Source: Natronococcus occultus SP4
GTDB taxonomy: Archaea > Halobacteriota > Halobacteria > Halobacteriales > Natrialbaceae
Direction of reading: 5' to 3'
DNA: 64,000 nucleotides
Assembly (NCBI RefSeq): GCF_000328685.1
Contig: NC_019974.1
Coordinates: 2,719,001 to 2,783,000, forward strand
A program made the translations under genes and the position numbers. Under the pieces are notes generated by a model. The model ran no database searches. It was not told the origin of the DNA and worked only from the letters and a program-made list of their open reading frames with translations. Shown here in pieces: positions 1-64,000 of this stretch (position 1 is the first letter of the stretch; every line of letters starts with the position of its first letter).

Positions 1-390
1 CTTTGAAAGCCGTAGGACGGTCTGACCACCCGTGTTCTTGAGTTCGAAGCCAGACTGTCGGTACGTGAATGATCGGTACTCGTTCGGTGCTTTCCACTTG
101 AGCTGGCCAACCACACGACCATTATCTTTCGCGTCTTTGAGGCGTGAGAGATTGTTGTACAATCGCTCGACGACGTTCTGAAGCGTTCGGGAATACAAGT
201 CGGTGAGGTCGGTCCACCACTTCTTGACCGACGGAAGTTGGTTGATCTCGTCGTACTTCGTCGTCCCGTCGTTGTGGTTGAGGCGGTGGAGGAAGTGGTT
301 GTACACTTGCCGGTACAGATCTCGGTGTCGGTCCAACGTCTCTCGGAGACCATCAGACGGCTCGAGTCTGTACCGGTAGTTGTAGTTCAT
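1..390 (-). CDS. tnpB: TnpB (OrfB-type RNA-guided nuclease/transposase), N-terminal 130 codons
   Basis: The reading frame opens at ATG 390-388 and stays open to base 1, so only the N-terminal third is present. The start MNYNYRYRLEPSDG and the following residues rich in Tyr, Asn and Trp (YRQVYNHFLHRLN, WWTDLTDLYSRTLQNVVERL) are typical of the haloarchaeal OrfB N-terminal helix-turn-helix and wedge region. The RuvC acidic residues and the zinc ribbon lie outside the window, so activity cannot be judged. The start codon follows directly after the stop of the RHH micro-ORF, suggesting coupled translation. TnpB proteins are RNA-guided nucleases whose guide RNA overlaps the element's right end, which is not in view. 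Confidence 0.85.
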   Translation of the reverse strand, partial: MNYNYRYRLEPSDGLRETLDRHRDLYRQVYNHFLHRLNHNDGTTKYDEINQLPSVKKWWTDLTDLYSRTLQNVVERLYNNLSRLKDAKDNGRVVGQLKWKAPNEYRSFTYRQSGFELKNTGGQTVLRLSK

Positions 391-513
391 CTACGAACGT
401 TCTTCGATGAGCTCGTCCAGTTTCTCTTGGACGAACGAGGAGAGATTCAGATGGTTCTCCTGAATCCACTCCTCTTGGTCATCTCGGATCGATATGTTCT
501 TTCGCGTTGCCAC
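391..513 (-). CDS. Small ribbon-helix-helix protein preceding tnpB
   Basis: A 40-residue product starts at GTG 513-511 (MATRKNISIRDDQEEWI...). The open frame extends further upstream without a stop, but the upstream residues look non-coding and the hydrophobic/charged RHH pattern begins at this GTG. The strand 'RKNISIRDD' followed by two amphipathic helices ('QEEWIQENHLNLSSFVQEKL') matches CopG/Arc-like ribbon-helix-helix proteins, which dimerise and bind DNA. Its stop codon abuts the tnpB start, so it is probably co-transcribed and may autoregulate the element. Function is inferred from fold and context only. Confidence 0.6.
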   Translation of the reverse strand: MATRKNISIRDDQEEWIQENHLNLSSFVQEKLDELIEERS

Positions 514-604
514 AACACAAGCTACACACTTTGTGTAATTAAGTGCCTCGGGCGTGGGCCTGTGGGCCTGCTGTAGAATAGTGTATGAAAGACAAGTGGC
601 GTTG

Positions 605-651
605 ACGAGACGCTTCGCGTCTCGTTCGCGCACAAGAGCTTCGCTCTTGTG
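605..651. repeat. Two tandem perfect hairpins at IS end
   Basis: ACGAGACGC-TTC-GCGTCTCGT (605-625) and CACAAGAGC-TTC-GCTCTTGTG (631-651) are each perfect 9-bp stems with a 3-base TTC loop, separated by 5 bases. A third, imperfect hairpin (CCCCTCCCT pairing with AGGAAGGGG, about 662-702) follows. Subterminal hairpins are recognised as single strands by IS200/IS605 transposases, so these are likely part of the element end. Confidence 0.65.
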
Positions 652-768
652 AACGCTGTATCCCCTCCCTGCTCGAGCCTTCGACTCTCGCTGAGGAAGG
701 GGTCTTAGCGCCTAAATTCAGATAAACTAGAGAGTGATCGACGGAGCGAACCGACGGTGACGGCCGCG

Positions 769-1320
769 TTACTCGAAGGCTTTCGTGTCGCCGCGGCGGT
801 ACCGTCCGAGCCGTCGGTACCCCTGGACGACGCCGTCCTCGTCGAGTTCGATCTCGTAGCGGCCGATGATGTCCTGGGTGTCGGGCACCGCCGAGCGCTC
901 GACGACCTCGACGACCGCGCGCCAGCCCTCGTCCATCGGCGAGATCTCGCTGACGCCGTCGAACTCGTGGCCGATGAGTTTGCCGGCGGTCTCCCGGACC
1001 CGCTTCCGGATCGCGAGGACGCCGGCGATCTGGTCGTCGGCGTCGACGTCGTCGGCATCGACGTCCTCGGGGTCGGTTGCCTCCTCGTCGGCCATCTCCG
1101 CCGACTGGACGTCCTGATCCTGGTCCTGGTCGGCGTCCTCGGCCTGTTGTTCGTCCTGCTCCTGTTCCTGCTCGTCGGCTGATTGTGTTTCGCTCACGGT
1201 CGGATCACTCTCGTCGTGTTGATAACAGAACCCGTCCTCCTGGGCCGGACGGGAGCACCGCTCGTCGTCCCCGGTGCGTGCCCGGCATTGCTCCTGGTCG
1301 GTCGTCTCGGCGTCGGACAT
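769..1320 (-). CDS. gvpO: Gas vesicle protein GvpO
   Basis: A 183-residue protein. The C-terminal half (about residues 95-180: 'AIRKRVRETAGKLIGHEFDG', 'WRAVVEVVERSAVPDTQD', 'GRYEIELDEDG', 'YRRLGRYRRGD') is the conserved GvpO domain. GvpO is essential for gas vesicle formation in haloarchaea; its molecular role is unclear. Residues 12-35 carry C-x9-C-x9-C-x2-H, a short possible zinc motif, followed by a Gln/Glu/Asp-rich linker. The gene follows gvpN with 3 bases between stop and start, completing a gvpA-N-O operon. Downstream there is only the IS element. Confidence 0.9.
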   Translation of the reverse strand: MSDAETTDQEQCRARTGDDERCSRPAQEDGFCYQHDESDPTVSETQSADEQEQEQDEQQAEDADQDQDQDVQSAEMADEEATDPEDVDADDVDADDQIAGVLAIRKRVRETAGKLIGHEFDGVSEISPMDEGWRAVVEVVERSAVPDTQDIIGRYEIELDEDGVVQGYRRLGRYRRGDTKAFE

Positions 1321-1323
1321 AGC

Positions 1324-2358
1324 TTACAGCGCGTCTTCGATCGTCTCTCGAAGCTCGTCGATCTCGTCGTCCTCGCCGGCGAGTTTCGGCGCCAGCACGT
1401 CGGTAAACACGTCCGCCAGCAGCTCGTCGTCGAACTCGTCGGCGTCCTCAGCGAAGACGGACAGTCCTTCCGCGGCGGTGATCGCCGCGCGAGTGCCCAC
1501 GACGACGTCGAGTTCGTCCCGGAGGGTTCGGATCGCGTCGACGACCCGTTCGATCGTCTCCTCGGGGACGTCGGTGTGAGCGGCGACGATCTCGCGTTCG
1601 GTTTCGGCGTCGTAGTAGCCGACGTGGACGCCGACGAACCGGTCGAGGAGGGCGTCCTGCTGTTCGTGAACGCCCGCGTACTCGACGTCGTTCGAGGTCA
1701 CGAGCAGCCGGAACTCTGGGTGGACGTCGATCGTCCGATCCTCGCCGTGTTTGCCGGGTCGCTCGAGGACGCCCTCCTCGAGGACCGACAGCAAGACGTT
1801 GTGGGCCGCGGGATCGCTCCGGGAGAACTCGTTGTACACGAGCGTCGCACCCTCCCGAACGGCGACCGACAGCGGGTTGTCGACCCACCGCTCGCGGACG
1901 ACTTCGGTCGTCTTGCTGACGCCGCTGACGAACTGATCGCGCTCCTCGTAGCGCTCGCCGCCGGAGTGGGTACCGACGAGTTCGGCGGTGCCGACGGCCT
2001 CGTCACCGTTGAGCCAGACGACGGGCCGTCCTCGCTCGGCGGCTGCCGACAGCGCAAGCGCCGTCTTCCCACAGCCCGTCGGCCCGATCAGATGGACCGG
2101 CTGGTCGGCCTCGAGCCAGCCGGTGATTTTGTCCCGGACCTCGGTGACGGCGTCGGTTTCGACGAACGGATCGGGGGCGATCTCCTCGGGACTCGTCAGC
2201 GTGGACGGGTCGGTACCGTTCGCGCTTTCGCCGTCGGTGCCGTTCGACGCACGCTGCTTTTTGGCTTGCTTCTTGGCCTTCCGGCGTTTCTTCTTGCTGC
2301 GATCCGCCCTGATCTTCCGGCCACGAACCTTTCGGTCCCGCGAAGACGAATCCCCCAT
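1324..2358 (-). CDS. gvpN: Gas vesicle AAA+ ATPase GvpN
   Basis: A 344-residue MoxR-like AAA+ ATPase. Walker A is GPTGCGKT at residues 92-99. The Walker-B region is 'GATLVYNEFSRSDP', with Asn-Glu instead of the usual Asp-Glu, as is common in GvpN. Sensor-type segments 'LLVTSNDVEYAG' and 'ALLDRF' follow. The first 40 residues are a very basic Lys/Arg stretch, unusual in an acidic proteome and possibly a nucleic-acid or partner-binding tail. GvpN enhances gas-vesicle assembly. The gene lies 5 bases after gvpA and 3 bases before gvpO, so all three should share a transcript from the gvpA promoter. Confidence 0.95.
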   Translation of the reverse strand: MGDSSSRDRKVRGRKIRADRSKKKRRKAKKQAKKQRASNGTDGESANGTDPSTLTSPEEIAPDPFVETDAVTEVRDKITGWLEADQPVHLIGPTGCGKTALALSAAAERGRPVVWLNGDEAVGTAELVGTHSGGERYEERDQFVSGVSKTTEVVRERWVDNPLSVAVREGATLVYNEFSRSDPAAHNVLLSVLEEGVLERPGKHGEDRTIDVHPEFRLLVTSNDVEYAGVHEQQDALLDRFVGVHVGYYDAETEREIVAAHTDVPEETIERVVDAIRTLRDELDVVVGTRAAITAAEGLSVFAEDADEFDDELLADVFTDVLAPKLAGEDDEIDELRETIEDAL

Positions 2359-2363
2359 GTGGA

Positions 2364-2645
2364 TTACTCGGCGGACTGGGGCGAGGACTCGGGTCGCTCT
2401 TCGATCTCGAGCTCTTCGAGCTCCTCGAGATCGCCCTCTGCGGTGGCTTGCTCAATTTTTGAGATCTCCTCCGCGTAATGGAGGAAGGTGTCGACGGAGG
2501 CGACGACGACGCGGGCCTCGATCGTCAGGAGCTCGATCCCGACGACCGAAACGCGTGCCCAGACGTCGATGACGACGCCCTTGTCGAGAACGCGGTCCAG
2601 TACTTCCGCGAGACTCGAAGCGTCGGGTCTTCGTTGGGATGCCAT
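2364..2645 (-). CDS. gvpA: Major gas vesicle structural protein GvpA
   Basis: A 93-residue protein whose core '[55 protein letters not shown]' (quoted in part) is nearly invariant across GvpA. It forms the ribbed wall of the gas vesicle from a coil-alpha-beta-beta-alpha-coil unit. Haloarchaeal GvpA is usually about 76-79 residues; this one has a longer acidic C-terminal tail (residues about 66-93, Glu-rich) that would face the cytoplasm. It is first in the leftward operon, with gvpN immediately downstream and no gvpC between them. The start ATG lies 233 bases from the divergent gvpF start. Confidence 0.97.
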
Positions 2646-2878
2646 TGTATCCCGCCGTTCACACCCGACCGGTAACAGTACTGTCGCTGCGCATGCAAGC
2701 TATCGGGAAGCGGGTAGGGGTACTCGCCGACACTGCGTCTGCAAGCAGCACCATAACGCGCGCAGGGCTTCTATCGCTCGTTACGAGCTGTCGATTCAGC
2801 GGAGTCTTATCTTATGGTACGGACACACACCTCGTTCGGAGTATCGAAACGGGCGCACCGACGGACGGTGATGCGGTC
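2646..2878. promoter_or_regulatory. Divergent gvpA / gvpF promoter region
   Basis: This 233-base gap is the only control region for both gas-vesicle operons. On the plus strand TTATCTTA at 2807-2814 is a plausible TATA box for gvpF, placing the transcript start near 2840. A Shine-Dalgarno-like GGTGAT (2867-2872) precedes the gvpF GTG by 6 bases. I could not fix the gvpA TATA box with confidence. In other haloarchaea GvpE activates and GvpD represses these promoters; neither gene is seen here. Confidence 0.55.
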
Positions 2879-3505
2879 GTGAGCCACAAGTACGTCTACG
2901 GCGTCGTCGAAGCGAGCGACGACGTCGAGTTCGAGACCGACGCGGTCGGCGACGCCGATCGGGTCTACACCGTCTCGCACCGCCGCTACGCCGCGGTCGT
3001 CTCGGACATCGATACGACCGAACCCGAAGAGACCGACGAGGACGCCCAGCGCCACGACGACGTGCTCCGGGAGATCATGGCTTACGAGGGCGGGCAAACG
3101 ATCGTCCCGATGCGGTTCGGGATGGCCTTCGAGGGCGACCGCGAACTGAAAAACGTCCTGCGAAACGCCCAGCCGGCGTTCCGTCGCGCGCTGCGTGACA
3201 TCGACGGCAAGATCGAACTCGGACTCAAGCTCGTCGAGGAGGAAGACGCCGACGTCGACCGGGAGACGATCGAGGAGGAAGTCGCAGACGTCCTCGAGCC
3301 GATCGCCGACCAGTCGGTGCCCAACGACCTGTTCAGCGATCGACTGGTGTTCAACCGGTCGTACCTGGTCGAGAAGGACGACCGGGAGGCGTTCGACGAC
3401 GCGGTCGCCGACCTGGAGGAAAAGTACGAGGATCGACTCATGGTCCGGTACACCGGACCGTTCGCACCATACAGCTTCGTCGACGTCAAGATCGGCGCCC
3501 AGTAA
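2879..3505 (+). CDS. gvpF: Gas vesicle protein GvpF
   Basis: A 208-residue GvpL/GvpF-family protein. GTG 2879 was chosen because the family starts with 'SHKYVYGVVE', the upstream in-frame residues look non-coding, and GGTGAT lies 6 bases before it. Conserved stretches include 'MAYEGGQTIVPMRFGMAF', 'NDLFSDRLVFNRSYLV' and the C-terminal 'VRYTGPFAPYSFVDVKI' (shortened where needed). GvpF is a minor vesicle component that binds GvpA and probably helps nucleate assembly. It opens the rightward operon and is followed after 2 bases by gvpG. Confidence 0.93.
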   Translation: MSHKYVYGVVEASDDVEFETDAVGDADRVYTVSHRRYAAVVSDIDTTEPEETDEDAQRHDDVLREIMAYEGGQTIVPMRFGMAFEGDRELKNVLRNAQPAFRRALRDIDGKIELGLKLVEEEDADVDRETIEEEVADVLEPIADQSVPNDLFSDRLVFNRSYLVEKDDREAFDDAVADLEEKYEDRLMVRYTGPFAPYSFVDVKIGAQ

Positions 3506-3507
3506 CC

Positions 3508-3762
3508 ATGTTCGTGCTCGACGACCTCCTGTTCCGACCGTTCATCGGCATCGTCGACGCGTTGCATTCGATCGCGCTCGACGAGCTGTACGATCTGAAC
3601 GAGCTCGAGGACCAGCTCAAGGAGAACCAGCTGCTGTACGAACTCGGCGAGCGCTCCGAGTCGGAGTACCGCGAACGCAAAGAAGAGCTGGAGGCGGAGA
3701 TCGAGATCGCACGCGAAGTCCACGAGCGATTCTCGAGCGGCCGTGTAGAGGTGAAACGATAA
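3508..3762 (+). CDS. gvpG: Gas vesicle protein GvpG
   Basis: An 84-residue protein of normal family length. It starts 'MFVLDDLLFRP', then is predicted almost entirely helical or coiled coil ('LNELEDQLKENQLLYELGE', 'EYRERKEELEAEIEIAREV'). GvpG is an accessory assembly protein that interacts with GvpF/L and GvpA. Its TAA stop overlaps the gvpH ATG by one base, so translation is likely coupled. Confidence 0.92.
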   Translation: MFVLDDLLFRPFIGIVDALHSIALDELYDLNELEDQLKENQLLYELGERSESEYRERKEELEAEIEIAREVHERFSSGRVEVKR

Positions 3763-4274
3763 TGAGCGACCACACGAACGATCCGACCGAACCGAACGAC
3801 GACCGTAGCGGCTCCGGCCACTGGCTGACCAGCCTGCTGTCGGCGCTCGAGCGCCTCGAGCGCGGGCGTAGCGACGCGTCGGCGACCGGTCGCCGGCGCG
3901 GGAACTCGATGCGCCTGAACTACGACATCTCCATCGGCTCCGGGCTCGACCGGGCGATCGACAGGGTTCGGACCGACCGCAGCGGTAGCCGGAGCCGGAG
4001 CCGCGACCGCCCCCGTCGGCGGCGCCGATCGTCCTCGCCGGACGGCCACGTAGCCTCACGGCGACACGGCGAGGAGCTGCTGGTCACAGCCGACGTCGAC
4101 GACGCCGGTGCGGACGATATCACGGTCGGGTTCGACGGGGACGAGCTCGTCGTCGGCGTCTCGGGAAGCGAACTCGACCGGGTCGAGGTTCCGTGGACCG
4201 AACGGACCGCGACGGCGTCGTTCAAAAACGGCGTCCTCACGGTCGTCGTCGAGCCGACGGAGGACGAACAATGA
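3762..4274 (+). CDS. gvpH: Gas vesicle protein GvpH (Hsp20-like)
   Basis: A 170-residue protein. The start is ATG 3762, overlapping the gvpG stop. The N-terminal half is polar with an Arg/Ser-rich segment (about residues 60-90). The C-terminal half ('GEELLVTADVDDAGADDITV', 'VEVPWTERTATASFKNGVL' in order) has the beta-sandwich pattern of a small heat-shock/alpha-crystallin domain. In Halobacterium GvpH interacts with GvpC and GvpI; no gvpC is visible here. The stop overlaps the next gene's ATG in an ATGA arrangement. Confidence 0.85.
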   Translation: MSDHTNDPTEPNDDRSGSGHWLTSLLSALERLERGRSDASATGRRRGNSMRLNYDISIGSGLDRAIDRVRTDRSGSRSRSRDRPRRRRRSSSPDGHVASRRHGEELLVTADVDDAGADDITVGFDGDELVVGVSGSELDRVEVPWTERTATASFKNGVLTVVVEPTEDEQ

Positions 4275-5191
4275 GCGAGGACGACGCGGACGAGGAGTCC
4301 TTCGAGGAGCTGCTCTCGGCCGGCGAATCGAGCCTCGAGAACCTCCAGACGGCGCTGGAAGACGTCGACACGCCCGAGGAGCTCGGCGACGGCGAGCTCG
4401 AGGAGCTGCTCGGCGACGTCGACACGCTCGTCCGGGTCGCCCAGGAAACCGGCGAGCTGGTCGAGTCGCTTGATCTGTCGGAGCTGCCGGAGGCTGTCGA
4501 CGGCGACGAGCTGCTCGAGGCGATCGAAACCGGCGAAATCCCGGACGCTGTCGGCGAGGACGAGACCGGCGTAACCGACGTCGTCGACCTCACGCAGCTG
4601 TTCTCGGCGCTCGATCTCCTGCGCATGTGGGACGCGTCGGACCTGACCGAGATCTGGGAGCAAAAGCGCGAGCTCGACGAGGCGACCGATGCGCTCGGCG
4701 ACGGCGAGGACGACGGCACCCTCGAGGACGCCGCCGAGACGGTCGTCGACGAGGGAACCGACCTGATCGGCGACGAGGACGACGACGGACTCCTCGACGA
4801 CGTCGAGCCGCGGGAGGCGGCGATGGAAGCCCTCGAGAAACCCGACGTCGAGGAGGATCCCGAGGCGTATCAGGTGTTCATCCAGCAGCAGGCGATACGC
4901 GGGATCGACGCCTTCCGCGACGCCCTGCTCGAGACCCACGAGACGTTCCAGGAGCTCTACGAGACCAACCGGGAGAAGATGCGCCGGGAGGATACGAGCA
5001 CGTCCTCGCGGAATCCGACGGCCGCCTCGACGATCGCGACCGAACGGCGCGATATCGGCACCAGCGACACGCGCCACTCGACGGTGCCCAAACAGGTCAA
5101 GCTCTCGACGGCGCCGACCCGACGACGCATCTACGGGCGCCGGTTCGAACTCGAACTCGAGCGAAAACGACGCCAACAGAACAATGACTGA
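4271..5191 (+). CDS. gvpI: Probable GvpI with large acidic N-terminal extension
   Basis: A 306-residue protein in the gvpI position between gvpH and gvpJ. Residues 1 to about 235 are very acidic and helical ('ESFEELLSAGESSLENLQTA', 'DVVDLTQLFSALDLLRMWDA', 'YQVFIQQQAIRGIDAFRDAL'), while the last 70 residues turn basic and end 'TAPTRRRIYGRRFE...'. The known halobacterial GvpI is a short basic protein, so only the C-terminal part fits; the rest looks like an added domain. It is translationally coupled at both ends (ATGA overlaps). Assignment to GvpI rests on position and the basic tail; the small ORF at 5184 is an alternative GvpI candidate. Confidence 0.5.
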   Translation: MSEDDADEESFEELLSAGESSLENLQTALEDVDTPEELGDGELEELLGDVDTLVRVAQETGELVESLDLSELPEAVDGDELLEAIETGEIPDAVGEDETGVTDVVDLTQLFSALDLLRMWDASDLTEIWEQKRELDEATDALGDGEDDGTLEDAAETVVDEGTDLIGDEDDDGLLDDVEPREAAMEALEKPDVEEDPEAYQVFIQQQAIRGIDAFRDALLETHETFQELYETNREKMRREDTSTSSRNPTAASTIATERRDIGTSDTRHSTVPKQVKLSTAPTRRRIYGRRFELELERKRRQQNND

Positions 5192-5339
5192 CACTCCACA
5201 CACGAAGCGTACGACGTCCGAGACCGGTATTCCGAGCCCCGCTGAGCGCGACCGGAGGGCGATCGATGCGGGGTCGAACCGACGGCCAGGTCACGGCCGT
5301 ATCCGAGACGACAGGCGGGGTGATCGCCGTGGTCGATGA
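5184..5339 (+). CDS. Small basic ORF between gvpI and gvpJ (uncertain)
   Basis: A 51-codon frame starts at an ATG overlapping the upstream stop and ends in a TGA inside the gvpJ start region. The product is Arg-rich (MTDTPHTKRTTSETG...). About 65 percent of its third positions are G or C, lower than the neighbouring genes, so it may be a spacer rather than a gene. It is listed because GvpI of other haloarchaea is a small basic protein from this position. Confidence 0.25.
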   Translation: MTDTPHTKRTTSETGIPSPAERDRRAIDAGSNRRPGHGRIRDDRRGDRRGR

Positions 5340-5817
5340 CTTTCAGCCCAGCCGTCAGAAGGCCGATCTCGCCGAGGTCGTCGAGATGTTACTCGACAAG
5401 GGGATCGTCATCAACGCCGACATCGCGGTTTCGATCGGTGACACCCAGCTGCTCGGCGTCCAGCTCCGGGCTGCGATCGCCTCCTTCGAGACGGCGGCGA
5501 AGTACGGACTCGAGTTCCCCGAAGGGACCGACATGCAGCGACTCGCCGAGGCCATCGACGATCCCGAACTCGCTGCGGAGCGTCAGTCGACCGCGCCGGT
5601 CGATCCGACCCGCGGCGTCAACGTGACAGCCGAGCCCGGCACGGAGGAAGCGTCGAACGACGAGGACGAAGCCGACGGCGACGACGACGTCGTGGCGGCC
5701 GACCACCCCGGGCTGAGTCCGGATCCCGACCGGCCGACCAGCGGCGGATTCGACCTGCTCAGCGACGAGACGGAGGACGACGAGGCGAACGACGACGAAA
5801 CGGAGGGGGAGGACTGA
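5329..5817 (+). CDS. gvpJ: Gas vesicle protein GvpJ (GvpA-like)
   Basis: A 162-residue protein. GTG 5329 is chosen as start because a strong Shine-Dalgarno GGGGTGAT (5317-5324) lies 4 bases upstream and family homology begins just after ('ADLAEVVEMLLDKGIVINAD'). An in-frame ATG at 5266 is possible but adds unconserved residues. Residues about 8-75 are homologous to GvpA ('LLGVQLRAAIASFETAAKYG'). The C-terminal 85 residues are an acidic disordered tail. GvpJ is a minor wall-related protein thought to help start or cap vesicles. Confidence 0.9.
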   Translation: MVDDFQPSRQKADLAEVVEMLLDKGIVINADIAVSIGDTQLLGVQLRAAIASFETAAKYGLEFPEGTDMQRLAEAIDDPELAAERQSTAPVDPTRGVNVTAEPGTEEASNDEDEADGDDDVVAADHPGLSPDPDRPTSGGFDLLSDETEDDEANDDETEGED

Positions 5818-5820
5818 ACC

Positions 5821-6165
5821 GTGTCCACGATCGACGTCGGCGACGGCGAGAACGCACGCGACGGGCTGATGACCCTCGTGATCGCCGTCGTCGAGATCCT
5901 GATCGAGGCCCTCGAGGGCGAGGCCGTCCGGCGCATGGAGTCGGGCGATCTCACCGACGAGGAGATCGAGCGGCTCGGCACCCAGCTCGCGACGATCGAG
6001 GACGAGATCGACCAGCTCAAGGCCGACGAGGGGATCGAGGACGGCGTCGAGGACCTCCGCGACGACCTCGACGGGCTGGTCTCGGACGCGATCGAACAGC
6101 TCCAGGGGGAGACGACCCCGACCGACAAACCCGGCTACTCCGTGTTCGGAGGTGAGGAACAGTGA
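5821..6165 (+). CDS. gvpK: Gas vesicle protein GvpK
   Basis: A 114-residue GvpK family protein starting at GTG 5821, 3 bases after the gvpJ stop. Conserved blocks are '[20 protein letters not shown]' and '[20 protein letters not shown]', followed by a coiled-coil-like segment. GvpK is an accessory protein required for vesicle formation in several haloarchaea. The stop overlaps the gvpL GTG. Confidence 0.92.
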
Positions 6166-7034
6166 GCTCGGACGAGCGGAGCCTCGAGGACGCCATCGAC
6201 GACGAGGACGTCCCCGAGATCGACGAGGGGCGGTACCTCTACTGTCTCGTCCGGACCGACGGGGACGCCACCCTCGAGATCGAGGGGATCGACGGCGAGC
6301 CGGTGTCGGTCCTCGTCGAGGACGGGATCGGCGCGGTCGTCCACGCCTGTGAGGGGCTCTACGACTCGGCGGATCTCGCGCAGGTCAAGCGCTGGCTCGT
6401 GCGCCACCAGACGGTCATCGACGAGGCCAGCGAGCGGTTCGGGACGCCGATCCCGTTCCAGTTCGACACGATCCTCCGGGGCGACGACGAGCGCGTCCGC
6501 GAGTGGATCGACGAGGAACGCGAGACCCTCGAGCGCGCGCTGTCGGGGCTGGCCGACCACTGGGAGTACCGCGTCGAGGTCGTCGAGGTCGACCCCGTCG
6601 ACGACGAGACGCTGATCGATCGCGACGACCGTCTCCGGGAGCTTCGTGCGAAGATCGACGACTCCGAGGAGGGAACGGCGTTCCTGCTCGAGAAGAAACT
6701 CGACCAGCGCCTGGCGACGGTGCGGGCGAACCGTCGGGAGTCGGCGACCGACGACCTCGAGGACCGCCTGGCGGCCGAGGCCCGCGAGGTCCACTCACTC
6801 GAGCGCTCCCCGTCGGCGTCGCTTTCCGACGAGGTCGCCGACGAGCAAGAAACCGACGGCGAGACGCTGTGTCGGCTCACGCTGCTTGCCCACGAGGACG
6901 ACGAGGGAGCAATCGGCTCGATACTCGACGACGTCGCGGCGACCGACGGGCTCGAGGTCCGCTTTACGGGGCCGTGGCCGCCGTATACGTTCGCACCGGA
7001 GCTGGGCGGCGGAGACGAGGAGGGGAACCCGTGA
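6162..7034 (+). CDS. gvpL: Gas vesicle protein GvpL (GvpL/GvpF family)
   Basis: A 290-residue protein starting at GTG 6162. An acidic N-terminal leader of about 22 residues is followed by the GvpL/F domain ('[12 protein letters not shown]' to '[19 protein letters not shown]' at the C terminus). The same 'TGPxxPY' motif ends GvpF, showing they are paralogues in one operon. GvpL binds several minor Gvp proteins and is regarded as an assembly platform. The stop overlaps the gvpM GTG (GTGA). Confidence 0.92.
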
Positions 7035-7327
7035 GGCCCCAAAAGGACGAGGACGCGCTGGTCGACGTCCTCGACGTGGTCCTTCGGGACGGCGCGATCT
7101 TGCGCGCGGACGTGATCATCTCGGTCGCAGACGTCCCCCTGGTCGGGATCAAGCTCTCGGCGGCGATCGCCGGGATGGAGACGATGACCGAGTACGGACT
7201 GTTCGAAAAGTGGGACGTCGATCGCCGAGCCAGGGCGGTCGAGCGCCGGCAGTACGGGCGCCAGCGAAGCGACGAGCGAAGCGAACCGATCACCGTCAAC
7301 GGCAAGCAACGGGACGAAATCGAGTGA
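7031..7327 (+). CDS. gvpM: Gas vesicle protein GvpM (GvpA-like)
   Basis: A 98-residue protein starting at GTG 7031 overlapping the gvpL stop. Residues 6-60 are GvpA-like ('DALVDVLDVVLRDGAILRAD', 'VPLVGIKLSAAIAGMETMTEYG'). A basic, Arg-rich C-terminal tail follows, contrasting with the acidic tails of GvpA and GvpJ. GvpM is hydrophobic and aggregation-prone and is held by GvpF/L in models of early assembly. It is the last gene of the operon; a hairpin lies 48 bases downstream. Confidence 0.92.
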   Translation: MRPQKDEDALVDVLDVVLRDGAILRADVIISVADVPLVGIKLSAAIAGMETMTEYGLFEKWDVDRRARAVERRQYGRQRSDERSEPITVNGKQRDEIE

Positions 7328-7374
7328 TCCGTCACCGACCGCGAGACGTGTTCAGGAACGATACGGCGACCCGA

Positions 7375-7393
7375 GCCCCCGGTTTCCGGGGGC
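7375..7393. terminator. Hairpin between convergent gvpM and zinc-ribbon gene
   Basis: GCCCCCGG-TTT-CCGGGGGC is a perfect 8-bp stem with a 3-base loop, placed between the two convergent stop codons (7327 and 7400). It could end either transcript. No long T-run follows, so this is a structural inference. Confidence 0.5.
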
Positions 7394-7399
7394 GTTCGA

Positions 7400-7615
7400 T
7401 CAGGCGAACGTCGGCCGTTCGGTCGTGAGTTCGACCTCGCCGGAGACGGATTCCTCCTCGCGGTCCTCGTCGTAGACGTACTGTCCGGTGCCGCCACAGA
7501 GCGTACACTCGTAGTTCTCGGAGATCTCGTTGATCATCTCTCCGTCCTCGAAGTAGACGCGGCTCTGGACGATCTGCAGGAACTGCGGCGTCTCGCAGTT
7601 GGCACAGGTGATCAT
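7400..7615 (-). CDS. Small zinc-ribbon protein, function unknown
   Basis: A 71-residue product starting at ATG 7615-7613 (MITCANCETPQFLQIVQSR...). Cys4/Cys7 and Cys37/Cys40 form two CxxC knuckles ('CANC', 'CTLC') that would bind one zinc ion. The linker is acidic. Small haloarchaeal proteins of this kind are common and mostly uncharacterised. The long open frame upstream of this start is arginine-rich and looks non-coding. Confidence 0.7.
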   Translation of the reverse strand: MITCANCETPQFLQIVQSRVYFEDGEMINEISENYECTLCGGTGQYVYDEDREEESVSGEVELTTERPTFA

Positions 7616-8490
7616 ACCCGGGAGGTAGCCGTGATCGGTTGTAGTTATCCGGCTTGTAACCGACGGCGTCGGGTGACCTATGGAGGTCTTACCCCGCGTC
7701 GGAAGCGGAGCCGGACGACGGTTTCGGTCGGCGGTCTTCCCGACGAAATCACCCGGGGGTCGAAACCCGAGTAAACGCGTCATAATCGCAAGCGGGCGTC
7801 GCGATCGTTCGAGTCGTTGCGCCGATCTTAGTAACCGAACAACCGTCGATGTACAGAGGCGGAACGGACGGTACCGCGGTCTTTCCGCGGGGCGATTCCG
7901 ACCGCGAGGCGGAGTTCCCCGAGATGTCGGTTCGGCCTCGTCTGTCGCCCGTTCGGCTCGCGATCTCGACCCCGACGCGGTTCGCGGGTCGCTGCGTCGT
8001 CGCTTCCGATCCCCGATCGAGCGCAGTCGGCTCGAGGACGCTGTCGCTCGAGGTCGACTACAGATCCGGTTCATTCGGCCGTAGCCGACCGCTACGACGG
8101 CGTTATACCGTCCCTGTCGAGAGTTCGTACGTGCTACCGGTTGGCAAGACGCCGCATAACAATGATCCTCTCGGTCCTGCCTTCGTCTGCGGGGATTCCC
8201 CCCGCCGGGTACGCGCTCGGCCCGCCGCCGACGCGCTGACCAGCCGATTGCGTGCGGTCGTGCCCGGACTCGACGTGGACTCGCCCCCGCCTCGAGTACG
8301 CTCATGTCTCTCACGCCAGGGTGGGTTCCCGCCCCCACCCGGCTTCCAGGTAGGCTCACTGTCTACAACCGTGTGAACGACGATATCAGTAGGCTCGGGC
8401 CGTCACGGTCGGCCCATCGGAAAACAGCTGCACAGTCCTCGGACCGGTTCTGGGAACATTCATCCAGATTTCCCGCGTAGGGAATCAATT
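7616..8490. other. Gene-poor stretch, possible transposon remnant on the minus strand
   Basis: No convincing gene is seen in these roughly 870 bases; the open frames are Arg/Ser-rich and mutually overlapping. On the minus strand between about 8370 and 8100 the translation reads like a decayed tail of a haloarchaeal OrfB-type transposase ('GGGGNPPWRERHERTRGGG', then 'TTARNRLVSASAAG'), recognised by general resemblance only. A CCGCGG palindrome occurs twice around 7876-7900. Confidence 0.3.
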
Positions 8491-8499
8491 GATTAATAC
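8491..8499 (+). promoter_or_regulatory. TATA-like box for the KaiC-like gene
   Basis: GATTAATAC is centred about 28 bases before GTG 8524, the spacing of a haloarchaeal promoter driving a leaderless transcript. It supports GTG 8524 over the out-of-frame ATG at 8522. Confidence 0.5.
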
Positions 8500-8523
8500 C
8501 CCTTACGTCCCTCTATCGGAGAT

Positions 8524-9993
8524 GTGGCACCCGACATCACCCTGATGAACAGCGGGATCAACGGCCTGGACGAGATCTTCAACGGAGGGCTCGCGAAGGG
8601 GCGGATGTATCTCGTCCACGGAGAGCCCGGCACCGGGAAAACGCTGCTCGGGATGCACTTTCTCGAGGAGGGGCTGAAAAACGACGAGACGGTGCTGTTC
8701 ATCCACGGAGAGGAGTCCAGACGGGAGATCTTGGCCAACGGCGAGGCAGTGAACATCGACATTAGCGACGCTGAATTTCTCGATCTCGGCCCCGAGTCGG
8801 ACTTTTTCACCGACGACGATTCCTACGATCTGGTCGAACCGAGCGACATCGAGCGCGACCGCTACACGAAACGGATCCACGAGGCGATCAAGGAGATCAA
8901 CCCGTCTCGGGTCGTCCTCGATCCGATCTCACAGCTCCGATACGTCGAGGCCAACGAGTACCAGTTTCGCAAGCGGATCCTCTCGTTTATGCGGTTTCTC
9001 AAACAACACGAGATCACCGTCGTCGTGACGGCGACGCTGTACTCTAAACCGGAGTACGACACCGAGCTTCGCTCGCTCAGCGACGGGATCGTCAAGCTGA
9101 CCCGCGGCGAGGACGGACGACGCGCCGAGGCGACGAAACACCGGGCGCTCGGGCAGATGGGTGGCGATCACGGGATGGAGATCCGCGAAACCGGCCTCGA
9201 TATCTTCCCTCGCCTCGTCCCGGAGTCCCAGGAACACACGTTCACGCCCAAACGGATCCACTCGGGGATCGACGAGCTCGACGAGCTGCTCGGCGGCGGG
9301 TTCGATCAGCGGACCGTTACCTTCCTCAGCGGGCCGACCGGGGCGGGGAAAACCTCGACGGGGACGCAGCTGTTGGCCCAGGCCGCACAGGAGGGGCTCA
9401 ACTCCGCGATCTACCTGTTCGAGGAGAATATGGAAACCTTCACCCACCGTTCGGAAGCGATCGACATCCCGGTTACGGAGCTTCGTGAGGACGGCGCCCT
9501 CTCGGTAACCGAGGTCGAACCGCTCTCGCTCTCGAGCGAGGAGTTCGCCCACATGGTCATCGATCAGGTCGAAGAAGCGGAGACCGACATCGTGATGATC
9601 GACGGGATCGACGGCTATACGATCTCGATCCAGGGCCAGCAACAGGAGCTCGTCCGGGAGCTGCACGCGCTGGCGCGGTATCTCAAGAACAAGGGTGTCA
9701 CTGTCCTCATCACAAACGAGATCTCCGAGATCACCGGCATCTCCGAGGCGACCGACAACCAGCTCAGCTACATCGCGGACAACATCGCGTTCGTCAGCTA
9801 CGTCGAGATGGACGGGAGCCTGCGAAAGGTCATCGGCGTTCTCAAGAAACGGACCGGAAACTTCGAGAAGACGCTTCGGGAGTTCGAGATCACCGGCGAC
9901 GGCATCCGCGTCGGCGAGCCACTGACTGGACTCCACGGGATCCTCCAGGGGTCGCCGATGACACAGGTGACCGACCGCAACCGAAACGAATGA
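8524..9993 (+). CDS. KaiC-like double RecA-domain ATPase
   Basis: A 489-residue protein with two RecA/KaiC domains. Walker A motifs are GEPGTGKT (33-40) and GPTGAGKT (270-277). The neighbouring acidic pairs 'IHGEESRREI' and 'YLFEENMETF' correspond to the catalytic Glu pairs of KaiC, and Walker-B strands read 'VVLDPISQL' and 'IVMIDGIDGY'. Haloarchaeal KaiC-like proteins are signal-transduction ATPases, and many pair with histidine kinases, as here (kinase 37 bases downstream). KaiA and KaiB are not present, so a true clock is not implied. The role of this particular copy is unknown. Confidence 0.85.
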   Translation: MAPDITLMNSGINGLDEIFNGGLAKGRMYLVHGEPGTGKTLLGMHFLEEGLKNDETVLFIHGEESRREILANGEAVNIDISDAEFLDLGPESDFFTDDDSYDLVEPSDIERDRYTKRIHEAIKEINPSRVVLDPISQLRYVEANEYQFRKRILSFMRFLKQHEITVVVTATLYSKPEYDTELRSLSDGIVKLTRGEDGRRAEATKHRALGQMGGDHGMEIRETGLDIFPRLVPESQEHTFTPKRIHSGIDELDELLGGGFDQRTVTFLSGPTGAGKTSTGTQLLAQAAQEGLNSAIYLFEENMETFTHRSEAIDIPVTELREDGALSVTEVEPLSLSSEEFAHMVIDQVEEAETDIVMIDGIDGYTISIQGQQQELVRELHALARYLKNKGVTVLITNEISEITGISEATDNQLSYIADNIAFVSYVEMDGSLRKVIGVLKKRTGNFEKTLREFEITGDGIRVGEPLTGLHGILQGSPMTQVTDRNRNE

Positions 9994-10030
9994 CACGACC
10001 ACACGGGAGTCCGAGTTCACGATCAGACGC

Positions 10031-11131
10031 ATGAGTAGACCCGACCGCACGGAAACGATCCAGGTGCTGATCAACGACGACGGAAATCGCGCTGCGGTTC
10101 GGCAACTGCTCGAGGATCGCTACGAGGTCGAGACGGAGCGGTCGGTCGAAGACGTCGATCTCTACCTCGTCGACGACTACTCGTTTCACGACTACCACGA
10201 CCCGCTTCGCGAGCGTGTCGAGGAAACCGATCCGGTGTTCTGTCCCGTCGTCCTCGTTCGCCGCGACGACGAACACCACGCGGTGCCACTACCGAACCCG
10301 AACGAACGGGACTCCCCGCTGTTGATCGACGACATCGTCGAGGCACCGATCGATCGGACGCTGCTCTACCGGCGACTGAACACGCTGTTGATTCGACGCA
10401 ACCAGTCCCAGGAGCTGATGCACTACGTCTCGAAACTCGAGGAGTCGAATCGCTCGCTCGAGCAGTTCGCCTACGCCGCCAGTCACGACCTCCAGGAGCC
10501 CCTGCGGATGGTCTCGAGCTATCTGCAGCTGATCGAGCAACGCTACGAGGACGACCTCGATCAGGAGGGCCAGGAGTTTCTCGGGTACGCGATCGACGGC
10601 GCCGACCGGATGCGAGACATGATCGAGGGGCTGCTGGAGTACTCCCGGATCGATACGCGGGGGAGCCCGCTCGAGCCGATCGATCTCGACGGCGTCCTCG
10701 ACGAGGCGCTCGCGGATCTCCGGATGAAAATCGACGAACACGACGCCGACGTCAGGGCCGAGTCGCTCCCGCGGGTCCGTGGCGACGACGACCAGCTCCG
10801 GCAGGTGTTTCAGAACCTGATTTCCAACGCGATCGAGTACAGCGGCGAGCAGTCACCGCAAGTACGGGTGACCGCGCGTCGCAGCGGCCTCGAGTGGGAG
10901 ATTTCGGTGTCGGACAACGGGGTCGGTATCGATCCCGACGATCAGGACCGGATCTTCGAGCTGTTTCAGCGACTCCACAGCCACACGGAACACGACGGGA
11001 GCGGGATCGGACTCGCACTCTGTAAGCGGATTATCGAACGCCACGACGGGCAGATCTGGGTGGAGTCGAACGCCGATTCCGGCTCGACGTTTTCGTTTAC
11101 GCTCCCGGCGGTCGACACCGGCCGGAACTGA
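10031..11131 (+). CDS. Histidine kinase with N-terminal receiver-like domain
   Basis: A 366-residue cytosolic kinase with no membrane segment. Residues about 8-120 look like a receiver or pseudo-receiver ('LYLVDDYSFHDY', then 'DDIVEAPIDRTLLYRRLNTL'). HisKA carries His152 in 'YAASHDLQEPLRM'. HATPase_c shows the N box 'LISNAIEYS', G1 'DNGVGID' and G2 'GSGIGLALCKRI'. It lies 37 bases after the KaiC-like gene and is likely co-transcribed, so the two proteins may act together. Its kinase core closely resembles that of the multi-PAS kinase at 43125. Confidence 0.85.
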   Translation: MSRPDRTETIQVLINDDGNRAAVRQLLEDRYEVETERSVEDVDLYLVDDYSFHDYHDPLRERVEETDPVFCPVVLVRRDDEHHAVPLPNPNERDSPLLIDDIVEAPIDRTLLYRRLNTLLIRRNQSQELMHYVSKLEESNRSLEQFAYAASHDLQEPLRMVSSYLQLIEQRYEDDLDQEGQEFLGYAIDGADRMRDMIEGLLEYSRIDTRGSPLEPIDLDGVLDEALADLRMKIDEHDADVRAESLPRVRGDDDQLRQVFQNLISNAIEYSGEQSPQVRVTARRSGLEWEISVSDNGVGIDPDDQDRIFELFQRLHSHTEHDGSGIGLALCKRIIERHDGQIWVESNADSGSTFSFTLPAVDTGRN

Positions 11132-11189
11132 CGGTCGTCGACGCACCGAATGGGAAGGCGCTTTAGGAAGGGGCCACTGCTAGGAACCG

Positions 11190-11984
11190 ATGATGCGACG
11201 TCGCATTCTGGCCGCCGGCGGAGCCCTCGCCGGAACGGCCGTCGCCGGCGCAGCGAGTCGGCCGACGGGCGACCACGAACTGGTGGCGAGAGCACGCCGA
11301 TCGGACACCGATCCCGAGACGAGGACGGAGACGCTGCTGTCCGGGACCGTCCACGAGACGCCGCTGTACGTGATCGACGCCCCGGCGGACGGTCCGACCG
11401 CGATGGTCTTCGGGGGCGTGCACGGCGACGAGTACAACGGAATCGACGTCGCACACGAGTCAACCGAGTGGGTCCCCGACGCCGGACGACTCGTCGTCGT
11501 TCCGGAGACCGACCGCGTCGCGGTCGAAAACGACGAGCGCGAGGGGATCGAAGGCGATCTGAACCGCCAGTTCCCGGCCGACGACGAGCCGACGAGCGAG
11601 CTCGCAGCCGGTATCTGGGAAGCCATCGAGCGCCACGATCCCGACGTCGTGTTGGATCTTCACCGCTCGCTTGGAATCTACGGCGTCCACCAGGAGTACG
11701 TCGGCCAGGCGATCTTTTACTCGCCGGACAGCGAAGGCGACGTCCTCGCGGCGACGCTCAACGACGAGGTCGTTCCCTGGTATCTCCCGTTACATCGGTT
11801 CGTTGCCCACGAGAGCCACCTCTCCGGACCATTGCTGTTTCACGAGACTGCACGCGAACTCGACGCCGCGTCGTATCTATTCGAAACGACGAACTTCATG
11901 CTCGACCGAGAAACCAAAAACGAGATGACGCGAGTCATGACTGCAGCCACGCTCGAACGACACGGGCTGCTGGAGGAACGATGA
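11190..11984 (+). CDS. Tat-exported succinylglutamate desuccinylase/aspartoacylase-type (M14) hydrolase
   Basis: A 264-residue protein. The N terminus 'MMRRRILAAGGALAGTAVAG' resembles a Tat signal. The mature part has the AstE/AspA zinc site: 'GGVHGDEYNG' (His and Glu ligands) and a later His in 'VVLDLHRSLG', plus 'GDLNRQFP' for substrate binding. These enzymes hydrolyse N-acyl amino acids or act on related amides; the substrate here is unknown. The stop overlaps the next start (ATGA), so the membrane protein that follows is coupled to it. Confidence 0.75.
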   Translation: MMRRRILAAGGALAGTAVAGAASRPTGDHELVARARRSDTDPETRTETLLSGTVHETPLYVIDAPADGPTAMVFGGVHGDEYNGIDVAHESTEWVPDAGRLVVVPETDRVAVENDEREGIEGDLNRQFPADDEPTSELAAGIWEAIERHDPDVVLDLHRSLGIYGVHQEYVGQAIFYSPDSEGDVLAATLNDEVVPWYLPLHRFVAHESHLSGPLLFHETARELDAASYLFETTNFMLDRETKNEMTRVMTAATLERHGLLEER

Positions 11985-12280
11985 GGGTGGCGCCGTTTCG
12001 CCGCGTGCTGGTCGCGCCGGTAACGATCGCGACGTTTCTCGTGCTTACCGTTCCACTGGCGCTTGGCTGGCTCAGAACGTCGCTGCTGTCGCCGCTCGCG
12101 CTCCCGGGGTATCTGATCTATACGATCGGCTCCGCGATCGGGAACCTCATTGCGCCGCGATTCGAGCTCTGGGCGTACTGGATTCCGTTTGTGGCCGGCT
12201 GTTGTGTCGTTTCCGTCACCGTCGGCTACGCCGCCGAGCTGGTACGGGCGCAGCTGTCGGACGACGAAATTCGTCGGTAA
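11981..12280 (+). CDS. Small membrane protein, two or three hydrophobic segments
   Basis: A 99-residue protein with hydrophobic stretches near residues 9-30 ('LVAPVTIATFLVLTVPLALG'), 36-55 and 65-85 ('WIPFVAGCCVVSVTVGYAAE'). The first residues are basic and the last are acidic/basic mixed. Its ATG overlaps the stop of the exported hydrolase gene, suggesting a joint operon. No family recognised. Confidence 0.65.
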   Translation: MRVAPFRRVLVAPVTIATFLVLTVPLALGWLRTSLLSPLALPGYLIYTIGSAIGNLIAPRFELWAYWIPFVAGCCVVSVTVGYAAELVRAQLSDDEIRR

Positions 12281-12396
12281 TCGACCACCGTTTGTTGTCC
12301 AGCCATCTGTTATCGGATCGACCAGCCGTCGTCCGCTGAATGAGAATTGCTAGCAATACTTATGGTGTATCAACCCATAGCCCCGCGTACACACCG

Positions 12397-12735
12397 ATGT
12401 CATCCAGGTCCCGACCGCCCCGATCGACCACCCTCTCGCTGTCACACGAGGAGCACTGGACGCTCCATCACGTCCTGCTCCACCGGATCGAACGAGAGGA
12501 GACCGCTACCGACGCGACCGACGTCGATTCGCCGCCCCTCGAGCTGTTTCAGGCGTTCGATACGATCGACGACGGTCAGCTTCGGTTTACGGAACCACAG
12601 CTCGAGGCGATCCAGAACACACTCGCCGAGTATCAGCGGTCGACCGGGTGGTGGGAACTCGAACGGAGCGAGCTCGAGTCACTGCTCGAGCACGTCGTGA
12701 CTGCACTCGAACACGATCGGCTGCCGGCGGACTGA
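12397..12735 (+). CDS. Conserved-looking haloarchaeal hypothetical protein
   Basis: A 112-residue protein starting at ATG 12397 (MSSRSRPPRSTTLSLSHEEH...). A TATA-like AATACTTATGG at 12355-12365 predicts a short leader of about 10 bases. The body is helical and acidic ('HWTLHHVLLHRIEREE', 'LEAIQNTLAEYQRSTGWWEL'). It resembles a small haloarchaeal DUF family whose members start with a 'LSLSxEExWxxHHVLL' pattern. Function unknown. The in-frame ATG at 12340 lies upstream of the likely promoter and was rejected. Confidence 0.65.
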   Translation: MSSRSRPPRSTTLSLSHEEHWTLHHVLLHRIEREETATDATDVDSPPLELFQAFDTIDDGQLRFTEPQLEAIQNTLAEYQRSTGWWELERSELESLLEHVVTALEHDRLPAD

Positions 12736-12802
12736 GCGCCGGCTCCGAGCGGAACTTTTCGAAAACGGTGATACGAACGGCTAGCGCGTTCGAAAGTAGA
12801 CG

Positions 12803-13948
12803 TTAGCAGTCGACCGGCAGGTCGTCGACCGTGCGGTCACCGCTGAGATCGTAGTCCTCGCCGGCGCCGATTCCACCGCTCGAACCGGAGCCTCCGCTGC
12901 TGGTCGACCCGTCGTCGTTTTCGTCGTCATCGCCGTAGTCCGCGTCGGAATCGTCGCCCGCGTCGGAATCGTCGCCCGCGTCGGAATCGTCGTCCGCGTC
13001 GGAATCGTCGTCCGCGTCGGAATCGTCGTCCGCGTCGGAATCGTCCGCTTCAACGTCCTCCTCCGACTCGCCATCGTCGACTTCTTCGCCGTCTTCGACG
13101 GTCTCGCCGTCGTCGTCGGAGTCCTCGTCGACGTCCGCCTCATCGTCGTCGTCAGCGTCGTCGGTCTCGTCCTCGACGTCCGACTTCTCCTGTGGCTCCT
13201 CGGCCTCGTCGGCGTCCGTCTCGGTCTCGTCCTCAACCTTGTCTTCGGACTTCTCGCCGTCGGGTGCGTCCTCGAGACGCGCCTCGATCCAGTCGATAAC
13301 TGTCTGGGTCCCGTGATGTGGCGCGGTCGCGTCACCGGCCAGCTCGAGCTGTGGCGTAAAGGAGATTCCGTCACTGCTTGCCAGCTCAGCAACCTGTTCG
13401 ACGGCCGTATCGTACTCGCCGGCCTGGGCACGCTCGATGCAGGCTTCGGCGTTGCTTACGTCGGCTGCACGCGCGCGGTCCTCGAGCTCGTCGTAGCCAA
13501 CGTATCCCGATGGCGAGTCGGTGTAGGTCTCGCTGACGAACTGCCAGTAGCTGTTCGGGTCCTCGTCCCAGACTGCGAGTCCGACGGCCGCAAGCCGCGG
13601 GTCGCTGTCGGAGATGTAGTGTTGGGAGCTGTCGCCGGGCTCGTAGGCGAGATTACAGAACTCGACGTTGAGTCGGCCCGTGGCGACGAACTCCGCGATA
13701 ATCTCCTCGAGGTTCCCCGAGACGAAGTCCTCGCTGTAGGGACACTTGAAGTTCCCATAGAAGGTAGCGGTCGGTGCGTCGGCGTTCGTTCCGATCGTCG
13801 GATACGTACGCTCGTCGGCGTCGTCCGGTACCGGCATCCCGTCGTCGGACGACGCGTTCCCGGACGCGACCCCAGCGAGTCCGAGCAGCGAGAAGGCCCC
13901 AGTAGCTGTCAGTACACTTCGACGTGTCGTCTGCGACTTCCGTGACAT
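12803..13948 (-). CDS. Tat-exported DsbA-like thioredoxin-fold protein with acidic repeat tail
   Basis: A 381-residue protein. Residues 1-33 are a Tat signal ('TTRRSVLTATGAFSLLGLAG'). Residues about 50-225 are a DsbA/thioredoxin-like domain with 'GNFKCPYSEDF': the active site is Cys69-Pro-Tyr-Ser, so the resolving cysteine is Ser, and 'GISFTPQL' contains the cis-Pro loop. Residues about 230-345 are an Asp/Glu tail with (SDADDD) repeats. The protein ends 'DDLPVDC' with a C-terminal Cys. A TATA-like box (13972-13979 on the minus strand) about 27 bases upstream predicts a leaderless mRNA. A one-cysteine site suggests reductase or isomerase-like chemistry rather than a classic oxidase. Confidence 0.8.
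   Translation of the reverse strand: MSRKSQTTRRSVLTATGAFSLLGLAGVASGNASSDDGMPVPDDADERTYPTIGTNADAPTATFYGNFKCPYSEDFVSGNLEEIIAEFVATGRLNVEFCNLAYEPGDSSQHYISDSDPRLAAVGLAVWDEDPNSYWQFVSETYTDSPSGYVGYDELEDRARAADVSNAEACIERAQAGEYDTAVEQVAELASSDGISFTPQLELAGDATAPHHGTQTVIDWIEARLEDAPDGEKSEDKVEDETETDADEAEEPQEKSDVEDETDDADDDDEADVDEDSDDDGETVEDGEEVDDGESEEDVEADDSDADDDSDADDDSDADDDSDAGDDSDAGDDSDADYGDDDENDDGSTSSGGSGSSGGIGAGEDYDLSGDRTVDDLPVDC
12941..13045. repeat. 18-bp tandem repeat inside the DsbA-like gene
   Basis: The unit cgcgtcggaatcgtcgtc occurs five times in full plus a 15-base partial copy, with a C/T change in the first two copies. It encodes the hexapeptide repeat SDADDD on the minus strand. It stays in frame, so unit-number changes would lengthen or shorten the acidic tail without breaking the gene. 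Confidence 0.9.
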
Positions 13949-14690
13949 CGACTGCTTCTGCTCAGGGGAGACGTATAAACGGGTTCAGCCGTTCTGTATA
14001 CTTCCCCGAACTTTACGAAACTTCCACCCGATCCAGACACCTCTCGGAACGGCAACCGATCTCGACACTGTTTCAGCTCCGTTAGTTTCGTCGAGAGCGA
14101 ACGAGCAAAACCGCAAGCAAGCAGCGCTGTTTTCGATACCGAACGGTTATCCTCACCCCAGATCGAGTTTCGATTCTCGAAATGGTGTAAAGATACCGGT
14201 CGGTTTAGTCGCTCCTAACTTCATTACAGATGAACTGTCAGAGAGATCGATCGTGAAGCTGCTCGGTGCGGATCTCGCTCGTTAGCTGTGCGTTTTTGTG
14301 CCACGATATTCTCACACATATCCTCTCTGTTACTGGATGTATCCGGGAACGAACCGTCGACGCGAACGGTAACCCCCGGAGGAGCGTTCCGGCACCGATC
14401 GCGACCGCACCGGTCGTCGCGGAGACCGCGATCGTCCCACGAGGACGTACTCCTCGGGCGGAACGATACGGGCTCCGGCGGCGACGGCTCGCCGATCGAG
14501 TCCTCGAGTCGGCGTTCGAACTGTTCGAGTCGCAAGCACACCACGCCGGTGTCCGCGAGCGCGTCGAACGCGGATCGACCGAGCCGCGTTCGGGTGAGCT
14601 TCCGGACGGAAACTGCTGTTAGACGTACTCGTTCGGGTCCGAGAAAAACGCCGTTTGATGACAGTGCAGGCCGGCTGGAAGGGGATCGTT
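13949..14690. other. Long intergenic region with no convincing gene
   Basis: About 740 bases. Short overlapping frames occur on both strands around 14224-14622 but none has a recognisable motif or a good start. On the minus strand a frame just past the HalOD1 gene has coding-like composition ('LGRSAFDALADTGVVCLRLE') and no good start; it might be a gene remnant. The first 25 bases hold the promoter of the DsbA-like gene. Confidence 0.4.
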
Positions 14691-14960
14691 CTAGGTAGTC
14701 GAGGCGACGGTGACGTCGCCGTCAGCGGTGACCGTAACGGTGTATCCGTAGTAGCGGAAGGTGATCGAGTCGAGCGTGGAGCGACTGCATCCGACGAGGG
14801 CGTTTAACGCGTCGGTATCGATCACGTCGTACAGCGGCGGCAGGGCCGTCGGATCCGTATCCGAGACCCTGGCGACCGCATAGACGATCTCGGTCGTGAG
14901 CTCGCTCTCCGAGGTGCTTCCGGGGGGTTCGTTTCGGTCAGGGAGCGACGTTTCGGTCAT
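14691..14960 (-). CDS. HalOD1 output-domain protein
   Basis: An 89-residue protein. ATG 14960 (MTETSLP) is preferred over ATG 14975 because the TATA-like box GATATTTC (14986-14993) lies about 27 bases upstream of the first, fitting a leaderless mRNA, and only 13 bases from the second. The core 'DPTALPPLYDVIDTDALNAL' followed by 'ITFRYYGYTVTVTADG' is the HalOD1 domain, a haloarchaeal module usually attached to or working with two-component systems. Stand-alone HalOD1 proteins are thought to be signalling outputs; the target is unknown. Confidence 0.8.
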   Translation of the reverse strand: MTETSLPDRNEPPGSTSESELTTEIVYAVARVSDTDPTALPPLYDVIDTDALNALVGCSRSTLDSITFRYYGYTVTVTADGDVTVASTT

Positions 14961-15065
14961 TGCACTCTGGTGCACTTTCCGAAGGGATATTTCTTGGCCA
15001 TGAACCCGTAGCGGTTATCTAGATAATCGTTCTGCAAGTAAATTTTAACGTTGTAAGTGGGGAAC

Positions 15066-15242
15066 GGGCTCAAACCACGCCCAAGGATCTGCTCGCTTTC
15101 CCCGCAGAACCCCGGTCTCGTTGGAATCTGCCAAACGTCACGGATTCGTTCGGCGCAACGCAGTGGGTTGGGGCAGATTTGAACGACGCCCGAGAACCTG
15201 CTCGCTTCGCTCGCAGAATCTCGGTCTGATTCAAATCTACCC
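15066..15242. repeat. Two decayed tandem copies derived from the tRNA-Val 3' end
   Basis: The copy at 15164-15184 repeats exactly the 21 bases at the tRNA 3' end (15303-15323), then forms a long hairpin: GGGCAGATTTGAA (15171-15183) pairs with TTCAAATCTACCC (15230-15242) with one mismatch. A more diverged copy of the same hairpin lies at about 15066-15132. Such partial tRNA copies are typical of repeated integration at a tRNA gene. Confidence 0.7.
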
Positions 15243-15302
15243 GTAACGGTTTCTGACGACACGGACTCGTCACTCCGCTCCTCGTCGTTGTGTCGTCAGG
15301 AA

Positions 15303-15377
15303 TGGGTTGGGGCAGATTTGAACTGCCGACTTCCTCCGTGTGAAGGAGGTATCATAACCGGACTAGATCACCAACCC
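15303..15377 (-). tRNA. tRNA-Val (CAC)
   Basis: Read on the minus strand, the 7-bp acceptor stem GGGTTGG (from 15377) pairs with CCAACCC (ending 15304), with discriminator A at 15303. The anticodon stem CCTCC/GGAGG encloses loop TTCACAC, giving anticodon CAC (valine GTG codon). The T arm contains GCAGTTCAAATCTGC. No intron is needed to fold it. CCA is not encoded. Confidence 0.95.
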
Positions 15378-15449
15378 GCACTCCGTGATATCCGTGCGCT
15401 CGACTTAAGCCTTCCTTTCACTCGTCGTCGATCGAGGACGTCCCCGCGG

Positions 15450-15983
15450 TCAGTACGTAGGAGCCTCCTCGGGTTCGTCCTCGCGCTGGTTGACCAGTCG
15501 GGCGAGGGTGAACAACCCGTCCGAGAGGCGGTTGAGGTACTCGACGGTCCGTTCGTTGATCTGCTCGCTCGCGGCCAGCGCGACGGCGCGACGCTCCGCG
15601 CGCCGACAGACCGCGCGTGCGTGGTGGAGCCGCGCCCCCCGGTCGCTGCCGGTCGGCAGGATAAACGAGGTCAGCGGCTCAAGCTCCTCGTCGGAGTCGT
15701 CGATCCAGTCCTCGATCGTCTCGACGTGTTCGGCCCGGATCTCGGGATCGTCATCCTCGGGGTCGGGATTCGCGAGGTCGGCCTGGACGACGTGGAGGTG
15801 GTTCTGGATCGTCCGGAGCCGGTCGTCGACGTCCTCGTGGCCCGTCGGACGGACGGTACCGAGCAACGCGTTGAGTTCGTCGACAGTGCCGTAGGCCTCG
15901 ATTCGGGGATCCGTCTTCGAGACTCGGGTCATGTCCCGGAGGTCGGTTTCGCCGTCGTCGCCGCGACCGGTGTAGATCGACAT
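15450..15983 (-). CDS. Cob(I)alamin adenosyltransferase, PduO type
   Basis: A 177-residue enzyme that transfers adenosyl from ATP to cob(I)alamin, making coenzyme B12. Start ATG 15983 (MSIYTGRGDDGET) is chosen since family homology begins there. Signature blocks: 'YTGRGDDGETDL' near the N terminus, 'RIEAYGTVDELNALLG' and the C-terminal 'RRAERRAVALAASEQINERT', which includes the Arg/Glu ATP-site residues, then 'YLNRLSDGLFTLARLVN'. The open frame extends 40 codons further but those residues are not family-like. It stands alone, next to the tRNA gene. Confidence 0.9.
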   Translation of the reverse strand: MSIYTGRGDDGETDLRDMTRVSKTDPRIEAYGTVDELNALLGTVRPTGHEDVDDRLRTIQNHLHVVQADLANPDPEDDDPEIRAEHVETIEDWIDDSDEELEPLTSFILPTGSDRGARLHHARAVCRRAERRAVALAASEQINERTVEYLNRLSDGLFTLARLVNQREDEPEEAPTY

Positions 15984-16101
15984 ACCGGCTCCGAGGAGGG
16001 GTGTCCACTTAGTTTCAGCGTCGGAGCGGGGTCGCCGCGATTCGATCCCGCCGGTCGAGCGAATCAGTACGTTAAACTCGCTTCGAACGGTAGCCGTCGG
16101 C

Positions 16102-16266
16102 ATGGCCCTGGAACTCGACCACGAGTGTCCGAACTGCAGCGGCGAAAAGACGTTCTACCGCGCCGCGAGCACGACGCTACACCTCGGCGAGAAGATCAAG
16201 TGGCACTGCCCGGACTGTGACTACGGTTTCGTGCAGATCGACGGCATCGACTCGAGCGCAGCCTGA
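16102..16266 (+). CDS. 54-residue zinc-ribbon protein
   Basis: ATG 16102 opens a 54-codon frame (MALELDHECPNCSGEKT...). Two knuckles, 'CPNC' and 'CPDC', enclose a basic/polar linker ('YRAASTTLHLGEKIKWH'), the layout of a single-zinc beta ribbon. Such proteins are common across haloarchaea with unknown function. Third codon positions are rich in G/C, supporting coding. It ends 77 bases before the NAD kinase gene. Confidence 0.75.
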   Translation: MALELDHECPNCSGEKTFYRAASTTLHLGEKIKWHCPDCDYGFVQIDGIDSSAA

Positions 16267-16343
16267 GCCGACGACGGTTTTCGACCGACACCTTGCGGTA
16301 CCGAGCGTCAGACCCATAGTGACGCGGTTCGACGACCCAACCG

Positions 16344-18035
16344 ATGCAAGGACGGAGGCTCGCGACGACCGAGGAGCTCATCGCGATCGTTAGCCCCGAC
16401 AGCGACGCCGTCGTCGCTCGTCTCGCGGCCTGGGCCGACGACCGCGAGATCGAGCTCTCGACGGTCGACGTCGGCGAGCCGATCGAGGACGTCTACGACG
16501 AGAACCGAGCCACCCTCGGGATCACGGTCGGCGGCGACGGGACCTTTCTCGAGGGGATCAAGACCTTCGCCCCGCGGGGGGTCCCCCAGCTCGGGATCAA
16601 CACCGGGACCCTCGCCTTCCTCGCACGGGTCGAGCCCGAGGACGTCGAGGCGGCGCTCGACGAGGTGGTTCGCGGGCGGGCGACGATCGACAGCCGCCAG
16701 CAGGTAGCGGTCCGCGGGGCGGGAATCGACGCGACCGGGATCAACGACGTGATGATCGAACACGTCCCCCCGGAGAACCCGATCGATCGCAAGGTCACCC
16801 GGCTCGACGTCTACGCCGACGACGAGTACGTCGGCGAGTTCGAGGGGACGGGGATCGCGGTTTCGACACCGACGGGCTCGACGGGCGTCTCGCTGTCGGC
16901 GAACGGGCCGATCCACTACCCGGCGAACAACCACACGCTCCAGCTGGTCCCGCTGCACACCCACCAGCTGGGCGTGCGACCGATCGTGGTCGCGCCGGAG
17001 ACGGAGCTACGGGTTCGGACGCAGGGACCGGCGAGTCTGCTCGTCGACGGGGGACGGGCCAACACCCTCCTCGAGGAGGGAGAGGAGGTGGTCGTCACGG
17101 GTGCCGAGAAGCTCGCACACGTCGTCCACACCAGCTACGACGACCACTTTTTCACCGCGATTTCGAAGAAGCTCGGTTGGGACGTCCGCAACGTCGACGA
17201 GCCGCCACGGGTGGCTGCCGACGCGTCCGAAGGAGGTGTCGGCGAGGACGGCGGGGCCGAGATCCGCGAGCGCGCCCGCCGGATCGCGACCGAAGCTGCC
17301 GAGGCAGCCGGCGAACCGCTTCGGGAGCTGCACGGACAGGTCGAATCGGTCGGGGTCAAAACCGACAAGTCAGATATCGTCACCGAGGCTGACCACCAGG
17401 CGAACCGCATCATCACGACGGTGATCGAAAACGAGTTTCCCGACCACGGGATCGTCTCCGAGGAGTCCCCCCGGGAGGTCGGCGAGACCGAGTACACCTG
17501 GGTCGTCGATCCCCTCGACGGAACCGGGAACTTCGCCCACGGTAACCCCAACTACTCGATCTCGATCGCGTTGCTCGAGCGGGAGTATCCCGTCGTTGGG
17601 GTCGTCTACGTCCCCGAGACCGACGAGCTGTTCAGCGCGATCGCCGGACAGGGCGCCCGCCGGGACGGGGATCCGATCGAGACGACAGACCGGGACCGCC
17701 TCGACGAGAGCATGCTCATCTCGGGGTACGACCCCGACGGCTCCTTTCTCACGCGGTTCTACCAGGAGACTCGCGGCGTCAGGCGGCTCGGCTCGACCGC
17801 GCTCAACCTCTGTTATCTCGCCAGCGGCAGCGCCGACGCCACCTGGGAGTACGACACCTACCCGTGGGATATCGCCGCGGGGCTGGTGATCGCCCGCGAG
17901 GCCGGCGCGCGGCTCACCGACGAGCGCAGCGAGCCGTTCGTCTTCGAACTCGCGACCGAGGGGCGCTCGGCGCTGCTGGGTTCGAACGGGCCGCTCCATC
18001 CGGCCTTGCTCGAACACCTCGAGGACGACGGGTAG
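16344..18035 (+). CDS. NAD kinase fused to inositol-monophosphatase-family phosphatase
   Basis: A 563-residue fusion. Residues about 10-280 are an ATP-NAD kinase: 'GITVGGDGTFLEGI' (GGDG motif), 'LGINTGTLAFLARV', and 'STPTGSTGVSLSANGP'. Residues about 310-560 are an IMPase-fold phosphatase: 'DKSDIVTEADHQAN', 'GIVSEES', metal site 'VDPLDGTGNFAHGNP' and 'YPWDIAAGLVIAREAG'. The kinase makes NADP from NAD. In some archaea the linked phosphatase acts on NADP, so this protein could set the NAD/NADP balance by itself; the phosphatase substrate here is not shown by the sequence. Cytosolic. Confidence 0.88.
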   Translation: MQGRRLATTEELIAIVSPDSDAVVARLAAWADDREIELSTVDVGEPIEDVYDENRATLGITVGGDGTFLEGIKTFAPRGVPQLGINTGTLAFLARVEPEDVEAALDEVVRGRATIDSRQQVAVRGAGIDATGINDVMIEHVPPENPIDRKVTRLDVYADDEYVGEFEGTGIAVSTPTGSTGVSLSANGPIHYPANNHTLQLVPLHTHQLGVRPIVVAPETELRVRTQGPASLLVDGGRANTLLEEGEEVVVTGAEKLAHVVHTSYDDHFFTAISKKLGWDVRNVDEPPRVAADASEGGVGEDGGAEIRERARRIATEAAEAAGEPLRELHGQVESVGVKTDKSDIVTEADHQANRIITTVIENEFPDHGIVSEESPREVGETEYTWVVDPLDGTGNFAHGNPNYSISIALLEREYPVVGVVYVPETDELFSAIAGQGARRDGDPIETTDRDRLDESMLISGYDPDGSFLTRFYQETRGVRRLGSTALNLCYLASGSADATWEYDTYPWDIAAGLVIAREAGARLTDERSEPFVFELATEGRSALLGSNGPLHPALLEHLEDDG

Positions 18036-18053
18036 CGCGACGAGCCGCCCCCG

Positions 18054-18575
18054 TCAGGTCAGCAGCGCCACGCCGGCGACCGCGGCGCCGACGTAGACGC
18101 CGTGGTAGAGGACCGTCGCGATCGAGGTGTGAAGCGTGTACCGCGCCGTCGAGTACGAACTCAGCGCCGCGGGGACGGCGATGACGCCGCGGCTCACCGG
18201 CACGATGTTGGTCGTAAAGATCGCAACCCCGCCGTACCGCTCGAACCAGCGGTCGAGCCGGCGGTACCGCTCGGACTGGGGGTCGAGTTCGACGTAGGGA
18301 AGCCCCTCGAGGACGGCCCAGCCGTATCGCCTGACGCCGAGATACAGCGCTAGCTGTCCGAGGACGTGGGCGACCGTGACGACGACGACAACCAACGCGG
18401 CGCCCCGTCCCGTGAGACCGCTGCCGACGACGTAGCCGGGAAGGAAGACGCTCGTCGGGAAGACCTTGCCGACGAGGGCTCCCTTCAGCACGAACACCCC
18501 GAACAGTACCGGCAGGCCGAAGGTCCGGATCGCAGCCTGGAGGGCCTCGACGGACGCCGCAGTCGTCCCGATCAT
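18054..18575 (-). CDS. DedA/VTT-family membrane protein
   Basis: A 173-residue membrane protein with four or five hydrophobic segments. Family signs: 'GALVGKVFPTSVFLPGYVVG' (the acidic 'E/G' and Pro-rich re-entrant loop region) and 'FERYGGVAIFTTNIVPVSRG', corresponding to the 'F.RxxPxxRG' loop of DedA proteins. Members take part in lipid scrambling or flipping and proton-coupled envelope homeostasis. Monocistronic and convergent with the NAD kinase fusion. The closest subgroup is uncertain. Confidence 0.75.
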   Translation of the reverse strand: MIGTTAASVEALQAAIRTFGLPVLFGVFVLKGALVGKVFPTSVFLPGYVVGSGLTGRGAALVVVVVTVAHVLGQLALYLGVRRYGWAVLEGLPYVELDPQSERYRRLDRWFERYGGVAIFTTNIVPVSRGVIAVPAALSSYSTARYTLHTSIATVLYHGVYVGAAVAGVALLT

Positions 18576-18852
18576 CGCTCGGCTCCGGCCGTCGCCGCTC
18601 GACCTATTTGTTCCACCACCGACATTCCAGTTAACTATCTGATCCCGTCCGGCGGTTATTTATTTTGTGGTAATCCTAACAAATCACTGTGCGGCCGTCT
18701 CGAGCAGGGACGGGACGAGCCTAGAGCGTCGCCGATCGCGAGTATCAGGGAGAAGCGACGTCCTCGTCGCGAGGACCGACTCGCCGACGGACCGGAGCGT
18801 CATTTGCCGGTTTCTGTACTGAATTGGGGGTCAGCGACGGAGGATCGAGGAC

Positions 18853-19698
18853 ATGCAAACGATCGACGACCGACGAGTGAGCTTCGGCGAGTTCGCCGGC
18901 CCGCTCGCGCACGGTGCGTCGTTTTTCGACTGGCAGCTGATCTCGACCCAGGAGGTCGCTGCGGCTTTCGAGTACTCCTTCGCGGAGATCCTCGCCGACG
19001 ACGGGATCCCTTATGCCCCGGTGGTTGTCAGTACCTCGGTCGACCGCTACCCGCGCATCGGCGAGGCGATCTCGGTCGAAACGGTGCCCCGGAGCGTCGG
19101 CGACTCGAGCGTGGAGCTGCTCTACGAGATCGACGGCGACGACGGGGAACGGCTGGCGACGGCACGGATGACCCACGTCACGATCGGTTCCGATGGCACC
19201 GCGCTGGCGCTGCCCGAGGACGTCCGGGCAGCGTTCGCGGACGCCTGTGTCGACCGGGCTCCCGCAGTCGGCCCCGAGGACGCCGGGACCGACGCGGACG
19301 ACGAGCTGGCGTCGTTCTCGTCGACCTTCGAGATCCGCTCTCCGCACATCGAGGGCGCGGAGCTGGCTTACTTCGAGGAGTACCCCCGCTTTGCCGACGT
19401 CGCCCTCGAGTGCCACCTCGAGGACTGCGAGACGAGCCTCCTGGAGCTGCGAAACGAGAAAGAGCCCTACCGGATCCGGGACTGGCGCTGGGAGTTCAAA
19501 GCCCCGGTCGCGTTCGGGACGACGCTGCGGGTCGACTGCGAGGTCCTGGAGGCGTCGACGGAGACGCTGCGAGTCGCCCACGAGCTCTCGAGCGACGGAC
19601 GGACCAACATCGAGGGGATCACCGAGTACGGCTGCTTCGATCGGTCCGGAGCGCCCGCGCGGTTCGACGAGGCGATGCTCGAACCGTTCCGAACGTAG
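18853..19698 (+). CDS. Double hot-dog thioesterase-like protein
   Basis: A 281-residue protein with two hot-dog halves (about 5-120 and 155-275). The first has 'YPRIGEAISVETVPRSVGDS' and 'LATARMTHVTIGSDG'; the second has 'SPHIEGAELAYFEEYPRFAD', 'IRDWRWEFKAPVAFGTTLRV' and 'TNIEGITEYGCFDRSG'. The 'Y..R.AD...' opening and hot-dog strands resemble acyl-CoA/acyl-ACP thioesterases of the 4-hydroxybenzoyl-CoA thioesterase type. The substrate is unknown. The upstream gap carries TATTTATTTTG near 18657, a possible promoter, but too distant for a leaderless start. Confidence 0.65.
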   Translation: MQTIDDRRVSFGEFAGPLAHGASFFDWQLISTQEVAAAFEYSFAEILADDGIPYAPVVVSTSVDRYPRIGEAISVETVPRSVGDSSVELLYEIDGDDGERLATARMTHVTIGSDGTALALPEDVRAAFADACVDRAPAVGPEDAGTDADDELASFSSTFEIRSPHIEGAELAYFEEYPRFADVALECHLEDCETSLLELRNEKEPYRIRDWRWEFKAPVAFGTTLRVDCEVLEASTETLRVAHELSSDGRTNIEGITEYGCFDRSGAPARFDEAMLEPFRT

Positions 19699-19704
19699 GG
19701 GCCC

Positions 19705-21198
19705 CTACTCGTCGCTCTCCAGGGCGTGCCAGGACAGCTGGGGCTCTCGCGCCGCGCTGGTCTGGTCGATGCGCCGGGCGGCCGTCTGCTCGGGGGCGTC
19801 CTCGAGGGTCTCGTCGTCCTCCGCGGCGACGGCGTTGAAGGCGGCCGCGAGCCGATCGAGCGTGGCCTTGCTCTCGACCTCCGTCGGCTCGGTCATCAGC
19901 GCCTCGGGGACGATCTCCGGCCACTTGGTCGTCGGCGGGTGAACGCCGTGGTCGAGCATCCGCTTGGCGACGTCGGCCGCGTCCTGGTCGCCGGCGCTGG
20001 CGACGAACTCGTGGTGGAAGGGGCCGTAGGGGACGTCGTACTCGATCCGGCTCGCGAGGTAGTTCGCGTTGAGCACCGCGGTCGCGCTGGCGTCAGCGAG
20101 ACCCTCGTCGCCGAGCCGGGCGATGTAGGCGAACGCCTTCACGAGCACGAGCCAGTTGCCCTGGTAGCCGTGGACCTTCCCGATCGTGCGCTCGGGATCG
20201 AACAGCTCGTAGGTCGGCTCCGACCCGCTGTCAGCCTCGCGGACGCGGGGTGCCGGCAGGTACGGCGCCAGCTCGTCGACGACGCCAACCGGGCCCGCGC
20301 CGGGACCGCCGCCGCCGTGGGGCGTCGCGAACGTCTTGTGGACGTTGTAGTGCATCACGTCGAAGCCCATATCGCCCGGGCGGGCGCGGCCGAGCAGGGC
20401 GTTGAGGTTCGCCCCGTCGTAGTACAACAGTCCCCCGACGTCGTGGACCATCTCGGCGATCTCCTCGATGTCGCGCTCGAACAGGCCGAGCGTGTTCGGG
20501 TTCGTCAACATCAGTGCCGCCGTCTCCTCGCTCAGGGCGGCCTCTAGAGCCTCGAGGTCGACCCGTCCCTCGTCGTCGCTTGGCAGCGAGACGACGTCGT
20601 ACCCGCCAAGTGCCGCGCTCGCGAAGTTGGTGCCGTGGGCGCTCTCGGGGACGATCACCTCGTCGCGGCCCCCCTCGCCGTTGTGCTCGTGGTAGGCCGC
20701 CGCGACCCGGATGCCGACGAACTCGCCGGCCGCCCCAGCGGGCGGCTGTAGAGTCACGGCGTCCATCCCGCCGATCCGACCGAGGTAGTCCTGCAGCCGG
20801 TACATGAGCTCGAGGGTTCCCTGCGTCGAGCGCTCCGAGCGATCGGGGTGGACCGCGGCCTTCGGCAGTGCCGCGACGTCCTCGGTGAACTTGGGGTTGT
20901 ACTTCATCGTACACGACCCCAGCGGGTAGGGGCCGCTGTCGATCCCGTAGATCATCTGGGAGAGTCGCGTGTAGTGGCGCGCGAGCTCGGGCTCGGAGAG
21001 GGCGGGCAGCTCGAGGGAGTCGCGTGTCAGCTCGTCGGGCAGCGGAGAACCACCGTCTTCGTCACCGTCGCCGCCGATCTCGACGCGCGTCAGATCCTTC
21101 TCCGAGAGCAGCGGCTCGTACTGGCCGTCCTCGACGTAGCGAGCCTGGTCGTACCGAACTCGGTCGTGAGTCGTCGGCTCGGGCTCGTCGCCGCTCAT
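19705..21198 (-). CDS. gcvPB: Glycine dehydrogenase (decarboxylating) subunit 2
   Basis: A 497-residue PLP enzyme, the catalytic subunit of split P-protein. It decarboxylates glycine and loads aminomethyl onto the lipoyl arm of GcvH. Motifs: '[10 protein letters not shown]', '[20 protein letters not shown]', '[19 protein letters not shown]' and the PLP lysine in '[18 protein letters not shown]'. It is longer than many homologues because of a Gly/Asp-rich segment around residue 45 and an acidic C-terminal tail. Its ATG overlaps the gcvPA stop (ATGA), so both subunits are translated together. gcvT and gcvH lie 10 kb away on the other strand. Confidence 0.95.
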
Positions 21199-22532
21199 CG
21201 TACCACCTCCTCGAGGACGTCGACGAACGGATCGAGCCGCTCGTCGGGGACGCCCGCGACACAGAGCTGGAGCTCGTGGTCGCCGACGACGTGGACGGCG
21301 AAGCCCCGTTGCTCGAGATCCTCGGCGACCGCTCGGGCGGGCTGGTCGACGCGGGCGACGAACTCCCGGAGGTGGTGACGGTCGTGAACCGGGGCGCTGA
21401 CGCCGACGATCCCGTCGACGCGTTCGGCGAGCTCCGTCGCGCGTCGCACGCCCCGCTCGGCGAGATCGACCATCCCGTCGGGCCCCAGCGAGGCGGCGTG
21501 CATCGCGGTTCGCAGCGCCACCCAGGCCTGGTTCGTACAGATGTTACTCGTCGCGCGCTCGCGGCGGATGTGCTGTTCGCGGGTCTGGAGGGTGAGCGTG
21601 TAGGCCCGCCGATCGGTCGCGTCCTCGCCCGCGCCGACCAGCCGACCCGGGACCTGCCGGAGGAACGACTCGCGGCAGGCGAACAGCCCCAGTCCCATCC
21701 CGTAGCTGGTCGGCAGCCCCAGGACGCTCGCGTCGCCGACGACGACGTCGGCGCCCACGTCGGCCGGACGCTGGAGGACCGAGAGCGCCACGGGATCCGT
21801 CCCGAGGACGTACAGCGCGTCGGCCCCCGCCGCCAGCTCGCCGATCCGATCGAGGCCCTCCTCGATCGTTCCCCGCACCGTCGGGTTCTCGGCATAGACC
21901 ATCACGACGTCGTCGCCGACGGCGTCGGCGAGCGCGTCGAGGTCCGCGTTCGCGTCGTCGGTCGGGTACGTCTCGACGACGAGGTCGGTTCCGGCAACGT
22001 AGTTCTCGAGGGTGCTCCGCCGTCCCTCGAGCAGGAGATCGGGAACGAGGACGCGGTGGCCGCTCGTCGAGCGAACCCGGTCGGCGAGCGTCGCGGCCTC
22101 GCCGAGCGCGGTGGCGGCGTCGTACATCGAGCAGTTGGCGATCTCGAGGCCGGTCAGCTCGACCAGCAGCGACTGGTACTCGAACAGCGCCTGCAGGAAG
22201 CCCTGGGAGACCTCGGGCTGGTACTGCGTGTAGGAGGTGAGAAACTCCGAGCGATCCGCCAGGTGGTCGATCAGCGAGGGGACGTAGTAGCCGTAGTGGC
22301 CGCGACCGAGCAGCTCGGTCAGCTCGTCGTTGCGCCCCAGCACCGATCGGACCAGCCGTCTCGTCTCCCGTTCGGTTCGCGCGTCGATCCCGAACTCGTC
22401 GTCGAAGCGAACGTCCTCGGGGATGTCGAACAGTTCCTCGACGTCGTCGACGCCGACCGATTCGAGCATCGCCGTCCGTTCGTCGTCCGTGTAGGGAGCA
22501 TAGGGGCTCCCGGTAGCGTGTGATCCGTTCAT
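21195..22532 (-). CDS. gcvPA: Glycine dehydrogenase (decarboxylating) subunit 1
   Basis: A 445-residue subunit of split P-protein. ATG 22532 ([19 protein letters not shown]) is chosen: the family begins with 'SPYAPYT.DE...ML..VG', and the 22 upstream codons are Arg/Ser-rich. Motifs include '[20 protein letters not shown]', '[20 protein letters not shown]' and '[15 protein letters not shown]'. It forms the heterotetramer with GcvPB. First gene of the pair; 131 bases separate it from the upstream permease gene, enough for its own promoter. Confidence 0.95.
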
Positions 22533-22663
22533 GGGTAGCGAGGGACTCGGACCGGGGGACCGTTCGCGGTGGCGATCACCCGTTTCGTTCCGAGACACGA
22601 TACATGGTAGTTACGGAGACGGGATAATGAACGCACCTCTTCGAGGGAGCGAGGTCGGTCGGG

Positions 22664-23893
22664 TCAGGGCGTCGGGCCATCGCTCGAACCCGGCTCGCCG
22701 TCCTCGGCGGAGTCGTCTTCGGGTGCCGGCTCCGGTCCGTCCGCGCCGTTCGAGTCGTCGACGGCCGGTTCGCCCGGCGCCGACTCGCCCGTGATCCCCG
22801 TCTCCGTCGCCGTCTCGGCCGCGGGATCGGCTGCCGGCAGCGGACCGACCGGAGGATTCCCCTCCGCGATCGCCCACTCCCGGGCGAACAGGTCGAGCGT
22901 GATCTTTGCGCCCCCGAGGACGACGGGACCGATAAACAGCCCGACCGCGCCGAAGACGACGAGGCCGCCGAAGATCCCGACGACGACGATCGCGGAGTTG
23001 AACGCGCTCGTTCGGCCGATCAGCGCCGGGCGGAGGTAGGTGTCGGAGGCGCTGACGAGCAGGCCGTAGCCGACGAGGATCGCCGCCGGAACGGTTTCGC
23101 CGACGACCAACAGGTAGATCGAGATCGGCATCCAGACGGCGAAGACGCCGATCAGCGGGAGCAACGCAGCGACGAACGCGGCGACGGTAAGCAGGACGAC
23201 CGAGGGGACGTCGAGAACCATCAGCCCGATTCCGAGCAACACCGCCTGGATCATCGCGACGACGACGTTGCCGACGACCGAGGCCCACATGAGCTGGTCG
23301 AGCTCGTTGAGCAGTTCGCGCTGGACGTGGTCCTCGACCGGGAGCACGTACCGGACCCAGCTGACGAGTCGATCCCCGTCACGCAGCAGGGCAAAGAGGA
23401 CGAACACGGTCACCGTCAGCCCGATGAGAATCGACGGCACCCCGCCGACGAACTCCAGTGCGCCGGTCGCGACCTCCTGGAGCCCGGTCGCGATCGGCTC
23501 CTGGTAGGTGTCGTAGGTTTCCTGGAGGTCGATCGCGTAGCCGATCTCCAGCTCGATCTGCTGTTCGACGTTCTCGACGTTGAGCGAGCCGTCCTGGACG
23601 GCCATCGCGATATCGAGGGCCTGTCCCAGCGCGACGGCGAGGACGTACATCATCGGCAGCAGGATCGTCAGGATCGCGACGACGACGAGCACGAGCGCAG
23701 CCGTCATCGACCGAACGTGCTTTTCGAGCTGGCGCTGGGCCGGCATGAGGATGTACGCAAGAATCACGCCGAGCAGGACGTACTGGAGATACGGCAACAC
23801 GATAAGCGCCGCGAGAAGGACGCTCACGACGGTGAGAACGACCAACCCCATTCGGTCGGAGAGCCACTCCGAGAGCTCCGGGCGCGTCGACAT
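22664..23893 (-). CDS. AI-2E-family (PerM-like) membrane transporter
   Basis: A 409-residue membrane protein with about eight hydrophobic segments: a start pair ('LVVLTVVSVLLAALIVLPYL'), a long soluble stretch at 110-150, and conserved 'LLPLIGVFAVWMPISIYLL' and 'VSASDTYLRPALIGRTSAFN', the family signature. The last 60 residues are a disordered acidic tail (PAADPAAETATE...). The family includes exporters of signalling molecules and Na+/H+ antiporters; substrate unknown here. Confidence 0.85.
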   Translation of the reverse strand: MSTRPELSEWLSDRMGLVVLTVVSVLLAALIVLPYLQYVLLGVILAYILMPAQRQLEKHVRSMTAALVLVVVAILTILLPMMYVLAVALGQALDIAMAVQDGSLNVENVEQQIELEIGYAIDLQETYDTYQEPIATGLQEVATGALEFVGGVPSILIGLTVTVFVLFALLRDGDRLVSWVRYVLPVEDHVQRELLNELDQLMWASVVGNVVVAMIQAVLLGIGLMVLDVPSVVLLTVAAFVAALLPLIGVFAVWMPISIYLLVVGETVPAAILVGYGLLVSASDTYLRPALIGRTSAFNSAIVVVGIFGGLVVFGAVGLFIGPVVLGGAKITLDLFAREWAIAEGNPPVGPLPAADPAAETATETGITGESAPGEPAVDDSNGADGPEPAPEDDSAEDGEPGSSDGPTP

Positions 23894-23991
23894 AGCTGCC
23901 GATTGGGGGTCCAGAACTAATTACTTCGCGTTGAGGTGTCCGATCGGTTCCGCCGTACCTGCTACGGCGTATCGCCCGGTCGTGCTCCGTC

Positions 23992-26436
23992 TCAATCCTC
24001 GAGCAGCGACCGCGAGGAGTTGGTGACGACCAGCAGGCTGCTCGCGCCCATCGCGAGGGCGGCAAACAGCGGGTTGAGCAGTCCCGTCACGGCAAGCGGG
24101 ATCGCGATCCCGTTGTAACAGAACGCCCAGCCGATGTTGCCCTTGACCCGACGGTCGGCAGCCCGGGCGAGTTCGAAGACGGTGTCGACCGAATCGATCT
24201 CGTCGTCGACCAGCGCCACGTCCGCGGCGTCTGCGGCCATCGCGGTGCCACCGCCCAGCGCGATCCCCAGGTCGGCTGCGGCCAGCGCCGGCGCGTCGTT
24301 GGTGCCGTCGCCGACCATGACCGTGCGACCGGTCCGCTTGAGCCGTTCGACGGTCTCGGCCTTGCCCTCGGGCGGAACACCTGCGAATACCCGATCGACC
24401 GACGGCTCCGCGCGGAACCGCTCGGCCGCGCGGGCGTCGTCGCCCGTGAGAACGACGACATCGGTGCCCGTCTCGGCGATCGACGCCAGGGTCTCCGACC
24501 ACCCGTCCCGGAGTTCGTCGCCGACGACGATCATCCCCTCCGCGACCCCATCGCGGCCGACCGCGACCGGCACGCGACCCGTCTCGCGGCGCCCGGCGAT
24601 TCGGTCGGCGAGCTCGTCGGGCATCGTCCAGCCCTGCTCCCGGAACAGATCGGGGTGGCCGACGAGGACGTCCTCGCCGTCGACGGTGCCCGCGACGCCG
24701 TTGCGGTAGCTCTCGAACTCCTCGATGCCGTCCGCGGTCGGCTCCTCGCCAGCGCTTGCGTCGGCCGCGGCGGCGGGCTCGACGGCCCCGCCGTCGGCGA
24801 CCGGGCGCTCGGCCGCGATCGCCTGTCCGATGGGGTGAGCCGAGCGTCCCTCGAGCCGGGCTGCCCGTTCGAGGACGTCCGCCGGGAGATCGGTCTCGAC
24901 GACGGTCATCTCCCCGGTGGTCAGCGTTCCCGTCTTGTCAAAGACGACGGTGTCGGCGTCGCGGATGCGCTCGAAGACGGTGTCGTCGAAGACGACGATC
25001 GATCGCTCCAGGGCGTCCCGGATCCCCGCGGCGACGGCAAGCGGGGTCGCCAGCCCGAGCGCGCAGGGACAGGAGACGATCAACACGGTGAGCCCGACCA
25101 GCAGGGCGCCGGCGACGCCGGCTCCGGTCAGCAGGTAGACGCTCGTGACGACGACCGACAGCACGAGAACGAGGGGGACGAAGATCGTCGCCAGCTTGTC
25201 CGCGAGCTTCTGGATCCCGTGGCTCGAGCTCTGGAGGTCCCAGACCAGTTCGGTCACCCGGTCGAGGCTGCTGGTGGCGTCCTCGCCGACACGGATCGTG
25301 ACGGCGCCGTCGGTAACGAGCGAGCCGCCGACGACCGGATCGCCCGGCGTCTTGCCGACCGGGAGGGACTCGCCGGTGACGACGGCCTCGTCGACCGCGA
25401 CCTCGCCGTCGACGACCTCGCCGTCGACGGGGATCCGTTCGCCCGCCCGCACCAGCACCCGGTCGTCGGGTTCGAGGTCGCCGACGGCGACGTCCTCGTG
25501 GTTCCCGCCGGGCCGGACACGGCGGGCCTCGTCGATCTGGACCGCGGTGAGATCCGAGAGCCGTTCGGTGGCCCTGTCCTTGATCGTCGACTCGTAGTAG
25601 TTGCCCACCGAGACGATGACGATGATCGCGACGGTGACGTCGTAGTAGATGTGGTCGCCCCCGACCGCGATCGACAGCGTGCTGTAGAGGTAGGCGCTGA
25701 CGGCCGCGATCGTCACCAGCAGATCCATGTTCGGCGACCGGGTCTTCGTGGCGACGTAGGCGCCCTGCAGGATCGGCTTGCCGGTCACGCCCAGCACGAT
25801 CGTCGTCAGCGCGCCGATCATCAGGTAAAACGGCGTCGCGAGGTCACTCGCCAGCGCCTGGCTGAAGAACTCGTAGGTCCGCTGGTCGTAGAACAGCCCG
25901 CCGAAGTAGGTGGGGTAGATGATCAGCAGGTACTGCATCATCACCATCATCCCCATGAGGACGCCGACGATGATCCGGCCCATCATCCAGTTGTCGGCTT
26001 TCCGTCGCATGAACGCGTCCTCGCGGTCGTAGGCGCTGTAGCCCAGGCCGCTGATCGCCTCCCGGAGATCAGGCTGTGAGACGGCGTCGGGATCGTGGTC
26101 GATCCGGACCGTGTCGGTGACGTAGCTCGAGTCGGCGTTGCTAACCCCCTCTGTTCGCAGCGCCGCCGACTCGATGAAGGCCTCGCAGGTCGCACAGTGC
26201 ATCCCGTCGACCTCGAGGTAGGTCGACTCGTGATCGTCGGGCACCGCCCGACTCTCGTCATCGGCTCGCTGGCGACGGACGTCCTCGGGGGCGACGTCCT
26301 CGACGTCACCTAAGGCGTCGTAGACGTCCCGACAGCCGACACAGCAAAAGCGGTTCCCGTTGTCGTCGGTGACGTCGCTGCCCTCGACGGGGAGCTCACA
26401 CAGCGTGCAGCCGGGTTCGTGAGTGTGGTCTGTCAT
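23992..26436 (-). CDS. Copper-type heavy-metal P1B-ATPase (CcoI/CopA-like)
   Basis: An 814-residue pump. The N terminus has a Cys-rich metal domain ('CTLCELPVEGSDV', 'FCCVGCRDVYDAL') as in FixI/CcoI ATPases, then an HMA domain with 'VDGMHCATCEAFI'. Eight membrane segments follow, including the copper site 'VSCPCALGLATPLAV' (CPC). Catalytic motifs are 'DKTGTLT' (phosphorylated Asp near residue 499), 'SAHPIGQAIA' (HP motif) and 'GDGTNDAPALAAADLG'. The extra FCCxGC domain and the SafE-like gene 3 bases upstream point to copper delivery for a heme-copper oxidase, as in CcoI-type systems; simple copper export is an alternative. Confidence 0.92.
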   Translation of the reverse strand: MTDHTHEPGCTLCELPVEGSDVTDDNGNRFCCVGCRDVYDALGDVEDVAPEDVRRQRADDESRAVPDDHESTYLEVDGMHCATCEAFIESAALRTEGVSNADSSYVTDTVRIDHDPDAVSQPDLREAISGLGYSAYDREDAFMRRKADNWMMGRIIVGVLMGMMVMMQYLLIIYPTYFGGLFYDQRTYEFFSQALASDLATPFYLMIGALTTIVLGVTGKPILQGAYVATKTRSPNMDLLVTIAAVSAYLYSTLSIAVGGDHIYYDVTVAIIVIVSVGNYYESTIKDRATERLSDLTAVQIDEARRVRPGGNHEDVAVGDLEPDDRVLVRAGERIPVDGEVVDGEVAVDEAVVTGESLPVGKTPGDPVVGGSLVTDGAVTIRVGEDATSSLDRVTELVWDLQSSSHGIQKLADKLATIFVPLVLVLSVVVTSVYLLTGAGVAGALLVGLTVLIVSCPCALGLATPLAVAAGIRDALERSIVVFDDTVFERIRDADTVVFDKTGTLTTGEMTVVETDLPADVLERAARLEGRSAHPIGQAIAAERPVADGGAVEPAAAADASAGEEPTADGIEEFESYRNGVAGTVDGEDVLVGHPDLFREQGWTMPDELADRIAGRRETGRVPVAVGRDGVAEGMIVVGDELRDGWSETLASIAETGTDVVVLTGDDARAAERFRAEPSVDRVFAGVPPEGKAETVERLKRTGRTVMVGDGTNDAPALAAADLGIALGGGTAMAADAADVALVDDEIDSVDTVFELARAADRRVKGNIGWAFCYNGIAIPLAVTGLLNPLFAALAMGASSLLVVTNSSRSLLED

Positions 26437-26439
26437 CGT

Positions 26440-27240
26440 TCAGTGGTGATCGTGGGTGTCGACCCCCGGCGCGTCGATCCCGTCGTAGAACGGGAGCTCG
26501 GGGTGGGGGACGTGGACGCCGACGCTCATCAGCCCGTGGGCAAAGAGGACATAGCCCAGTACGACGAACGCGACGCCGAGCAGGCGGTGGACCCGCTGGC
26601 GGTGGACGACATCGACCGACTCGACGACGGTGCCGTAGAGAAACACCGCTGGAACGGTCCCGAGCCCGAGTGCTGCCAGCGCGAGCGCGCCGCCGGCCGG
26701 CGACCCGGTCGCGAACGCATAGAGGAAGGCCGGATAGAGGATCGGACACGGGAGCAGCCCGTGGAGCGCACCCAGTCCGACGATTCCGGGGCCGTTCGCC
26801 AGCCCGTCGACGCGGGTCAGCAGCCAGCCCGTCAGGCGCTCGAGACCGGGCAGGTGGATCCCGCCAGTCGTCCGTCCGAGCAGGTAGTAGATTCCGGTGG
26901 CGATGACGAACCCGCCGACGAGCAGGCCGACGCCGCCCCGGATCGGCTCGACGATCGGCGTCAGCGAGTCGGTCGTGACGAACAGGAGCCCTCCGAGCGC
27001 GCCGAATAAGGCGCCGAGCAGCGTGTAGCTGGCGGTTCGCCCGAGATTGAACAGCGCGTGCTGGCGCACTTCGTAGGTCGACAGGTGCGATCCCCGTTTC
27101 CCGGACGGCTCGCCGTCGTCCATCCGACCCGCGTAGACGGTAACGAGCGGCCCACACATCCCGATACAGTGGGCACCGGCCAGCAGGCCGATGACCAGAA
27201 AGAGGACGACATCGACGCCAAGGAGTGTGAACGGGTCCAT
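26440..27240 (-). CDS. SafE/UreH-domain membrane protein, partner of the P-type ATPase
   Basis: A 266-residue membrane protein with about six hydrophobic segments. The motif 'LLAGAHCIGMCGPLVTVYAG' near the N terminus and 'LGALHGLLPCPILYPAFLYA' in the second half are the paired signatures of the TauE/SafE-like UreH domain found beside FixI/CcoI ATPases. The C terminus is His/Asp-rich ('DTHDHH'), possibly metal binding. Its stop is 3 bases before the ATPase start, so the two genes form an operon. A role in copper handling for cytochrome oxidase assembly is inferred from this linkage. Confidence 0.8.
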   Translation of the reverse strand: MDPFTLLGVDVVLFLVIGLLAGAHCIGMCGPLVTVYAGRMDDGEPSGKRGSHLSTYEVRQHALFNLGRTASYTLLGALFGALGGLLFVTTDSLTPIVEPIRGGVGLLVGGFVIATGIYYLLGRTTGGIHLPGLERLTGWLLTRVDGLANGPGIVGLGALHGLLPCPILYPAFLYAFATGSPAGGALALAALGLGTVPAVFLYGTVVESVDVVHRQRVHRLLGVAFVVLGYVLFAHGLMSVGVHVPHPELPFYDGIDAPGVDTHDHH

Positions 27241-27389
27241 GCGTGGTCAGTGTCGAGGCGTGCTCGACTCGTTGCCCGAGCTATCCGCCCGACAAGGTAA
27301 TCCGTTTCGGCTCGCGGCTCGATCGGACGCCGGCACCACGGTCGCGCCGTTCCGAACCCGTACTCGTTCGGCCGACCGCGTCCTCGGGC

Positions 27390-27599
27390 TTACTTCTCGT
27401 GCCCTCGCTCGACCTCCCGTGCGCGCTCCTCGAGCTCGTCGGCGTCGGCGTCCGTCTCGGGACCCACGCTCGCGCCGTGGGCCTGGAGCACCGAGGCGTC
27501 GAGTCGCGAGGGCGTGAAGGAGCCGTCGTCCTCGCTCTCGTCCTCTGTGTCGCCGGTATCCGTTCCGCGACGGAGTCGCGATGGGAGCGTACGGAACAT
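27390..27599 (-). CDS. Small acidic hypothetical protein
   Basis: A 69-residue product (MFRTLPSRLRRGTDTGD...) with a basic start, a Glu/Asp-rich centre and a segment 'DASVLQAHGASVGPETDADA' typical of a small conserved haloarchaeal protein. No domain or membrane segment. It lies between the SafE-like gene and the HMG-CoA synthase gene, on the same strand. Function unknown. Confidence 0.55.
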   Translation of the reverse strand: MFRTLPSRLRRGTDTGDTEDESEDDGSFTPSRLDASVLQAHGASVGPETDADADELEERAREVERGHEK

Positions 27600-27675
27600 A
27601 CGTGTAGAAGCGTCGACAGGACTGATAACCGTTGTGGGGGGTCGGCCCCGAGAACAGAAGCGACGGTACCGACGA

Positions 27676-29013
27676 CTACTCCACGTAGCGGTACTTGCGC
27701 TCGCCCATGCGGCCCCAGCCGTCGAAGACGAACTCCTCCTCCGGGGTGGTGAACTCCTCGACGTCGACGTCCATCTCGTGGTTGTGTGCGTCGTGGACCT
27801 CCTCGTAGTCCTCCCAGCTCAGGTCGTAGCGCTCGGCAAGCTGTTCGTCGACGTTCAGCGCCTCGATCTCCTCGGCCCAGCCGTCCCGGACCGTCTCGGC
27901 GTGGATCTCGGCCTGGGCGCCGCTGCCGTAGGAGCCCACCAGCAGCGTCTGGTCGGTCATGTCGCGGCCGTTCTCGAGGGCCTGCTTCAGCGCGCTGATG
28001 CGGGCGATGTGGACCGAGCCGGTGTACCAGTTGCCGACCTCCCGGGAGATCGTTAGCGTCGGGTCGATCGTCTCGGCGTACCACTCCTGGTAGCGGTCAG
28101 TTTCCTTGAGCGCGTCCGTGTACTCGCGGCGCGCTTCGTGGTACTCCTCTTCGGTGTCGAACGCCTCCGCCCGTGGCTGGCGACCGATCTCCGCGGCGAG
28201 CTCCTCTTCGATGGCCGTATCCCGCGTGATGTAGCGGTAGCCGAGCAGACCCGCCTTGCGGACCATCCCCGGGAACGGCGTGTGGAACGGGATGAAGGCG
28301 ACGTCGTCGGGGTGGACGTCGCCCGCGACGGTCTCGAAGTCCTGCAGGGCCTCGCGCATCCGGGCGAGGTAGACCTTGACCGATCGCTTCCCGTCGACCG
28401 AGGGGAATTGCTGGTTCGGTTTGAGGAAGTCCGTCTCGTCGGCCGAGCCGTACCCCTGCTCGGGCGAGAGTTCGATGAGGTCCGGGTCCTCGGCGATGTA
28501 CATCGCGACGGCGCCCGCACCCTGGGTCGCCTCGCCCGCGTCACCGCGAGCGTAGAGGGCGGTGTCGGTCGCGATCACCAGCGCGCCCCGGCCCCGGTTG
28601 CGGCCCGCGCGGATCCAGTTGTAGGCGTCGTCGAGACTCTGGGTGCCGGCGATGCAGGCGAACTTCCGTTCGCCCTTGTTGGCGTGGTGGAAATCGCCGT
28701 CGTACACCTGCTCGAGACAGCCCGCGACGTACGTCGAAACCGGCTTCGAGTTGTCGAAGGCGCTCTCGGTTGCGACGTCGATTCGACCGACGTCGTCGGG
28801 ATCGAGCCCCTTCCGGTCCATCAGTCGATAGGCGGCGTTTGCCGCCATCGTGACGATGTCCTCGTAGCTGTCGGGGAACGAACTGGCGTTGAGCCCCAGC
28901 CCCTTCGTGTACTTCTCCGGAGCCTCGCCCTTCTGGGGGGCGAACGTCCCGGGTAGATCGAGCTTGAGGTTCCCGGTCCAGATCTCGACGGCGTCGATAC
29001 CGACTGTGGTCAT
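27676..29013 (-). CDS. Hydroxymethylglutaryl-CoA synthase
   Basis: A 445-residue thiolase-fold enzyme that condenses acetyl-CoA and acetoacetyl-CoA into HMG-CoA, an early step of the mevalonate route to archaeal isoprenoid lipids. Catalytic Cys120 is in 'RKFACIAGTQSLDDAYNWI'; the acid is in 'VGRIDVATESAFDNSKPV', and the His region is 'VAFIPFHTPFPGMVRKAGLL'. The Asn/Gly block 'NWYTGSVHIARISAL' matches the family. A TATA-like box at 29035-29044 (minus strand CATATAGATC) lies 26 bases upstream of ATG 29013, predicting a leaderless mRNA. Monocistronic. Confidence 0.93.
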   Translation of the reverse strand: MTTVGIDAVEIWTGNLKLDLPGTFAPQKGEAPEKYTKGLGLNASSFPDSYEDIVTMAANAAYRLMDRKGLDPDDVGRIDVATESAFDNSKPVSTYVAGCLEQVYDGDFHHANKGERKFACIAGTQSLDDAYNWIRAGRNRGRGALVIATDTALYARGDAGEATQGAGAVAMYIAEDPDLIELSPEQGYGSADETDFLKPNQQFPSVDGKRSVKVYLARMREALQDFETVAGDVHPDDVAFIPFHTPFPGMVRKAGLLGYRYITRDTAIEEELAAEIGRQPRAEAFDTEEEYHEARREYTDALKETDRYQEWYAETIDPTLTISREVGNWYTGSVHIARISALKQALENGRDMTDQTLLVGSYGSGAQAEIHAETVRDGWAEEIEALNVDEQLAERYDLSWEDYEEVHDAHNHEMDVDVEEFTTPEEEFVFDGWGRMGERKYRYVE

Positions 29014-29182
29014 GGTACGCGAATATTGTCCGATCTATATGATATTGTCGTTCCCCGCTTCGACGGTCGTCGAACCCAGCGTCGAGGATACGAGTGGCTT
29101 CGGGAGCGGTGGCCGACGGTCCCATCGGACCGAGCGACGGACGAGCGGGCGGTATCGCTCGTCGGCTGTCGAACCGCGAAAA

Positions 29183-29764
29183 TCAGTCTTCGTCTTCCTC
29201 GACGACCTCCGGATCGCTCATCGCGCTCTGGAGGCTGTCGAGGCCGTTGATCCACTCGGTGACCAGGCCGTACTCGAGCTCCTCGGCGACGCTCATATCC
29301 AGCTCCTCGCCGTCGATGATCAGTGTCCCGGCCTGGGCGGCGTACCCCAGCGCCGCGTCGAGATCCTCCTCGGCCTCGGCGTTTGCGGCCGCGTCGAGGT
29401 AGTCGGCGACGTCCCCCTCCTCGGCGGGGCCATTGGCGACGTACTCCTCGGCGGCAAAGAAGACACAGACGAGACTCGTCTGGACGCCGTCGACGAGGAT
29501 CAGCTTCTCCTCGTCCTCGATGTCGACCTCGCCGAGGACGACCTCGCGGACGTCCTCGATCTCGGAGAGAGTCTCCTCCTCGTCGAGTTCGCCGTCGTCG
29601 TAATCGGAGACGATCTTCGCGATCGCGATCGCGGTATCGTCCTGCAGATTGAGCAGCAGTCGTGCCGAGTCCTCGTCCTCCGGATCGATCTCCTCGTCTT
29701 TGATGCGATCGATCCAGTTCTGCCAGCGTTCCGCCGAGTAGTACTCGGTGGGGGGATTGCTCAT
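29183..29764 (-). CDS. DUF2150-family protein
   Basis: A 193-residue acidic, helical, cytosolic protein. The opening 'YYSAERWQNWIDRI' and the block 'LVDGVQTSLVCVFFAAEEYV' fit the archaeal DUF2150 family. No catalytic motif is visible. Function unknown. Monocistronic, between HMG-CoA synthase and a TatD-like hydrolase, all on the minus strand. Confidence 0.75.
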   Translation of the reverse strand: MSNPPTEYYSAERWQNWIDRIKDEEIDPEDEDSARLLLNLQDDTAIAIAKIVSDYDDGELDEEETLSEIEDVREVVLGEVDIEDEEKLILVDGVQTSLVCVFFAAEEYVANGPAEEGDVADYLDAAANAEAEEDLDAALGYAAQAGTLIIDGEELDMSVAEELEYGLVTEWINGLDSLQSAMSDPEVVEEDED

Positions 29765-29839
29765 ACAGACACCTACACCGGCCGCTTGAAATGCCTTTCT
29801 CTACCTGTATTCCGTGACGACTGTCCCCAAACGGGCGAT

Positions 29840-30691
29840 TCAGGCGCTCTCGAGCGTCGATTCGGTGTCGATCCCGTAGACGTACTCCGGGGTCTCGACG
29901 TGGGCGTTCCGGACCGCGTCCTCGTGGCCGTTCTCGAGCAGCCAGGCGACCCGACGGGGGACCGTCTTTGGCCCCATCACGGCGCCGGGCCGGTCCGGAT
30001 CGTCGATGTAATCGGTCTCCATCAGGAACGGCTCGCCGCGCTCGCTCGCTCGCTCGAGTTCGTCCTTGTCACAGATGACGCTCGGAATCGGTCCCGCGAG
30101 ACGCCCGCCCGCGTAGTGTTTGACCACCCTGTGAGCGGGGAGGCCGGCTTCCTCGGCCCACTCGGTGACTTCGGTGAGGTCCTCGCTTCCTTCGGCGTGG
30201 AGCTGGACGGCACAGTCGAGTTCGGCACCGTACTCGAAGGCCCGACGCATGACCGCGTTCGAGGACGCCCAGACGTCGTCGTCGACCTCGTAGTGGGGTC
30301 GACCCGACTTCAGCGCCAGCGCGTCGCCCGACTCGACGTACTCCGCGGCGACGTCGATCCCGCCCTGCATGATCTCGCGGGCCTGCTCGGGCGTGTAGCC
30401 CCGTTCGTCGACGAGCCGCGAGATCAGCCCCGGGTGGATCCCCAGAACGGGCCAGGCCCGTCCCGGGAGCTCCGCCGTGGCGTCCGCGACGATCTCGAGG
30501 GTCCGCTCGAAGACGGGACGGAAGTCCTCGCCCGCGTCGGCCTCGACGCCGAGGTGCCAGGAGGGTTTGTTCACCACGAGCATGTGGGTGCCGCCGACGC
30601 GGACGAAATCGCGCACGGCGTCGATCCCGCGGTTGTTGTCCGGATCGAGGTGGAGGTGGTTGTCCAGCACCGGCCGATCGTCGTCGATCAT
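29840..30691 (-). CDS. TatD-related metal-dependent hydrolase
   Basis: A 283-residue TIM-barrel amidohydrolase. ATG 30691 is chosen since the metal motif 'LDNHLHLDPDNN' (HxH) begins at residue 11 and the 25 upstream codons are Pro/Arg-rich. Other metal ligands are likely in 'VLGIHPGLISRLVDE', 'CAVQLHAEGSEDLTEV', 'RVVKHYAGG' and 'LMETDYIDDP' (Asp). The family includes DNA exonucleases and other hydrolases; the true substrate is unknown. This archaeal branch is usually annotated only as TatD-related. Confidence 0.8.
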   Translation of the reverse strand: MIDDDRPVLDNHLHLDPDNNRGIDAVRDFVRVGGTHMLVVNKPSWHLGVEADAGEDFRPVFERTLEIVADATAELPGRAWPVLGIHPGLISRLVDERGYTPEQAREIMQGGIDVAAEYVESGDALALKSGRPHYEVDDDVWASSNAVMRRAFEYGAELDCAVQLHAEGSEDLTEVTEWAEEAGLPAHRVVKHYAGGRLAGPIPSVICDKDELERASERGEPFLMETDYIDDPDRPGAVMGPKTVPRRVAWLLENGHEDAVRNAHVETPEYVYGIDTESTLESA

Positions 30692-30800
30692 ACCCGCAGG
30701 TGGGGCCGCGGCGGGTGAAAAGTCACCGACTCGCGGTGTCCGCGGCGCCTGCGGCGCCCGCGGCACCCGACGTCCGGCGTCGGAGGGACCGACCGACCCG

Positions 30801-31256
30801 CTACTCGTCGAGGGTCACCGCCTCGTCGGCGGCGTTTCGCAACGCGTCCGAACGACCGTAGCTGCCCGGCGCGATCGCGATCGTCTCGAGACCGGTTCGG
30901 CCAGCGTGCTCGAGGACGGGCTTGAAGTCCGTATCCCGCGAGGCGATCGCCAGCCGATCGATCGCGTCCTCGCCGGCCAGTGCGGTCGCGTCGACGGCGA
31001 GCTTGACGTCGACGTCGCCGCTGGTGACGATCACCTCGAAGCCGCGGGCCTCCGCGGCCTGGATGAGCCCGGGCGTGGCGTGCTCGTCGAGGTAGAGTCT
31101 GAGGACGCCGACCCTGCCGAGGTCCTCGGCGGCGGTCCGCAGGTCGTCTAAATCCACGTCGAACTCGTCGCGAAGGACGTTCGGCCCGTCGACGAAGAGG
31201 CCGACCGTCGGACGGTCGTCCCCGACGTCGAATCGGGCGCGGAGGCGGTCGAACAT
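30801..31256 (-). CDS. NYN/PIN-like domain protein
   Basis: A 151-residue protein starting at ATG 31256 (MFDRLRARFDVGDDR). NYN acidic residues are visible: 'VGLFVDGPNVLRDEF' (Asp and Asn), 'EVIVTSGDVDVKLAVDATAL' and 'LAIASRDTDFKPVLEHA'. NYN domains are metal-dependent nucleases related to PIN and FLAP folds and often act on RNA. It belongs to the archaeal 'TIGR00288' type. The start is divergent from gcvT with 125 bases between them. Confidence 0.8.
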   Translation of the reverse strand: MFDRLRARFDVGDDRPTVGLFVDGPNVLRDEFDVDLDDLRTAAEDLGRVGVLRLYLDEHATPGLIQAAEARGFEVIVTSGDVDVKLAVDATALAGEDAIDRLAIASRDTDFKPVLEHAGRTGLETIAIAPGSYGRSDALRNAADEAVTLDE

Positions 31257-31381
31257 ACCCGCGATTCGGGGATCCGGGAAAAAGGTGTGACGGATCGGCT
31301 CGGCGCGTGATCGGTGCGTGCGATGTGGCCAGACCACGGCCGACGAAAAGACATTACTACCCGCGGAGTGTCAAACCGACT

Positions 31382-32476
31382 ATGCCGCTTCAGACGCCGC
31401 CGTTACGTGGGATCCACGCCGAGCGTGGTGCGAAGTTTACGGAGTTCGGTGGCTGGGATATGCCCGTGGAGTTCGACTCGATCCAGACGGAACACCGGGC
31501 CGTCCGCGAGGACGTCGGGATCTTCGACGTCTCCCACATGGGACAGATCCACGTTACCGGGCCCGACGCCACGACGCTGATGCAGCGGCTCACGACCAAC
31601 GACGTGAGTCGTCTCTCGGTCGGCGACGCCCAGTACGCAGCGATCACGGACGACGACGGCGCGATCATCGACGACACCGTCGTCTACCGGCTGCCCGACG
31701 AGGACGGAGACGCGACCTACCTCTTCGTTCCCAACGCGGGCACCGACGAGGCGACCCACGAGCGCTGGATCGGCTACCGCAACGAGCTCGAGCTCGAGGC
31801 GACCGTCGACAATCAGACCGACGAGTACGCGATGTTCGCCCTCCAGGGGCCGGAGGCCGCGGAGCTGCTCGCGGAGACCGCCGAGGACGCACCGACCGAT
31901 CTCGAGCAGTTCGAGGCGACGTACGCGACCGTCGAGGGCGTCGAGTGCTGGACCGCTCGCACCGGGTACACCGGCGAGGACGGGTTCGAGCTCGTCGTCC
32001 CCGCCGGTGAGGCCGAGCGGGTCTGGTCGGCGCTTGACTGCCAGCCCTGCGGGCTGGGCGCTCGCGACACGCTCCGGATCGAGGCCGGCCTGTTGCTCGC
32101 GGGCCAGGAGTTCGACATCGAGTCGAACCCCCGGACCCCCTACGAGGCGGGGATCGGCTTCGCGGTCGACCTCGACACCGAGTTCGTCGGCCGGGACGCC
32201 CTGGCCGCGGCGAAAGACGACATCGAGGAACAGCTCGTCGGCTTCCAGCTGATCGATCGAGGGGTTCCGCGGCACGGCTACGACATCACGAACACCGAGG
32301 GCCGGGTCGTCGGCGAGGTCACGAGCGGCACGATGAGCCCGACCCTCGAACAGCCGATCGGACTCGGCTACGTCCCGATCGAGTACGCCGACCCGGGGAC
32401 GACGCTGCAGGTAGTCGTCCGCGGCCGATCGAAGAAAGCAAGAGTTGAGACCACGCCGTTTATCGACACAGCATAA
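31382..32476 (+). CDS. gcvT: Glycine cleavage system T protein (aminomethyltransferase)
   Basis: A 364-residue folate enzyme that moves the methylene group from aminomethyl-lipoyl GcvH to tetrahydrofolate, releasing ammonia. Start ATG 31382 ([19 protein letters not shown]). Motifs: '[20 protein letters not shown]', '[17 protein letters not shown]' (catalytic Asp region), '[19 protein letters not shown]' and '[20 protein letters not shown]'. gcvH follows after 2 bases, so the two genes are one operon. The P-protein genes lie about 10 kb upstream on the opposite strand. Confidence 0.95.
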
Positions 32477-32478
32477 CC

Positions 32479-32862
32479 ATGAGCTTCGACGTTCCAGACG
32501 ACCGACGGTACCGCGAATCGCACGAATGGGCGCTCCAGACCGACGACGGAATCCGCGTCGGCATTACCGACTTCGCACAGGACGAACTGGGCGACGTCGT
32601 CTTCGTCGAACTCCCCGACGAGGGCGAGTCGGTCGCCCAGGAGGAGGAGTTCGGCGTCATCGAGTCGATCAAGGCCGTCTCCGACCTGTACGCTCCGGTC
32701 GGCGGCGAGGTGCTTTCGGTCAACGAGGCGCTGTTCGACTCGCCGGAGCTCGTCAACGAGGACCCGTTCGGCGAGGGCTGGATGCTCGAGATCGAGGGCG
32801 CCGACGAGGCCGAGCTCGACGAGCTGCTGTCGGCCGACGAGTACGAGGACCAGATCGCCTGA
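32479..32862 (+). CDS. gcvH: Glycine cleavage system H protein
   Basis: A 127-residue lipoyl carrier. The lipoylated Lys is in '[20 protein letters not shown]', the conserved ESVKAxSD site. Other family blocks: '[20 protein letters not shown]' and '[16 protein letters not shown]'. It shuttles the aminomethyl group between the P, T and L proteins. It ends exactly where the convergent small membrane-protein gene ends. Confidence 0.96.
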
Positions 32863-33054
32863 TCAGGGCTCCTGTGGCGTCGCCCGGTTGAAAAGTACCA
32901 TCACCGTTCCCGAGGCGACGACTGTCAGTACCGCCCACGCCAGCCACAGCGTCGGTTCGTCGAGAAGGTAGACGACGGCGAGCGTCGCGAGGAAGACGGC
33001 GGTCAGCGCCGCGGTCCACAGATCCTTGCTGCGGGTCGATTTCGGTCCCGTCAC
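32863..33054 (-). CDS. Small two-helix membrane protein
   Basis: A 63-residue protein with two hydrophobic segments ('ALTAVFLATLAVVYLL' and 'WLAWAVLTVVASGTVMVLF') between short polar ends. Third codon positions are G/C-rich. It starts 7 bases after the stop of the HTH regulator gene, so it is likely in that operon. No family recognised. Confidence 0.6.
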   Translation of the reverse strand: MTGPKSTRSKDLWTAALTAVFLATLAVVYLLDEPTLWLAWAVLTVVASGTVMVLFNRATPQEP

Positions 33055-33061
33055 CGGTCGC

Positions 33062-33772
33062 TCACTCGAGCGTGACGAGGTGATCGAGGACGTCCTCGAG
33101 CGGTTCGGTCGTCACGGCCAGCGAGTAGCCGTCGATTCGGGCGAGGTCGGCGGCGTGTTCCCAGAGGTCGTCCTCCTCGATTCCGTGGAGGACGACGGCG
33201 TTGGGGGTCGGGTTGACGACCCGCAGCGCGACCGCGACGGCCTCGCCCCGGGTGACGCCGGTAAAGACCAGCACGCGGTTCGTGCTCTGGCCGTACAGCC
33301 GGAAGAACTCCTCGCTCGAGAGGCGGGTGATCGCGCCGATGCTGTCGATGACGGTGTGGCCGCTGACCCGGTCCGTGTTGCCGACGGCGACCTCGGTCGC
33401 GCCGATCTCGTCGTACAGCTGGATCAGCGGCTTCGAGGTCGCGTACTCGCGCAGGTCGTAGACGACGTCGCTCTCGAAGCCCGCCGAGAGGACGCGGCCG
33501 TACTGGCGGATGCGGTCGCCGCCGCGCCGTTCGTCGATCGTGAGCAGCCCCTCGACGAGCCGCCCGATGACGCCGATCCCGGGGCTCTCCCGGCGCCCGC
33601 TCTCGTAGTCCGAGATCACCGACGAGGACACCTCGAGCTCGTTTGCCAGGTCGGTCTGGGAGACGCCGAAGTCGGTTCGCCACTTGCGCAACGTTGCCCC
33701 CGGATCGTCGCTCAGCGTGATCTCTCCCGCGATCTTCTCGGCGAGTTCCTGCTTGGGTCCACGGCCGCCCAT
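33062..33772 (-). CDS. XRE-type helix-turn-helix regulator with C-terminal ligand-like domain
   Basis: A 236-residue protein. Residues about 27-75 form an XRE/Cro HTH ('FGVSQTDLANELEVSSSVIS' then 'DYESGRRESPGIGVIGRLVE'). The remainder is an alpha/beta domain conserved in archaeal regulators of this type ('GATEVAVGNTDRVSGHTVID', 'RVLVFTGVTRGEAVAVALRV'). It probably binds DNA as a dimer and senses a small molecule; neither ligand nor target is evident. It shares an operon with the small membrane protein. Confidence 0.8.
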   Translation of the reverse strand: MGGRGPKQELAEKIAGEITLSDDPGATLRKWRTDFGVSQTDLANELEVSSSVISDYESGRRESPGIGVIGRLVEGLLTIDERRGGDRIRQYGRVLSAGFESDVVYDLREYATSKPLIQLYDEIGATEVAVGNTDRVSGHTVIDSIGAITRLSSEEFFRLYGQSTNRVLVFTGVTRGEAVAVALRVVNPTPNAVVLHGIEEDDLWEHAADLARIDGYSLAVTTEPLEDVLDHLVTLE

Positions 33773-33837
33773 ACGCGAGGGTCGATCGGTCGGCCCAAGT
33801 AGCTACCGGAGTCGCCCCCTCAGGCGCCCCGGCCGAC

Positions 33838-34590
33838 TCAGTCGGTCGACTCCGCCGGCGCTTCGACCGTCTCGATGCGCTCGTCGATCCAGTTCGTGGC
33901 GGCCTCGAGGACGTCGGGATCCCCGCCAGCGAGCCGGATCCGACCCGGGCGATCCTCGCCGCGGGGGTAGCTCCCGACGGCGACGTCGAACTCGTCGGTG
34001 ACGTCCTCGAGGACGGCCGTCAGCGACCCCTCCGGTGCGGGGGTGTACAGCGTCCGCGAGTCGACGTCGCCGGCGAACTCGTTGGCGACCTCGCGAAACA
34101 TCGCTCGCATCTCCTCGGGGATCCCCGCGAAGACCGAGACGTTCCCGACGACACAGCCCGGCGCCCAGGCCTCCTCGACGACGATCGGTCGCGCCCCCGC
34201 CGGGAGCGACGCCGCGTCCTCGAGGTCGATCTCGAGGTCGTACTCCGCGACGAGATCCGGATTCTCCTCGCGGAACCGCCGGGCCTTCTCGGTCAGGCTG
34301 TCGTAGATCTCCTCGCGGACGACCATCTCGCGACCCAGCCCCGCGGCGACGGCCTCGATCGTGACGTCGTCGGGCGTCCCGCCGAGTCCACCGGTGACGA
34401 TCACGGCGTCGAAGTCCTCGCTCCAGTCGGCGACGGTGGCGGCGATGAGCTCGCGGTCGTCGGGAATCGTCAGAATGCGCTCGACGGTCGCGCCCCGGTC
34501 GGTGAGCTGCTCGGCTAACCACGCGGCGTTGGTGTTGGTGGTCGTCCCCGCCAGCAGCTCGTCGCCGACGGTGACGATCGCGACGTTCAT
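33838..34590 (-). CDS. CinA-like molybdopterin-binding-fold protein
   Basis: A 250-residue protein with the MoaB/CinA N-terminal fold: 'VAIVTVGDELLAGTTTNTNA' at the start, then 'DDRELIAATVADW', 'DAVIVTGGLGGTPDDVTIEA' (the TGGLG.T.DD nucleotide/pterin motif) and 'GCVVGNVSVFAGIPEEMRAM'. The C-terminal deamidase domain of bacterial CinA is absent. In other organisms the COG1058 domain is an ADP-ribose pyrophosphatase; the activity here is inferred. Divergent from the HTH-10 regulator. Confidence 0.8.
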   Translation of the reverse strand: MNVAIVTVGDELLAGTTTNTNAAWLAEQLTDRGATVERILTIPDDRELIAATVADWSEDFDAVIVTGGLGGTPDDVTIEAVAAGLGREMVVREEIYDSLTEKARRFREENPDLVAEYDLEIDLEDAASLPAGARPIVVEEAWAPGCVVGNVSVFAGIPEEMRAMFREVANEFAGDVDSRTLYTPAPEGSLTAVLEDVTDEFDVAVGSYPRGEDRPGRIRLAGGDPDVLEAATNWIDERIETVEAPAESTD

Positions 34591-34702
34591 GGACTGGGTT
34601 GGAACTCGAGTCAGTTAGCGACTGCGCCGGCCGGTTCCGGGCCCGACGCCGCGTTCGATTCCGGGGGGACGGTTTTGGGAGCAGGGCTGGTACTTCTCAC
34701 CG

Positions 34703-35335
34703 ATGCTCATCGCGACGTTCCGACTGGAGCTCGACGCGCTCGCGCTCGCGGAGACGTTCGAACGCCATCCCGAACGCGTCGCCACTCACGACACCGACTG
34801 GACGATGCCCTGTCTCTGGGCAGCGAACGCCGACTTCGAGGCGCTCGACGGGACGCTCGCGAACGACCCGACTGTCGATTCCATCGTCGAAACCGTGAGA
34901 TTCGACGACGAGAAGGACTACCATAGCGACTGGAGCGACGACATCCAGGAGCGAATCGACGCGTACGTCGACCACGAGGGATCGCTGTTGAGCGCGGCGG
35001 CGACGGCGGACGGCTGGCGGGTCCGGTTCCGGTTCGTAGCCCGCGACCAGTTCGACGCGTTCCGCGAAGTACTGACCGAGGAGAGGTACTCGTTTCGGCT
35101 GCTGGAGCTCGTCCAACCGGACGAACCGCGCCACTCGATCGGGGTCCTCACCCCGATTCAGCGGGAGGCCCTTCGCGCCGCCCGGGAGCACGGCTACTAC
35201 AGCGTCCCCCGCGAGATTTCGACGCGCGAGCTCGCCGCGGAACTCGACATGTCCCACCAGAACCTCTCGGAAGTGCTCCGGCGAGCGACGGAGAACCCCG
35301 TCGAGGCGACGCTACAGCCGACGACCTCTGACTGA
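34703..35335 (+). CDS. HTH-10 (Bat-type) transcriptional regulator
   Basis: A 210-residue regulator. The C-terminal block 'VLTPIQREALRAAREHGYYS', 'VPREISTRELAAELDMSHQN' and 'LSEVLRRATEN' is the bacterio-opsin-activator HTH (HTH-10) common in haloarchaea. The N-terminal 150 residues are a sensor-like domain ('LIATFRLELDALALAETFER', 'VRFRFVARDQFDAFREVL') that may bind a ligand. Targets are unknown. Monocistronic, upstream of the HalOD1/zinc protein gene. Confidence 0.85.
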   Translation: MLIATFRLELDALALAETFERHPERVATHDTDWTMPCLWAANADFEALDGTLANDPTVDSIVETVRFDDEKDYHSDWSDDIQERIDAYVDHEGSLLSAAATADGWRVRFRFVARDQFDAFREVLTEERYSFRLLELVQPDEPRHSIGVLTPIQREALRAAREHGYYSVPREISTRELAAELDMSHQNLSEVLRRATENPVEATLQPTTSD

Positions 35336-35410
35336 CGACCGTCCGAGGGGTCCTAAAAAGGTTCCAGGGCAAGCAGGAGAGACATTCGTTCCAAGCCGCT
35401 ATGACTGCTA

Positions 35411-35866
35411 ATGAGTACGACCCCTCGCGACGTCCTCGTCGGGGACGCTCCCGATATCGGCCACGTGATCGTGACCGAACTCGCCGAGCGGACCGACGCG
35501 GATCCGACGACGCTGCCCCCGCTGCACGAAACGATCGACCTGCAGGCAGTGAGCGATCTGTTCCGGGGCGACCGATCCGGCCGCGTTCGCTTCGAGTACG
35601 CCGGCCACGAGGTGACGACCGACGGAACCGAACGCGGCCGGATCGACGACCTGGAGCGTGAGCGTCCTCGTTCGAGAACCGACTCGACCGCCCGGATCGG
35701 AACGCGGGAACCGGCGGAGTCCGGGTTCCGCCTTCGCTGTGCAGTCTGTGGCTGGAACGCCACCGCCGACGACTCCGGACCCGAGGACGCGAGTCGCCGG
35801 GCGATCGAGCACTTCGTCGAGACGGAGCACTCGCCGATTCGGCGGATCGGGTCCGTCGACGGGTAG
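35411..35866 (+). CDS. HalOD1 domain joined to a C2H2-like zinc module
   Basis: A 151-residue protein. Residues about 10-75 are HalOD1 ('IGHVIVTELAERTDADPTTL' then 'PPLHETIDLQAVSDLF', 'VRFEYAGHEVTTDG'). After an Arg-rich linker, residues about 108-145 hold 'LRCAVCGWNATADDSG', 'RRAIEHFVETEHSPIRRIG', giving C-x2-C...H-x6-H, a zinc-finger-like site. The combination suggests a signalling output that binds nucleic acid or protein through the finger. Function inferred only. Confidence 0.75.
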   Translation: MSTTPRDVLVGDAPDIGHVIVTELAERTDADPTTLPPLHETIDLQAVSDLFRGDRSGRVRFEYAGHEVTTDGTERGRIDDLERERPRSRTDSTARIGTREPAESGFRLRCAVCGWNATADDSGPEDASRRAIEHFVETEHSPIRRIGSVDG

Positions 35867-35905
35867 CTCAGCTCGTCCTTGGAGTCGGGGACAGCACGGG
35901 ACCGG

Positions 35906-35976
35906 AGCGACGATCCCTACTGAGACCTGACGTCCTCCCGTCCCGGCTCGACCTGAAGACGGTCGGCGAGGAGTGA
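35906..35976 (+). pseudogene. Remnant of the 3' end of a VapC-type toxin gene
   Basis: From AGCGACGAT at 35906 this matches the end of the intact toxin gene (36787-36846): the 'SDD-Y' active-site codons and the last eleven codons 'SRLDLKTVGEE' (intact copy: 'SRLDLKTADE'). The span is 71 bases against 60 in the intact gene, with a stop codon and shifted frame between, so it is decayed. It lies the same distance (43 bases) before a copied rfcL start as the intact toxin does before the real rfcL. Confidence 0.7.
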
Positions 35977-36038
35977 CGCTCCGCAATCCCTAAACGCGAC
36001 TCGCACCAACCACGTCCTAATGAGCGACTGGACCGAGA
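35977..36038 (+). repeat. Diverged copy of the rfcL promoter and first 19 bases of rfcL
   Basis: Bases 36020-36038 (ATGAGCGACTGGACCGAGA) are identical to the rfcL start at 36890-36908. The 43 bases before each ATG align with many shared positions including 'CTAAACGC'. The offset between copies is 870 bases. The intervening DNA holds an IS-type hairpin and the VapBC pair. Homology stops at base 20 of the reading frame. Confidence 0.85.
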
Positions 36039-36106
36039 AGTCGGGAACTTGTGATGTGAAGTACCTCGGGGTCAAGCCCCGAGGCACTCTCGCTGTATCT
36101 CTGTAG
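36020..36106 (+). other. Chimeric 28-codon ORF at the broken rfcL start
   Basis: The copied rfcL start reads on into the following unrelated DNA as MSDWTEKSGTCDVKYLGVKP... and stops at TAG 36104-36106. The copied promoter (CTAAAC about 28 bases upstream) could still drive it. Most likely a by-product of the rearrangement, not a functional gene. Confidence 0.4.
36064..36084. repeat. Perfect hairpin, IS200/IS605 right-end-like
   Basis: CCTCGGGG-TCAAG-CCCCGAGG is an 8-bp perfect stem with a 5-base loop. Its wording resembles the hairpin at the right end of haloarchaeal tnpB elements, where the guide RNA scaffold lies. No tnpB gene is adjacent, so it would be a solo end or relic. Confidence 0.5.
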
Positions 36107-36197
36107 ATTCGATGTGCTGAGGATGTCGAATATGCGTCGTTGTTTGCTCATGGATGTGGAGACAAATTCCGACCGGCAGGCACAGAATGGGTATTTC

Positions 36198-36205
36198 CAT
36201 ATATC
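36198..36205 (+). promoter_or_regulatory. TATA-like box for the vapBC pair
   Basis: CATATATC is followed by an AT-rich run and ATG 36244. The predicted transcript start near 36229 leaves a leader of about 15 bases. The local AT richness differs from the flanking genes. Confidence 0.5.
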
Positions 36206-36243
36206 GGGGAACATTTTTACTTTCACCCACCATACACCAAAAC

Positions 36244-36474
36244 ATGGCAGACATAGCGCTGGACGACCGTGGTCGCCTCACGCTCCCGAAGGAGGTTCGA
36301 GAGCGATATGGAGACCGATATCACGTCGTTCAGCTTCCCGACGGGGTCAAATTGGTTCCGGTCGCCGACGACCCGCTCGAGGCACTCAAGGACGAGTTCG
36401 CGGACGTCGAGAAATCGGCTGACGAGCTTCGTGACGAAGCTCGTGACGCAGCGCTCGACGAGGCTGGACGATAG
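36244..36474 (+). CDS. vapB: AbrB/SpoVT-type antitoxin (VapB)
   Basis: A 76-residue protein. The first 45 residues form a swapped-hairpin AbrB DNA-binding fold ('MADIALDDRGRLTLPKEVRE', 'VVQLPDGVKLVPVADDP'). The rest is an acidic helical tail ('KDEFADVEKSADELRDEARD') that would wrap and neutralise the toxin. The start ATG 36244 follows a CATATATC promoter. Stop and toxin start are adjacent (36474/36475), the usual coupled TA layout. Antitoxins of this type also repress their own promoter. Confidence 0.85.
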   Translation: MADIALDDRGRLTLPKEVRERYGDRYHVVQLPDGVKLVPVADDPLEALKDEFADVEKSADELRDEARDAALDEAGR

Positions 36475-36846
36475 ATGTATGCAGAAACCGATTTTCTCCT
36501 CGCGCTGATTAAGGACGACGACTGGCTCGGAGAGGCCGCTGAGTCGGTGTACCGAGAGCACCGAGACGAGTTGTGGACGTCACAGTTCACGCTCATCGAA
36601 CTCCTGATGGTCGCCTACCGGGAAGAACGCGATACCGAGCGTGTCGTCTCGAACGCTGCCAACCTCGTCGAGGTGCGTGGTGACGTGGAGACGGTCGTCA
36701 CAGCGGCGACGTACGTCGAAGACCACGGATTCACACCGTTCGACGCACTCCACCTCGTCGAATCTAACGGCGATACCATCGTCTCGAGCGACGATGCGTA
36801 CGACGGTGTCACTTCCCGCCTCGATTTGAAAACGGCCGACGAGTAA
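36475..36846 (+). CDS. vapC: PIN-domain toxin (VapC)
   Basis: A 123-residue PIN ribonuclease. Acidic residues expected at the metal site are seen: Asp6 in 'AETDFLLAL', Glu42 in 'FTLIELLMVAYRE', Asp92 in 'TPFDALHL' and the 'SSDDAY' pair near residue 106. VapC toxins cleave tRNA or rRNA when freed from VapB. The gene is directly coupled to vapB and lies 43 bases upstream of rfcL on the same strand. A decayed second copy of its 3' end is at 35906-35976. Confidence 0.85.
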   Translation: MYAETDFLLALIKDDDWLGEAAESVYREHRDELWTSQFTLIELLMVAYREERDTERVVSNAANLVEVRGDVETVVTAATYVEDHGFTPFDALHLVESNGDTIVSSDDAYDGVTSRLDLKTADE

Positions 36847-36889
36847 CGCTTCGGAACCACTAAACGCCGCACATCCCAACAACGTAGCA

Positions 36890-38377
36890 ATGAGCGACTG
36901 GACCGAGACGTACCGCCCGACGACGCTGTCGGAGGTGCGCGGCAACAACAAGGCCCGGGACCAGCTCGAGGAGTGGGCCGAGAGCTGGGACGATCACCGA
37001 AAGGCGGTGATCGTCCACGGGAGTCCCGGCGTGGGGAAGACCTCGGCGGCCCACGCGCTGGCCAACGATATGGGCTGGCCCGTGATGGAGCTCAACGCCA
37101 GCGACAGCCGCGGCGCGGACGTGATCGAGCGCGTCGCGGGCGAAGCCTCGAAGAGCGGCACCCTCACCGCGGGCGGCTCCGGGCGACGGCTCGTGATCTT
37201 AGACGAGGCGGACAACTTCCACGGGAACGCCGACTACGGCGGCTCGCGCGAGGTCACGCGGGTCGTCAAGGACGCGAGCCAGCCAATGGTGCTGATCGCC
37301 AACGAGTTCTACGAGATGAGCCAGTCGCTGCGGGACGCCTGCGAAACGATCGAGTTCCGGGACGTCTCGAAGCGATCGATCGTTCCCGTCCTGCGAGACA
37401 TCTGCCGACGCGAGGACGTCGAGTTCGAGGAGGAGGCCTTAGAGAAAATCGCCGAATCGACCAGCGGCGACCTGCGGTCGGCGGTCAACGACCTTCAGGC
37501 GGTCGCCGAGGAGGCCGAGCGCCTGACAGTCGAGGACGTCGTGACGAGCGAGCGCGACACCACCGAGGGGATCTTCGACTTCCTGGACGCCCTGATCAAA
37601 GAGGAGGACGCCCAGGGGGCGCTGTACGCCTCTTACGACGTCGACGAGACGCCCGACGACCTGCTGAACTGGATCGAGGACAACGTGCCCAAGGACTACG
37701 AGGGCGCGGAGCTGGCCGACGCCTACGAGTTCCTCTCGAACGCCGACCGCTGGCTCGGTCGCGTGCGGGCCACGCAGAACTACTCGTTCTGGCGGTACGC
37801 CACCGACAACATGACCGCGGGAGTCGCGGCCTCTCGCCGCGATCCGAAAGGGGGCTGGACCCGCTACGGGCCGCCCAGCTACTGGTCGAAGCTCGGCCGC
37901 ACGAAGGGCACCCGTAACACCCGCGACGCCATCGCCGAACGGATCGCCGAGCGGGAGGGAACGAGCGTCGCGACGGCTCGCCGGGAGATCCTTCCGTTCC
38001 TCTCGGCGATGACCCACCACTGCAAGAACCGCGAGCTGACGGTGCGGATGGCGGCCACCTACGAGCTCGACGAGGGTGAGGTCTCCTTTGTTACCGGCAG
38101 CGGGAAGACGACCAACAAGGTCGAGTCGATCGTCGAAGACGCCGCGGAGCGACGCGAGGAGCAGGCGGTCGAACACTCCGGAAACGCCTTCTTCGGGAGC
38201 GCCTCGAGCGACGCCGACCTCGAGGACGTCGATGTAGGCGATGAGGGGACCGGTGACGACCAGCAGTCGCTCGGGGCCGTCGCCGAGACCGAAGGCGAGG
38301 GGACGTCCTCGGAGGGGACGACCGACGAGCCCGCCGAATCCGACGACGACCAGTCCGGCCTCTCGGATTTCATGTGA
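36890..38377 (+). CDS. rfcL: Replication factor C large subunit
   Basis: A 495-residue clamp loader subunit that loads PCNA on primed DNA. Motifs: Walker A 'VHGSPGVGKTSAAHALAN', Walker B 'RRLVILDEADNFHG' and the sensor segment 'VLIANEFYEM'. The C terminus is a long acidic tail ending 'DQSGLSDFM', a PIP-box-like PCNA-binding motif (Q-x-x-L-x-x-F). The promoter-like CTAAAC (36860-36865) about 28 bases before ATG 36890 suggests a leaderless mRNA of its own, so the inserted vapBC should not silence it. Confidence 0.96.
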   Translation: MSDWTETYRPTTLSEVRGNNKARDQLEEWAESWDDHRKAVIVHGSPGVGKTSAAHALANDMGWPVMELNASDSRGADVIERVAGEASKSGTLTAGGSGRRLVILDEADNFHGNADYGGSREVTRVVKDASQPMVLIANEFYEMSQSLRDACETIEFRDVSKRSIVPVLRDICRREDVEFEEEALEKIAESTSGDLRSAVNDLQAVAEEAERLTVEDVVTSERDTTEGIFDFLDALIKEEDAQGALYASYDVDETPDDLLNWIEDNVPKDYEGAELADAYEFLSNADRWLGRVRATQNYSFWRYATDNMTAGVAASRRDPKGGWTRYGPPSYWSKLGRTKGTRNTRDAIAERIAEREGTSVATARREILPFLSAMTHHCKNRELTVRMAATYELDEGEVSFVTGSGKTTNKVESIVEDAAERREEQAVEHSGNAFFGSASSDADLEDVDVGDEGTGDDQQSLGAVAETEGEGTSSEGTTDEPAESDDDQSGLSDFM

Positions 38378-38472
38378 TCGGGGTCCTCGGCGCGGCGACA
38401 TATCTAGATATAGACTCACCGACACTATTACCACGGTTGGTATCGATACCCACGCCTGGTGAGTGTAGATCA

Positions 38473-38658
38473 ATGACCGACTACGACTGCCCGCTTTGCT
38501 CGGAGGAGTACGAGGGGCGGACGGAGCTCCGGGTGCACCTCGAGGTCAAACACCGAAAATCCGAGATCGTCTCGTCGTTTATCGATTCGGCGGTGGGCCG
38601 TTCGTCGGGGGGCGACGAGCGGACGCTCGAGGATGACCGGCCCGCAGCACCGCTTTGA
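38473..38658 (+). CDS. Small C2H2 zinc-finger protein
   Basis: A 61-residue product starting at ATG 38473. Residues 5-26 form a classical C2H2 finger: 'CPLCSEEYEGRTELRVHLEVKH' read as C-x2-C-x12-H-x4-H in pieces. A Ser/Asp-rich tail follows. Haloarchaea carry many such one-finger proteins, some affecting motility or lipid and biofilm regulation; the role of this one is unknown. Confidence 0.75.
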   Translation: MTDYDCPLCSEEYEGRTELRVHLEVKHRKSEIVSSFIDSAVGRSSGGDERTLEDDRPAAPL

Positions 38659-38703
38659 GCGCGGGCGACGTTTTGCCGTTCCGTTCGGCGACCGCGGGCT
38701 GAC

Positions 38704-39912
38704 TCAGAGAAGACCGACTTCAGTTCCGGCCGCCTGGAACGCCTCGAGACAGGCGACGATATCGTCCCGGTCGTGGGCCGCGGTTGGGGAGACCCGGAGC
38801 CGACAGCGATCGTCGGGGACGACTGGCGGTCGAAGCGCCGGGACGATCACGTTTCGATCCCGGACACCGGCCGCGAGATCCAGCGTATCCTTCCGATCGC
38901 CGACGAGGACGGGGAGGAGCTGTGAGTCGCCGAGCACCTCGAACCCCATCGACTCGAGCCCGTCCCGGAGGTGGGCGACGTTCTCCCAGAGCTGTTCGCG
39001 AGCGTCGCCGTGGCGGGCGAGGTGAAGCGCTTCGCTGGCAGCCGCGGCGGCCATCGGCGTGAGCCCGGTCGAGTGGGCAAACGGCCGGGCCTCGTTTGCG
39101 ACCAGCTCGACGAGCGCGTCGCTGCCCGCGATGTAGCCGCCCTGACTCGCAAGCGCCTGCGAGAGCGTGCCGAGCTGGATGTGGATCCGGTCCTCGAGCC
39201 CCTCGGCCTGGACGACGCCGCCGCCGTCGGCGTACAGTCCCGTCGCGTGGGCCTCGTCGACCATCACCCACGCGCCGAACTCCTCGGCGGCCTCGCAGAT
39301 CGACCCCAGCGGAGCGACGGTCCCGTTCGTGGGGAAGACGGTGTCGGTGACGATCAGCCACGACTCGTCCGTGGAGCTGGCTCGGCCGGCTCGCTCCGCC
39401 AGCTCGGCTCGAAGGCTGGCGGCGTCGCAGTGGTCGTAGACGACCGTCTCGGCGTCCGAGAGCCGACAGCCGTCGACGATGCTCGCGTGGTTGCGCTCGT
39501 CGGAGAAGATCACGTCCGGCTCGAGGGCCGTGATCGTCCCCACATTGGCGGCGTACCCGGAGGAGAAGGCGAGCGCGCGGTCGGTGCCCTTCGTCTCCGC
39601 GAGCAGCCGCTCGAGATCCCGGTGGACGAGCGTGTCGCCAGTGAGCAGTCGGCTCGCTCCGGCACCCGTTCCGACGGTGGCGCCGGCCTGGCGCGCCGCG
39701 TCCTGAACCCGCTGGTCGGCGGTGAGCCCGAGGTAGTTGTTCGACGCGAACACGAGCGCCTCCTCGGAGTCGAGCACCGGGAGCTCGCCTCCCGACGGCG
39801 CCGCGAAGTACCCCCGCTCGGCAATGCGGTCGACGGGCGCGAGCGATCGTTTCTGGTCGTCCTCGACAAGGACGTCGAGCCGACCCTCGAGGTCGAACCC
39901 GCGGTCTTCCAT
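38704..39912 (-). CDS. bioF: BioF-like aminoacyl-CoA synthase with PLP lysine replaced by Gln
   Basis: A 402-residue fold-type I PLP protein of the 8-amino-7-oxononanoate synthase/glycine C-acetyltransferase family: 'FASNNYLGLTADQRVQDAA', 'GTGAGASRLLTGDTLVHRDL', 'SDERNHASIVDGCRLS', 'VMVDEAHATGLYADGGG'. The cofactor lysine should be in 'GTLSKAL'; here residue 252 is Gln ('LGTLSQALASQGGY', codon CAG at 39159-39157). One base change (A to C) would explain it. No bioB, bioA or bioD is nearby. Either the enzyme is dead, has another role, or the base is a sequencing error. Confidence 0.8.
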   Translation of the reverse strand: MEDRGFDLEGRLDVLVEDDQKRSLAPVDRIAERGYFAAPSGGELPVLDSEEALVFASNNYLGLTADQRVQDAARQAGATVGTGAGASRLLTGDTLVHRDLERLLAETKGTDRALAFSSGYAANVGTITALEPDVIFSDERNHASIVDGCRLSDAETVVYDHCDAASLRAELAERAGRASSTDESWLIVTDTVFPTNGTVAPLGSICEAAEEFGAWVMVDEAHATGLYADGGGVVQAEGLEDRIHIQLGTLSQALASQGGYIAGSDALVELVANEARPFAHSTGLTPMAAAAASEALHLARHGDAREQLWENVAHLRDGLESMGFEVLGDSQLLPVLVGDRKDTLDLAAGVRDRNVIVPALRPPVVPDDRCRLRVSPTAAHDRDDIVACLEAFQAAGTEVGLL

Positions 39913-40080
39913 TCGAGTAAAGGGAGTCCGCCCCGTGTTTTCACTGTCACGGTTCGCGTCGGCGTCCCGCCGGACCGGTTAGCGCCCCCGTTCGCGCCGC
40001 AGACGCCCGGGAGCGCGCCGTTCCGATAGTGTGTCTCTGTCGCGGTGACGGGATACGCTTGCAAGTCAAGGGGTTCGACA

Positions 40081-40087
40081 TTATATA
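40081..40087 (+). promoter_or_regulatory. TATA box for the GMC oxidoreductase operon
   Basis: TTATATA is centred about 26 bases before ATG 40110, so the transcript should begin at or next to the start codon (leaderless). Confidence 0.6.
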
Positions 40088-40109
40088 CGGGTTCGGCGTC
40101 GGGCGTTCT

Positions 40110-41123
40110 ATGCCGGACACCAATCCCCGGTTCGACTTCACCCGCCGCGAGGCGATCGCAGCAGGCGGTGGCTTCGTCGGGCTAAGCATCGTCGCCAGGC
40201 GCGCGGCGGCCTCGAGCGAGTTCTCGCTCGAGGACGTCGAGGAGGCCGAGATCGAAGAGCAAGGCTTGCAGTTTTTCAGCCTCGAGCAGGGCCAGATCGT
40301 CCAGGATATGGCCAACCGGATCTACCCGTCCGACGACAACGGGCCAGGTGCCCCCGAGGCCGGCGTTGTCTACTTCATCGACCGACAGATGAACCAGGAC
40401 TGGGGGCAGGGCGAACGCTGGTACATGGAGGGGCCGTTTCCCGGCGTCGAGCAACTCGATCTGGACACGGGGGTGGAAGAAGCCACTCCTATCGGCGGAC
40501 CCGTCGGCGGCGAGGGGGTGGGCGAACCGGCCGAACACGACGGCGCGGACGAAGGCGACGGGCACGACGCCGACGACGGCGAAGACGAGATCGAAGACGA
40601 CGAGGCGGCGGAAGAGGTCGAAGAGCAGGAGGGTGACCCCGGAGAGCCGGAGGAGGACGACGTCGAAGTCGAGTGGGCCGGCGAAGAGCCGGCCGAGGGA
40701 CAGGGCTGGCAACAGCCCCTGACGCCGGCAGAAGCGTACACCTACTCGATCGACTTCGTCGAGGCGTACTGCGAGGCAGAGTACGACGAGAGCTTCGTCG
40801 ACCTCGACGGCGACGAGCAAGACGAGGTCATCGAGGCCCTTCAGAACGACGAGGTCGGGACGTTCCGTGGACTCGAACCGAGCGACTTCTTTGGTCTGTT
40901 GCGAGCGAACACGCTTGAGGGAATGTTCGCCGACCCGATGTACGGCGGCAACCAGGAGATGATCGGCTGGCGGCTGAAGAACTTCCCCGGCACGCCCGGT
41001 TCGCTCGGGAGTTACCGCGCGAACATCCAGGACGAGGAGTACTTCGAGATCGACGAACCGCGGAGCATGGCCGACGACGTCCAGGAGCAGGGGCTCAACC
41101 CGGACGGCGATCACAGCCACTGA
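40110..41123 (+). CDS. Tat-exported small subunit of a GMC dehydrogenase (gluconate 2-dehydrogenase subunit 3 type)
   Basis: A 337-residue protein. Residues 10-35 are a Tat signal ('FTRREAIAAGGGFVGLSIVA'). The conserved subunit-3 parts are 'LEQGQIVQDMANRIYPSDDN', 'GPGAPEAGVVYFIDRQM' and the C-terminal 'GMFADPMYGGNQEMIGWRLK'. Between them, about residues 120-205 is an extra Glu/Asp/Gly-rich insert. The small subunit probably carries the large subunit, which has no signal, through the Tat pore. The large subunit gene follows after 55 bases. Confidence 0.85.
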   Translation: MPDTNPRFDFTRREAIAAGGGFVGLSIVARRAAASSEFSLEDVEEAEIEEQGLQFFSLEQGQIVQDMANRIYPSDDNGPGAPEAGVVYFIDRQMNQDWGQGERWYMEGPFPGVEQLDLDTGVEEATPIGGPVGGEGVGEPAEHDGADEGDGHDADDGEDEIEDDEAAEEVEEQEGDPGEPEEDDVEVEWAGEEPAEGQGWQQPLTPAEAYTYSIDFVEAYCEAEYDESFVDLDGDEQDEVIEALQNDEVGTFRGLEPSDFFGLLRANTLEGMFADPMYGGNQEMIGWRLKNFPGTPGSLGSYRANIQDEEYFEIDEPRSMADDVQEQGLNPDGDHSH

Positions 41124-41178
41124 AGAGAACGGGCAGCAGCGACCGAAGCAACGAAACCCAATCAAGAGACTGAGCAAC

Positions 41179-42948
41179 ATGGTACAAGAACTCGATCCCG
41201 TCGACGTCGTCACCGTCGGCGTGGGCTGGACCGGCGGCATCATCGCGAAAGAACTGGCGGAAGAAGGCTACGAGGTGGTCGGCTTAGAACGCGGCGGCGA
41301 GCGTTCGACGGAAGATTGGCTCACTGTCCACGACGAACTGGGCTACGCCCTGCGATACAAGCTGATGCAGGACCTCTCCCGGGAGACGATTACCTTTCGA
41401 CACGAGCCGGGAGACACGGCGCTACCGATGCGTCGATACGGCGCCTTCCTTCCGGGGACCGGCGTCGGCGGGGCCGGCGTCCACTGGAACGGCGTCACCT
41501 GGCGGTTCCTCCCGTACGATTTCGAGATCAGATCCGAGACGATCGATCGGTACGGCGAGGACGCGATCCCCGAGGAGATGCAGCTTCAGGACTGGGGGAT
41601 CACCTACGAGGAACTCGAGCCCTACTTCGATGAATTCGAGTACATGGCCGGTATCTCGGGCGTCGCCGGTAACATCGAGGGCGAGATCCAGGACGACGGC
41701 AACCCCTACGAAGGACCCCGGTCCCGGGACTTTCCGCTGCCGCCGATGATGGAGACACCGGCGCTCGAGACCTTCATGGACGGCGCCGAGGAGGCTGGAT
41801 TCGAGCCGTTCATCCAGCCATCGGCGAACCTCTCCGAACCGTACGAGAACACCGACGGCGTGCAACTCGGGCAGTGCGAGTACTGTGGCTACTGCGAACG
41901 GTTCGGTTGTGAATGGGGTGCGAAATCCGATCCGACCGTAACTGTCCTCCCGGTCGCCCACGAGACGGGGAACTTCGAACTGCGAACCCACTCGAACGTC
42001 GTCGAGTTGCTCTACGACGAGGACGCCGAGGAGGTGACCGGCGTCAAGTACGTCGACCACCGGACGAACGACGTCTACGAGCAGCCTGCGGACGTCGTCG
42101 CGCTCACTGCCTACGTCCTCAACAACGTCCGGCTGCTCTTGCTGTCGGAGATCGGCGAACCGTACGACCCCGAGACGGGTGAGGGAGTTGTCGGGAAGAA
42201 CTACTGTTATCAGAACTTCGGCGGCGCCGCGACGGGCTTTTTCGACGACGAAGAGTGGAACCTCTATATGGGTGCCGGCGCGCTCGGGGCTGCCTTCGAC
42301 GACATCAACGGCGACAACTTCGATCACGGAGACCGCGACTTCCTGCACGGTGGCTCGGTTTCGATGAGCCAGACCGGCGAGCGGCCGATCGCGAACAATC
42401 CCGTTCCCGAGGAGACGCCATCGTGGGGCTCGGAGTTCAAAGAGCAGAGCCTCGAGTACAACCACAGCTCGCTGTCGATCTCGTGTCAGGGTGCGGTTCT
42501 CCCCTTCCAGGACAACTACCTCGACCTCGACCCGAACTACACCGACGACTACGGGCTCCCGCTGCTCCGGATGACGTTCAACTGGCACGAGCAGGACTAC
42601 GCCCTCTCGGAGTTCGCGAGCGACGTCTGCGAACGTGTGATGGAGGAGATGGGCGCCGACACCGTCGACGCGACCGGCGGTCTCGAGGGCGACTTCGACA
42701 TCATCCCCTACCAGTCGACTCACAACACCGGCGGTGCAATCATGGGTGCCGATCCCGAGGAATCGGTCGTCAACAGCTACCTGCAGTGCTGGGACGCGCA
42801 CAACCTCTTCGTTCCGGGCGCGTCGGCGTTCGCCCACAACAGCGGCTACAACCCGACCGGAACCGTCGGCGCGCTGGCGTTTCGCGCCGCCGAGGGGATC
42901 CAGGAGTACCTGGACAGCCCCGACCTGCTCGCCAGCCCCGAAGCGTAA
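41179..42948 (+). CDS. GMC-family FAD-dependent dehydrogenase, large subunit
   Basis: A 589-residue flavoprotein that oxidises a sugar or alcohol. FAD-binding 'VTVGVGWTGGIIAKELAEEG' starts at residue 11, 'FLPGTGVGGAGVHWNGVTWR' is the GMC flavin segment, and the C-terminal 'AFAHNSGYNPTGTVGALAFR' holds the active-site His/Asn. A cluster 'CEYCGYCERFGC' near residue 233 resembles the Fe-S-like Cys motif of related sugar dehydrogenases. No Tat signal of its own; export by the small subunit is inferred. No cytochrome subunit gene is present, so the electron acceptor is unknown. Confidence 0.85.
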   Translation: MVQELDPVDVVTVGVGWTGGIIAKELAEEGYEVVGLERGGERSTEDWLTVHDELGYALRYKLMQDLSRETITFRHEPGDTALPMRRYGAFLPGTGVGGAGVHWNGVTWRFLPYDFEIRSETIDRYGEDAIPEEMQLQDWGITYEELEPYFDEFEYMAGISGVAGNIEGEIQDDGNPYEGPRSRDFPLPPMMETPALETFMDGAEEAGFEPFIQPSANLSEPYENTDGVQLGQCEYCGYCERFGCEWGAKSDPTVTVLPVAHETGNFELRTHSNVVELLYDEDAEEVTGVKYVDHRTNDVYEQPADVVALTAYVLNNVRLLLLSEIGEPYDPETGEGVVGKNYCYQNFGGAATGFFDDEEWNLYMGAGALGAAFDDINGDNFDHGDRDFLHGGSVSMSQTGERPIANNPVPEETPSWGSEFKEQSLEYNHSSLSISCQGAVLPFQDNYLDLDPNYTDDYGLPLLRMTFNWHEQDYALSEFASDVCERVMEEMGADTVDATGGLEGDFDIIPYQSTHNTGGAIMGADPEESVVNSYLQCWDAHNLFVPGASAFAHNSGYNPTGTVGALAFRAAEGIQEYLDSPDLLASPEA

Positions 42949-43124
42949 CGGTGGTCGGTAGTACGGATTTCGTATCCGACCCTGTTGTCGAATCCGAGTC
43001 GGTCGACCCGTCACGCCGACGCGGCGAAGGCGACCGAGGCGGTACCGCTCGATCTCAAATTGCCGCATAATACGGAGAGCGGTCCGACAAGGAACTTATC
43101 AGAGTCGAGGGTCTCAACACGTGT

Positions 43125-45545
43125 ATGAGTGAACGGGCGGGGTCCTCTGAAGCAACGTTCTGGGGTGATGTGGACGACACCGAGGCCCTCCAGCACCACC
43201 GTACCCTCCTCGATACGATCGACGACGGGCTCTACCGACTCGACGCCGACGGCCGCCTCGTCTCGGTTAACGACGTCCTCGTCGAGATGACCGGGTACAC
43301 GCGCGAGGAGCTGCTCGACGAGCACGTGTCCGTGCTCTTCGGCGGCGACGGTGCGACGGTCGAACACGAGATCGACCGTCTCCGAGCGAACGGCTCCGAC
43401 CAAAGCGAGCCACTCGATCTCACCGTGGAAACCGCCGGGGGAAAACGGGTTCGCTGTGAACTTCGGATGAGCGTGCTCGACGAGGACGATCCCGTCCGGG
43501 GAACGCTCGGAATCGTTCGCGAAGTTAGCGAACGCAACCGGGCGGAAACGAAAGCCACCGAAGCGACCTTTCGTCGCCTGTTCGAGAACGTCCCCGGCAA
43601 CTACCTCATCGTTCAGCCCGGGGAGTACGAAATCGTGGCCGTGAGCGATGCGTATCTGGACGCGACGATGACCGAGCGGGAGGAGATCCTGGGCAAGACG
43701 TTGTTCGAGATCTTCCCGAACAATCCCGACGACCCGGCCGATGGCGTCGAGAACCTGCGCGAGTCGCTCGAGAGAGTAGCGGAGGACGGGGAAGCGGACA
43801 CCATGCCGGTGACGCACTATCCGATCCCCGACCGCGAGTCCGGCGGCGACGACTTCGAGGAGCGCTGGTGGAGTCCGGTCAACTCGCCGGTGTTTGATAC
43901 GGACGGCGAAATCGACTACATCATCCACAGCGTCGAGGACATCACACCGATCGTCCAGGAGCTCCAGGCGGACGGCGAGCAGGAGCTGCTACAGGATCCC
44001 GACGCGACGGACTCACAGCTCGCGTCGGACATCGTGCTGCGCGGACAGGAGTTACTCCAGCAGGCGAAGCAAGAAGCGTACGAACAGCTACGCGAGAGCG
44101 AAGAACGGTTTCGCGCCTTGGTCACGACCACGTCGGACGCGGTGTTCAGTACGAACGCGGACTGGAGCGAGATGCACAGCCTGGAAGGGGCAGAGTTCCT
44201 TGCTGATACCGACGAGCACGATCCGTCGTGGATTGAAAAACACGTCCCGCCCGAAGATCAGCCGCGCGTTCGAGAAGCCATCGACGAAGCCATCCGCACG
44301 AAAAGCAGCTTCGAGCTGGAACACCGGGTCGTTCGCGAAGACGGTACCGTCGCCTGGATCGTCTCGCGTGCCACGCCGCTCCTGAACGAGGACGGCGAAA
44401 TCACTCGGTGGCTGGGTGCGGCAAACGACGTGACCGAGCGGGTCGAACGCGAACGCTACCTCGAGGACGCAAAAGAGCGCCTGGAGGCGGCGACCGAAGC
44501 CGGCGCCGTCGGGACCTGGGAGTGGCAGATTCCCGAGGACCAGATTTTCACGGGCGCTTCGTTCGCCGAGACGTTCGGGATCGATCCCGAGACGGCTACC
44601 GAGGGTGTATCGGTCGACCAGTTCGTCTCGGCGATCCACGACGACGATCGCGAGCGGGTCGAGCGAAAGATCGAGGACACCATCGAATCAGGAGCGGAGT
44701 TCGAAGAAGAGTACCGCGTCTGGGACGCCGACGGCGACCTCCGGTGGGTCGTCGCACGCGGGCACGTCGAGTACGACGACGACGGGAATCCGGTAACGTT
44801 TCCCGGTGCCCTGGCCGACATCACGGAGCGCAAACAGTTCGAGCGACGGCTCGAGAAATCCAACAAGCGCCTCGAACAGTTCGCGTACGCCGCTTCACAC
44901 GATCTGCAGGAGCCCCTGCGGATGGTCACGAGCTATCTCAAGCTGATCGAGCGTCGCTACGCGGACGAACTCGACGAGGACGCCGAGGAGTTCATCGAGT
45001 TCGCCATCGACGGCGCCGAGCGGATGCGCGACATGATCGAGGGACTGCTCCAGTATTCGCGGATCGAAACGCGCGGCGATCCCTTCGAGCCGATCGATCT
45101 GGACGCCGTTCTCGAGGCCGTTCGCCAGGACCTTCGGATGAGGATCGAAGAGAGCGACGCCGAAATCACGGCCGAGTCGTTGCCTCGTGTCGAGGGCGAT
45201 CCGGGACAGTTACGCCAGGTGCTCCAGAACCTGCTCTCGAACGCGATCGAGTACAGCGGCGACGAGCCGCCGCAGGTGGATATTTCGGCCGTTCGGAACG
45301 GTTCGGACGTAATCGTTTCAGTCACTGACGAGGGGATCGGCATCGAGCCGGACGACAGCGATCGCGTCTTCGAGGTGTTCCAGAGCTTGCACGCCCAGGA
45401 CGAGCATTCGGGAGCCGGGATCGGCCTCGCGCTCTGTAACCGCATCGTCGAGCGCCACGGCGGCGATATCTGGGTGGAGTCCGAACCGGGCGAGGGCGCG
45501 ACGTTCTCGTTCGAGCTCCCCGCTGCAAGCGCCGACGAGGCGTGA
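43125..45545 (+). CDS. Multi-PAS sensor histidine kinase
   Basis: An 806-residue soluble kinase. Four PAS-like domains are visible: about 28-140 ('TIDDGLYRLDADGRLVSVND'), 145-275, 325-445 ('WIVSRATPLLNEDGEITRWL') and 450-580 ('GAVGTWEWQIPEDQIFTGAS'). HisKA has His592 in 'YAASHDLQEPLRM', then HATPase_c with 'LLSNAIEYSGDEP' and 'GAGIGLALCNRIVERHG'. A TATA-like AACTTATC (43093-43100) predicts a leaderless start. PAS cofactors are unknown. Its kinase core is close to that of the kinase at 10031. Confidence 0.88.
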   Translation: MSERAGSSEATFWGDVDDTEALQHHRTLLDTIDDGLYRLDADGRLVSVNDVLVEMTGYTREELLDEHVSVLFGGDGATVEHEIDRLRANGSDQSEPLDLTVETAGGKRVRCELRMSVLDEDDPVRGTLGIVREVSERNRAETKATEATFRRLFENVPGNYLIVQPGEYEIVAVSDAYLDATMTEREEILGKTLFEIFPNNPDDPADGVENLRESLERVAEDGEADTMPVTHYPIPDRESGGDDFEERWWSPVNSPVFDTDGEIDYIIHSVEDITPIVQELQADGEQELLQDPDATDSQLASDIVLRGQELLQQAKQEAYEQLRESEERFRALVTTTSDAVFSTNADWSEMHSLEGAEFLADTDEHDPSWIEKHVPPEDQPRVREAIDEAIRTKSSFELEHRVVREDGTVAWIVSRATPLLNEDGEITRWLGAANDVTERVERERYLEDAKERLEAATEAGAVGTWEWQIPEDQIFTGASFAETFGIDPETATEGVSVDQFVSAIHDDDRERVERKIEDTIESGAEFEEEYRVWDADGDLRWVVARGHVEYDDDGNPVTFPGALADITERKQFERRLEKSNKRLEQFAYAASHDLQEPLRMVTSYLKLIERRYADELDEDAEEFIEFAIDGAERMRDMIEGLLQYSRIETRGDPFEPIDLDAVLEAVRQDLRMRIEESDAEITAESLPRVEGDPGQLRQVLQNLLSNAIEYSGDEPPQVDISAVRNGSDVIVSVTDEGIGIEPDDSDRVFEVFQSLHAQDEHSGAGIGLALCNRIVERHGGDIWVESEPGEGATFSFELPAASADEA

Positions 45546-45618
45546 ATCCACCTACTGAACGCGTTCTCGCGGCCAGCGCTGAACGAGGAACCGTGCTCCC
45601 GAGTAGCGGTGCGATCGC

Positions 45619-45774
45619 TCACGGGTCGGGGTGCCAGCGGAGGTCGCTCCGCCGGACAACGAACGGCGTCGCGCCGCAGGCCGGACGGCTCGTCCCGCCG
45701 CTGTCGGGGTCGTCGGATCGCTCCGGGATCGTGTGGCGGTGGCCACAGTCCACACACTCGATGGTGACCGACAT
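45619..45774 (-). CDS. 51-residue zinc-ribbon-like protein
   Basis: ATG 45774 opens MSVTIECVDCGHRHTIPER..., ending '...PACGATPFVVRRSDLRWH'. 'CVDC' and a single Cys in 'RPACGA' suggest a zinc knuckle whose second pair is reduced (Arg in place of Cys). Such small proteins are common in haloarchaea. Convergent with the histidine kinase gene. Confidence 0.55.
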   Translation of the reverse strand: MSVTIECVDCGHRHTIPERSDDPDSGGTSRPACGATPFVVRRSDLRWHPDP

Positions 45775-46136
45775 GGCCGAACGAACGCTCCTCGGTCCCA
45801 TGAGCCTGTGGGGTTGCTCTCGTACCGTGTTCGAGGGACGAACGGCTTCGTCGTTCGAACGGTATCGAAGAGAGAAAGGTCGCCGAGTCGTGAACGAGCA
45901 ATCGATCCGGCGTCTCAGGAGCTCACGAACTCACAGAGGGACGATGTCGCTGTATCCGGTATATCTGTGTTTTAGTATCGTGGTATACGTTGTCATCACC
46001 ACCGTAGTATCGAGACGGCTGTACAGGATAATAAGTTTTGTTGCCAGCTCCGACCTGTCTACGCTCCACCCGAATCCCACGACCGCGTCCAGTCGGATAA
46101 CAAGACTGAATACCGCGACCGGAAACTCCTACGCAG
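45775..46136. other. Intergenic region upstream of the MFS gene
   Basis: No gene is seen in these 362 bases. AT-rich stretches include TATATCTG (45960-45967) and GGATAATAAG (46026-46035). Bases 45988-46047 resemble bases 52407-52466 in another intergenic region (about 37 of 60 positions, with 'CATCACCACCGTA' and 'TAATAAG' shared). The MFS start is far from this TATA-like site, so a leader or a second promoter is likely. Confidence 0.5.
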
Positions 46137-47348
46137 GTGACCGGTTCACCCGTGGGCTACATTGCAACAGTGAGACGGACCGTCGGAGAGCTCTCGAGCG
46201 GCGGCCGCGGGAAGATCCTGCTCGCGGTCGCGTTCGGCTGGTTTCTGTCGATCAGCGTACGGATGATCTATCCGGCGCTGTTGCCCTACCTCCGCGAGGG
46301 GTACGGGCTCACGCTGACGACCGCCGGCCTCCTGCTGACGGTGCTGTGGATCGCGTACGCGTTCGGCCAGCTTCCCGGCGGGATCCTCGCCGACTGGGCC
46401 GGGGAGCGCCCGCTGTTGATCGCAAGCTCCGTCCTCGCGGCGACGATGCTTACGCTGGTGATCGTCGCGGATTCGCCGATCGTCCTGTTCCTGTCGACGG
46501 CGCTTTTCGGCGCCGGAACGGCCCTGTACGGCGTCTCGAGGTTCACGATTCTCGGCGAGATCTACTCGAAGCAGCTCGGGACCGCGACGGGCGCGACGAT
46601 GGCCGCCGGCGACGTCGGGAACGCGGTGATGCCGCCCGCGGCCGGGTTCATCGCGGCCGCCGTCGGCTGGCAGTACGGCTTCGGCTTCGCCGTGCCGCTG
46701 TTCGTCCTCGCCGCGGTCGGGCTCTGGACGACGCTGCCGAAACAGGAGCGCAGCGAGACGCCGCTGCGCGAGCAGTTCTCGCTCGAGGACGTCGCCCCGA
46801 CGGTGTCCGATCCGATCGTCCTGCGTGGCACCGCGTTGCTCGTGCTGTGGGCGGTGATCATCCAGGCGTTCATGGGCTTTTACCCGACGTACCTGATCGA
46901 CGAGAAGGGGTTCTCGGGGCAGGCCTCGACCGTCCTCTTCGGGTTCTTCTTCGCGCTCGGGATCCTGCTGAAGCCGATCGCCGGCCGCGCCTACGACAGC
47001 GTCGGCGTCCGGACTCCGCTGCTGGTGATCATGAGCGCCGCCGGGGTCGCCCTCGCGGCGCTGCCCGCCGTCGACGCGGCGTGGCCGTTCGTCGTCCTGA
47101 CCGTCCTCGCGAGCAGCCTGCTGGGGTTCGAGACGATCGTGATCTCGGATCTCACGCGGCGGTTGCCCGACGGGACGCGGGGAACGAACCTCGGCGCGCT
47201 CCGGACGGTCTACCTCGCGCTCGGCGCCGTGAGTCCCGTCGTCTTCGGTGCGATCGCCGATCTGGGCTACTTCGACGAGGCGTTCGTCGGCATCGCCGGA
47301 CTCGCCGGACTCGTCGTCTGTATCGTGTTCGTCTCGGTCGACTACTGA
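46137..47348 (+). CDS. MFS transporter
   Basis: A 403-residue membrane protein with twelve predicted hydrophobic segments. The MFS loop motif appears as 'PGGILADWAGERPLLI' after helix 2, and again near the middle ('LKPIAGRAYDSVGVRTPLLV'). Starts at GTG 46137. Likely a proton-linked importer or exporter of a small organic molecule; the substrate cannot be told. Convergent with sucD; a GTTC-GAAAAAA-GAAC hairpin at about 47377-47391 may be a terminator. Confidence 0.85.
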   Translation: MTGSPVGYIATVRRTVGELSSGGRGKILLAVAFGWFLSISVRMIYPALLPYLREGYGLTLTTAGLLLTVLWIAYAFGQLPGGILADWAGERPLLIASSVLAATMLTLVIVADSPIVLFLSTALFGAGTALYGVSRFTILGEIYSKQLGTATGATMAAGDVGNAVMPPAAGFIAAAVGWQYGFGFAVPLFVLAAVGLWTTLPKQERSETPLREQFSLEDVAPTVSDPIVLRGTALLVLWAVIIQAFMGFYPTYLIDEKGFSGQASTVLFGFFFALGILLKPIAGRAYDSVGVRTPLLVIMSAAGVALAALPAVDAAWPFVVLTVLASSLLGFETIVISDLTRRLPDGTRGTNLGALRTVYLALGAVSPVVFGAIADLGYFDEAFVGIAGLAGLVVCIVFVSVDY

Positions 47349-47401
47349 GACAGATTCGGTAGTCGGGACGCTCCCGTTCGAAAAAAGAACCGATCGCGGC
47401 G

Positions 47402-48274
47402 TTAGTCGAGGAACTCCTCGATGTGGTCGGCGACCTCCTCGGGGGTGTCGCCGACTGGGACGCCCGCGTCGTTCAGCGCCGAGATCTTGCTCTCGGCGGT
47501 CCCGGTGCCGGAGCCGGAGACGATGGCGCCCGCGTGGCCCATCCGCTTGCCCGGCGGAGCCGTGCGGCCGGCGATGAAGCCGGCGACCGGCGTGTCGACG
47601 TAGTCGTCGATGAACGCCGCGGCCTCCTCCTCGTCCTCGCCGCCGATCTCGCCGCACATGACGATGGCGTCGGTCTCGGGGTCGTCCTCGAACAGCTCGA
47701 GGGCGTCGACGAAGTCGGTACCGATGATCGGGTCGCCGCCGATCCCGATCGCGGTGCTCTGGCCGAGCCCGCGGTTGGTGAGGTTGTCGACGACCTGGTA
47801 GGTCAGGGTGCCCGACCGGGAGACCAGACCGACGTTCCCCTCCGAGAAGATGTTGCCCGGCAGGATGCCCAGCTTGGCCTCGCCGGGGGTGATGAGCCCC
47901 GGACAGTTCGGGCCGATGAGTCGCGTGTCGGTCTCGGTGAGGCGCTTGTTGACTCGTGCCATGTCCTGGGTCGGGATGCCCTCCGTGATCGCGACCGCGA
48001 GGTCGAGGTCCGTATCGAGGGACTCGAAGACCGCGTCACCGGCGAAGGCTGGTGGGACGAAGATCACCGAGGTGTCGGCGTTCTCCTCCTCGACGGCCTC
48101 GTGGACCGTGTCGTAGACGGGGACGCCCTCGACCTCCTGACCGCCCTTGCCGGGGACGGCGCCCGCGACGACGTTGGTACCGTACTCCATCATCTGCTTG
48201 GCGTGGAACTTGCCTTCCCCGCCGGTGATGCCCTGTACCACGACGCGCGTGTCGTCGTCGACTAGTACACTCAT
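47402..48274 (-). CDS. sucD: Succinyl-CoA synthetase alpha subunit
   Basis: A 290-residue TCA-cycle subunit that carries the phosphohistidine intermediate while interconverting succinyl-CoA and succinate plus nucleotide. Motifs: '[20 protein letters not shown]' (CoA site), '[20 protein letters not shown]' and the catalytic His in '[17 protein letters not shown]'. The start overlaps the sucC stop (ATGA), so expression is coupled. Confidence 0.96.
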
Positions 48275-49422
48275 GCTTGTCCCTCCTCAGCGTACTCGAC
48301 GGCACGCTGGACCGCGTCCTCGAGGGTCTGTTCGACCGTCACGAGGTCCTCGTTGAGAATCTCCATACCTTCCTCCCAGTTGGTCCCGGCCAGTCGGACG
48401 ACGACCGGCTTCGGGATCTCGTCGAACTGCTCCAGGGCCTCGTTGATCCCGCGGGCGACCTCGTCGCCACGGGTGATCCCGCCGAAGATGTTGAAGACGA
48501 CGCTGTCGACGTTGTCGTCCGAGAACACCATATCGAGCGCGTTCGCGATTCGCTCGGCCTTCGCGCCGCCACCGACGTCCAGGAAGTTCGCGGGCTCGCC
48601 GCCGTAGTGATCGACCAGGTCGAGCGTGGTCATCACGAGACCGGCGCCGTTACCGATGATGCCCGTGTTCCCCTCCAGCCGAACGTAGTCGAAGTCGTAC
48701 TCGTCGGCCTTCTGCTCGAGGTCGTCGCCGCCGCTTGCGGCCTCGGCCTCCATCTCGGCCAGTTCGGGCTGGCGGAACAGTGCGTCCTCGTCGATGTTCA
48801 TCACGGCGTCGGCCGCGATGACCTCGTCGTCGTCGGTGACCATCAGCGGGTTGATCTCCGCGTCGGAGCCGTCACGGTCGTCCCAGAGCTGGTAGAGCGT
48901 TGTCAGCACGCTCGAGACGTCGCGGGCGACGGCCTTGTCGACGCCGGCGTCGTAAACGGCCTTGCGGGCCTGGTAGGGGTGCATGCCAAAGGAAGGGTCG
49001 ATGTGTTCGCGGGCGATCGCCTCGGGATCCTCCTCGGCGACCTCCTCGATGTTGACGCCACCCTTCGTCGAGACCATCGCGACGGGCTTGCCCTCGCCGC
49101 GGTCCATCGTGATGCCGACGTACAGTTCGTCGACGAAGTCGACCGCTCCCTCGACGAGAACCTGATCGACGTGATACCCCTTGAGGTCCATCCCGATGAT
49201 CGATTCGGCTGCCTCGCGGGCCTCCTCCTCGTTCTCGACGAGTTCGATCCCGCCGGCTTTCCCCCGACCGCCGACCTGTACCTGTGCCTTGACCGCGACC
49301 GGATAGCCGATCTCCTCGGCTGCGGTCAGTACGCCGTCGACGTCCGAAGCGAGCTCTGACTCCGGCGTCGGAATTCCGGCGTCGGCGAAGACTTGCTTCG
49401 CCTGGTACTCATGTAGTTTCAT
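48271..49422 (-). CDS. sucC: Succinyl-CoA synthetase beta subunit
   Basis: A 383-residue subunit with an ATP-grasp domain ('[20 protein letters not shown]', '[20 protein letters not shown]') and a C-terminal CoA-ligase part ('[20 protein letters not shown]', '[20 protein letters not shown]'). It binds the nucleotide and forms the heterodimer with SucD. First gene of the sucCD operon, with 161 bases between its start and the divergent small gene. Confidence 0.96.
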
Positions 49423-49583
49423 ACCATTCGAACCGCCGTCCCGGCCTTGCTTAAATCCTGCCAGTTTCGGTTCGATTTGCGGCAGTGATTGCCGTATCTC
49501 GCCGCCTCCTCGCCGCTCGGCCGAAATTAACTCAGTTCCGTATTAGAGTAGCTTTATTAGGTGGGGCGTGCTAGACGCTGGTG

Positions 49584-49706
49584 ATGCCCGAAGTAACCGT
49601 CTCCGAGTCCCTGTACAAGAAGCTCGAGGAAGAGAACCCCGAGTCGATCGAGGACGCGGTGTGGGAGCTGATGTACCAGGCACGACGCGAGTCCCAGTAC
49701 CAGTAG
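49584..49706 (+). CDS. 40-residue helical protein, RHH-like
   Basis: ATG 49584 opens a 40-codon frame (MPEVTVSESLYKKLEEENPE...). The beta strand 'EVTVSESL' followed by two helices fits a short ribbon-helix-helix-like protein common in haloarchaea. A TATA box (TTTATTA, 49553-49559) 28 bases upstream predicts a leaderless mRNA. G/C-rich third positions support it as a gene. Function unknown. Confidence 0.65.
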   Translation: MPEVTVSESLYKKLEEENPESIEDAVWELMYQARRESQYQ

Positions 49707-49927
49707 TCGCGACGCTTTCGTAGTCGAACGCCCGTTACTTCTGTCGAGCCGTTCGCCGACCGCAGAGTTGTGTCGCCGTTCGCCGCACCGAAGCGCTTGA
49801 CTCCGTCGGGACCCAACCCCTGACAAGCGGTGTTCCCCGTCACCCGCGGTGACGACGAGTCGAACACGCAAGGCGGACAGTCCCGCACTCGCCTCGCGTA
49901 CCGTCCCCGTCCGGAGGCGATGCCGTA

Positions 49928-50797
49928 GTGTCGACGACCAGTGCGACCAGGGGGGACCGTCGCCTCCCGGCGTGGCTGCTCGCCGGGCTCCGGTTTCTCG
50001 TCCACAGCAACCTCTTCATCTCGCTGTCGGCCGCCAGCGTCGTCATCACAACGAGCGTGCTGGCCGGCCTCCCGCTGGAGCCGCTGCCCTTCTTTATCGT
50101 CTTCGCCGCGGCGATGTTCGTCTACACGGTCAACCGCTTTACCGATCTCGAGGAGGACCGCGAGAACGTCCCCCGGCGGGCGGCGTTCGTCGAACGCTAC
50201 GGCTATCTCTGGCTGGCGCTCGGCGTCGGGCTCTACCTCGGCGCGATCGCCGTCGCGGTCGTCCTCGAGCTGCCCGGCGCCGGCTACCTGGTGTTGCCCG
50301 CGGTCGTCGCCGTCCTCTACACCTTCGGGGTCAAGCGGGTCTTCCTCGTGAAGAACCTCTTCGTCGGCTTCGCCTGGGCGCTGATCCCGCTCGGCGTCGG
50401 CGTCTACTACGAGCAGCTCCTGACCCTCGAGGTGCTCTTTCTGGCGGGCTACGTCGGAGCGATGATCACGATCGCCGCGGCGATCTTCGATATCAAGGAC
50501 ATCGAGGGCGACCGCGAGCAGGGGATCGACACGCTCCCGACGGCGGTCGGCCCCAGACGGACTCGGCTCGCCGCCCAGGCGGCGAACGTCCTTGTCGCCG
50601 CGGTCGTCATCGCCGTTATCGCCGTCGACGTCCTCGATACCCGCTTCCTCGTCCTGCTGGCCTTCCACGGTTACGTCGGTTGCTACATCCCGTTCGCGAG
50701 CCGCGATCGCGGCCCGCTGTTCTACGGCGGGATCGTCGACGGCGAGCATGTGTTCCTGGCCGCGCTCGTGCTCGTCCTCGAGTGGACCGTCTGGTAG
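49928..50797 (+). CDS. UbiA-family prenyltransferase-like membrane protein
   Basis: A 289-residue membrane protein with about eight to nine hydrophobic segments, starting at GTG 49928. UbiA motifs are 'YTVNRFTDLEEDRENVPRR' (NRFTDLEED in place of the usual NDxxDxxxD) and the second 'AAAIFDIKDIEGDREQG' (DxxDxxGD). The family moves isoprenyl chains onto quinones, lipids or other acceptors; the acceptor is unknown. The first-motif change (Arg for Asp) may alter metal binding. Confidence 0.8.
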   Translation: MSTTSATRGDRRLPAWLLAGLRFLVHSNLFISLSAASVVITTSVLAGLPLEPLPFFIVFAAAMFVYTVNRFTDLEEDRENVPRRAAFVERYGYLWLALGVGLYLGAIAVAVVLELPGAGYLVLPAVVAVLYTFGVKRVFLVKNLFVGFAWALIPLGVGVYYEQLLTLEVLFLAGYVGAMITIAAAIFDIKDIEGDREQGIDTLPTAVGPRRTRLAAQAANVLVAAVVIAVIAVDVLDTRFLVLLAFHGYVGCYIPFASRDRGPLFYGGIVDGEHVFLAALVLVLEWTVW

Positions 50798-50903
50798 CCC
50801 GTACATCCTCGGACGGCCCGAGTACGGTCGGAATACGGCCCGTCATCCTCGAGCTACGCGGTCCATAACAAACCGTCAGTCCGGGGTCTCGTTCCGACGA
50901 TCG

Positions 50904-52217
50904 ATGGACAGACGAACCTACCTCGCGATGGGGGCGGCGGTCGTCCTCGCCGGCTGTTCGGAGCTGGGCGGTCCCGGCGAGCCGGAGACCCGCGACGAAC
51001 GACACGACGGCGCAGACGAACCGGCGGCGGACGACAGTTCCGAGGACGAGACGGAGCCCGAGGAGAGCGACGACCGGGCAGCGGAAGACGACCACGAGGA
51101 CTACCCCGACCTGGTCGGCACCTTCGACGACTTCGAGGTCCTCGAGGCGTGGTGGGAGTGGCAGGACATCGGCACGCTCGAGGCCGACCCGAGTCGGTCG
51201 TCGATCGGATCGCAGTCGGTCCTGCTTACGTCCTCGGTCGAGGACCGGGGTCAGGTCCGGGTTCGTCGGGAGCTCGAGGAGCCGATCGACGTCCGGGAGG
51301 TCGCGCCCGGGCTTGACCTGGCCACCGACACCGACGGCGGCGTCGTGCGCATCCAGCTTCAGGACGAGGACGCCCACTACGTCGAGTACAGCCAGCGGAT
51401 CGCGGGCGACACGCCGCTGACACGGCACAACTTCGGGATCACGCGGATCCGTGGCGAGCCCGATCTCAGCGAAGTGGTCGTCCTGCAGGTGATCCGCTGG
51501 TTCGGCGACGACGCCGAGGGGCGCCAGTGGGTCGACGACTTCCACTTCGTTCCTCGCCCGACGGGGGGGAAGGTGTTGCTCCAGTTCCACGGCGGCTACG
51601 AGCGCCACTACACGAACGCTCTCGAGCGCGTCACGGAGTACGACGTTCCGGCGACGGCCTTTGTCCCGACCGGACGGATCCGCGAGGACGACGCCGTCGA
51701 CGGCGATCGGCTCACCCGCGAGCAGGTCGACGAGCTCGCGGCCGCCGGCTGGACGATCGGTGCACAGCCCGCGAACGGCCAGCCCCTCGACGGGGTCGAT
51801 CCGGACGCGCTCGAAGAGAGCGTCCTCGAGCCGATCGACTGGCTCACCGAGGCGGGGTACGACGACGGTGCGCGCTTCTTTGCGTATCCCGGCTCCAGCT
51901 ACACCGAGGGGAGCTACGAACTCGTCCGGAACAACTACGAGCTGGCGTTCGCGGGTCGCTCCCGATCCCAGGGGTACGCCGGCAACCCGCACCTCTGTTC
52001 GACGACCGAAACCCCCGCTCCCGGCGAGGCGACCGACCTGCTCGACTGGACCGTCGAGTGGGGCGGGATCACGACGATTCCCTTCTACGGTCTCGGGGAC
52101 GACGACGCGCTCGCGGCCCTCGAGGAGACGCTCGCGGGGATCGACGAGCGCCGCTCGGCGGGCGAGCTGGAGGTCCTCACGCCGGCCGAGATGGCCGAGA
52201 GCTACGTCTCCGAGTGA
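50904..52217 (+). CDS. Polysaccharide-deacetylase-like lipoprotein
   Basis: A 437-residue protein. 'MDRRTYLAMGAAVVLAGCSEL' is a Tat-type start with a lipobox (LAGC), so the mature protein is a lipid-anchored surface protein; an acidic disordered stretch follows (residues 25-65). Residues about 70-215 form a beta domain. Residues about 220-430 resemble a NodB deacetylase fold ('LLQFHGGYERHYTNALERV', 'GRIREDDAVDGDRLTREQVD', 'RFFAYPGSSYTEGSYELV'), but the usual His-x3-His zinc pair is not clearly seen. Substrate unknown. Confidence 0.65.
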   Translation: MDRRTYLAMGAAVVLAGCSELGGPGEPETRDERHDGADEPAADDSSEDETEPEESDDRAAEDDHEDYPDLVGTFDDFEVLEAWWEWQDIGTLEADPSRSSIGSQSVLLTSSVEDRGQVRVRRELEEPIDVREVAPGLDLATDTDGGVVRIQLQDEDAHYVEYSQRIAGDTPLTRHNFGITRIRGEPDLSEVVVLQVIRWFGDDAEGRQWVDDFHFVPRPTGGKVLLQFHGGYERHYTNALERVTEYDVPATAFVPTGRIREDDAVDGDRLTREQVDELAAAGWTIGAQPANGQPLDGVDPDALEESVLEPIDWLTEAGYDDGARFFAYPGSSYTEGSYELVRNNYELAFAGRSRSQGYAGNPHLCSTTETPAPGEATDLLDWTVEWGGITTIPFYGLGDDDALAALEETLAGIDERRSAGELEVLTPAEMAESYVSE

Positions 52218-52579
52218 GTCAGCGGGGCTCGGGACGCGTCGCTACCGCTGAAAGGCAAACGGCGAGGGAAAAAGCGAACGGCGAGGTGTACAAAACGCGC
52301 ATGCCGGGTATGGCCGAACACGGTCGTTCGGCCGCCACAGGAGTCGTACCAGAGGGTCGCGGCGTTCAACACGAGATCGGTTTCGTCGCGTGGTTGGTGT
52401 GTAATTCGTTAGCATCACCACCGTATCTTCGACGAGGGGATGTCCAGTAATAAGCTTTCCCACTAGTCGTGTCGGAACGGTTCGGGAGGATAAAAGATCG
52501 TATGACAACCTTAATCGATATGTACACTCCGTCCGTTCAGCCGACAGCTATCCGCGACGGCCCGCGTTCGTGACGACAG
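52218..52579. other. Intergenic region
   Basis: No gene is seen. It holds the motif copy at 52407-52466 that resembles 45988-46047, and AT-rich stretches (GGATAAAAGATCG near 52488). The DUF1616 gene ends at its right edge on the other strand. Confidence 0.45.
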
Positions 52580-53674
52580 TTAGGGCTCCTCGACGTCGAC
52601 CCAGAGGTGGACGTGGTACTCGGTGTCGTCGGTCGTCGGCTCCGCGGGCACCTCGCCGTCGGGGAACAGCAGCCAGACGATCCGGACGTCCTCGCCGGTC
52701 ATCGTCGGCTCGAGCTCGTGGGTCTGGTGCCAGCTCTCGTTGTGGGCAAGCGTCGTCTCGAAGCGGTCGAGCTCCTGCTGGTCGGTGACGACCGTCTCGT
52801 TGACCGCCGTCTGGTTCTCGTCCTCGCCGCTCGATTCCGTAACGGCGCTTTCGTTGACGACCGTCTCGGTCTGCTGTTCGACGGCGACCAGCGTGTAGTC
52901 GGTCGTCTCGTGTTCGTGGTTGTCGATCCCGAGGACGACCTCGGCGCTCTCGCCCTGCGTGAACTCGGTGGGGTAGCCGTCGGCGACGTACTCGCCGTCG
53001 TCGTCCTCGGTGAGGACGTAGACCGCCGAGAACTGCTCGCCCGCGGGCGGGGAGACGACCGCGAAGCCGACGACCCCGACCGCGAGGACGATCGAGAGGA
53101 TCAGCATGACGTTCAGGGCGCCGTCGAGGCGGGTATCGGGTTCGAGTAGCTCCGTGCGTCCGGCCGCGTACCACTCGTGGTAGGGAACGGCGAACCGCTC
53201 CTCGGCGGGCAGCTCCCAGCGGCGGTGGGCCGCGATAGCTGTCGCGGCGACGGTAAAGCCAGAGAGCGCGACCATGATTGGCACCAGGCGGATCCCCCAC
53301 GGCGTGAAGTTCAACACGAGCCCGATCAGCGGCACGACGGCGATACTCAGCCCGAACGCGAGCGCGACGCGTTCGATCCCGTCGATTCCCTCACGGATCG
53401 ACTCGCCGGAGAACCGCGCAGTTTCGTCAGCCGCGGGTTCGTCGGCCGTCGGGGACTCCCCGGCCTCGGGAAACAGCGCGGCGATGAAGACGTAGCCGGG
53501 GACGAACAGCGCGAAGGCGAGTCCCAGCGGCACCCGCAGTGGCGTCTCGCGGACGATCGGCGCGAAGACGGCGACGTTGACGAGGACGGTCACGGCGAGC
53601 ATCGCCGCGAGATCGGCGGGCAGCCTGCGAACCGGGCGCGGGAGCAACAACCGAAGCGACCGTCGATCGTCCAT
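52580..53674 (-). CDS. DUF1616 membrane protein
   Basis: A 364-residue protein starting at ATG 53674 (MDDRRSLRLLLPRPVRRLPA). The N-terminal 165 residues have four membrane segments ('LAAMLAVTVLVNVAVFAPIV', 'VPLGLAFALFVPGYVFIAAL', 'AFGLSIAVVPLIGLVLNFTP'). A further helix is near residue 195, and the rest is an outside beta domain with Thr/Glu-rich stretches ('ESAEVVLGIDNHEHETTDYT'). This is the archaeal DUF1616 layout. Function unknown, often near cell-surface genes. Follows the DUF4129 gene on the same strand. Confidence 0.8.
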   Translation of the reverse strand: MDDRRSLRLLLPRPVRRLPADLAAMLAVTVLVNVAVFAPIVRETPLRVPLGLAFALFVPGYVFIAALFPEAGESPTADEPAADETARFSGESIREGIDGIERVALAFGLSIAVVPLIGLVLNFTPWGIRLVPIMVALSGFTVAATAIAAHRRWELPAEERFAVPYHEWYAAGRTELLEPDTRLDGALNVMLILSIVLAVGVVGFAVVSPPAGEQFSAVYVLTEDDDGEYVADGYPTEFTQGESAEVVLGIDNHEHETTDYTLVAVEQQTETVVNESAVTESSGEDENQTAVNETVVTDQQELDRFETTLAHNESWHQTHELEPTMTGEDVRIVWLLFPDGEVPAEPTTDDTEYHVHLWVDVEEP

Positions 53675-53733
53675 TCGGTACGACCTTGACGAGACGACAA
53701 TAAAAGTCGGTCGATTGGCCGTTCGATCGAGGG

Positions 53734-55803
53734 CTACTCGAGGTCGGCGTCCTCGCGGAGCTGCTCTGCGAGCGCGAGGACGCGGTCGGACTGATCGGCG
53801 GTAACCGGGTTCGGGGTGAACGCGGCCAGCTCGTAGGTCTCGACGAGCTCGCGCAGCGCCTCGGGGTCGGTCTCGTCGGCGTGTTCGCGGTAGAACTCCC
53901 AGTGGGTGGCCGCACCCGGACGGCCAAGCGCGCTGCCGTAGGCGTGTCGAACCGCCGCGTAGGCGGTTCGGACGGCGGTGTCGTGGCGACCGTCCCGGCG
54001 TCGCTCGTCGGCCCGTTCGAGCAGGCCGTCGACGCGGTCCCGCGTCGCGACCGGATCGATGTCGGGGCCGGCGGCTGCGACCGCGGCCGCCGGCGCTCGG
54101 TCGCGTTCGTCGCGTCGCGAGCGGCGGCGCCACCAGCCCGCCAGCCCGAGCATTCCGACGCCGAGTAACGCGCCGACGCCGACGATGGCCGATCGGGGAA
54201 CCGACAGCGAGTCCCCGCCGTCGGGCATCGCCACGGTCGATTCGGCCTCGGCGGCAGCGAGGTTCGATTCCGTGCCGTCGAAGACGACGGTGACGGTTAC
54301 GTCCTCGTCGTCGACCGCTCCCGTCTCGACGGTCCCCGAGATCTCGCCGTCAGCGTCGGTCTCGACGGTTTCGGCGGTTACGCCGTCGATCCGGACCTCC
54401 AGGGTCTGGTTATCGAGTGGATCGCCCGCCGCGGTCTCGAAGCTGCCGTCGACAGCGATCTCCTCCTCGCCGATCGCCGTCGCCGACGCCGTCAGCTCGG
54501 TGTCGGTCTCGGTAACGGTGATCGGCGCTTCGGCCGGCGACGCGGTGAGCGTTCGGTCCTCGAACGGGAGCGAGGCCGTTATCGTCCCCTCGCCCTCCGA
54601 GACGTTCGCCGGCACGGACACCGTTCCGTCGAACTCCCCGTCGGTCGTGTTCGTCGTCCCGAGCAACTCGCCGTCGACGCTGATCGCGACCGGGACGTCG
54701 TCGACCGGGGCCCCGGCCGCGGATACCGAGCCGCTGACCGACACCGGCTCGCCGTAGGTTGCCTCGCCGGTCGTGGCAAAGTCGTCGATCGTCGCCGTCG
54801 TCTGCTCGGGGCTCACCTCGAGTTCGGCCTCGCTGCCGAGGTAGTCCGTGTCGCCGTCGGGAACGTACTCGACGGTGACTGTCTCGGCCTCGAGGTCGAG
54901 ATCGGTCGGACGGTACTCGAACTCGAATCGGTCCTCACCGGCCCACCACTCCTCGGAGGGTTCGCCGAGCTCGACGGGATCGTCCTCGACCAGGATCTCC
55001 AGTTCCCCTTCCTCGACGGGCGAGCCGTCCTCGGTTCGGACCTCGCCGTGGACGACCATCGGATCGTCGAACGACGCCGTCTCGTCGGCGACCTCGAGGT
55101 CGAGTTCGGTCTCGACGAACTGCTGATCGCGGACGGCGCTTTGCTCGCTGTCGATCGAACTGCGGCTCTCGTTGATCGAGTCGGCCGCGTCCGAGAGGTC
55201 CTGGTCGGTCTCGTTGGCGATCGTCTCGTAGCTGGTGACGGCGTTCTCGCCGGCCTCGTCGAGCTCGTCGTACAGCGCCTCGAGCTCGCGGGCGAGCTCG
55301 TGGGCGCGTTCTTCGTCACCCTCCGCGAGGGCCTCCTCGTACTCCGCCTGGGTCTGCTCGTACTCCTCGATGATCTCGGCCATCCGCTCGTGTTCCTGGG
55401 AGGCGTTCCGGTAGGCCTCCGACGGATCGTCCTCGTCGCCGGTTCCGCCGGTGACCTCCGCGTACTGCTCGAGGCGTTCTTCGTACTCCTCGCCGACATG
55501 GTCCCGGGCCTGGTCGTACTGGCCCTCGCTCAGCGCGACCGTGCTGTCCTGGAGCTGACTCGCGAGCTGGTCCTCGAGCCAGGACTCGAGTTCCTCGTCG
55601 TCGCCGCTCCCGTCGTACTCGTCGGGGTTCTGGTGGCGGGGCGTCTCGTTTGTCGCCGGCTCGTCGGTCTGGGCGAGCGCGTCGCTTGCGACCGACTGCG
55701 ACGAGGACGCGGCGGGAGCACCCGCGACACCGGCGCTCGCTACGATCGGCAGCGAACACGCCAACAGCACGAGGACGAGCGCGCGAACGGCGACGTGGTT
55801 CAC
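53734..55803 (-). CDS. Secreted/membrane protein with C-terminal DUF4129
   Basis: A 689-residue protein. Residues 1-35 are a signal peptide. Residues about 50-215 are a long Glu/Gln-rich coiled coil. Residues about 230-510 hold three or four Ig-like (Big) beta domains, with repeats 'GSVSAAGAPVDDVPVAISVD' and 'TLEVRIDGVTAETVETDADG'. A membrane helix 'VPRSAIVGVGALLGVGMLGL' (about 540-560) leads to a cytosolic part with DUF4129 ('DTAVRTAYAAVRHAYGSALG', 'LRELVETYELAAFTPNPVTA'). DUF4129 is typical of transglutaminase/MoxR modules. Divergent from the DUF58 gene. Confidence 0.8.
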   Translation of the reverse strand: MNHVAVRALVLVLLACSLPIVASAGVAGAPAASSSQSVASDALAQTDEPATNETPRHQNPDEYDGSGDDEELESWLEDQLASQLQDSTVALSEGQYDQARDHVGEEYEERLEQYAEVTGGTGDEDDPSEAYRNASQEHERMAEIIEEYEQTQAEYEEALAEGDEERAHELARELEALYDELDEAGENAVTSYETIANETDQDLSDAADSINESRSSIDSEQSAVRDQQFVETELDLEVADETASFDDPMVVHGEVRTEDGSPVEEGELEILVEDDPVELGEPSEEWWAGEDRFEFEYRPTDLDLEAETVTVEYVPDGDTDYLGSEAELEVSPEQTTATIDDFATTGEATYGEPVSVSGSVSAAGAPVDDVPVAISVDGELLGTTNTTDGEFDGTVSVPANVSEGEGTITASLPFEDRTLTASPAEAPITVTETDTELTASATAIGEEEIAVDGSFETAAGDPLDNQTLEVRIDGVTAETVETDADGEISGTVETGAVDDEDVTVTVVFDGTESNLAAAEAESTVAMPDGGDSLSVPRSAIVGVGALLGVGMLGLAGWWRRRSRRDERDRAPAAAVAAAGPDIDPVATRDRVDGLLERADERRRDGRHDTAVRTAYAAVRHAYGSALGRPGAATHWEFYREHADETDPEALRELVETYELAAFTPNPVTADQSDRVLALAEQLREDADLE

Positions 55804-55896
55804 GATCGGTAATTCACGCCGCCGAACAAAAGCCTGTCTGCTCGCCGTCGCGGGACAACCAGTAAGTTCAACACGTCACCGCAAAACCACTGGTGT

Positions 55897-57357
55897 ATGC
55901 GACCGACGCGTCAGGTCTGGGCGGTCGGAGCGATCGCGGGCGCCCTCGCCGTCCTCGCCGCCGTCTTCGCCCGGCCGCTGTTGCTCGGAGCGACGGTGTT
56001 GCTCGGCGCCTGGGTCCTCGTCCGCCAGCGCCTGTTCGCGCGCGGCGTCGCCGCGGCCGTCGACTCACTGACGGTCCGTCAGGTGCCGGCCGCGAACACG
56101 GTCCGGGCCGACGCGGAGATGCCGGTCACCGTCGAGGCGACCCTCGGCGAGCCCGCCCGACTGCAGCTGTCGGTCGAGGGCGGGGTCCCGACGGGCGCCA
56201 CCGCCGCGGGGCCGCTGTCGGCGACGCTCGAGCCGGGCGACGCGACCACCCGCGAGACGACGACGGTTACCTGGCCGGTGGCGGGCCGCCACCGGTTCGA
56301 CCGACCGACCGTCACCGCAAGCGACGGACTGTTTACGACGACGATCCCGGTCGAGTCGCGACCGACGGTGACGGTCGAACCCCGCGGTCCCCACACCGTC
56401 CACGTCGGCCGCGGCGGCGACCGGGCGTCGATCGCCCAGGGCGAACACGACGCCGGACAGCGCGGTCCCGGGCTCGAGCCCGCGGAGCTGCGCGAGTACG
56501 TTTCGGGCGATTCGGCCGACGAGATCGACTGGAAGGCGACCGCACGGCTCAACACCCTCCACGTCCGCGAGTACGAGACCGAGACCCACCGACCGACGAT
56601 GTTACTCGTCGACCACCGCGCCGGGCTCGCGGCGGGACCCCCCGGGGAGTCGAAGCTCGACTACCTCCGGGAGGTCGCGCTCGCGATCGCCGCGAACGCC
56701 CGTGATCTCGACGACCCGCTGGGCCTGATCACCGTCGGCGACGAGGGGATCACCTCCCGGCTCGACCCCACGACGGGGCCGGCTGCCTACCTGTCGCTCC
56801 GGCGGCGCCTGCTCGAGCTCGAGCCGACGGGACTCGACGACGGCGAGGTCCCCGAGGCGGCCAGCCGCACACACCCGATCCCGGGACCGGTTCCGACGCC
56901 GAGCCGTCCGCGGGCGGCGCTGTCGGCCCTCGAAGGGACGAACGATTCCTTCACACGGACCCTCGAGCCGTTCTACGCGGCCCGCACGGAGTACGACATC
57001 CGCTTCGACGCCGATCCGCTGGTCGGCGCGATTCGAACCGCACTCAGCGGTCAGGACAGCCGCCAGTGGACGATCATCTGTACGGACGACTCGGACCACG
57101 AGTCGCTGTACGAGACGATCCGGTTCGCTCGCGCCAGGGGCAGCGAGGTGCTGGTTCTGCTGACACCGACGGTACTGTTCGCGTCCGACGGGCTCGGTGA
57201 CCCCGACCGCGCGTCCGATCGTTACCTCGAGTTCGAGGAGCTGCGCCGCGATCTCGACCGGATGGACGCGGTCACCGCCTTCGAGGTCGCGCCCGAGGAT
57301 CGGCTCTCGGCCGTCCTCGAGACGACTCGATCGCGCTCGCGAGGTGGGCTGCAGTGA
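55897..57357 (+). CDS. DUF58 (von Willebrand-like) membrane protein
   Basis: A 486-residue protein. Two helices at the start ('AVGAIAGALAVLAAVFARPL' and 'LLGATVLLGAWVLV') and a beta domain (60-170) precede the DUF58 core: 'GPGLEPAELREYVSGDSADE' followed by 'IDWKATARLNTLHVREYE'. The vWA-like part has 'PTMLLVDHRAGLAAGPPGES', a degenerate MIDAS lacking the DxSxS metal motif. DUF58 proteins sit next to MoxR AAA+ ATPases across prokaryotes and are thought to be chaperoned by them. The stop overlaps the next gene's start. Confidence 0.88.
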   Translation: MRPTRQVWAVGAIAGALAVLAAVFARPLLLGATVLLGAWVLVRQRLFARGVAAAVDSLTVRQVPAANTVRADAEMPVTVEATLGEPARLQLSVEGGVPTGATAAGPLSATLEPGDATTRETTTVTWPVAGRHRFDRPTVTASDGLFTTTIPVESRPTVTVEPRGPHTVHVGRGGDRASIAQGEHDAGQRGPGLEPAELREYVSGDSADEIDWKATARLNTLHVREYETETHRPTMLLVDHRAGLAAGPPGESKLDYLREVALAIAANARDLDDPLGLITVGDEGITSRLDPTTGPAAYLSLRRRLLELEPTGLDDGEVPEAASRTHPIPGPVPTPSRPRAALSALEGTNDSFTRTLEPFYAARTEYDIRFDADPLVGAIRTALSGQDSRQWTIICTDDSDHESLYETIRFARARGSEVLVLLTPTVLFASDGLGDPDRASDRYLEFEELRRDLDRMDAVTAFEVAPEDRLSAVLETTRSRSRGGLQ

Positions 57358-57866
57358 GCGATCCCGCGACGGCCACTCACGTCGAGTCGACGTTCGTCAC
57401 CGAACGGCCATCGACGCTGTCGACGGCGGTCGGCGCCGTTGCGCTCGTCGGCGCCTTCGGCGCGGCCGCGGGACCGCCGGGGATCGGCGCCGGGATCGCG
57501 ACGATCCTGCTGTGGTACGGGTTCGGAACGCCGTACGCGATCGCCGTCGGCCACGTCCTGTTGCTGGCGCTGTTTCCCGACGGGATCGACCCGATCGCGT
57601 TCGTTCTCGCCGAGGCCGGACTGCTTGCCGTACTCGTGTTGCCCGCCCTGCAGACCCGGGCACCGCTTCGTACCGCTGCGGGAACGCTACTGACCGTCGC
57701 CGTCCTCGGCGGGGTGAGCTGGCTCGCGGTCGTCTCGCTGTCGCTGTGGCAGGCCGCCGCGGTCACCGCAGGGACGATCGCGCTCGCGGGCTACGCGCTC
57801 TACCGCTACGGACTTGTCGCGCTCGGCCTTGTCGACGACGACGCTTCCTCCACTACCGACGAATGA
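57354..57866 (+). CDS. Hydrophobic membrane protein of the MoxR/DUF58 block
   Basis: A 170-residue protein with five or six membrane segments ('TAVGAVALVGAFGAAAGPPG', 'GAGIATILLWYGFG', 'AIAVGHVLLLALFPDGIDPI', 'LAEAGLLAVLVLPALQTRAP', 'WLAVVSLSLWQAAAVTAGTI'). It starts at GTG 57354 overlapping the DUF58 stop and its own stop overlaps the next start (ATGA), so it is part of the same operon. No known family recognised. Confidence 0.75.
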   Translation: MSDPATATHVESTFVTERPSTLSTAVGAVALVGAFGAAAGPPGIGAGIATILLWYGFGTPYAIAVGHVLLLALFPDGIDPIAFVLAEAGLLAVLVLPALQTRAPLRTAAGTLLTVAVLGGVSWLAVVSLSLWQAAAVTAGTIALAGYALYRYGLVALGLVDDDASSTTDE

Positions 57867-58828
57867 GCACATACGATTTCGAATCCAGCGATGGAACCGA
57901 GACGGAGACAGTTTCCGCATCGAGCGGGACGAGCGACCGCCTCGAGCGGGCCGAGGCCAGAGCGGAGCTGCTCGCCGAGGAGAACCGACGGCTCCGTGCC
58001 CAACACGCACGCGCCCGCCGCTCGAAGTATCGACGGACGGCGCTCGGACTCGTCGCGATCGGCCTCTGTGCGGTCGCGGGCGGCGTGATCTTTCCCGACA
58101 GCCGCGAGCTCCTGCTCGCGCTGGGCGCGACGGGGCTGTTCGGCGGGCTGCTCACCTACTACCTGACCCCGGAACAGTTCGTCGCCGCCTCGGTCGGAGA
58201 GCGAGTGTACGCCGCCTGGGCCGCCAACGGCGAGTCGCTCGCGGCCGAGCTCGGACTGCGAGAGGACCGGGTGTACGTCCCCGACGAGCGGGCCGACACC
58301 GCCCGACTGTACGTGCCGGCGAGGGCGGAGTTCGAACCGCCGACGGACGCCGACGGGCCGGTGGTCGTCGACAGAGGCAGCCACGGACTCCTGGTCGCGC
58401 CGACGGGTGCGACGCTGTTCGAGGAGTTCGAGCGCGTCCTCTCGGGCGACCTCGCGAGCCGCCCCGAGCCCCTCGCGGTGCAGCTGGCCGACGGCGTCGT
58501 CGAGCAGTTCGAGCTCGCCGACGGGGCCGACCCGGACGTCGACGCGGCAGGTGGCCGCGTCACCGTCGGGATCTCCGGGAGCGCGTTCGGCGCCGTCGAC
58601 CGGTTCGATCACCCGATCGCCTCCTTCCTGGCAGTCGGGCTCGCCGTCGGTCTCGATCGCCCCGTCGTCCTCGCGGTCGAGGACGGTGACGATCGGGCCG
58701 ACTGGCTGGTGACCTGTCGGTTCGAGCCGGACGAGGACGTCGCCGGAAACGAAAACGAAATCGAGACGGAGACTGAGGCCGACGCCGCGGACGACGGGTC
58801 GGACGAGGAAACGGACGGCTCCTTCTAG
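57863..58828 (+). CDS. Coiled-coil membrane-anchored protein of the MoxR/DUF58 block
   Basis: A 321-residue protein starting at ATG 57863. Residues 25-50 are a coiled coil ('RLERAEARAELLAEENRRLR'), residues 60-105 hold two membrane helices ('RTALGLVAIGLCAVAGGVIF', 'LLALGATGLFGGLLTYYL'), and the rest is an alpha/beta domain ('ADTARLYVPARAEFEPPTDA', 'SHGLLVAPTGATLFEEFERV') with an acidic tail. No recognised enzyme motif. The stop overlaps the moxR stop region of the convergent gene by 4 bases. Confidence 0.75.
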   Translation: MSTYDFESSDGTETETVSASSGTSDRLERAEARAELLAEENRRLRAQHARARRSKYRRTALGLVAIGLCAVAGGVIFPDSRELLLALGATGLFGGLLTYYLTPEQFVAASVGERVYAAWAANGESLAAELGLREDRVYVPDERADTARLYVPARAEFEPPTDADGPVVVDRGSHGLLVAPTGATLFEEFERVLSGDLASRPEPLAVQLADGVVEQFELADGADPDVDAAGGRVTVGISGSAFGAVDRFDHPIASFLAVGLAVGLDRPVVLAVEDGDDRADWLVTCRFEPDEDVAGNENEIETETEADAADDGSDEETDGSF

Positions 58829-59829
58829 TTCGGCGTCGGCTTCCCGCCGAGCCCGTCGGTGTCGGGGACGGTGACGGTGTCGACGATCTCTTCGACGACG
58901 TCCGCGGGACCCACGTCGCTCAGTTCGGCCTCCGTGTCGAGCACGAGGCGGTGGGTGAGGATCGGCTCCGTCAGCGCCTTGACGTCCTCGGTCGTCGCGT
59001 ACTCGCGGCCCCGGATCGCGGCCCGGGCCTTGATTCCCCTGAGGAAGGCCAGCGACGCCCGCGGCGAGACGCCGTAGCTGACGTCGGGATGGTCACGAGT
59101 CGCGGCGACGAGATCGAGGACGTACTCGGTGACCGGCTCGGCGACGTGGACGTCGGTGACGGCCTCGCGGGCCGCGCGGATGTCCTCGGTCTGGACGGCC
59201 TGACTGATCGCGTCGGGGCCGAGCTCGGGCTGGTCGTCGAACCGCCGGAGCAGCTCGGTCTCCTCCTCGCGGTCGGGGAGGTCGATGGTGAGTTTGAACA
59301 TGAAGCGATCCCGCTGAGCCTCGGGCAGCTCGAAGACGCCCTCCATCTCGATGGGGTTCTGGGTCGCGACGACCATAAACGGCTCCGGCAGCGCCAGGGT
59401 CTGGCCCTCGATCGTGACGGTGCGTTCCTGCATCGCCTCCAGCAGCGCCGACTGGGTCTTCGGCGTCGCGCGGTTGATCTCGTCGGCGACGACGAGGTTC
59501 GAGAACACCGGCCCCCGCTGGAGCTCGAACTCGCCGGTGGCCTCCCGGTAGATCTGGGTGCCGGTGATGTCGGCCGGCATGATGTCGGGGGTCATCTGGA
59601 CGCGCTGGTAGTCGAGCCCGGTCGCCCGCGCCAGCAGGTTCGCGATCGTCGTCTTGGCGACGCCCGGAACGCCCTCGAGCAGGAGGTGGCCCCGCGTCAA
59701 CAGGGCGATCGTCAGGTGTTCGATCGCGTCCTCGTTGCCGACCAGGACGCGTTCGGTCTCGGTCCTGATCGATTCGTACACCGTCTGTGGATCGTCCGCG
59801 AAGGGCCAGTTCCGGTCCGTCTCGCTCAT
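58825..59829 (-). CDS. MoxR-type AAA+ ATPase
   Basis: A 334-residue AAA+ protein. Walker A 'LLEGVPGVAKTTIANLLAR' (GVPGVAKT), Walker B 'NLVVADEINRATPKTQSALL' (DEIN), sensor 'FMVVATQNPIEMEGVFELPE' and 'AQRDRFMFKL' (Arg finger region). MoxR ATPases act like chaperones for partner vWA/DUF58 proteins. The stop is next to the convergent gene, and its start overlaps the DUF4350 stop (ATGA), so it is in an operon with DUF4350. Confidence 0.95.
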   Translation of the reverse strand: MSETDRNWPFADDPQTVYESIRTETERVLVGNEDAIEHLTIALLTRGHLLLEGVPGVAKTTIANLLARATGLDYQRVQMTPDIMPADITGTQIYREATGEFELQRGPVFSNLVVADEINRATPKTQSALLEAMQERTVTIEGQTLALPEPFMVVATQNPIEMEGVFELPEAQRDRFMFKLTIDLPDREEETELLRRFDDQPELGPDAISQAVQTEDIRAAREAVTDVHVAEPVTEYVLDLVAATRDHPDVSYGVSPRASLAFLRGIKARAAIRGREYATTEDVKALTEPILTHRLVLDTEAELSDVGPADVVEEIVDTVTVPDTDGLGGKPTPN

Positions 59830-60920
59830 CGCTCCTCGTGTTTCGACCGGGAACGGTTAAGCGCTGTTATCGTTTCGCGGATCCGCTCGTCGTCCCACTC
59901 GGGGTGGCGCTCCCGGAGCAGCTCGGCTCGTTCGTCGTCCGAGAGGGTCGATCCGGGCTCGTCGTCCGCGGTGAGGCGGGCCCGGACAGCGCCGACGCCG
60001 TCCCGGAAGGTCCGGTTCGAGGCGCCCAGAACGGCGACGACGGCGAACAGACCGACCAGCGCCTGCAGTGCGGGCACCTCCCGAAGGGTCAACATCGCGG
60101 CCGCAAGCGGCGGCAGCTCCTCGCCGTGGCTCAGATCGAACAGGACGCGGTCGTCGTCGGCGTACTGGCGCTGGAGGAAGGCGGCGTTGTCGGGCTCGTC
60201 GTACATCGCGTTGATCGTGATACTCGGGTCGCCGACGACGACGACCTCGCCCGCGCCGACGTCCTCGACGGTCGCGACCGGGTAGGCCGCGAAGCCGGTG
60301 TCGTCCTCGAGTTCGGTGCCGGGCGACTCTGCCAGGTGAGCGTAATCGCTGGTTCCGACCAGCACCGTCGCGCCGTTCGGTTCGACCGCCGTCGCGTAGT
60401 TCAGCGAGAGCTGGTCGACGCCGGCGGTCCGGTCGTGGTCGGCCGTCCAGGTGGCGATCGGCATCGTCGGCCCCTGGGCGTGATTCTGTTCGTCGTGCAG
60501 GACGCTCCCGTTCGTCCGGGCGTCGGCGCCGACGGCGTCGAGCAGGTCGTTCGAGTCGGTGCCGAAGTTCTCGAGGACGACCAGCGTCCCGCCGTTCTCG
60601 ACGAAGGTACCGACGCGGGCGGCGTCGGCGGCGGCGTAGGACTCGTCGGGGGCGGCGACGATCGCCGTCGTCTCGTTCGCGGAGACGTCCGCGTAGCGGT
60701 CGGTGTCCCGAACGATCTCACCGTCGGTGTCGTCGTCGGTCTGGATCACCTCCCGGAAATCGTCGGTCCCGTCCCAGGCGGGATTGTACGGACCGAAGGC
60801 TGCCGAGGACGTCGACGCCGCCAGGAACAGTCCGACGAGGACGACGGCTCCAAGCGCGACGAGCAGGGCGGCCGGCCAGTCGATCCCGTCGCGGTCGGTG
60901 ACGTACGAGCGGAGGTTCAC
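59826..60920 (-). CDS. DUF4350 membrane protein
   Basis: A 364-residue protein with one N-terminal helix ('AALLVALGAVVLVGLFLAAS'), a large outside alpha/beta domain ('YAAADAARVGTFVENGGTLV', 'VLENFGTDSNDLLDAVGADA', 'EVVVVGDPSITINAMYDEPD') and one C-terminal helix ('VPALQALVGLFAVVAVLG'), then a basic/acidic tail. This is the standard partner in MoxR/DUF58 blocks; it may be a sensor or anchor. Upstream is the small membrane protein gene, 43 bases away. Confidence 0.85.
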   Translation of the reverse strand: MNLRSYVTDRDGIDWPAALLVALGAVVLVGLFLAASTSSAAFGPYNPAWDGTDDFREVIQTDDDTDGEIVRDTDRYADVSANETTAIVAAPDESYAAADAARVGTFVENGGTLVVLENFGTDSNDLLDAVGADARTNGSVLHDEQNHAQGPTMPIATWTADHDRTAGVDQLSLNYATAVEPNGATVLVGTSDYAHLAESPGTELEDDTGFAAYPVATVEDVGAGEVVVVGDPSITINAMYDEPDNAAFLQRQYADDDRVLFDLSHGEELPPLAAAMLTLREVPALQALVGLFAVVAVLGASNRTFRDGVGAVRARLTADDEPGSTLSDDERAELLRERHPEWDDERIRETITALNRSRSKHEER

Positions 60921-60963
60921 GCGACCACCTCGGGGAGGGCGAGAGTGGAGACGACTGCGGGGC

Positions 60964-61245
60964 TCAGAACGGCATCACCTCCGGCGGGAGGATCTCGACG
61001 ATCCGCCGGACGACGATAACCGCGAACCCGACCAGGCCGAGCCCGATCAGCCACAGCAGTCGTCGTCGCCAGGCGGGCGTGATGTTGACCGGAGCGGTGA
61101 GTTCGGTGACGATCAGGAGCCCGATCAACGAGAGCACGAAAAACAGCTCGTAGGAGAGACTCCCCAGCAGGGTCAGCGCGACGATCGTCGCGAGCATCCA
61201 GGCGAGCTGTCCGTGGACGAACCGCATCCGGCGCTGGGTCGGCAT
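60964..61245 (-). CDS. Small membrane protein, first gene of the MoxR operon
   Basis: A 93-residue protein with three hydrophobic segments ('QLAWMLATIVALTLLGSLSY', 'LFFVLSLIGLLIVTELTAPV', 'LLWLIGLGLVGFAVIVVRR'). It heads the leftward operon with DUF4350 and MoxR. No family recognised. Confidence 0.65.
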   Translation of the reverse strand: MPTQRRMRFVHGQLAWMLATIVALTLLGSLSYELFFVLSLIGLLIVTELTAPVNITPAWRRRLLWLIGLGLVGFAVIVVRRIVEILPPEVMPF

Positions 61246-61393
61246 CTACTCGAGTGAGCGAGCGCGGAGACCGTAAATCTCTCGTTCGAGCGACCGGTCG
61301 GCGCGGTGATCGTTCCGGACGCCGAACGCGTGGCTTCGCCCGGCGTCCAGCAGGCGAGACGCACGCGAGCGGCGTCGAGAGCGAGTTCGATAG

Positions 61394-61400
61394 TTATTTA
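61394..61400 (+). promoter_or_regulatory. TATA-like box for the ABC-permease-like gene
   Basis: TTATTTA lies about 40 bases upstream of ATG 61438, which gives a leader of roughly 14 bases. Confidence 0.4.
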
Positions 61401-61437
61401 CGACGACTCTTCCCTTACAACTCTACTTCCGGTTTCG

Positions 61438-64000
61438 ATGACGTATCTTCGCGTGCTCGTCGGTCGCTGGTCGCGGCGGGACCGACTCGCGGTGCTCGTA
61501 ATCGCGCTGACGGTAGCGCTGCTGGTCGGTGCCGCGTTGCTCGTCGTCGCCGCCGGCGACCAGACCCGCAGCCTCGCGGCCGAGTACGACGGGAACGCCT
61601 CGGTCGACAGCTACGACGACGTCGACGAGGCGACCCGCACGGCCGACCCCGAGGACGTCGTCCTTCCGACGGCGACGGCCGTCGATCCGGGCGGGGAGGC
61701 CCATCGGGTCGTCGCGATCCCCGAAGACGCCTCGACGGTCGGTCTCCCCGACCCGCCCGAGGGAACCGTCGCACCCGGTGTCGACGTCGACGCCGGAAAC
61801 GAGTCCTGGCGACTCGAGGGGAGTACGGGGACGGCGGCGACGACGGTCGGCGCCGCGAACGGCGACGACACCATCCCGCCGACGTGGGTCCGAACGACCC
61901 CGGAGACCCTCGCCGAGGTCGGCCCGACGGGCGCGCTCGTCGTCTCGCCCTCCTCGGAGGGTGACGCGCCGCTGATCGGCGCCCTCGAGTTCTTCACCCA
62001 CGGCGCCGCCGACGTCCTCGGAATCGTCCGGACGGGGATCGCTGCGGCCGGCGTGATCGTCGCCGTGACCCTCTCGAGCGTCGTCCGGATGACGATCCGG
62101 GACCGCGCGCGGACGATCCGCGTGGTGCGAGCGACGGGCGCCTCGCCGCGACGGGTTCGACTCGCGTTCGCGGCGCGGGCCGGCGCGATCGCGACCGTCG
62201 GCGGCGTCCTCGGCTACGCGATCGGCACGATCGTCACCAACGCGGCCGTCACCGCGGCCGTCGTTGTCGGGCTGCCGACGACCCTGTCGGTCGCCGTGAC
62301 GCCCGAGATCCTCCGGCTCGTCGTCGCGATGCTCGCCGCGGTCGGGCTCGTCGGGGTCGCGACGGGGTACGTCACGGCCCGAGCCGCGACGGCGAAACCC
62401 CCCGCTCGGGTCGGACGCGAGGAGTCCGGCGGGAGCGAGGACGGACCGCGCGGACGAGTGCGCCGGGTCGGCGCCGGCGTCCGCCGCCGTCTCGGACCCT
62501 CGGTGCTGGCCCCGCGGACGATCCTCCCCGCGACGGCGACGCTGTCGACGTTCGCGGTGATCGTCCTGCTGGTCGCCTCGCTCGGGACCGTCGGCGCCTC
62601 GCTCGGGACGGCCGGGACGGCGATCGCCGAGCCCGACGCCGCCCACCCCGCCGACAGCCGGGTCTCGGCCGACTACGCCGAGAGCCTCGAGCAGCGGGGG
62701 ATCCCAGCGAGCCCGGAGATCCTGCTGTTCGCGAGCCACGACGAGGAGCCCTACCTCGTTCGGGGCGCCGACTACGGGGCGTTCGCGAGCGTCTCCGACC
62801 CGCGTCTCGTCGAGGGAACCGAGCCGACGGCCGACGAGGACGCCGTCGTTGGGGTCGAGCTGGCCGACGCCCTCGGGGTCGGGCCCGGCGACGAGCTGGT
62901 CGTCGGCGGGAGCACCGACGCGGCGGTCGGGATGGTGACCGTCGTTGGCACCGTCGAGACGGGCGGGTTCGCGGACCACCAGCTGCTGGTCTCGCTACCG
63001 ACCGCGCGTCACCTCTCGGCGCTCGAGGGCGACGACGTGAACCAGATCCGCACGGCCGCCGCACCCGCCGAGGACGCCGACGGCGAGGCGGTGACGGTGG
63101 TCGACGTCGACGGGCCGGCTCACGTCGCTCCCGGCGAGTCGGTCACCGCCGAGGCGACCGTCTGGAACCCCACCGCCGAGGACGTCGAGCGGACTCTCGA
63201 GGCGCAACTCGGGGACGACGAGGCGAGCCGAACCGTCGAGATCGAGCCCTACGAACACCGCACCGTCGCGTTCGAGCTGGCGACGTCCGTGGCCGACGAG
63301 TACGAGCTGACGGTCGGCGACGTGACGAGCTCGGTCGTCGTCGCGGACGCGGCGCCGCTTGAGTCGCCCGCGCTGCCGGCGTCCGGCCCCCCGGGGGCGT
63401 CGCTGTCGGTTCCCGTCGAGACGATCGACGGCGAGCCGGTTTCGAACGCGACGGTGCGGGTCGGGAACCGAACCGCAGAGACAGGCGCCGACGGCGTCGC
63501 GGGAATCGAGCTCCCGGCCGACCCCGGGACGTACGAGGCGACGGTTCGGGCCGGAGAGCGCGAGCACACCGCGTCGATCCGCGTCGCTCGAGACGCCGAC
63601 CGCGACCCCGCGACGTCGGTATCGATCAGCCCGTCCTCGCCGTCGGTCCACGCCCAGCCGACCGCGGCGGTCGAGCTCGTGAACCCGTGGAACCGGTCCG
63701 TCGAGAGCCCGATCGAGCTCGCGGGCGCCGAGGCGAGCGAGCGGACGACGGTCGCTCTCGAGCCCGGCGAGACGACAACGCGGACGACGACGCTCTCCCG
63801 TCAGCCTCCGGGAAACCACTCCGTCGCCGTCGCCACCGGGGACCGAACCCTGGCGACGACCGAGTACGAGGTCGTTGGGGACGACCGCGTGGTGAGCGCG
63901 CTGGCCGCCAGCGGCCACCATCGGGCCGACGGCGGAATCGAGACGGCGATCGAGTACGCCGTCGGCAACCTCCAGGTCCTGCTGGGAGCGCTGACGGCGC
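61438..64000 (+). CDS. FtsX/MacB-type ABC permease, C terminus outside the window
   Basis: A frame of 854 codons starting at ATG 61438 with no stop before base 64000. Structure so far: membrane helix near 17-40 ('LAVLVIALTVALLVGAALLV'), an outside domain (45-195), helices near 205-225, 250-285 and 290-320 ('RTIRVVRATGASPRRVRLAF' is the FtsX loop, then 'LVVAMLAAVGLVGVATGYV'), another helix near 365-385, and a second outside part with CARDB/Ig-like beta domains ('VTAEATVWNPTAEDVERTLE', 'GEPVSNATVRVGNRTAETGA'). The family exports lipids or peptides with an ATPase partner, which is not in view. Confidence 0.75.
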   Translation, partial: MTYLRVLVGRWSRRDRLAVLVIALTVALLVGAALLVVAAGDQTRSLAAEYDGNASVDSYDDVDEATRTADPEDVVLPTATAVDPGGEAHRVVAIPEDASTVGLPDPPEGTVAPGVDVDAGNESWRLEGSTGTAATTVGAANGDDTIPPTWVRTTPETLAEVGPTGALVVSPSSEGDAPLIGALEFFTHGAADVLGIVRTGIAAAGVIVAVTLSSVVRMTIRDRARTIRVVRATGASPRRVRLAFAARAGAIATVGGVLGYAIGTIVTNAAVTAAVVVGLPTTLSVAVTPEILRLVVAMLAAVGLVGVATGYVTARAATAKPPARVGREESGGSEDGPRGRVRRVGAGVRRRLGPSVLAPRTILPATATLSTFAVIVLLVASLGTVGASLGTAGTAIAEPDAAHPADSRVSADYAESLEQRGIPASPEILLFASHDEEPYLVRGADYGAFASVSDPRLVEGTEPTADEDAVVGVELADALGVGPGDELVVGGSTDAAVGMVTVVGTVETGGFADHQLLVSLPTARHLSALEGDDVNQIRTAAAPAEDADGEAVTVVDVDGPAHVAPGESVTAEATVWNPTAEDVERTLEAQLGDDEASRTVEIEPYEHRTVAFELATSVADEYELTVGDVTSSVVVADAAPLESPALPASGPPGASLSVPVETIDGEPVSNATVRVGNRTAETGADGVAGIELPADPGTYEATVRAGEREHTASIRVARDADRDPATSVSISPSSPSVHAQPTAAVELVNPWNRSVESPIELAGAEASERTTVALEPGETTTRTTTLSRQPPGNHSVAVATGDRTLATTEYEVVGDDRVVSALAASGHHRADGGIETAIEYAVGNLQVLLGALTA

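Follow-up and report, generated by a model that had tools for sequence, protein, structure and literature searches.

In the alpha-oxoamine synthase (AOS) family, hLCB1 provides a precedent for a protein without the PLP lysine (PMC3794620). Like the haloarchaeal proteins described here, LCB1/SPTLC1 has the AOS fold, lacks this lysine and is maintained by selection, but it needs the lysine-bearing LCB2, whereas a second AOS protein is missing from most of the haloarchaeal genomes with a lysine-less copy. A second point of comparison is Nab. magadii, which is auxotrophic for biotin and has BioYMN (PMC3403918). We found no description of a lysine-less haloarchaeal BioF in the literature, and searches of plasmid and phage collections shed no light on the lysine loss.

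One such protein is encoded in the window, the 64,000-nucleotide stretch of Natronococcus occultus SP4 analysed here. It is a direct orthologue of BioF (AONS, TIGR00858): the two agree in fold, in sequence family and in their ancestral place in the operon bioB-bioU-bioF-bioD. Unlike BioF, it has no PLP lysine, carries a changed FSMDG motif and has no adjacent biotin genes; its score, like that of lysine-bearing haloarchaeal BioF, lies below the equivalog cut-off.

The window protein lacks the PLP lysine and has an altered second motif

The orphan bioF-like gene occupies positions 38704-39912 on the minus strand and encodes a 402-residue AOS-family protein. Translated from 39912 to 38704, it reads HIQLGTLSQALASQGGY around Gln252, and the same open reading frame carries GTLSQALASQGGY. 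Codon 252 is CAG (39159-39157, minus strand). In alignments with structurally solved members of the AOS family, this residue falls on the Schiff-base lysine, so that the glutamine reported by the first-pass annotation stands. Where a functional AONS has the lysine of G-T-L-S-K, the window protein has Gln252; the alignment of homologues that the annotation had proposed places Lys at this position in all eight congeners, the nearest of which are 85-88% identical to the window copy.

The substitution is accompanied by changes in a second motif. Residues 193-197 (39322-39336, minus strand), which read FSMDG in 78 of 79 operon-linked orthologues and would do so in a functional AONS, read FPTNG in the window protein (S194P, M195T, D196N). 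The earlier description of the other active-site blocks as intact is thus only partly right. The remaining lysines of the protein, at positions 21, 108 and 341, all lie outside the PLP motif, and four of its lysine-less relatives contain no lysine whatever, which leaves them without any residue that could form the Schiff base instead. Replacement of K252 by another lysine, which would have undone the original observation, is thereby ruled out.

Sequence and predicted fold place the protein in the AOS family. Its top NCBIfam match is TIGR00858 bioF, at 359 bits against a cut-off of 426 that lysine-bearing haloarchaeal BioF proteins also miss. It belongs to AOS fold type I by sequence (phmmer E of 3e-65). 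Its AlphaFold2 model has a pLDDT of 88.9 and retrieves 2-amino-3-ketobutyrate CoA ligases, ALAS, SPT and AONS in Foldseek (E of 1e-38 to 5e-38), and a relative with no lysines at all (L145, Halobiforma haloterrestris) is predicted to fold as well (pLDDT 91.0). Older lysine-less copies retain 97 of 143 enzyme-invariant positions, while catalytic and substrate-binding positions drift. Because the substrate-site residues R22, R361, R373 and T282 vary among lysine-less copies, any ligand would differ from the substrates of BioF.

The biotin operon has been removed from around bioF

In relatives, the gene order is sucC-sucD ... bioB-bioU-bioF-bioD, with rfcL convergent; the gene between bioB and bioF is BioU (NF047886, E 4.5e-99, below its curated cut-off). 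The window locus retains sucC-sucD (47414-49422, minus strand) upstream and the convergent neighbour rfcL (36890-38374, plus strand), which by gene order in relatives mark the ancestral bioF site. Its bioB, bioU and bioD are gone, and the linkage to biotin genes expected of a functional AONS has gone with them, in agreement with the earlier remark that no other biotin genes are near. The best explanation is that the window gene is the ancestral chromosomal bioF of the Natrialbaceae.

The two losses can be traced by comparison with sister species. At the place of bioB-bioU lies a foreign segment of ~5.6 kb (39957-45608; blastn breakpoints against L016, L018 and L020) that encodes a gluconate-2-DH subunit 3, a GMC oxidoreductase and a PAS histidine kinase (40029-45545; Pfam). 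On the other side, the scar of a bioD deletion (38573-38686) measures ~112 bp, compared with ~740 bp in the sister L020. Homology to L020 breaks off 44 bp before the start codon of bioF and 18 bp past the stop codon, which places both breakpoints just outside that codon and a 17-bp upstream element described below.

A second bioF, whose existence the first-pass annotation had suggested checking, is present in the genome. The 288-kb contig C3 carries all four genes, bioB-bioU-bioF-bioD. Its BioF has the lysine, is 56% identical to the window protein and groups in the tree with extra Natrialba copies and with Halocatena.

Two neighbouring features were also observed. Behind rfcL, at 36154-36846, an AbrB-like gene and a PIN-domain gene appear on inspection of the sequence to form a VapBC-like toxin-antitoxin arrangement, and the PIN gene is conserved at the same place in relatives. 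Upstream of bioF in L145, L143, L155 and L156 lies a divergent gene for a very acidic, low-complexity protein with the motifs DELFG, SPEDIIASADEP and LLLTGRT. It has no Pfam match and is conserved near sucD/bioF in the Natrialbaceae. We considered it as a specific functional partner and rejected it, since it adjoins lysine-bearing copies (L026, L039) as well as many orphans.

A promoter-like element accompanies bioF

The 17-bp element GAACCGTGACAGTGAAA (39939-39955, minus strand) lies at -43 to -27 of the window bioF. It is a perfect match, occurs once in the genome and lies 2 bp inside the breakpoint. Across the family, GAAYCGTGANARTNAAA sits at exactly this distance from bioF. Of 18 lysine-less copies, 17 match it exactly and the last differs at two positions. 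Where the lysine is kept, 79 of 86 operon copies and 10 of 11 orphans show no more than one mismatch. Conservation reaches 1.75 bits per base where the lysine is missing and 1.74 where it is present but drops to ~0.3 immediately upstream, so the element has sharp edges. Each of ten bioF-bearing genomes has a single perfect match, which lies at bioF, and no such match occurs in three genomes that lack the gene. The element is absent from nearly all bioF copies outside the Natrialbaceae and from acquired operons; genera g2 and g7 (L166, L167, L169-L171, L174-L176) lack it in their operon copies. Genus g2 has a different conserved sequence upstream of bioF, CGAACCGTTCAAG.

Judging from its position, the element is probably a promoter, and bioF is likely to be transcribed as a separate unit even where the operon is complete. 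Such an arrangement would explain why bioF alone survives.

Lysine loss recurs among orphan copies

We surveyed 125 Natrialbaceae genomes, 118 of which have a strong bioF match. Among 143 copies, position 252 is Lys in 123, Thr in 12, Met, Asn and Ala in two each, and Ser and Gln in one each. All 20 lysine-less copies have an open frame. A class-wide pattern scan, which recovers only copies that fit the pattern, gave no lysine-less copy outside the Natrialbaceae among the matches listed. In the trees, the window copy stands beside lysine-bearing Natronococcus, G043 (Thr) beside G045 (Lys) and G049 (Ala) beside G046/G048 (Lys), while one older lysine-less clade spans genera g17, g18, g22 and g24. 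Starred branches force four lysine changes, a count that omits G029, G120, G039 and G040b because of their long branches, so the lysine was lost independently at least four times. The finding thus goes beyond the single gene first noted: in the Natrialbaceae, and specific to this family, BioF has repeatedly turned into an orphan that lacks the lysine yet is under selection, and the window copy is one of the youngest cases.

Loss of the lysine goes with loss of the operon context. With linkage defined as bioU (at least 100 aa) or bioD adjoining bioF, all 94 linked copies among 128 keep both the lysine and the SM of FSMDG; the 34 orphans have lost SM in 31 cases and the lysine in 20. Every lysine-less copy is an orphan. 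Phylogenetically independent pairs point in the same direction, with too few pairs for significance. Moreover, bioF is kept in 14 of 16 near-complete genomes that lack both bioB and bioD. Biotin uptake was rejected as a discriminator, since BioY occurs in 28 of 29 tested genomes, lysine-bearing or not.

The Natrialba orphans, for example that of genome G054, which we take to be Nab. magadii, share with the window copy the orphan site, the -43 element and the loss of M from FSMDG, reading FSVDG or FSADG instead. Unlike the window copy, they keep the lysine, and their sequences look like an earlier, intermediate step of the same course. In Natrialba swarupiae (L172, G049), an internally deleted bioB remnant lies directly upstream of an intact Ala252 bioF; here the pathway is caught decaying while bioF stays intact. 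We also observed lysine-less BioF proteins with long low-complexity insertions (L153-L157 in G110-G114; 444-476 aa), in frame and under purifying selection.

Older lysine-less lineages are under purifying selection

Selection was measured with a GY94 codon model (F3x4) written for the present analysis. Within three lysine-less groups, dN/dS is 0.11, 0.09 and 0.10, and neutrality is rejected (LRT 192, 298 and 207). Pairwise comparisons of lysine-less proteins agree with strong purifying selection. Values near 0.1 inside these groups mean that the protein was selected after the lysine had gone. G043 is an exception, where the test does not reject neutrality (LRT 2.5).

On the window branch, dN/dS is 0.096 against a background of 0.042 (LRT 7.2), and a value of 1 is rejected when the entire branch is considered (LRT 23). 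Of the 23 derived changes on this branch, 11 fall at positions that are invariant in the enzyme and 10.5 would be expected there, so these positions show no depletion, as one would expect without constraint. An unconstrained phase over the last ~6% of the branch would fit the averaged dN/dS equally well. Taken together, the possible ~6% phase and the even spread of changes make decay and retained function indistinguishable for the window copy alone.

Alternatives to a retained, non-catalytic protein

The first-pass annotation had left three options: a wrong base, early decay or a non-catalytic role. Although a single base separates CAG from a lysine codon, a base-call error at 39159 is scarcely credible given the second altered motif (S194P, M195T, D196N), the loss of every operon partner and the fact that relatives have lost the lysine independently three more times; the 20 lysine-less copies in the family point the same way. 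Early decay deserves more weight for the window copy, and we regard it as a real though minority possibility. Under this reading, the C3 operon arrived and left the chromosomal bioF a redundant young pseudogene whose frame is open by chance. The redundant lysine-bearing BioF, the raised dN/dS and the even spread of derived changes over invariant positions all fit, and a recent loss over the end of the branch would yield the same average. A pseudogene in the sense of a broken frame or neutral evolution is not what we see, however: the frame is open and neutrality is rejected branch-wide, though constraint may have been lost recently. Constraint is clear in the older lineages without the lysine, no lysine-less orphan has a broken frame, and the deletions at the window locus spare exactly the element and the open reading frame.

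Two further readings would keep the protein in catalysis. It might still be an enzyme with altered chemistry, using non-covalent PLP or none; at the PLP site, Asp219 and His222 mostly persist, and a solved K265A mutant of SPT holds a PLP-inhibitor aldimine (PDB 4bmk). We consider this unlikely, as many copies have lost His142, Thr282, Arg361, Arg373 and the FSM motif, and five carry Arg in place of Gly119. Alternatively, the lysine-less subunit could pair with a lysine-bearing AOS subunit into an active heterodimer, as in eukaryotic serine palmitoyltransferase. The hLCB1 precedent lends this idea some appeal, and a second, lysine-bearing BioF exists in the window genome (on C3) and in G088, G091 and G092. 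At least 13 lysine-less genomes, however, encode a single AOS-family protein; heterodimers are rejected as a general explanation, and we hold them to be quite improbable overall.

BioF as a probable pseudoenzyme

Of the options first listed, a non-catalytic role is well supported for the older lysine-less lineages (dN/dS 0.09-0.11, LRT 192-298) and is the best reading for the window copy. We consider it probable that BioF, once orphaned, persists as a homodimeric pseudoenzyme whose second role does not need the lysine; the window copy would be an ancestral, orphaned example with its own promoter. Loss of bioB, bioU and bioD, in the window genome displaced by the complete C3 operon, would have orphaned the chromosomal bioF. 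From known AOS chemistry, an orphan that has lost the PLP lysine and the FSMDG motif could no longer make KAPA. It would have been retained through its second job and its own promoter, most likely working as a homodimer that still folds and that, without catalysing a reaction, binds some partner or ligand. The second role, perhaps as scaffold or regulator, may have arisen while the gene was still in the operon, and the window copy may still perform it. The chances seem roughly even that bioF of the Natrialbaceae had already acquired a regulatory element of its own, as well as a second function without catalysis, when the operon was lost, and that the protein has since survived repeatedly as a selected homodimeric pseudoenzyme free of the PLP lysine, in some cases of any lysine. 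It would then serve, perhaps as regulator or scaffold, where the cell makes no biotin or uses another BioF.

The related haloarchaeal losses suggest that bioF has taken on a non-catalytic job. Repeated loss of the PLP lysine with the protein kept is a natural experiment in the conversion of a metabolic enzyme into a pseudoenzyme, and it comes as a series: the operon enzyme, the lysine-bearing orphan (FSVDG, Natrialba), the fresh loss in the window and the long-lived lysine-free clades. For the haloarchaea, the presence of BioF does not equal biotin synthesis. The gene-specific, promoter-like element goes with a proposed hidden function that can be tested.
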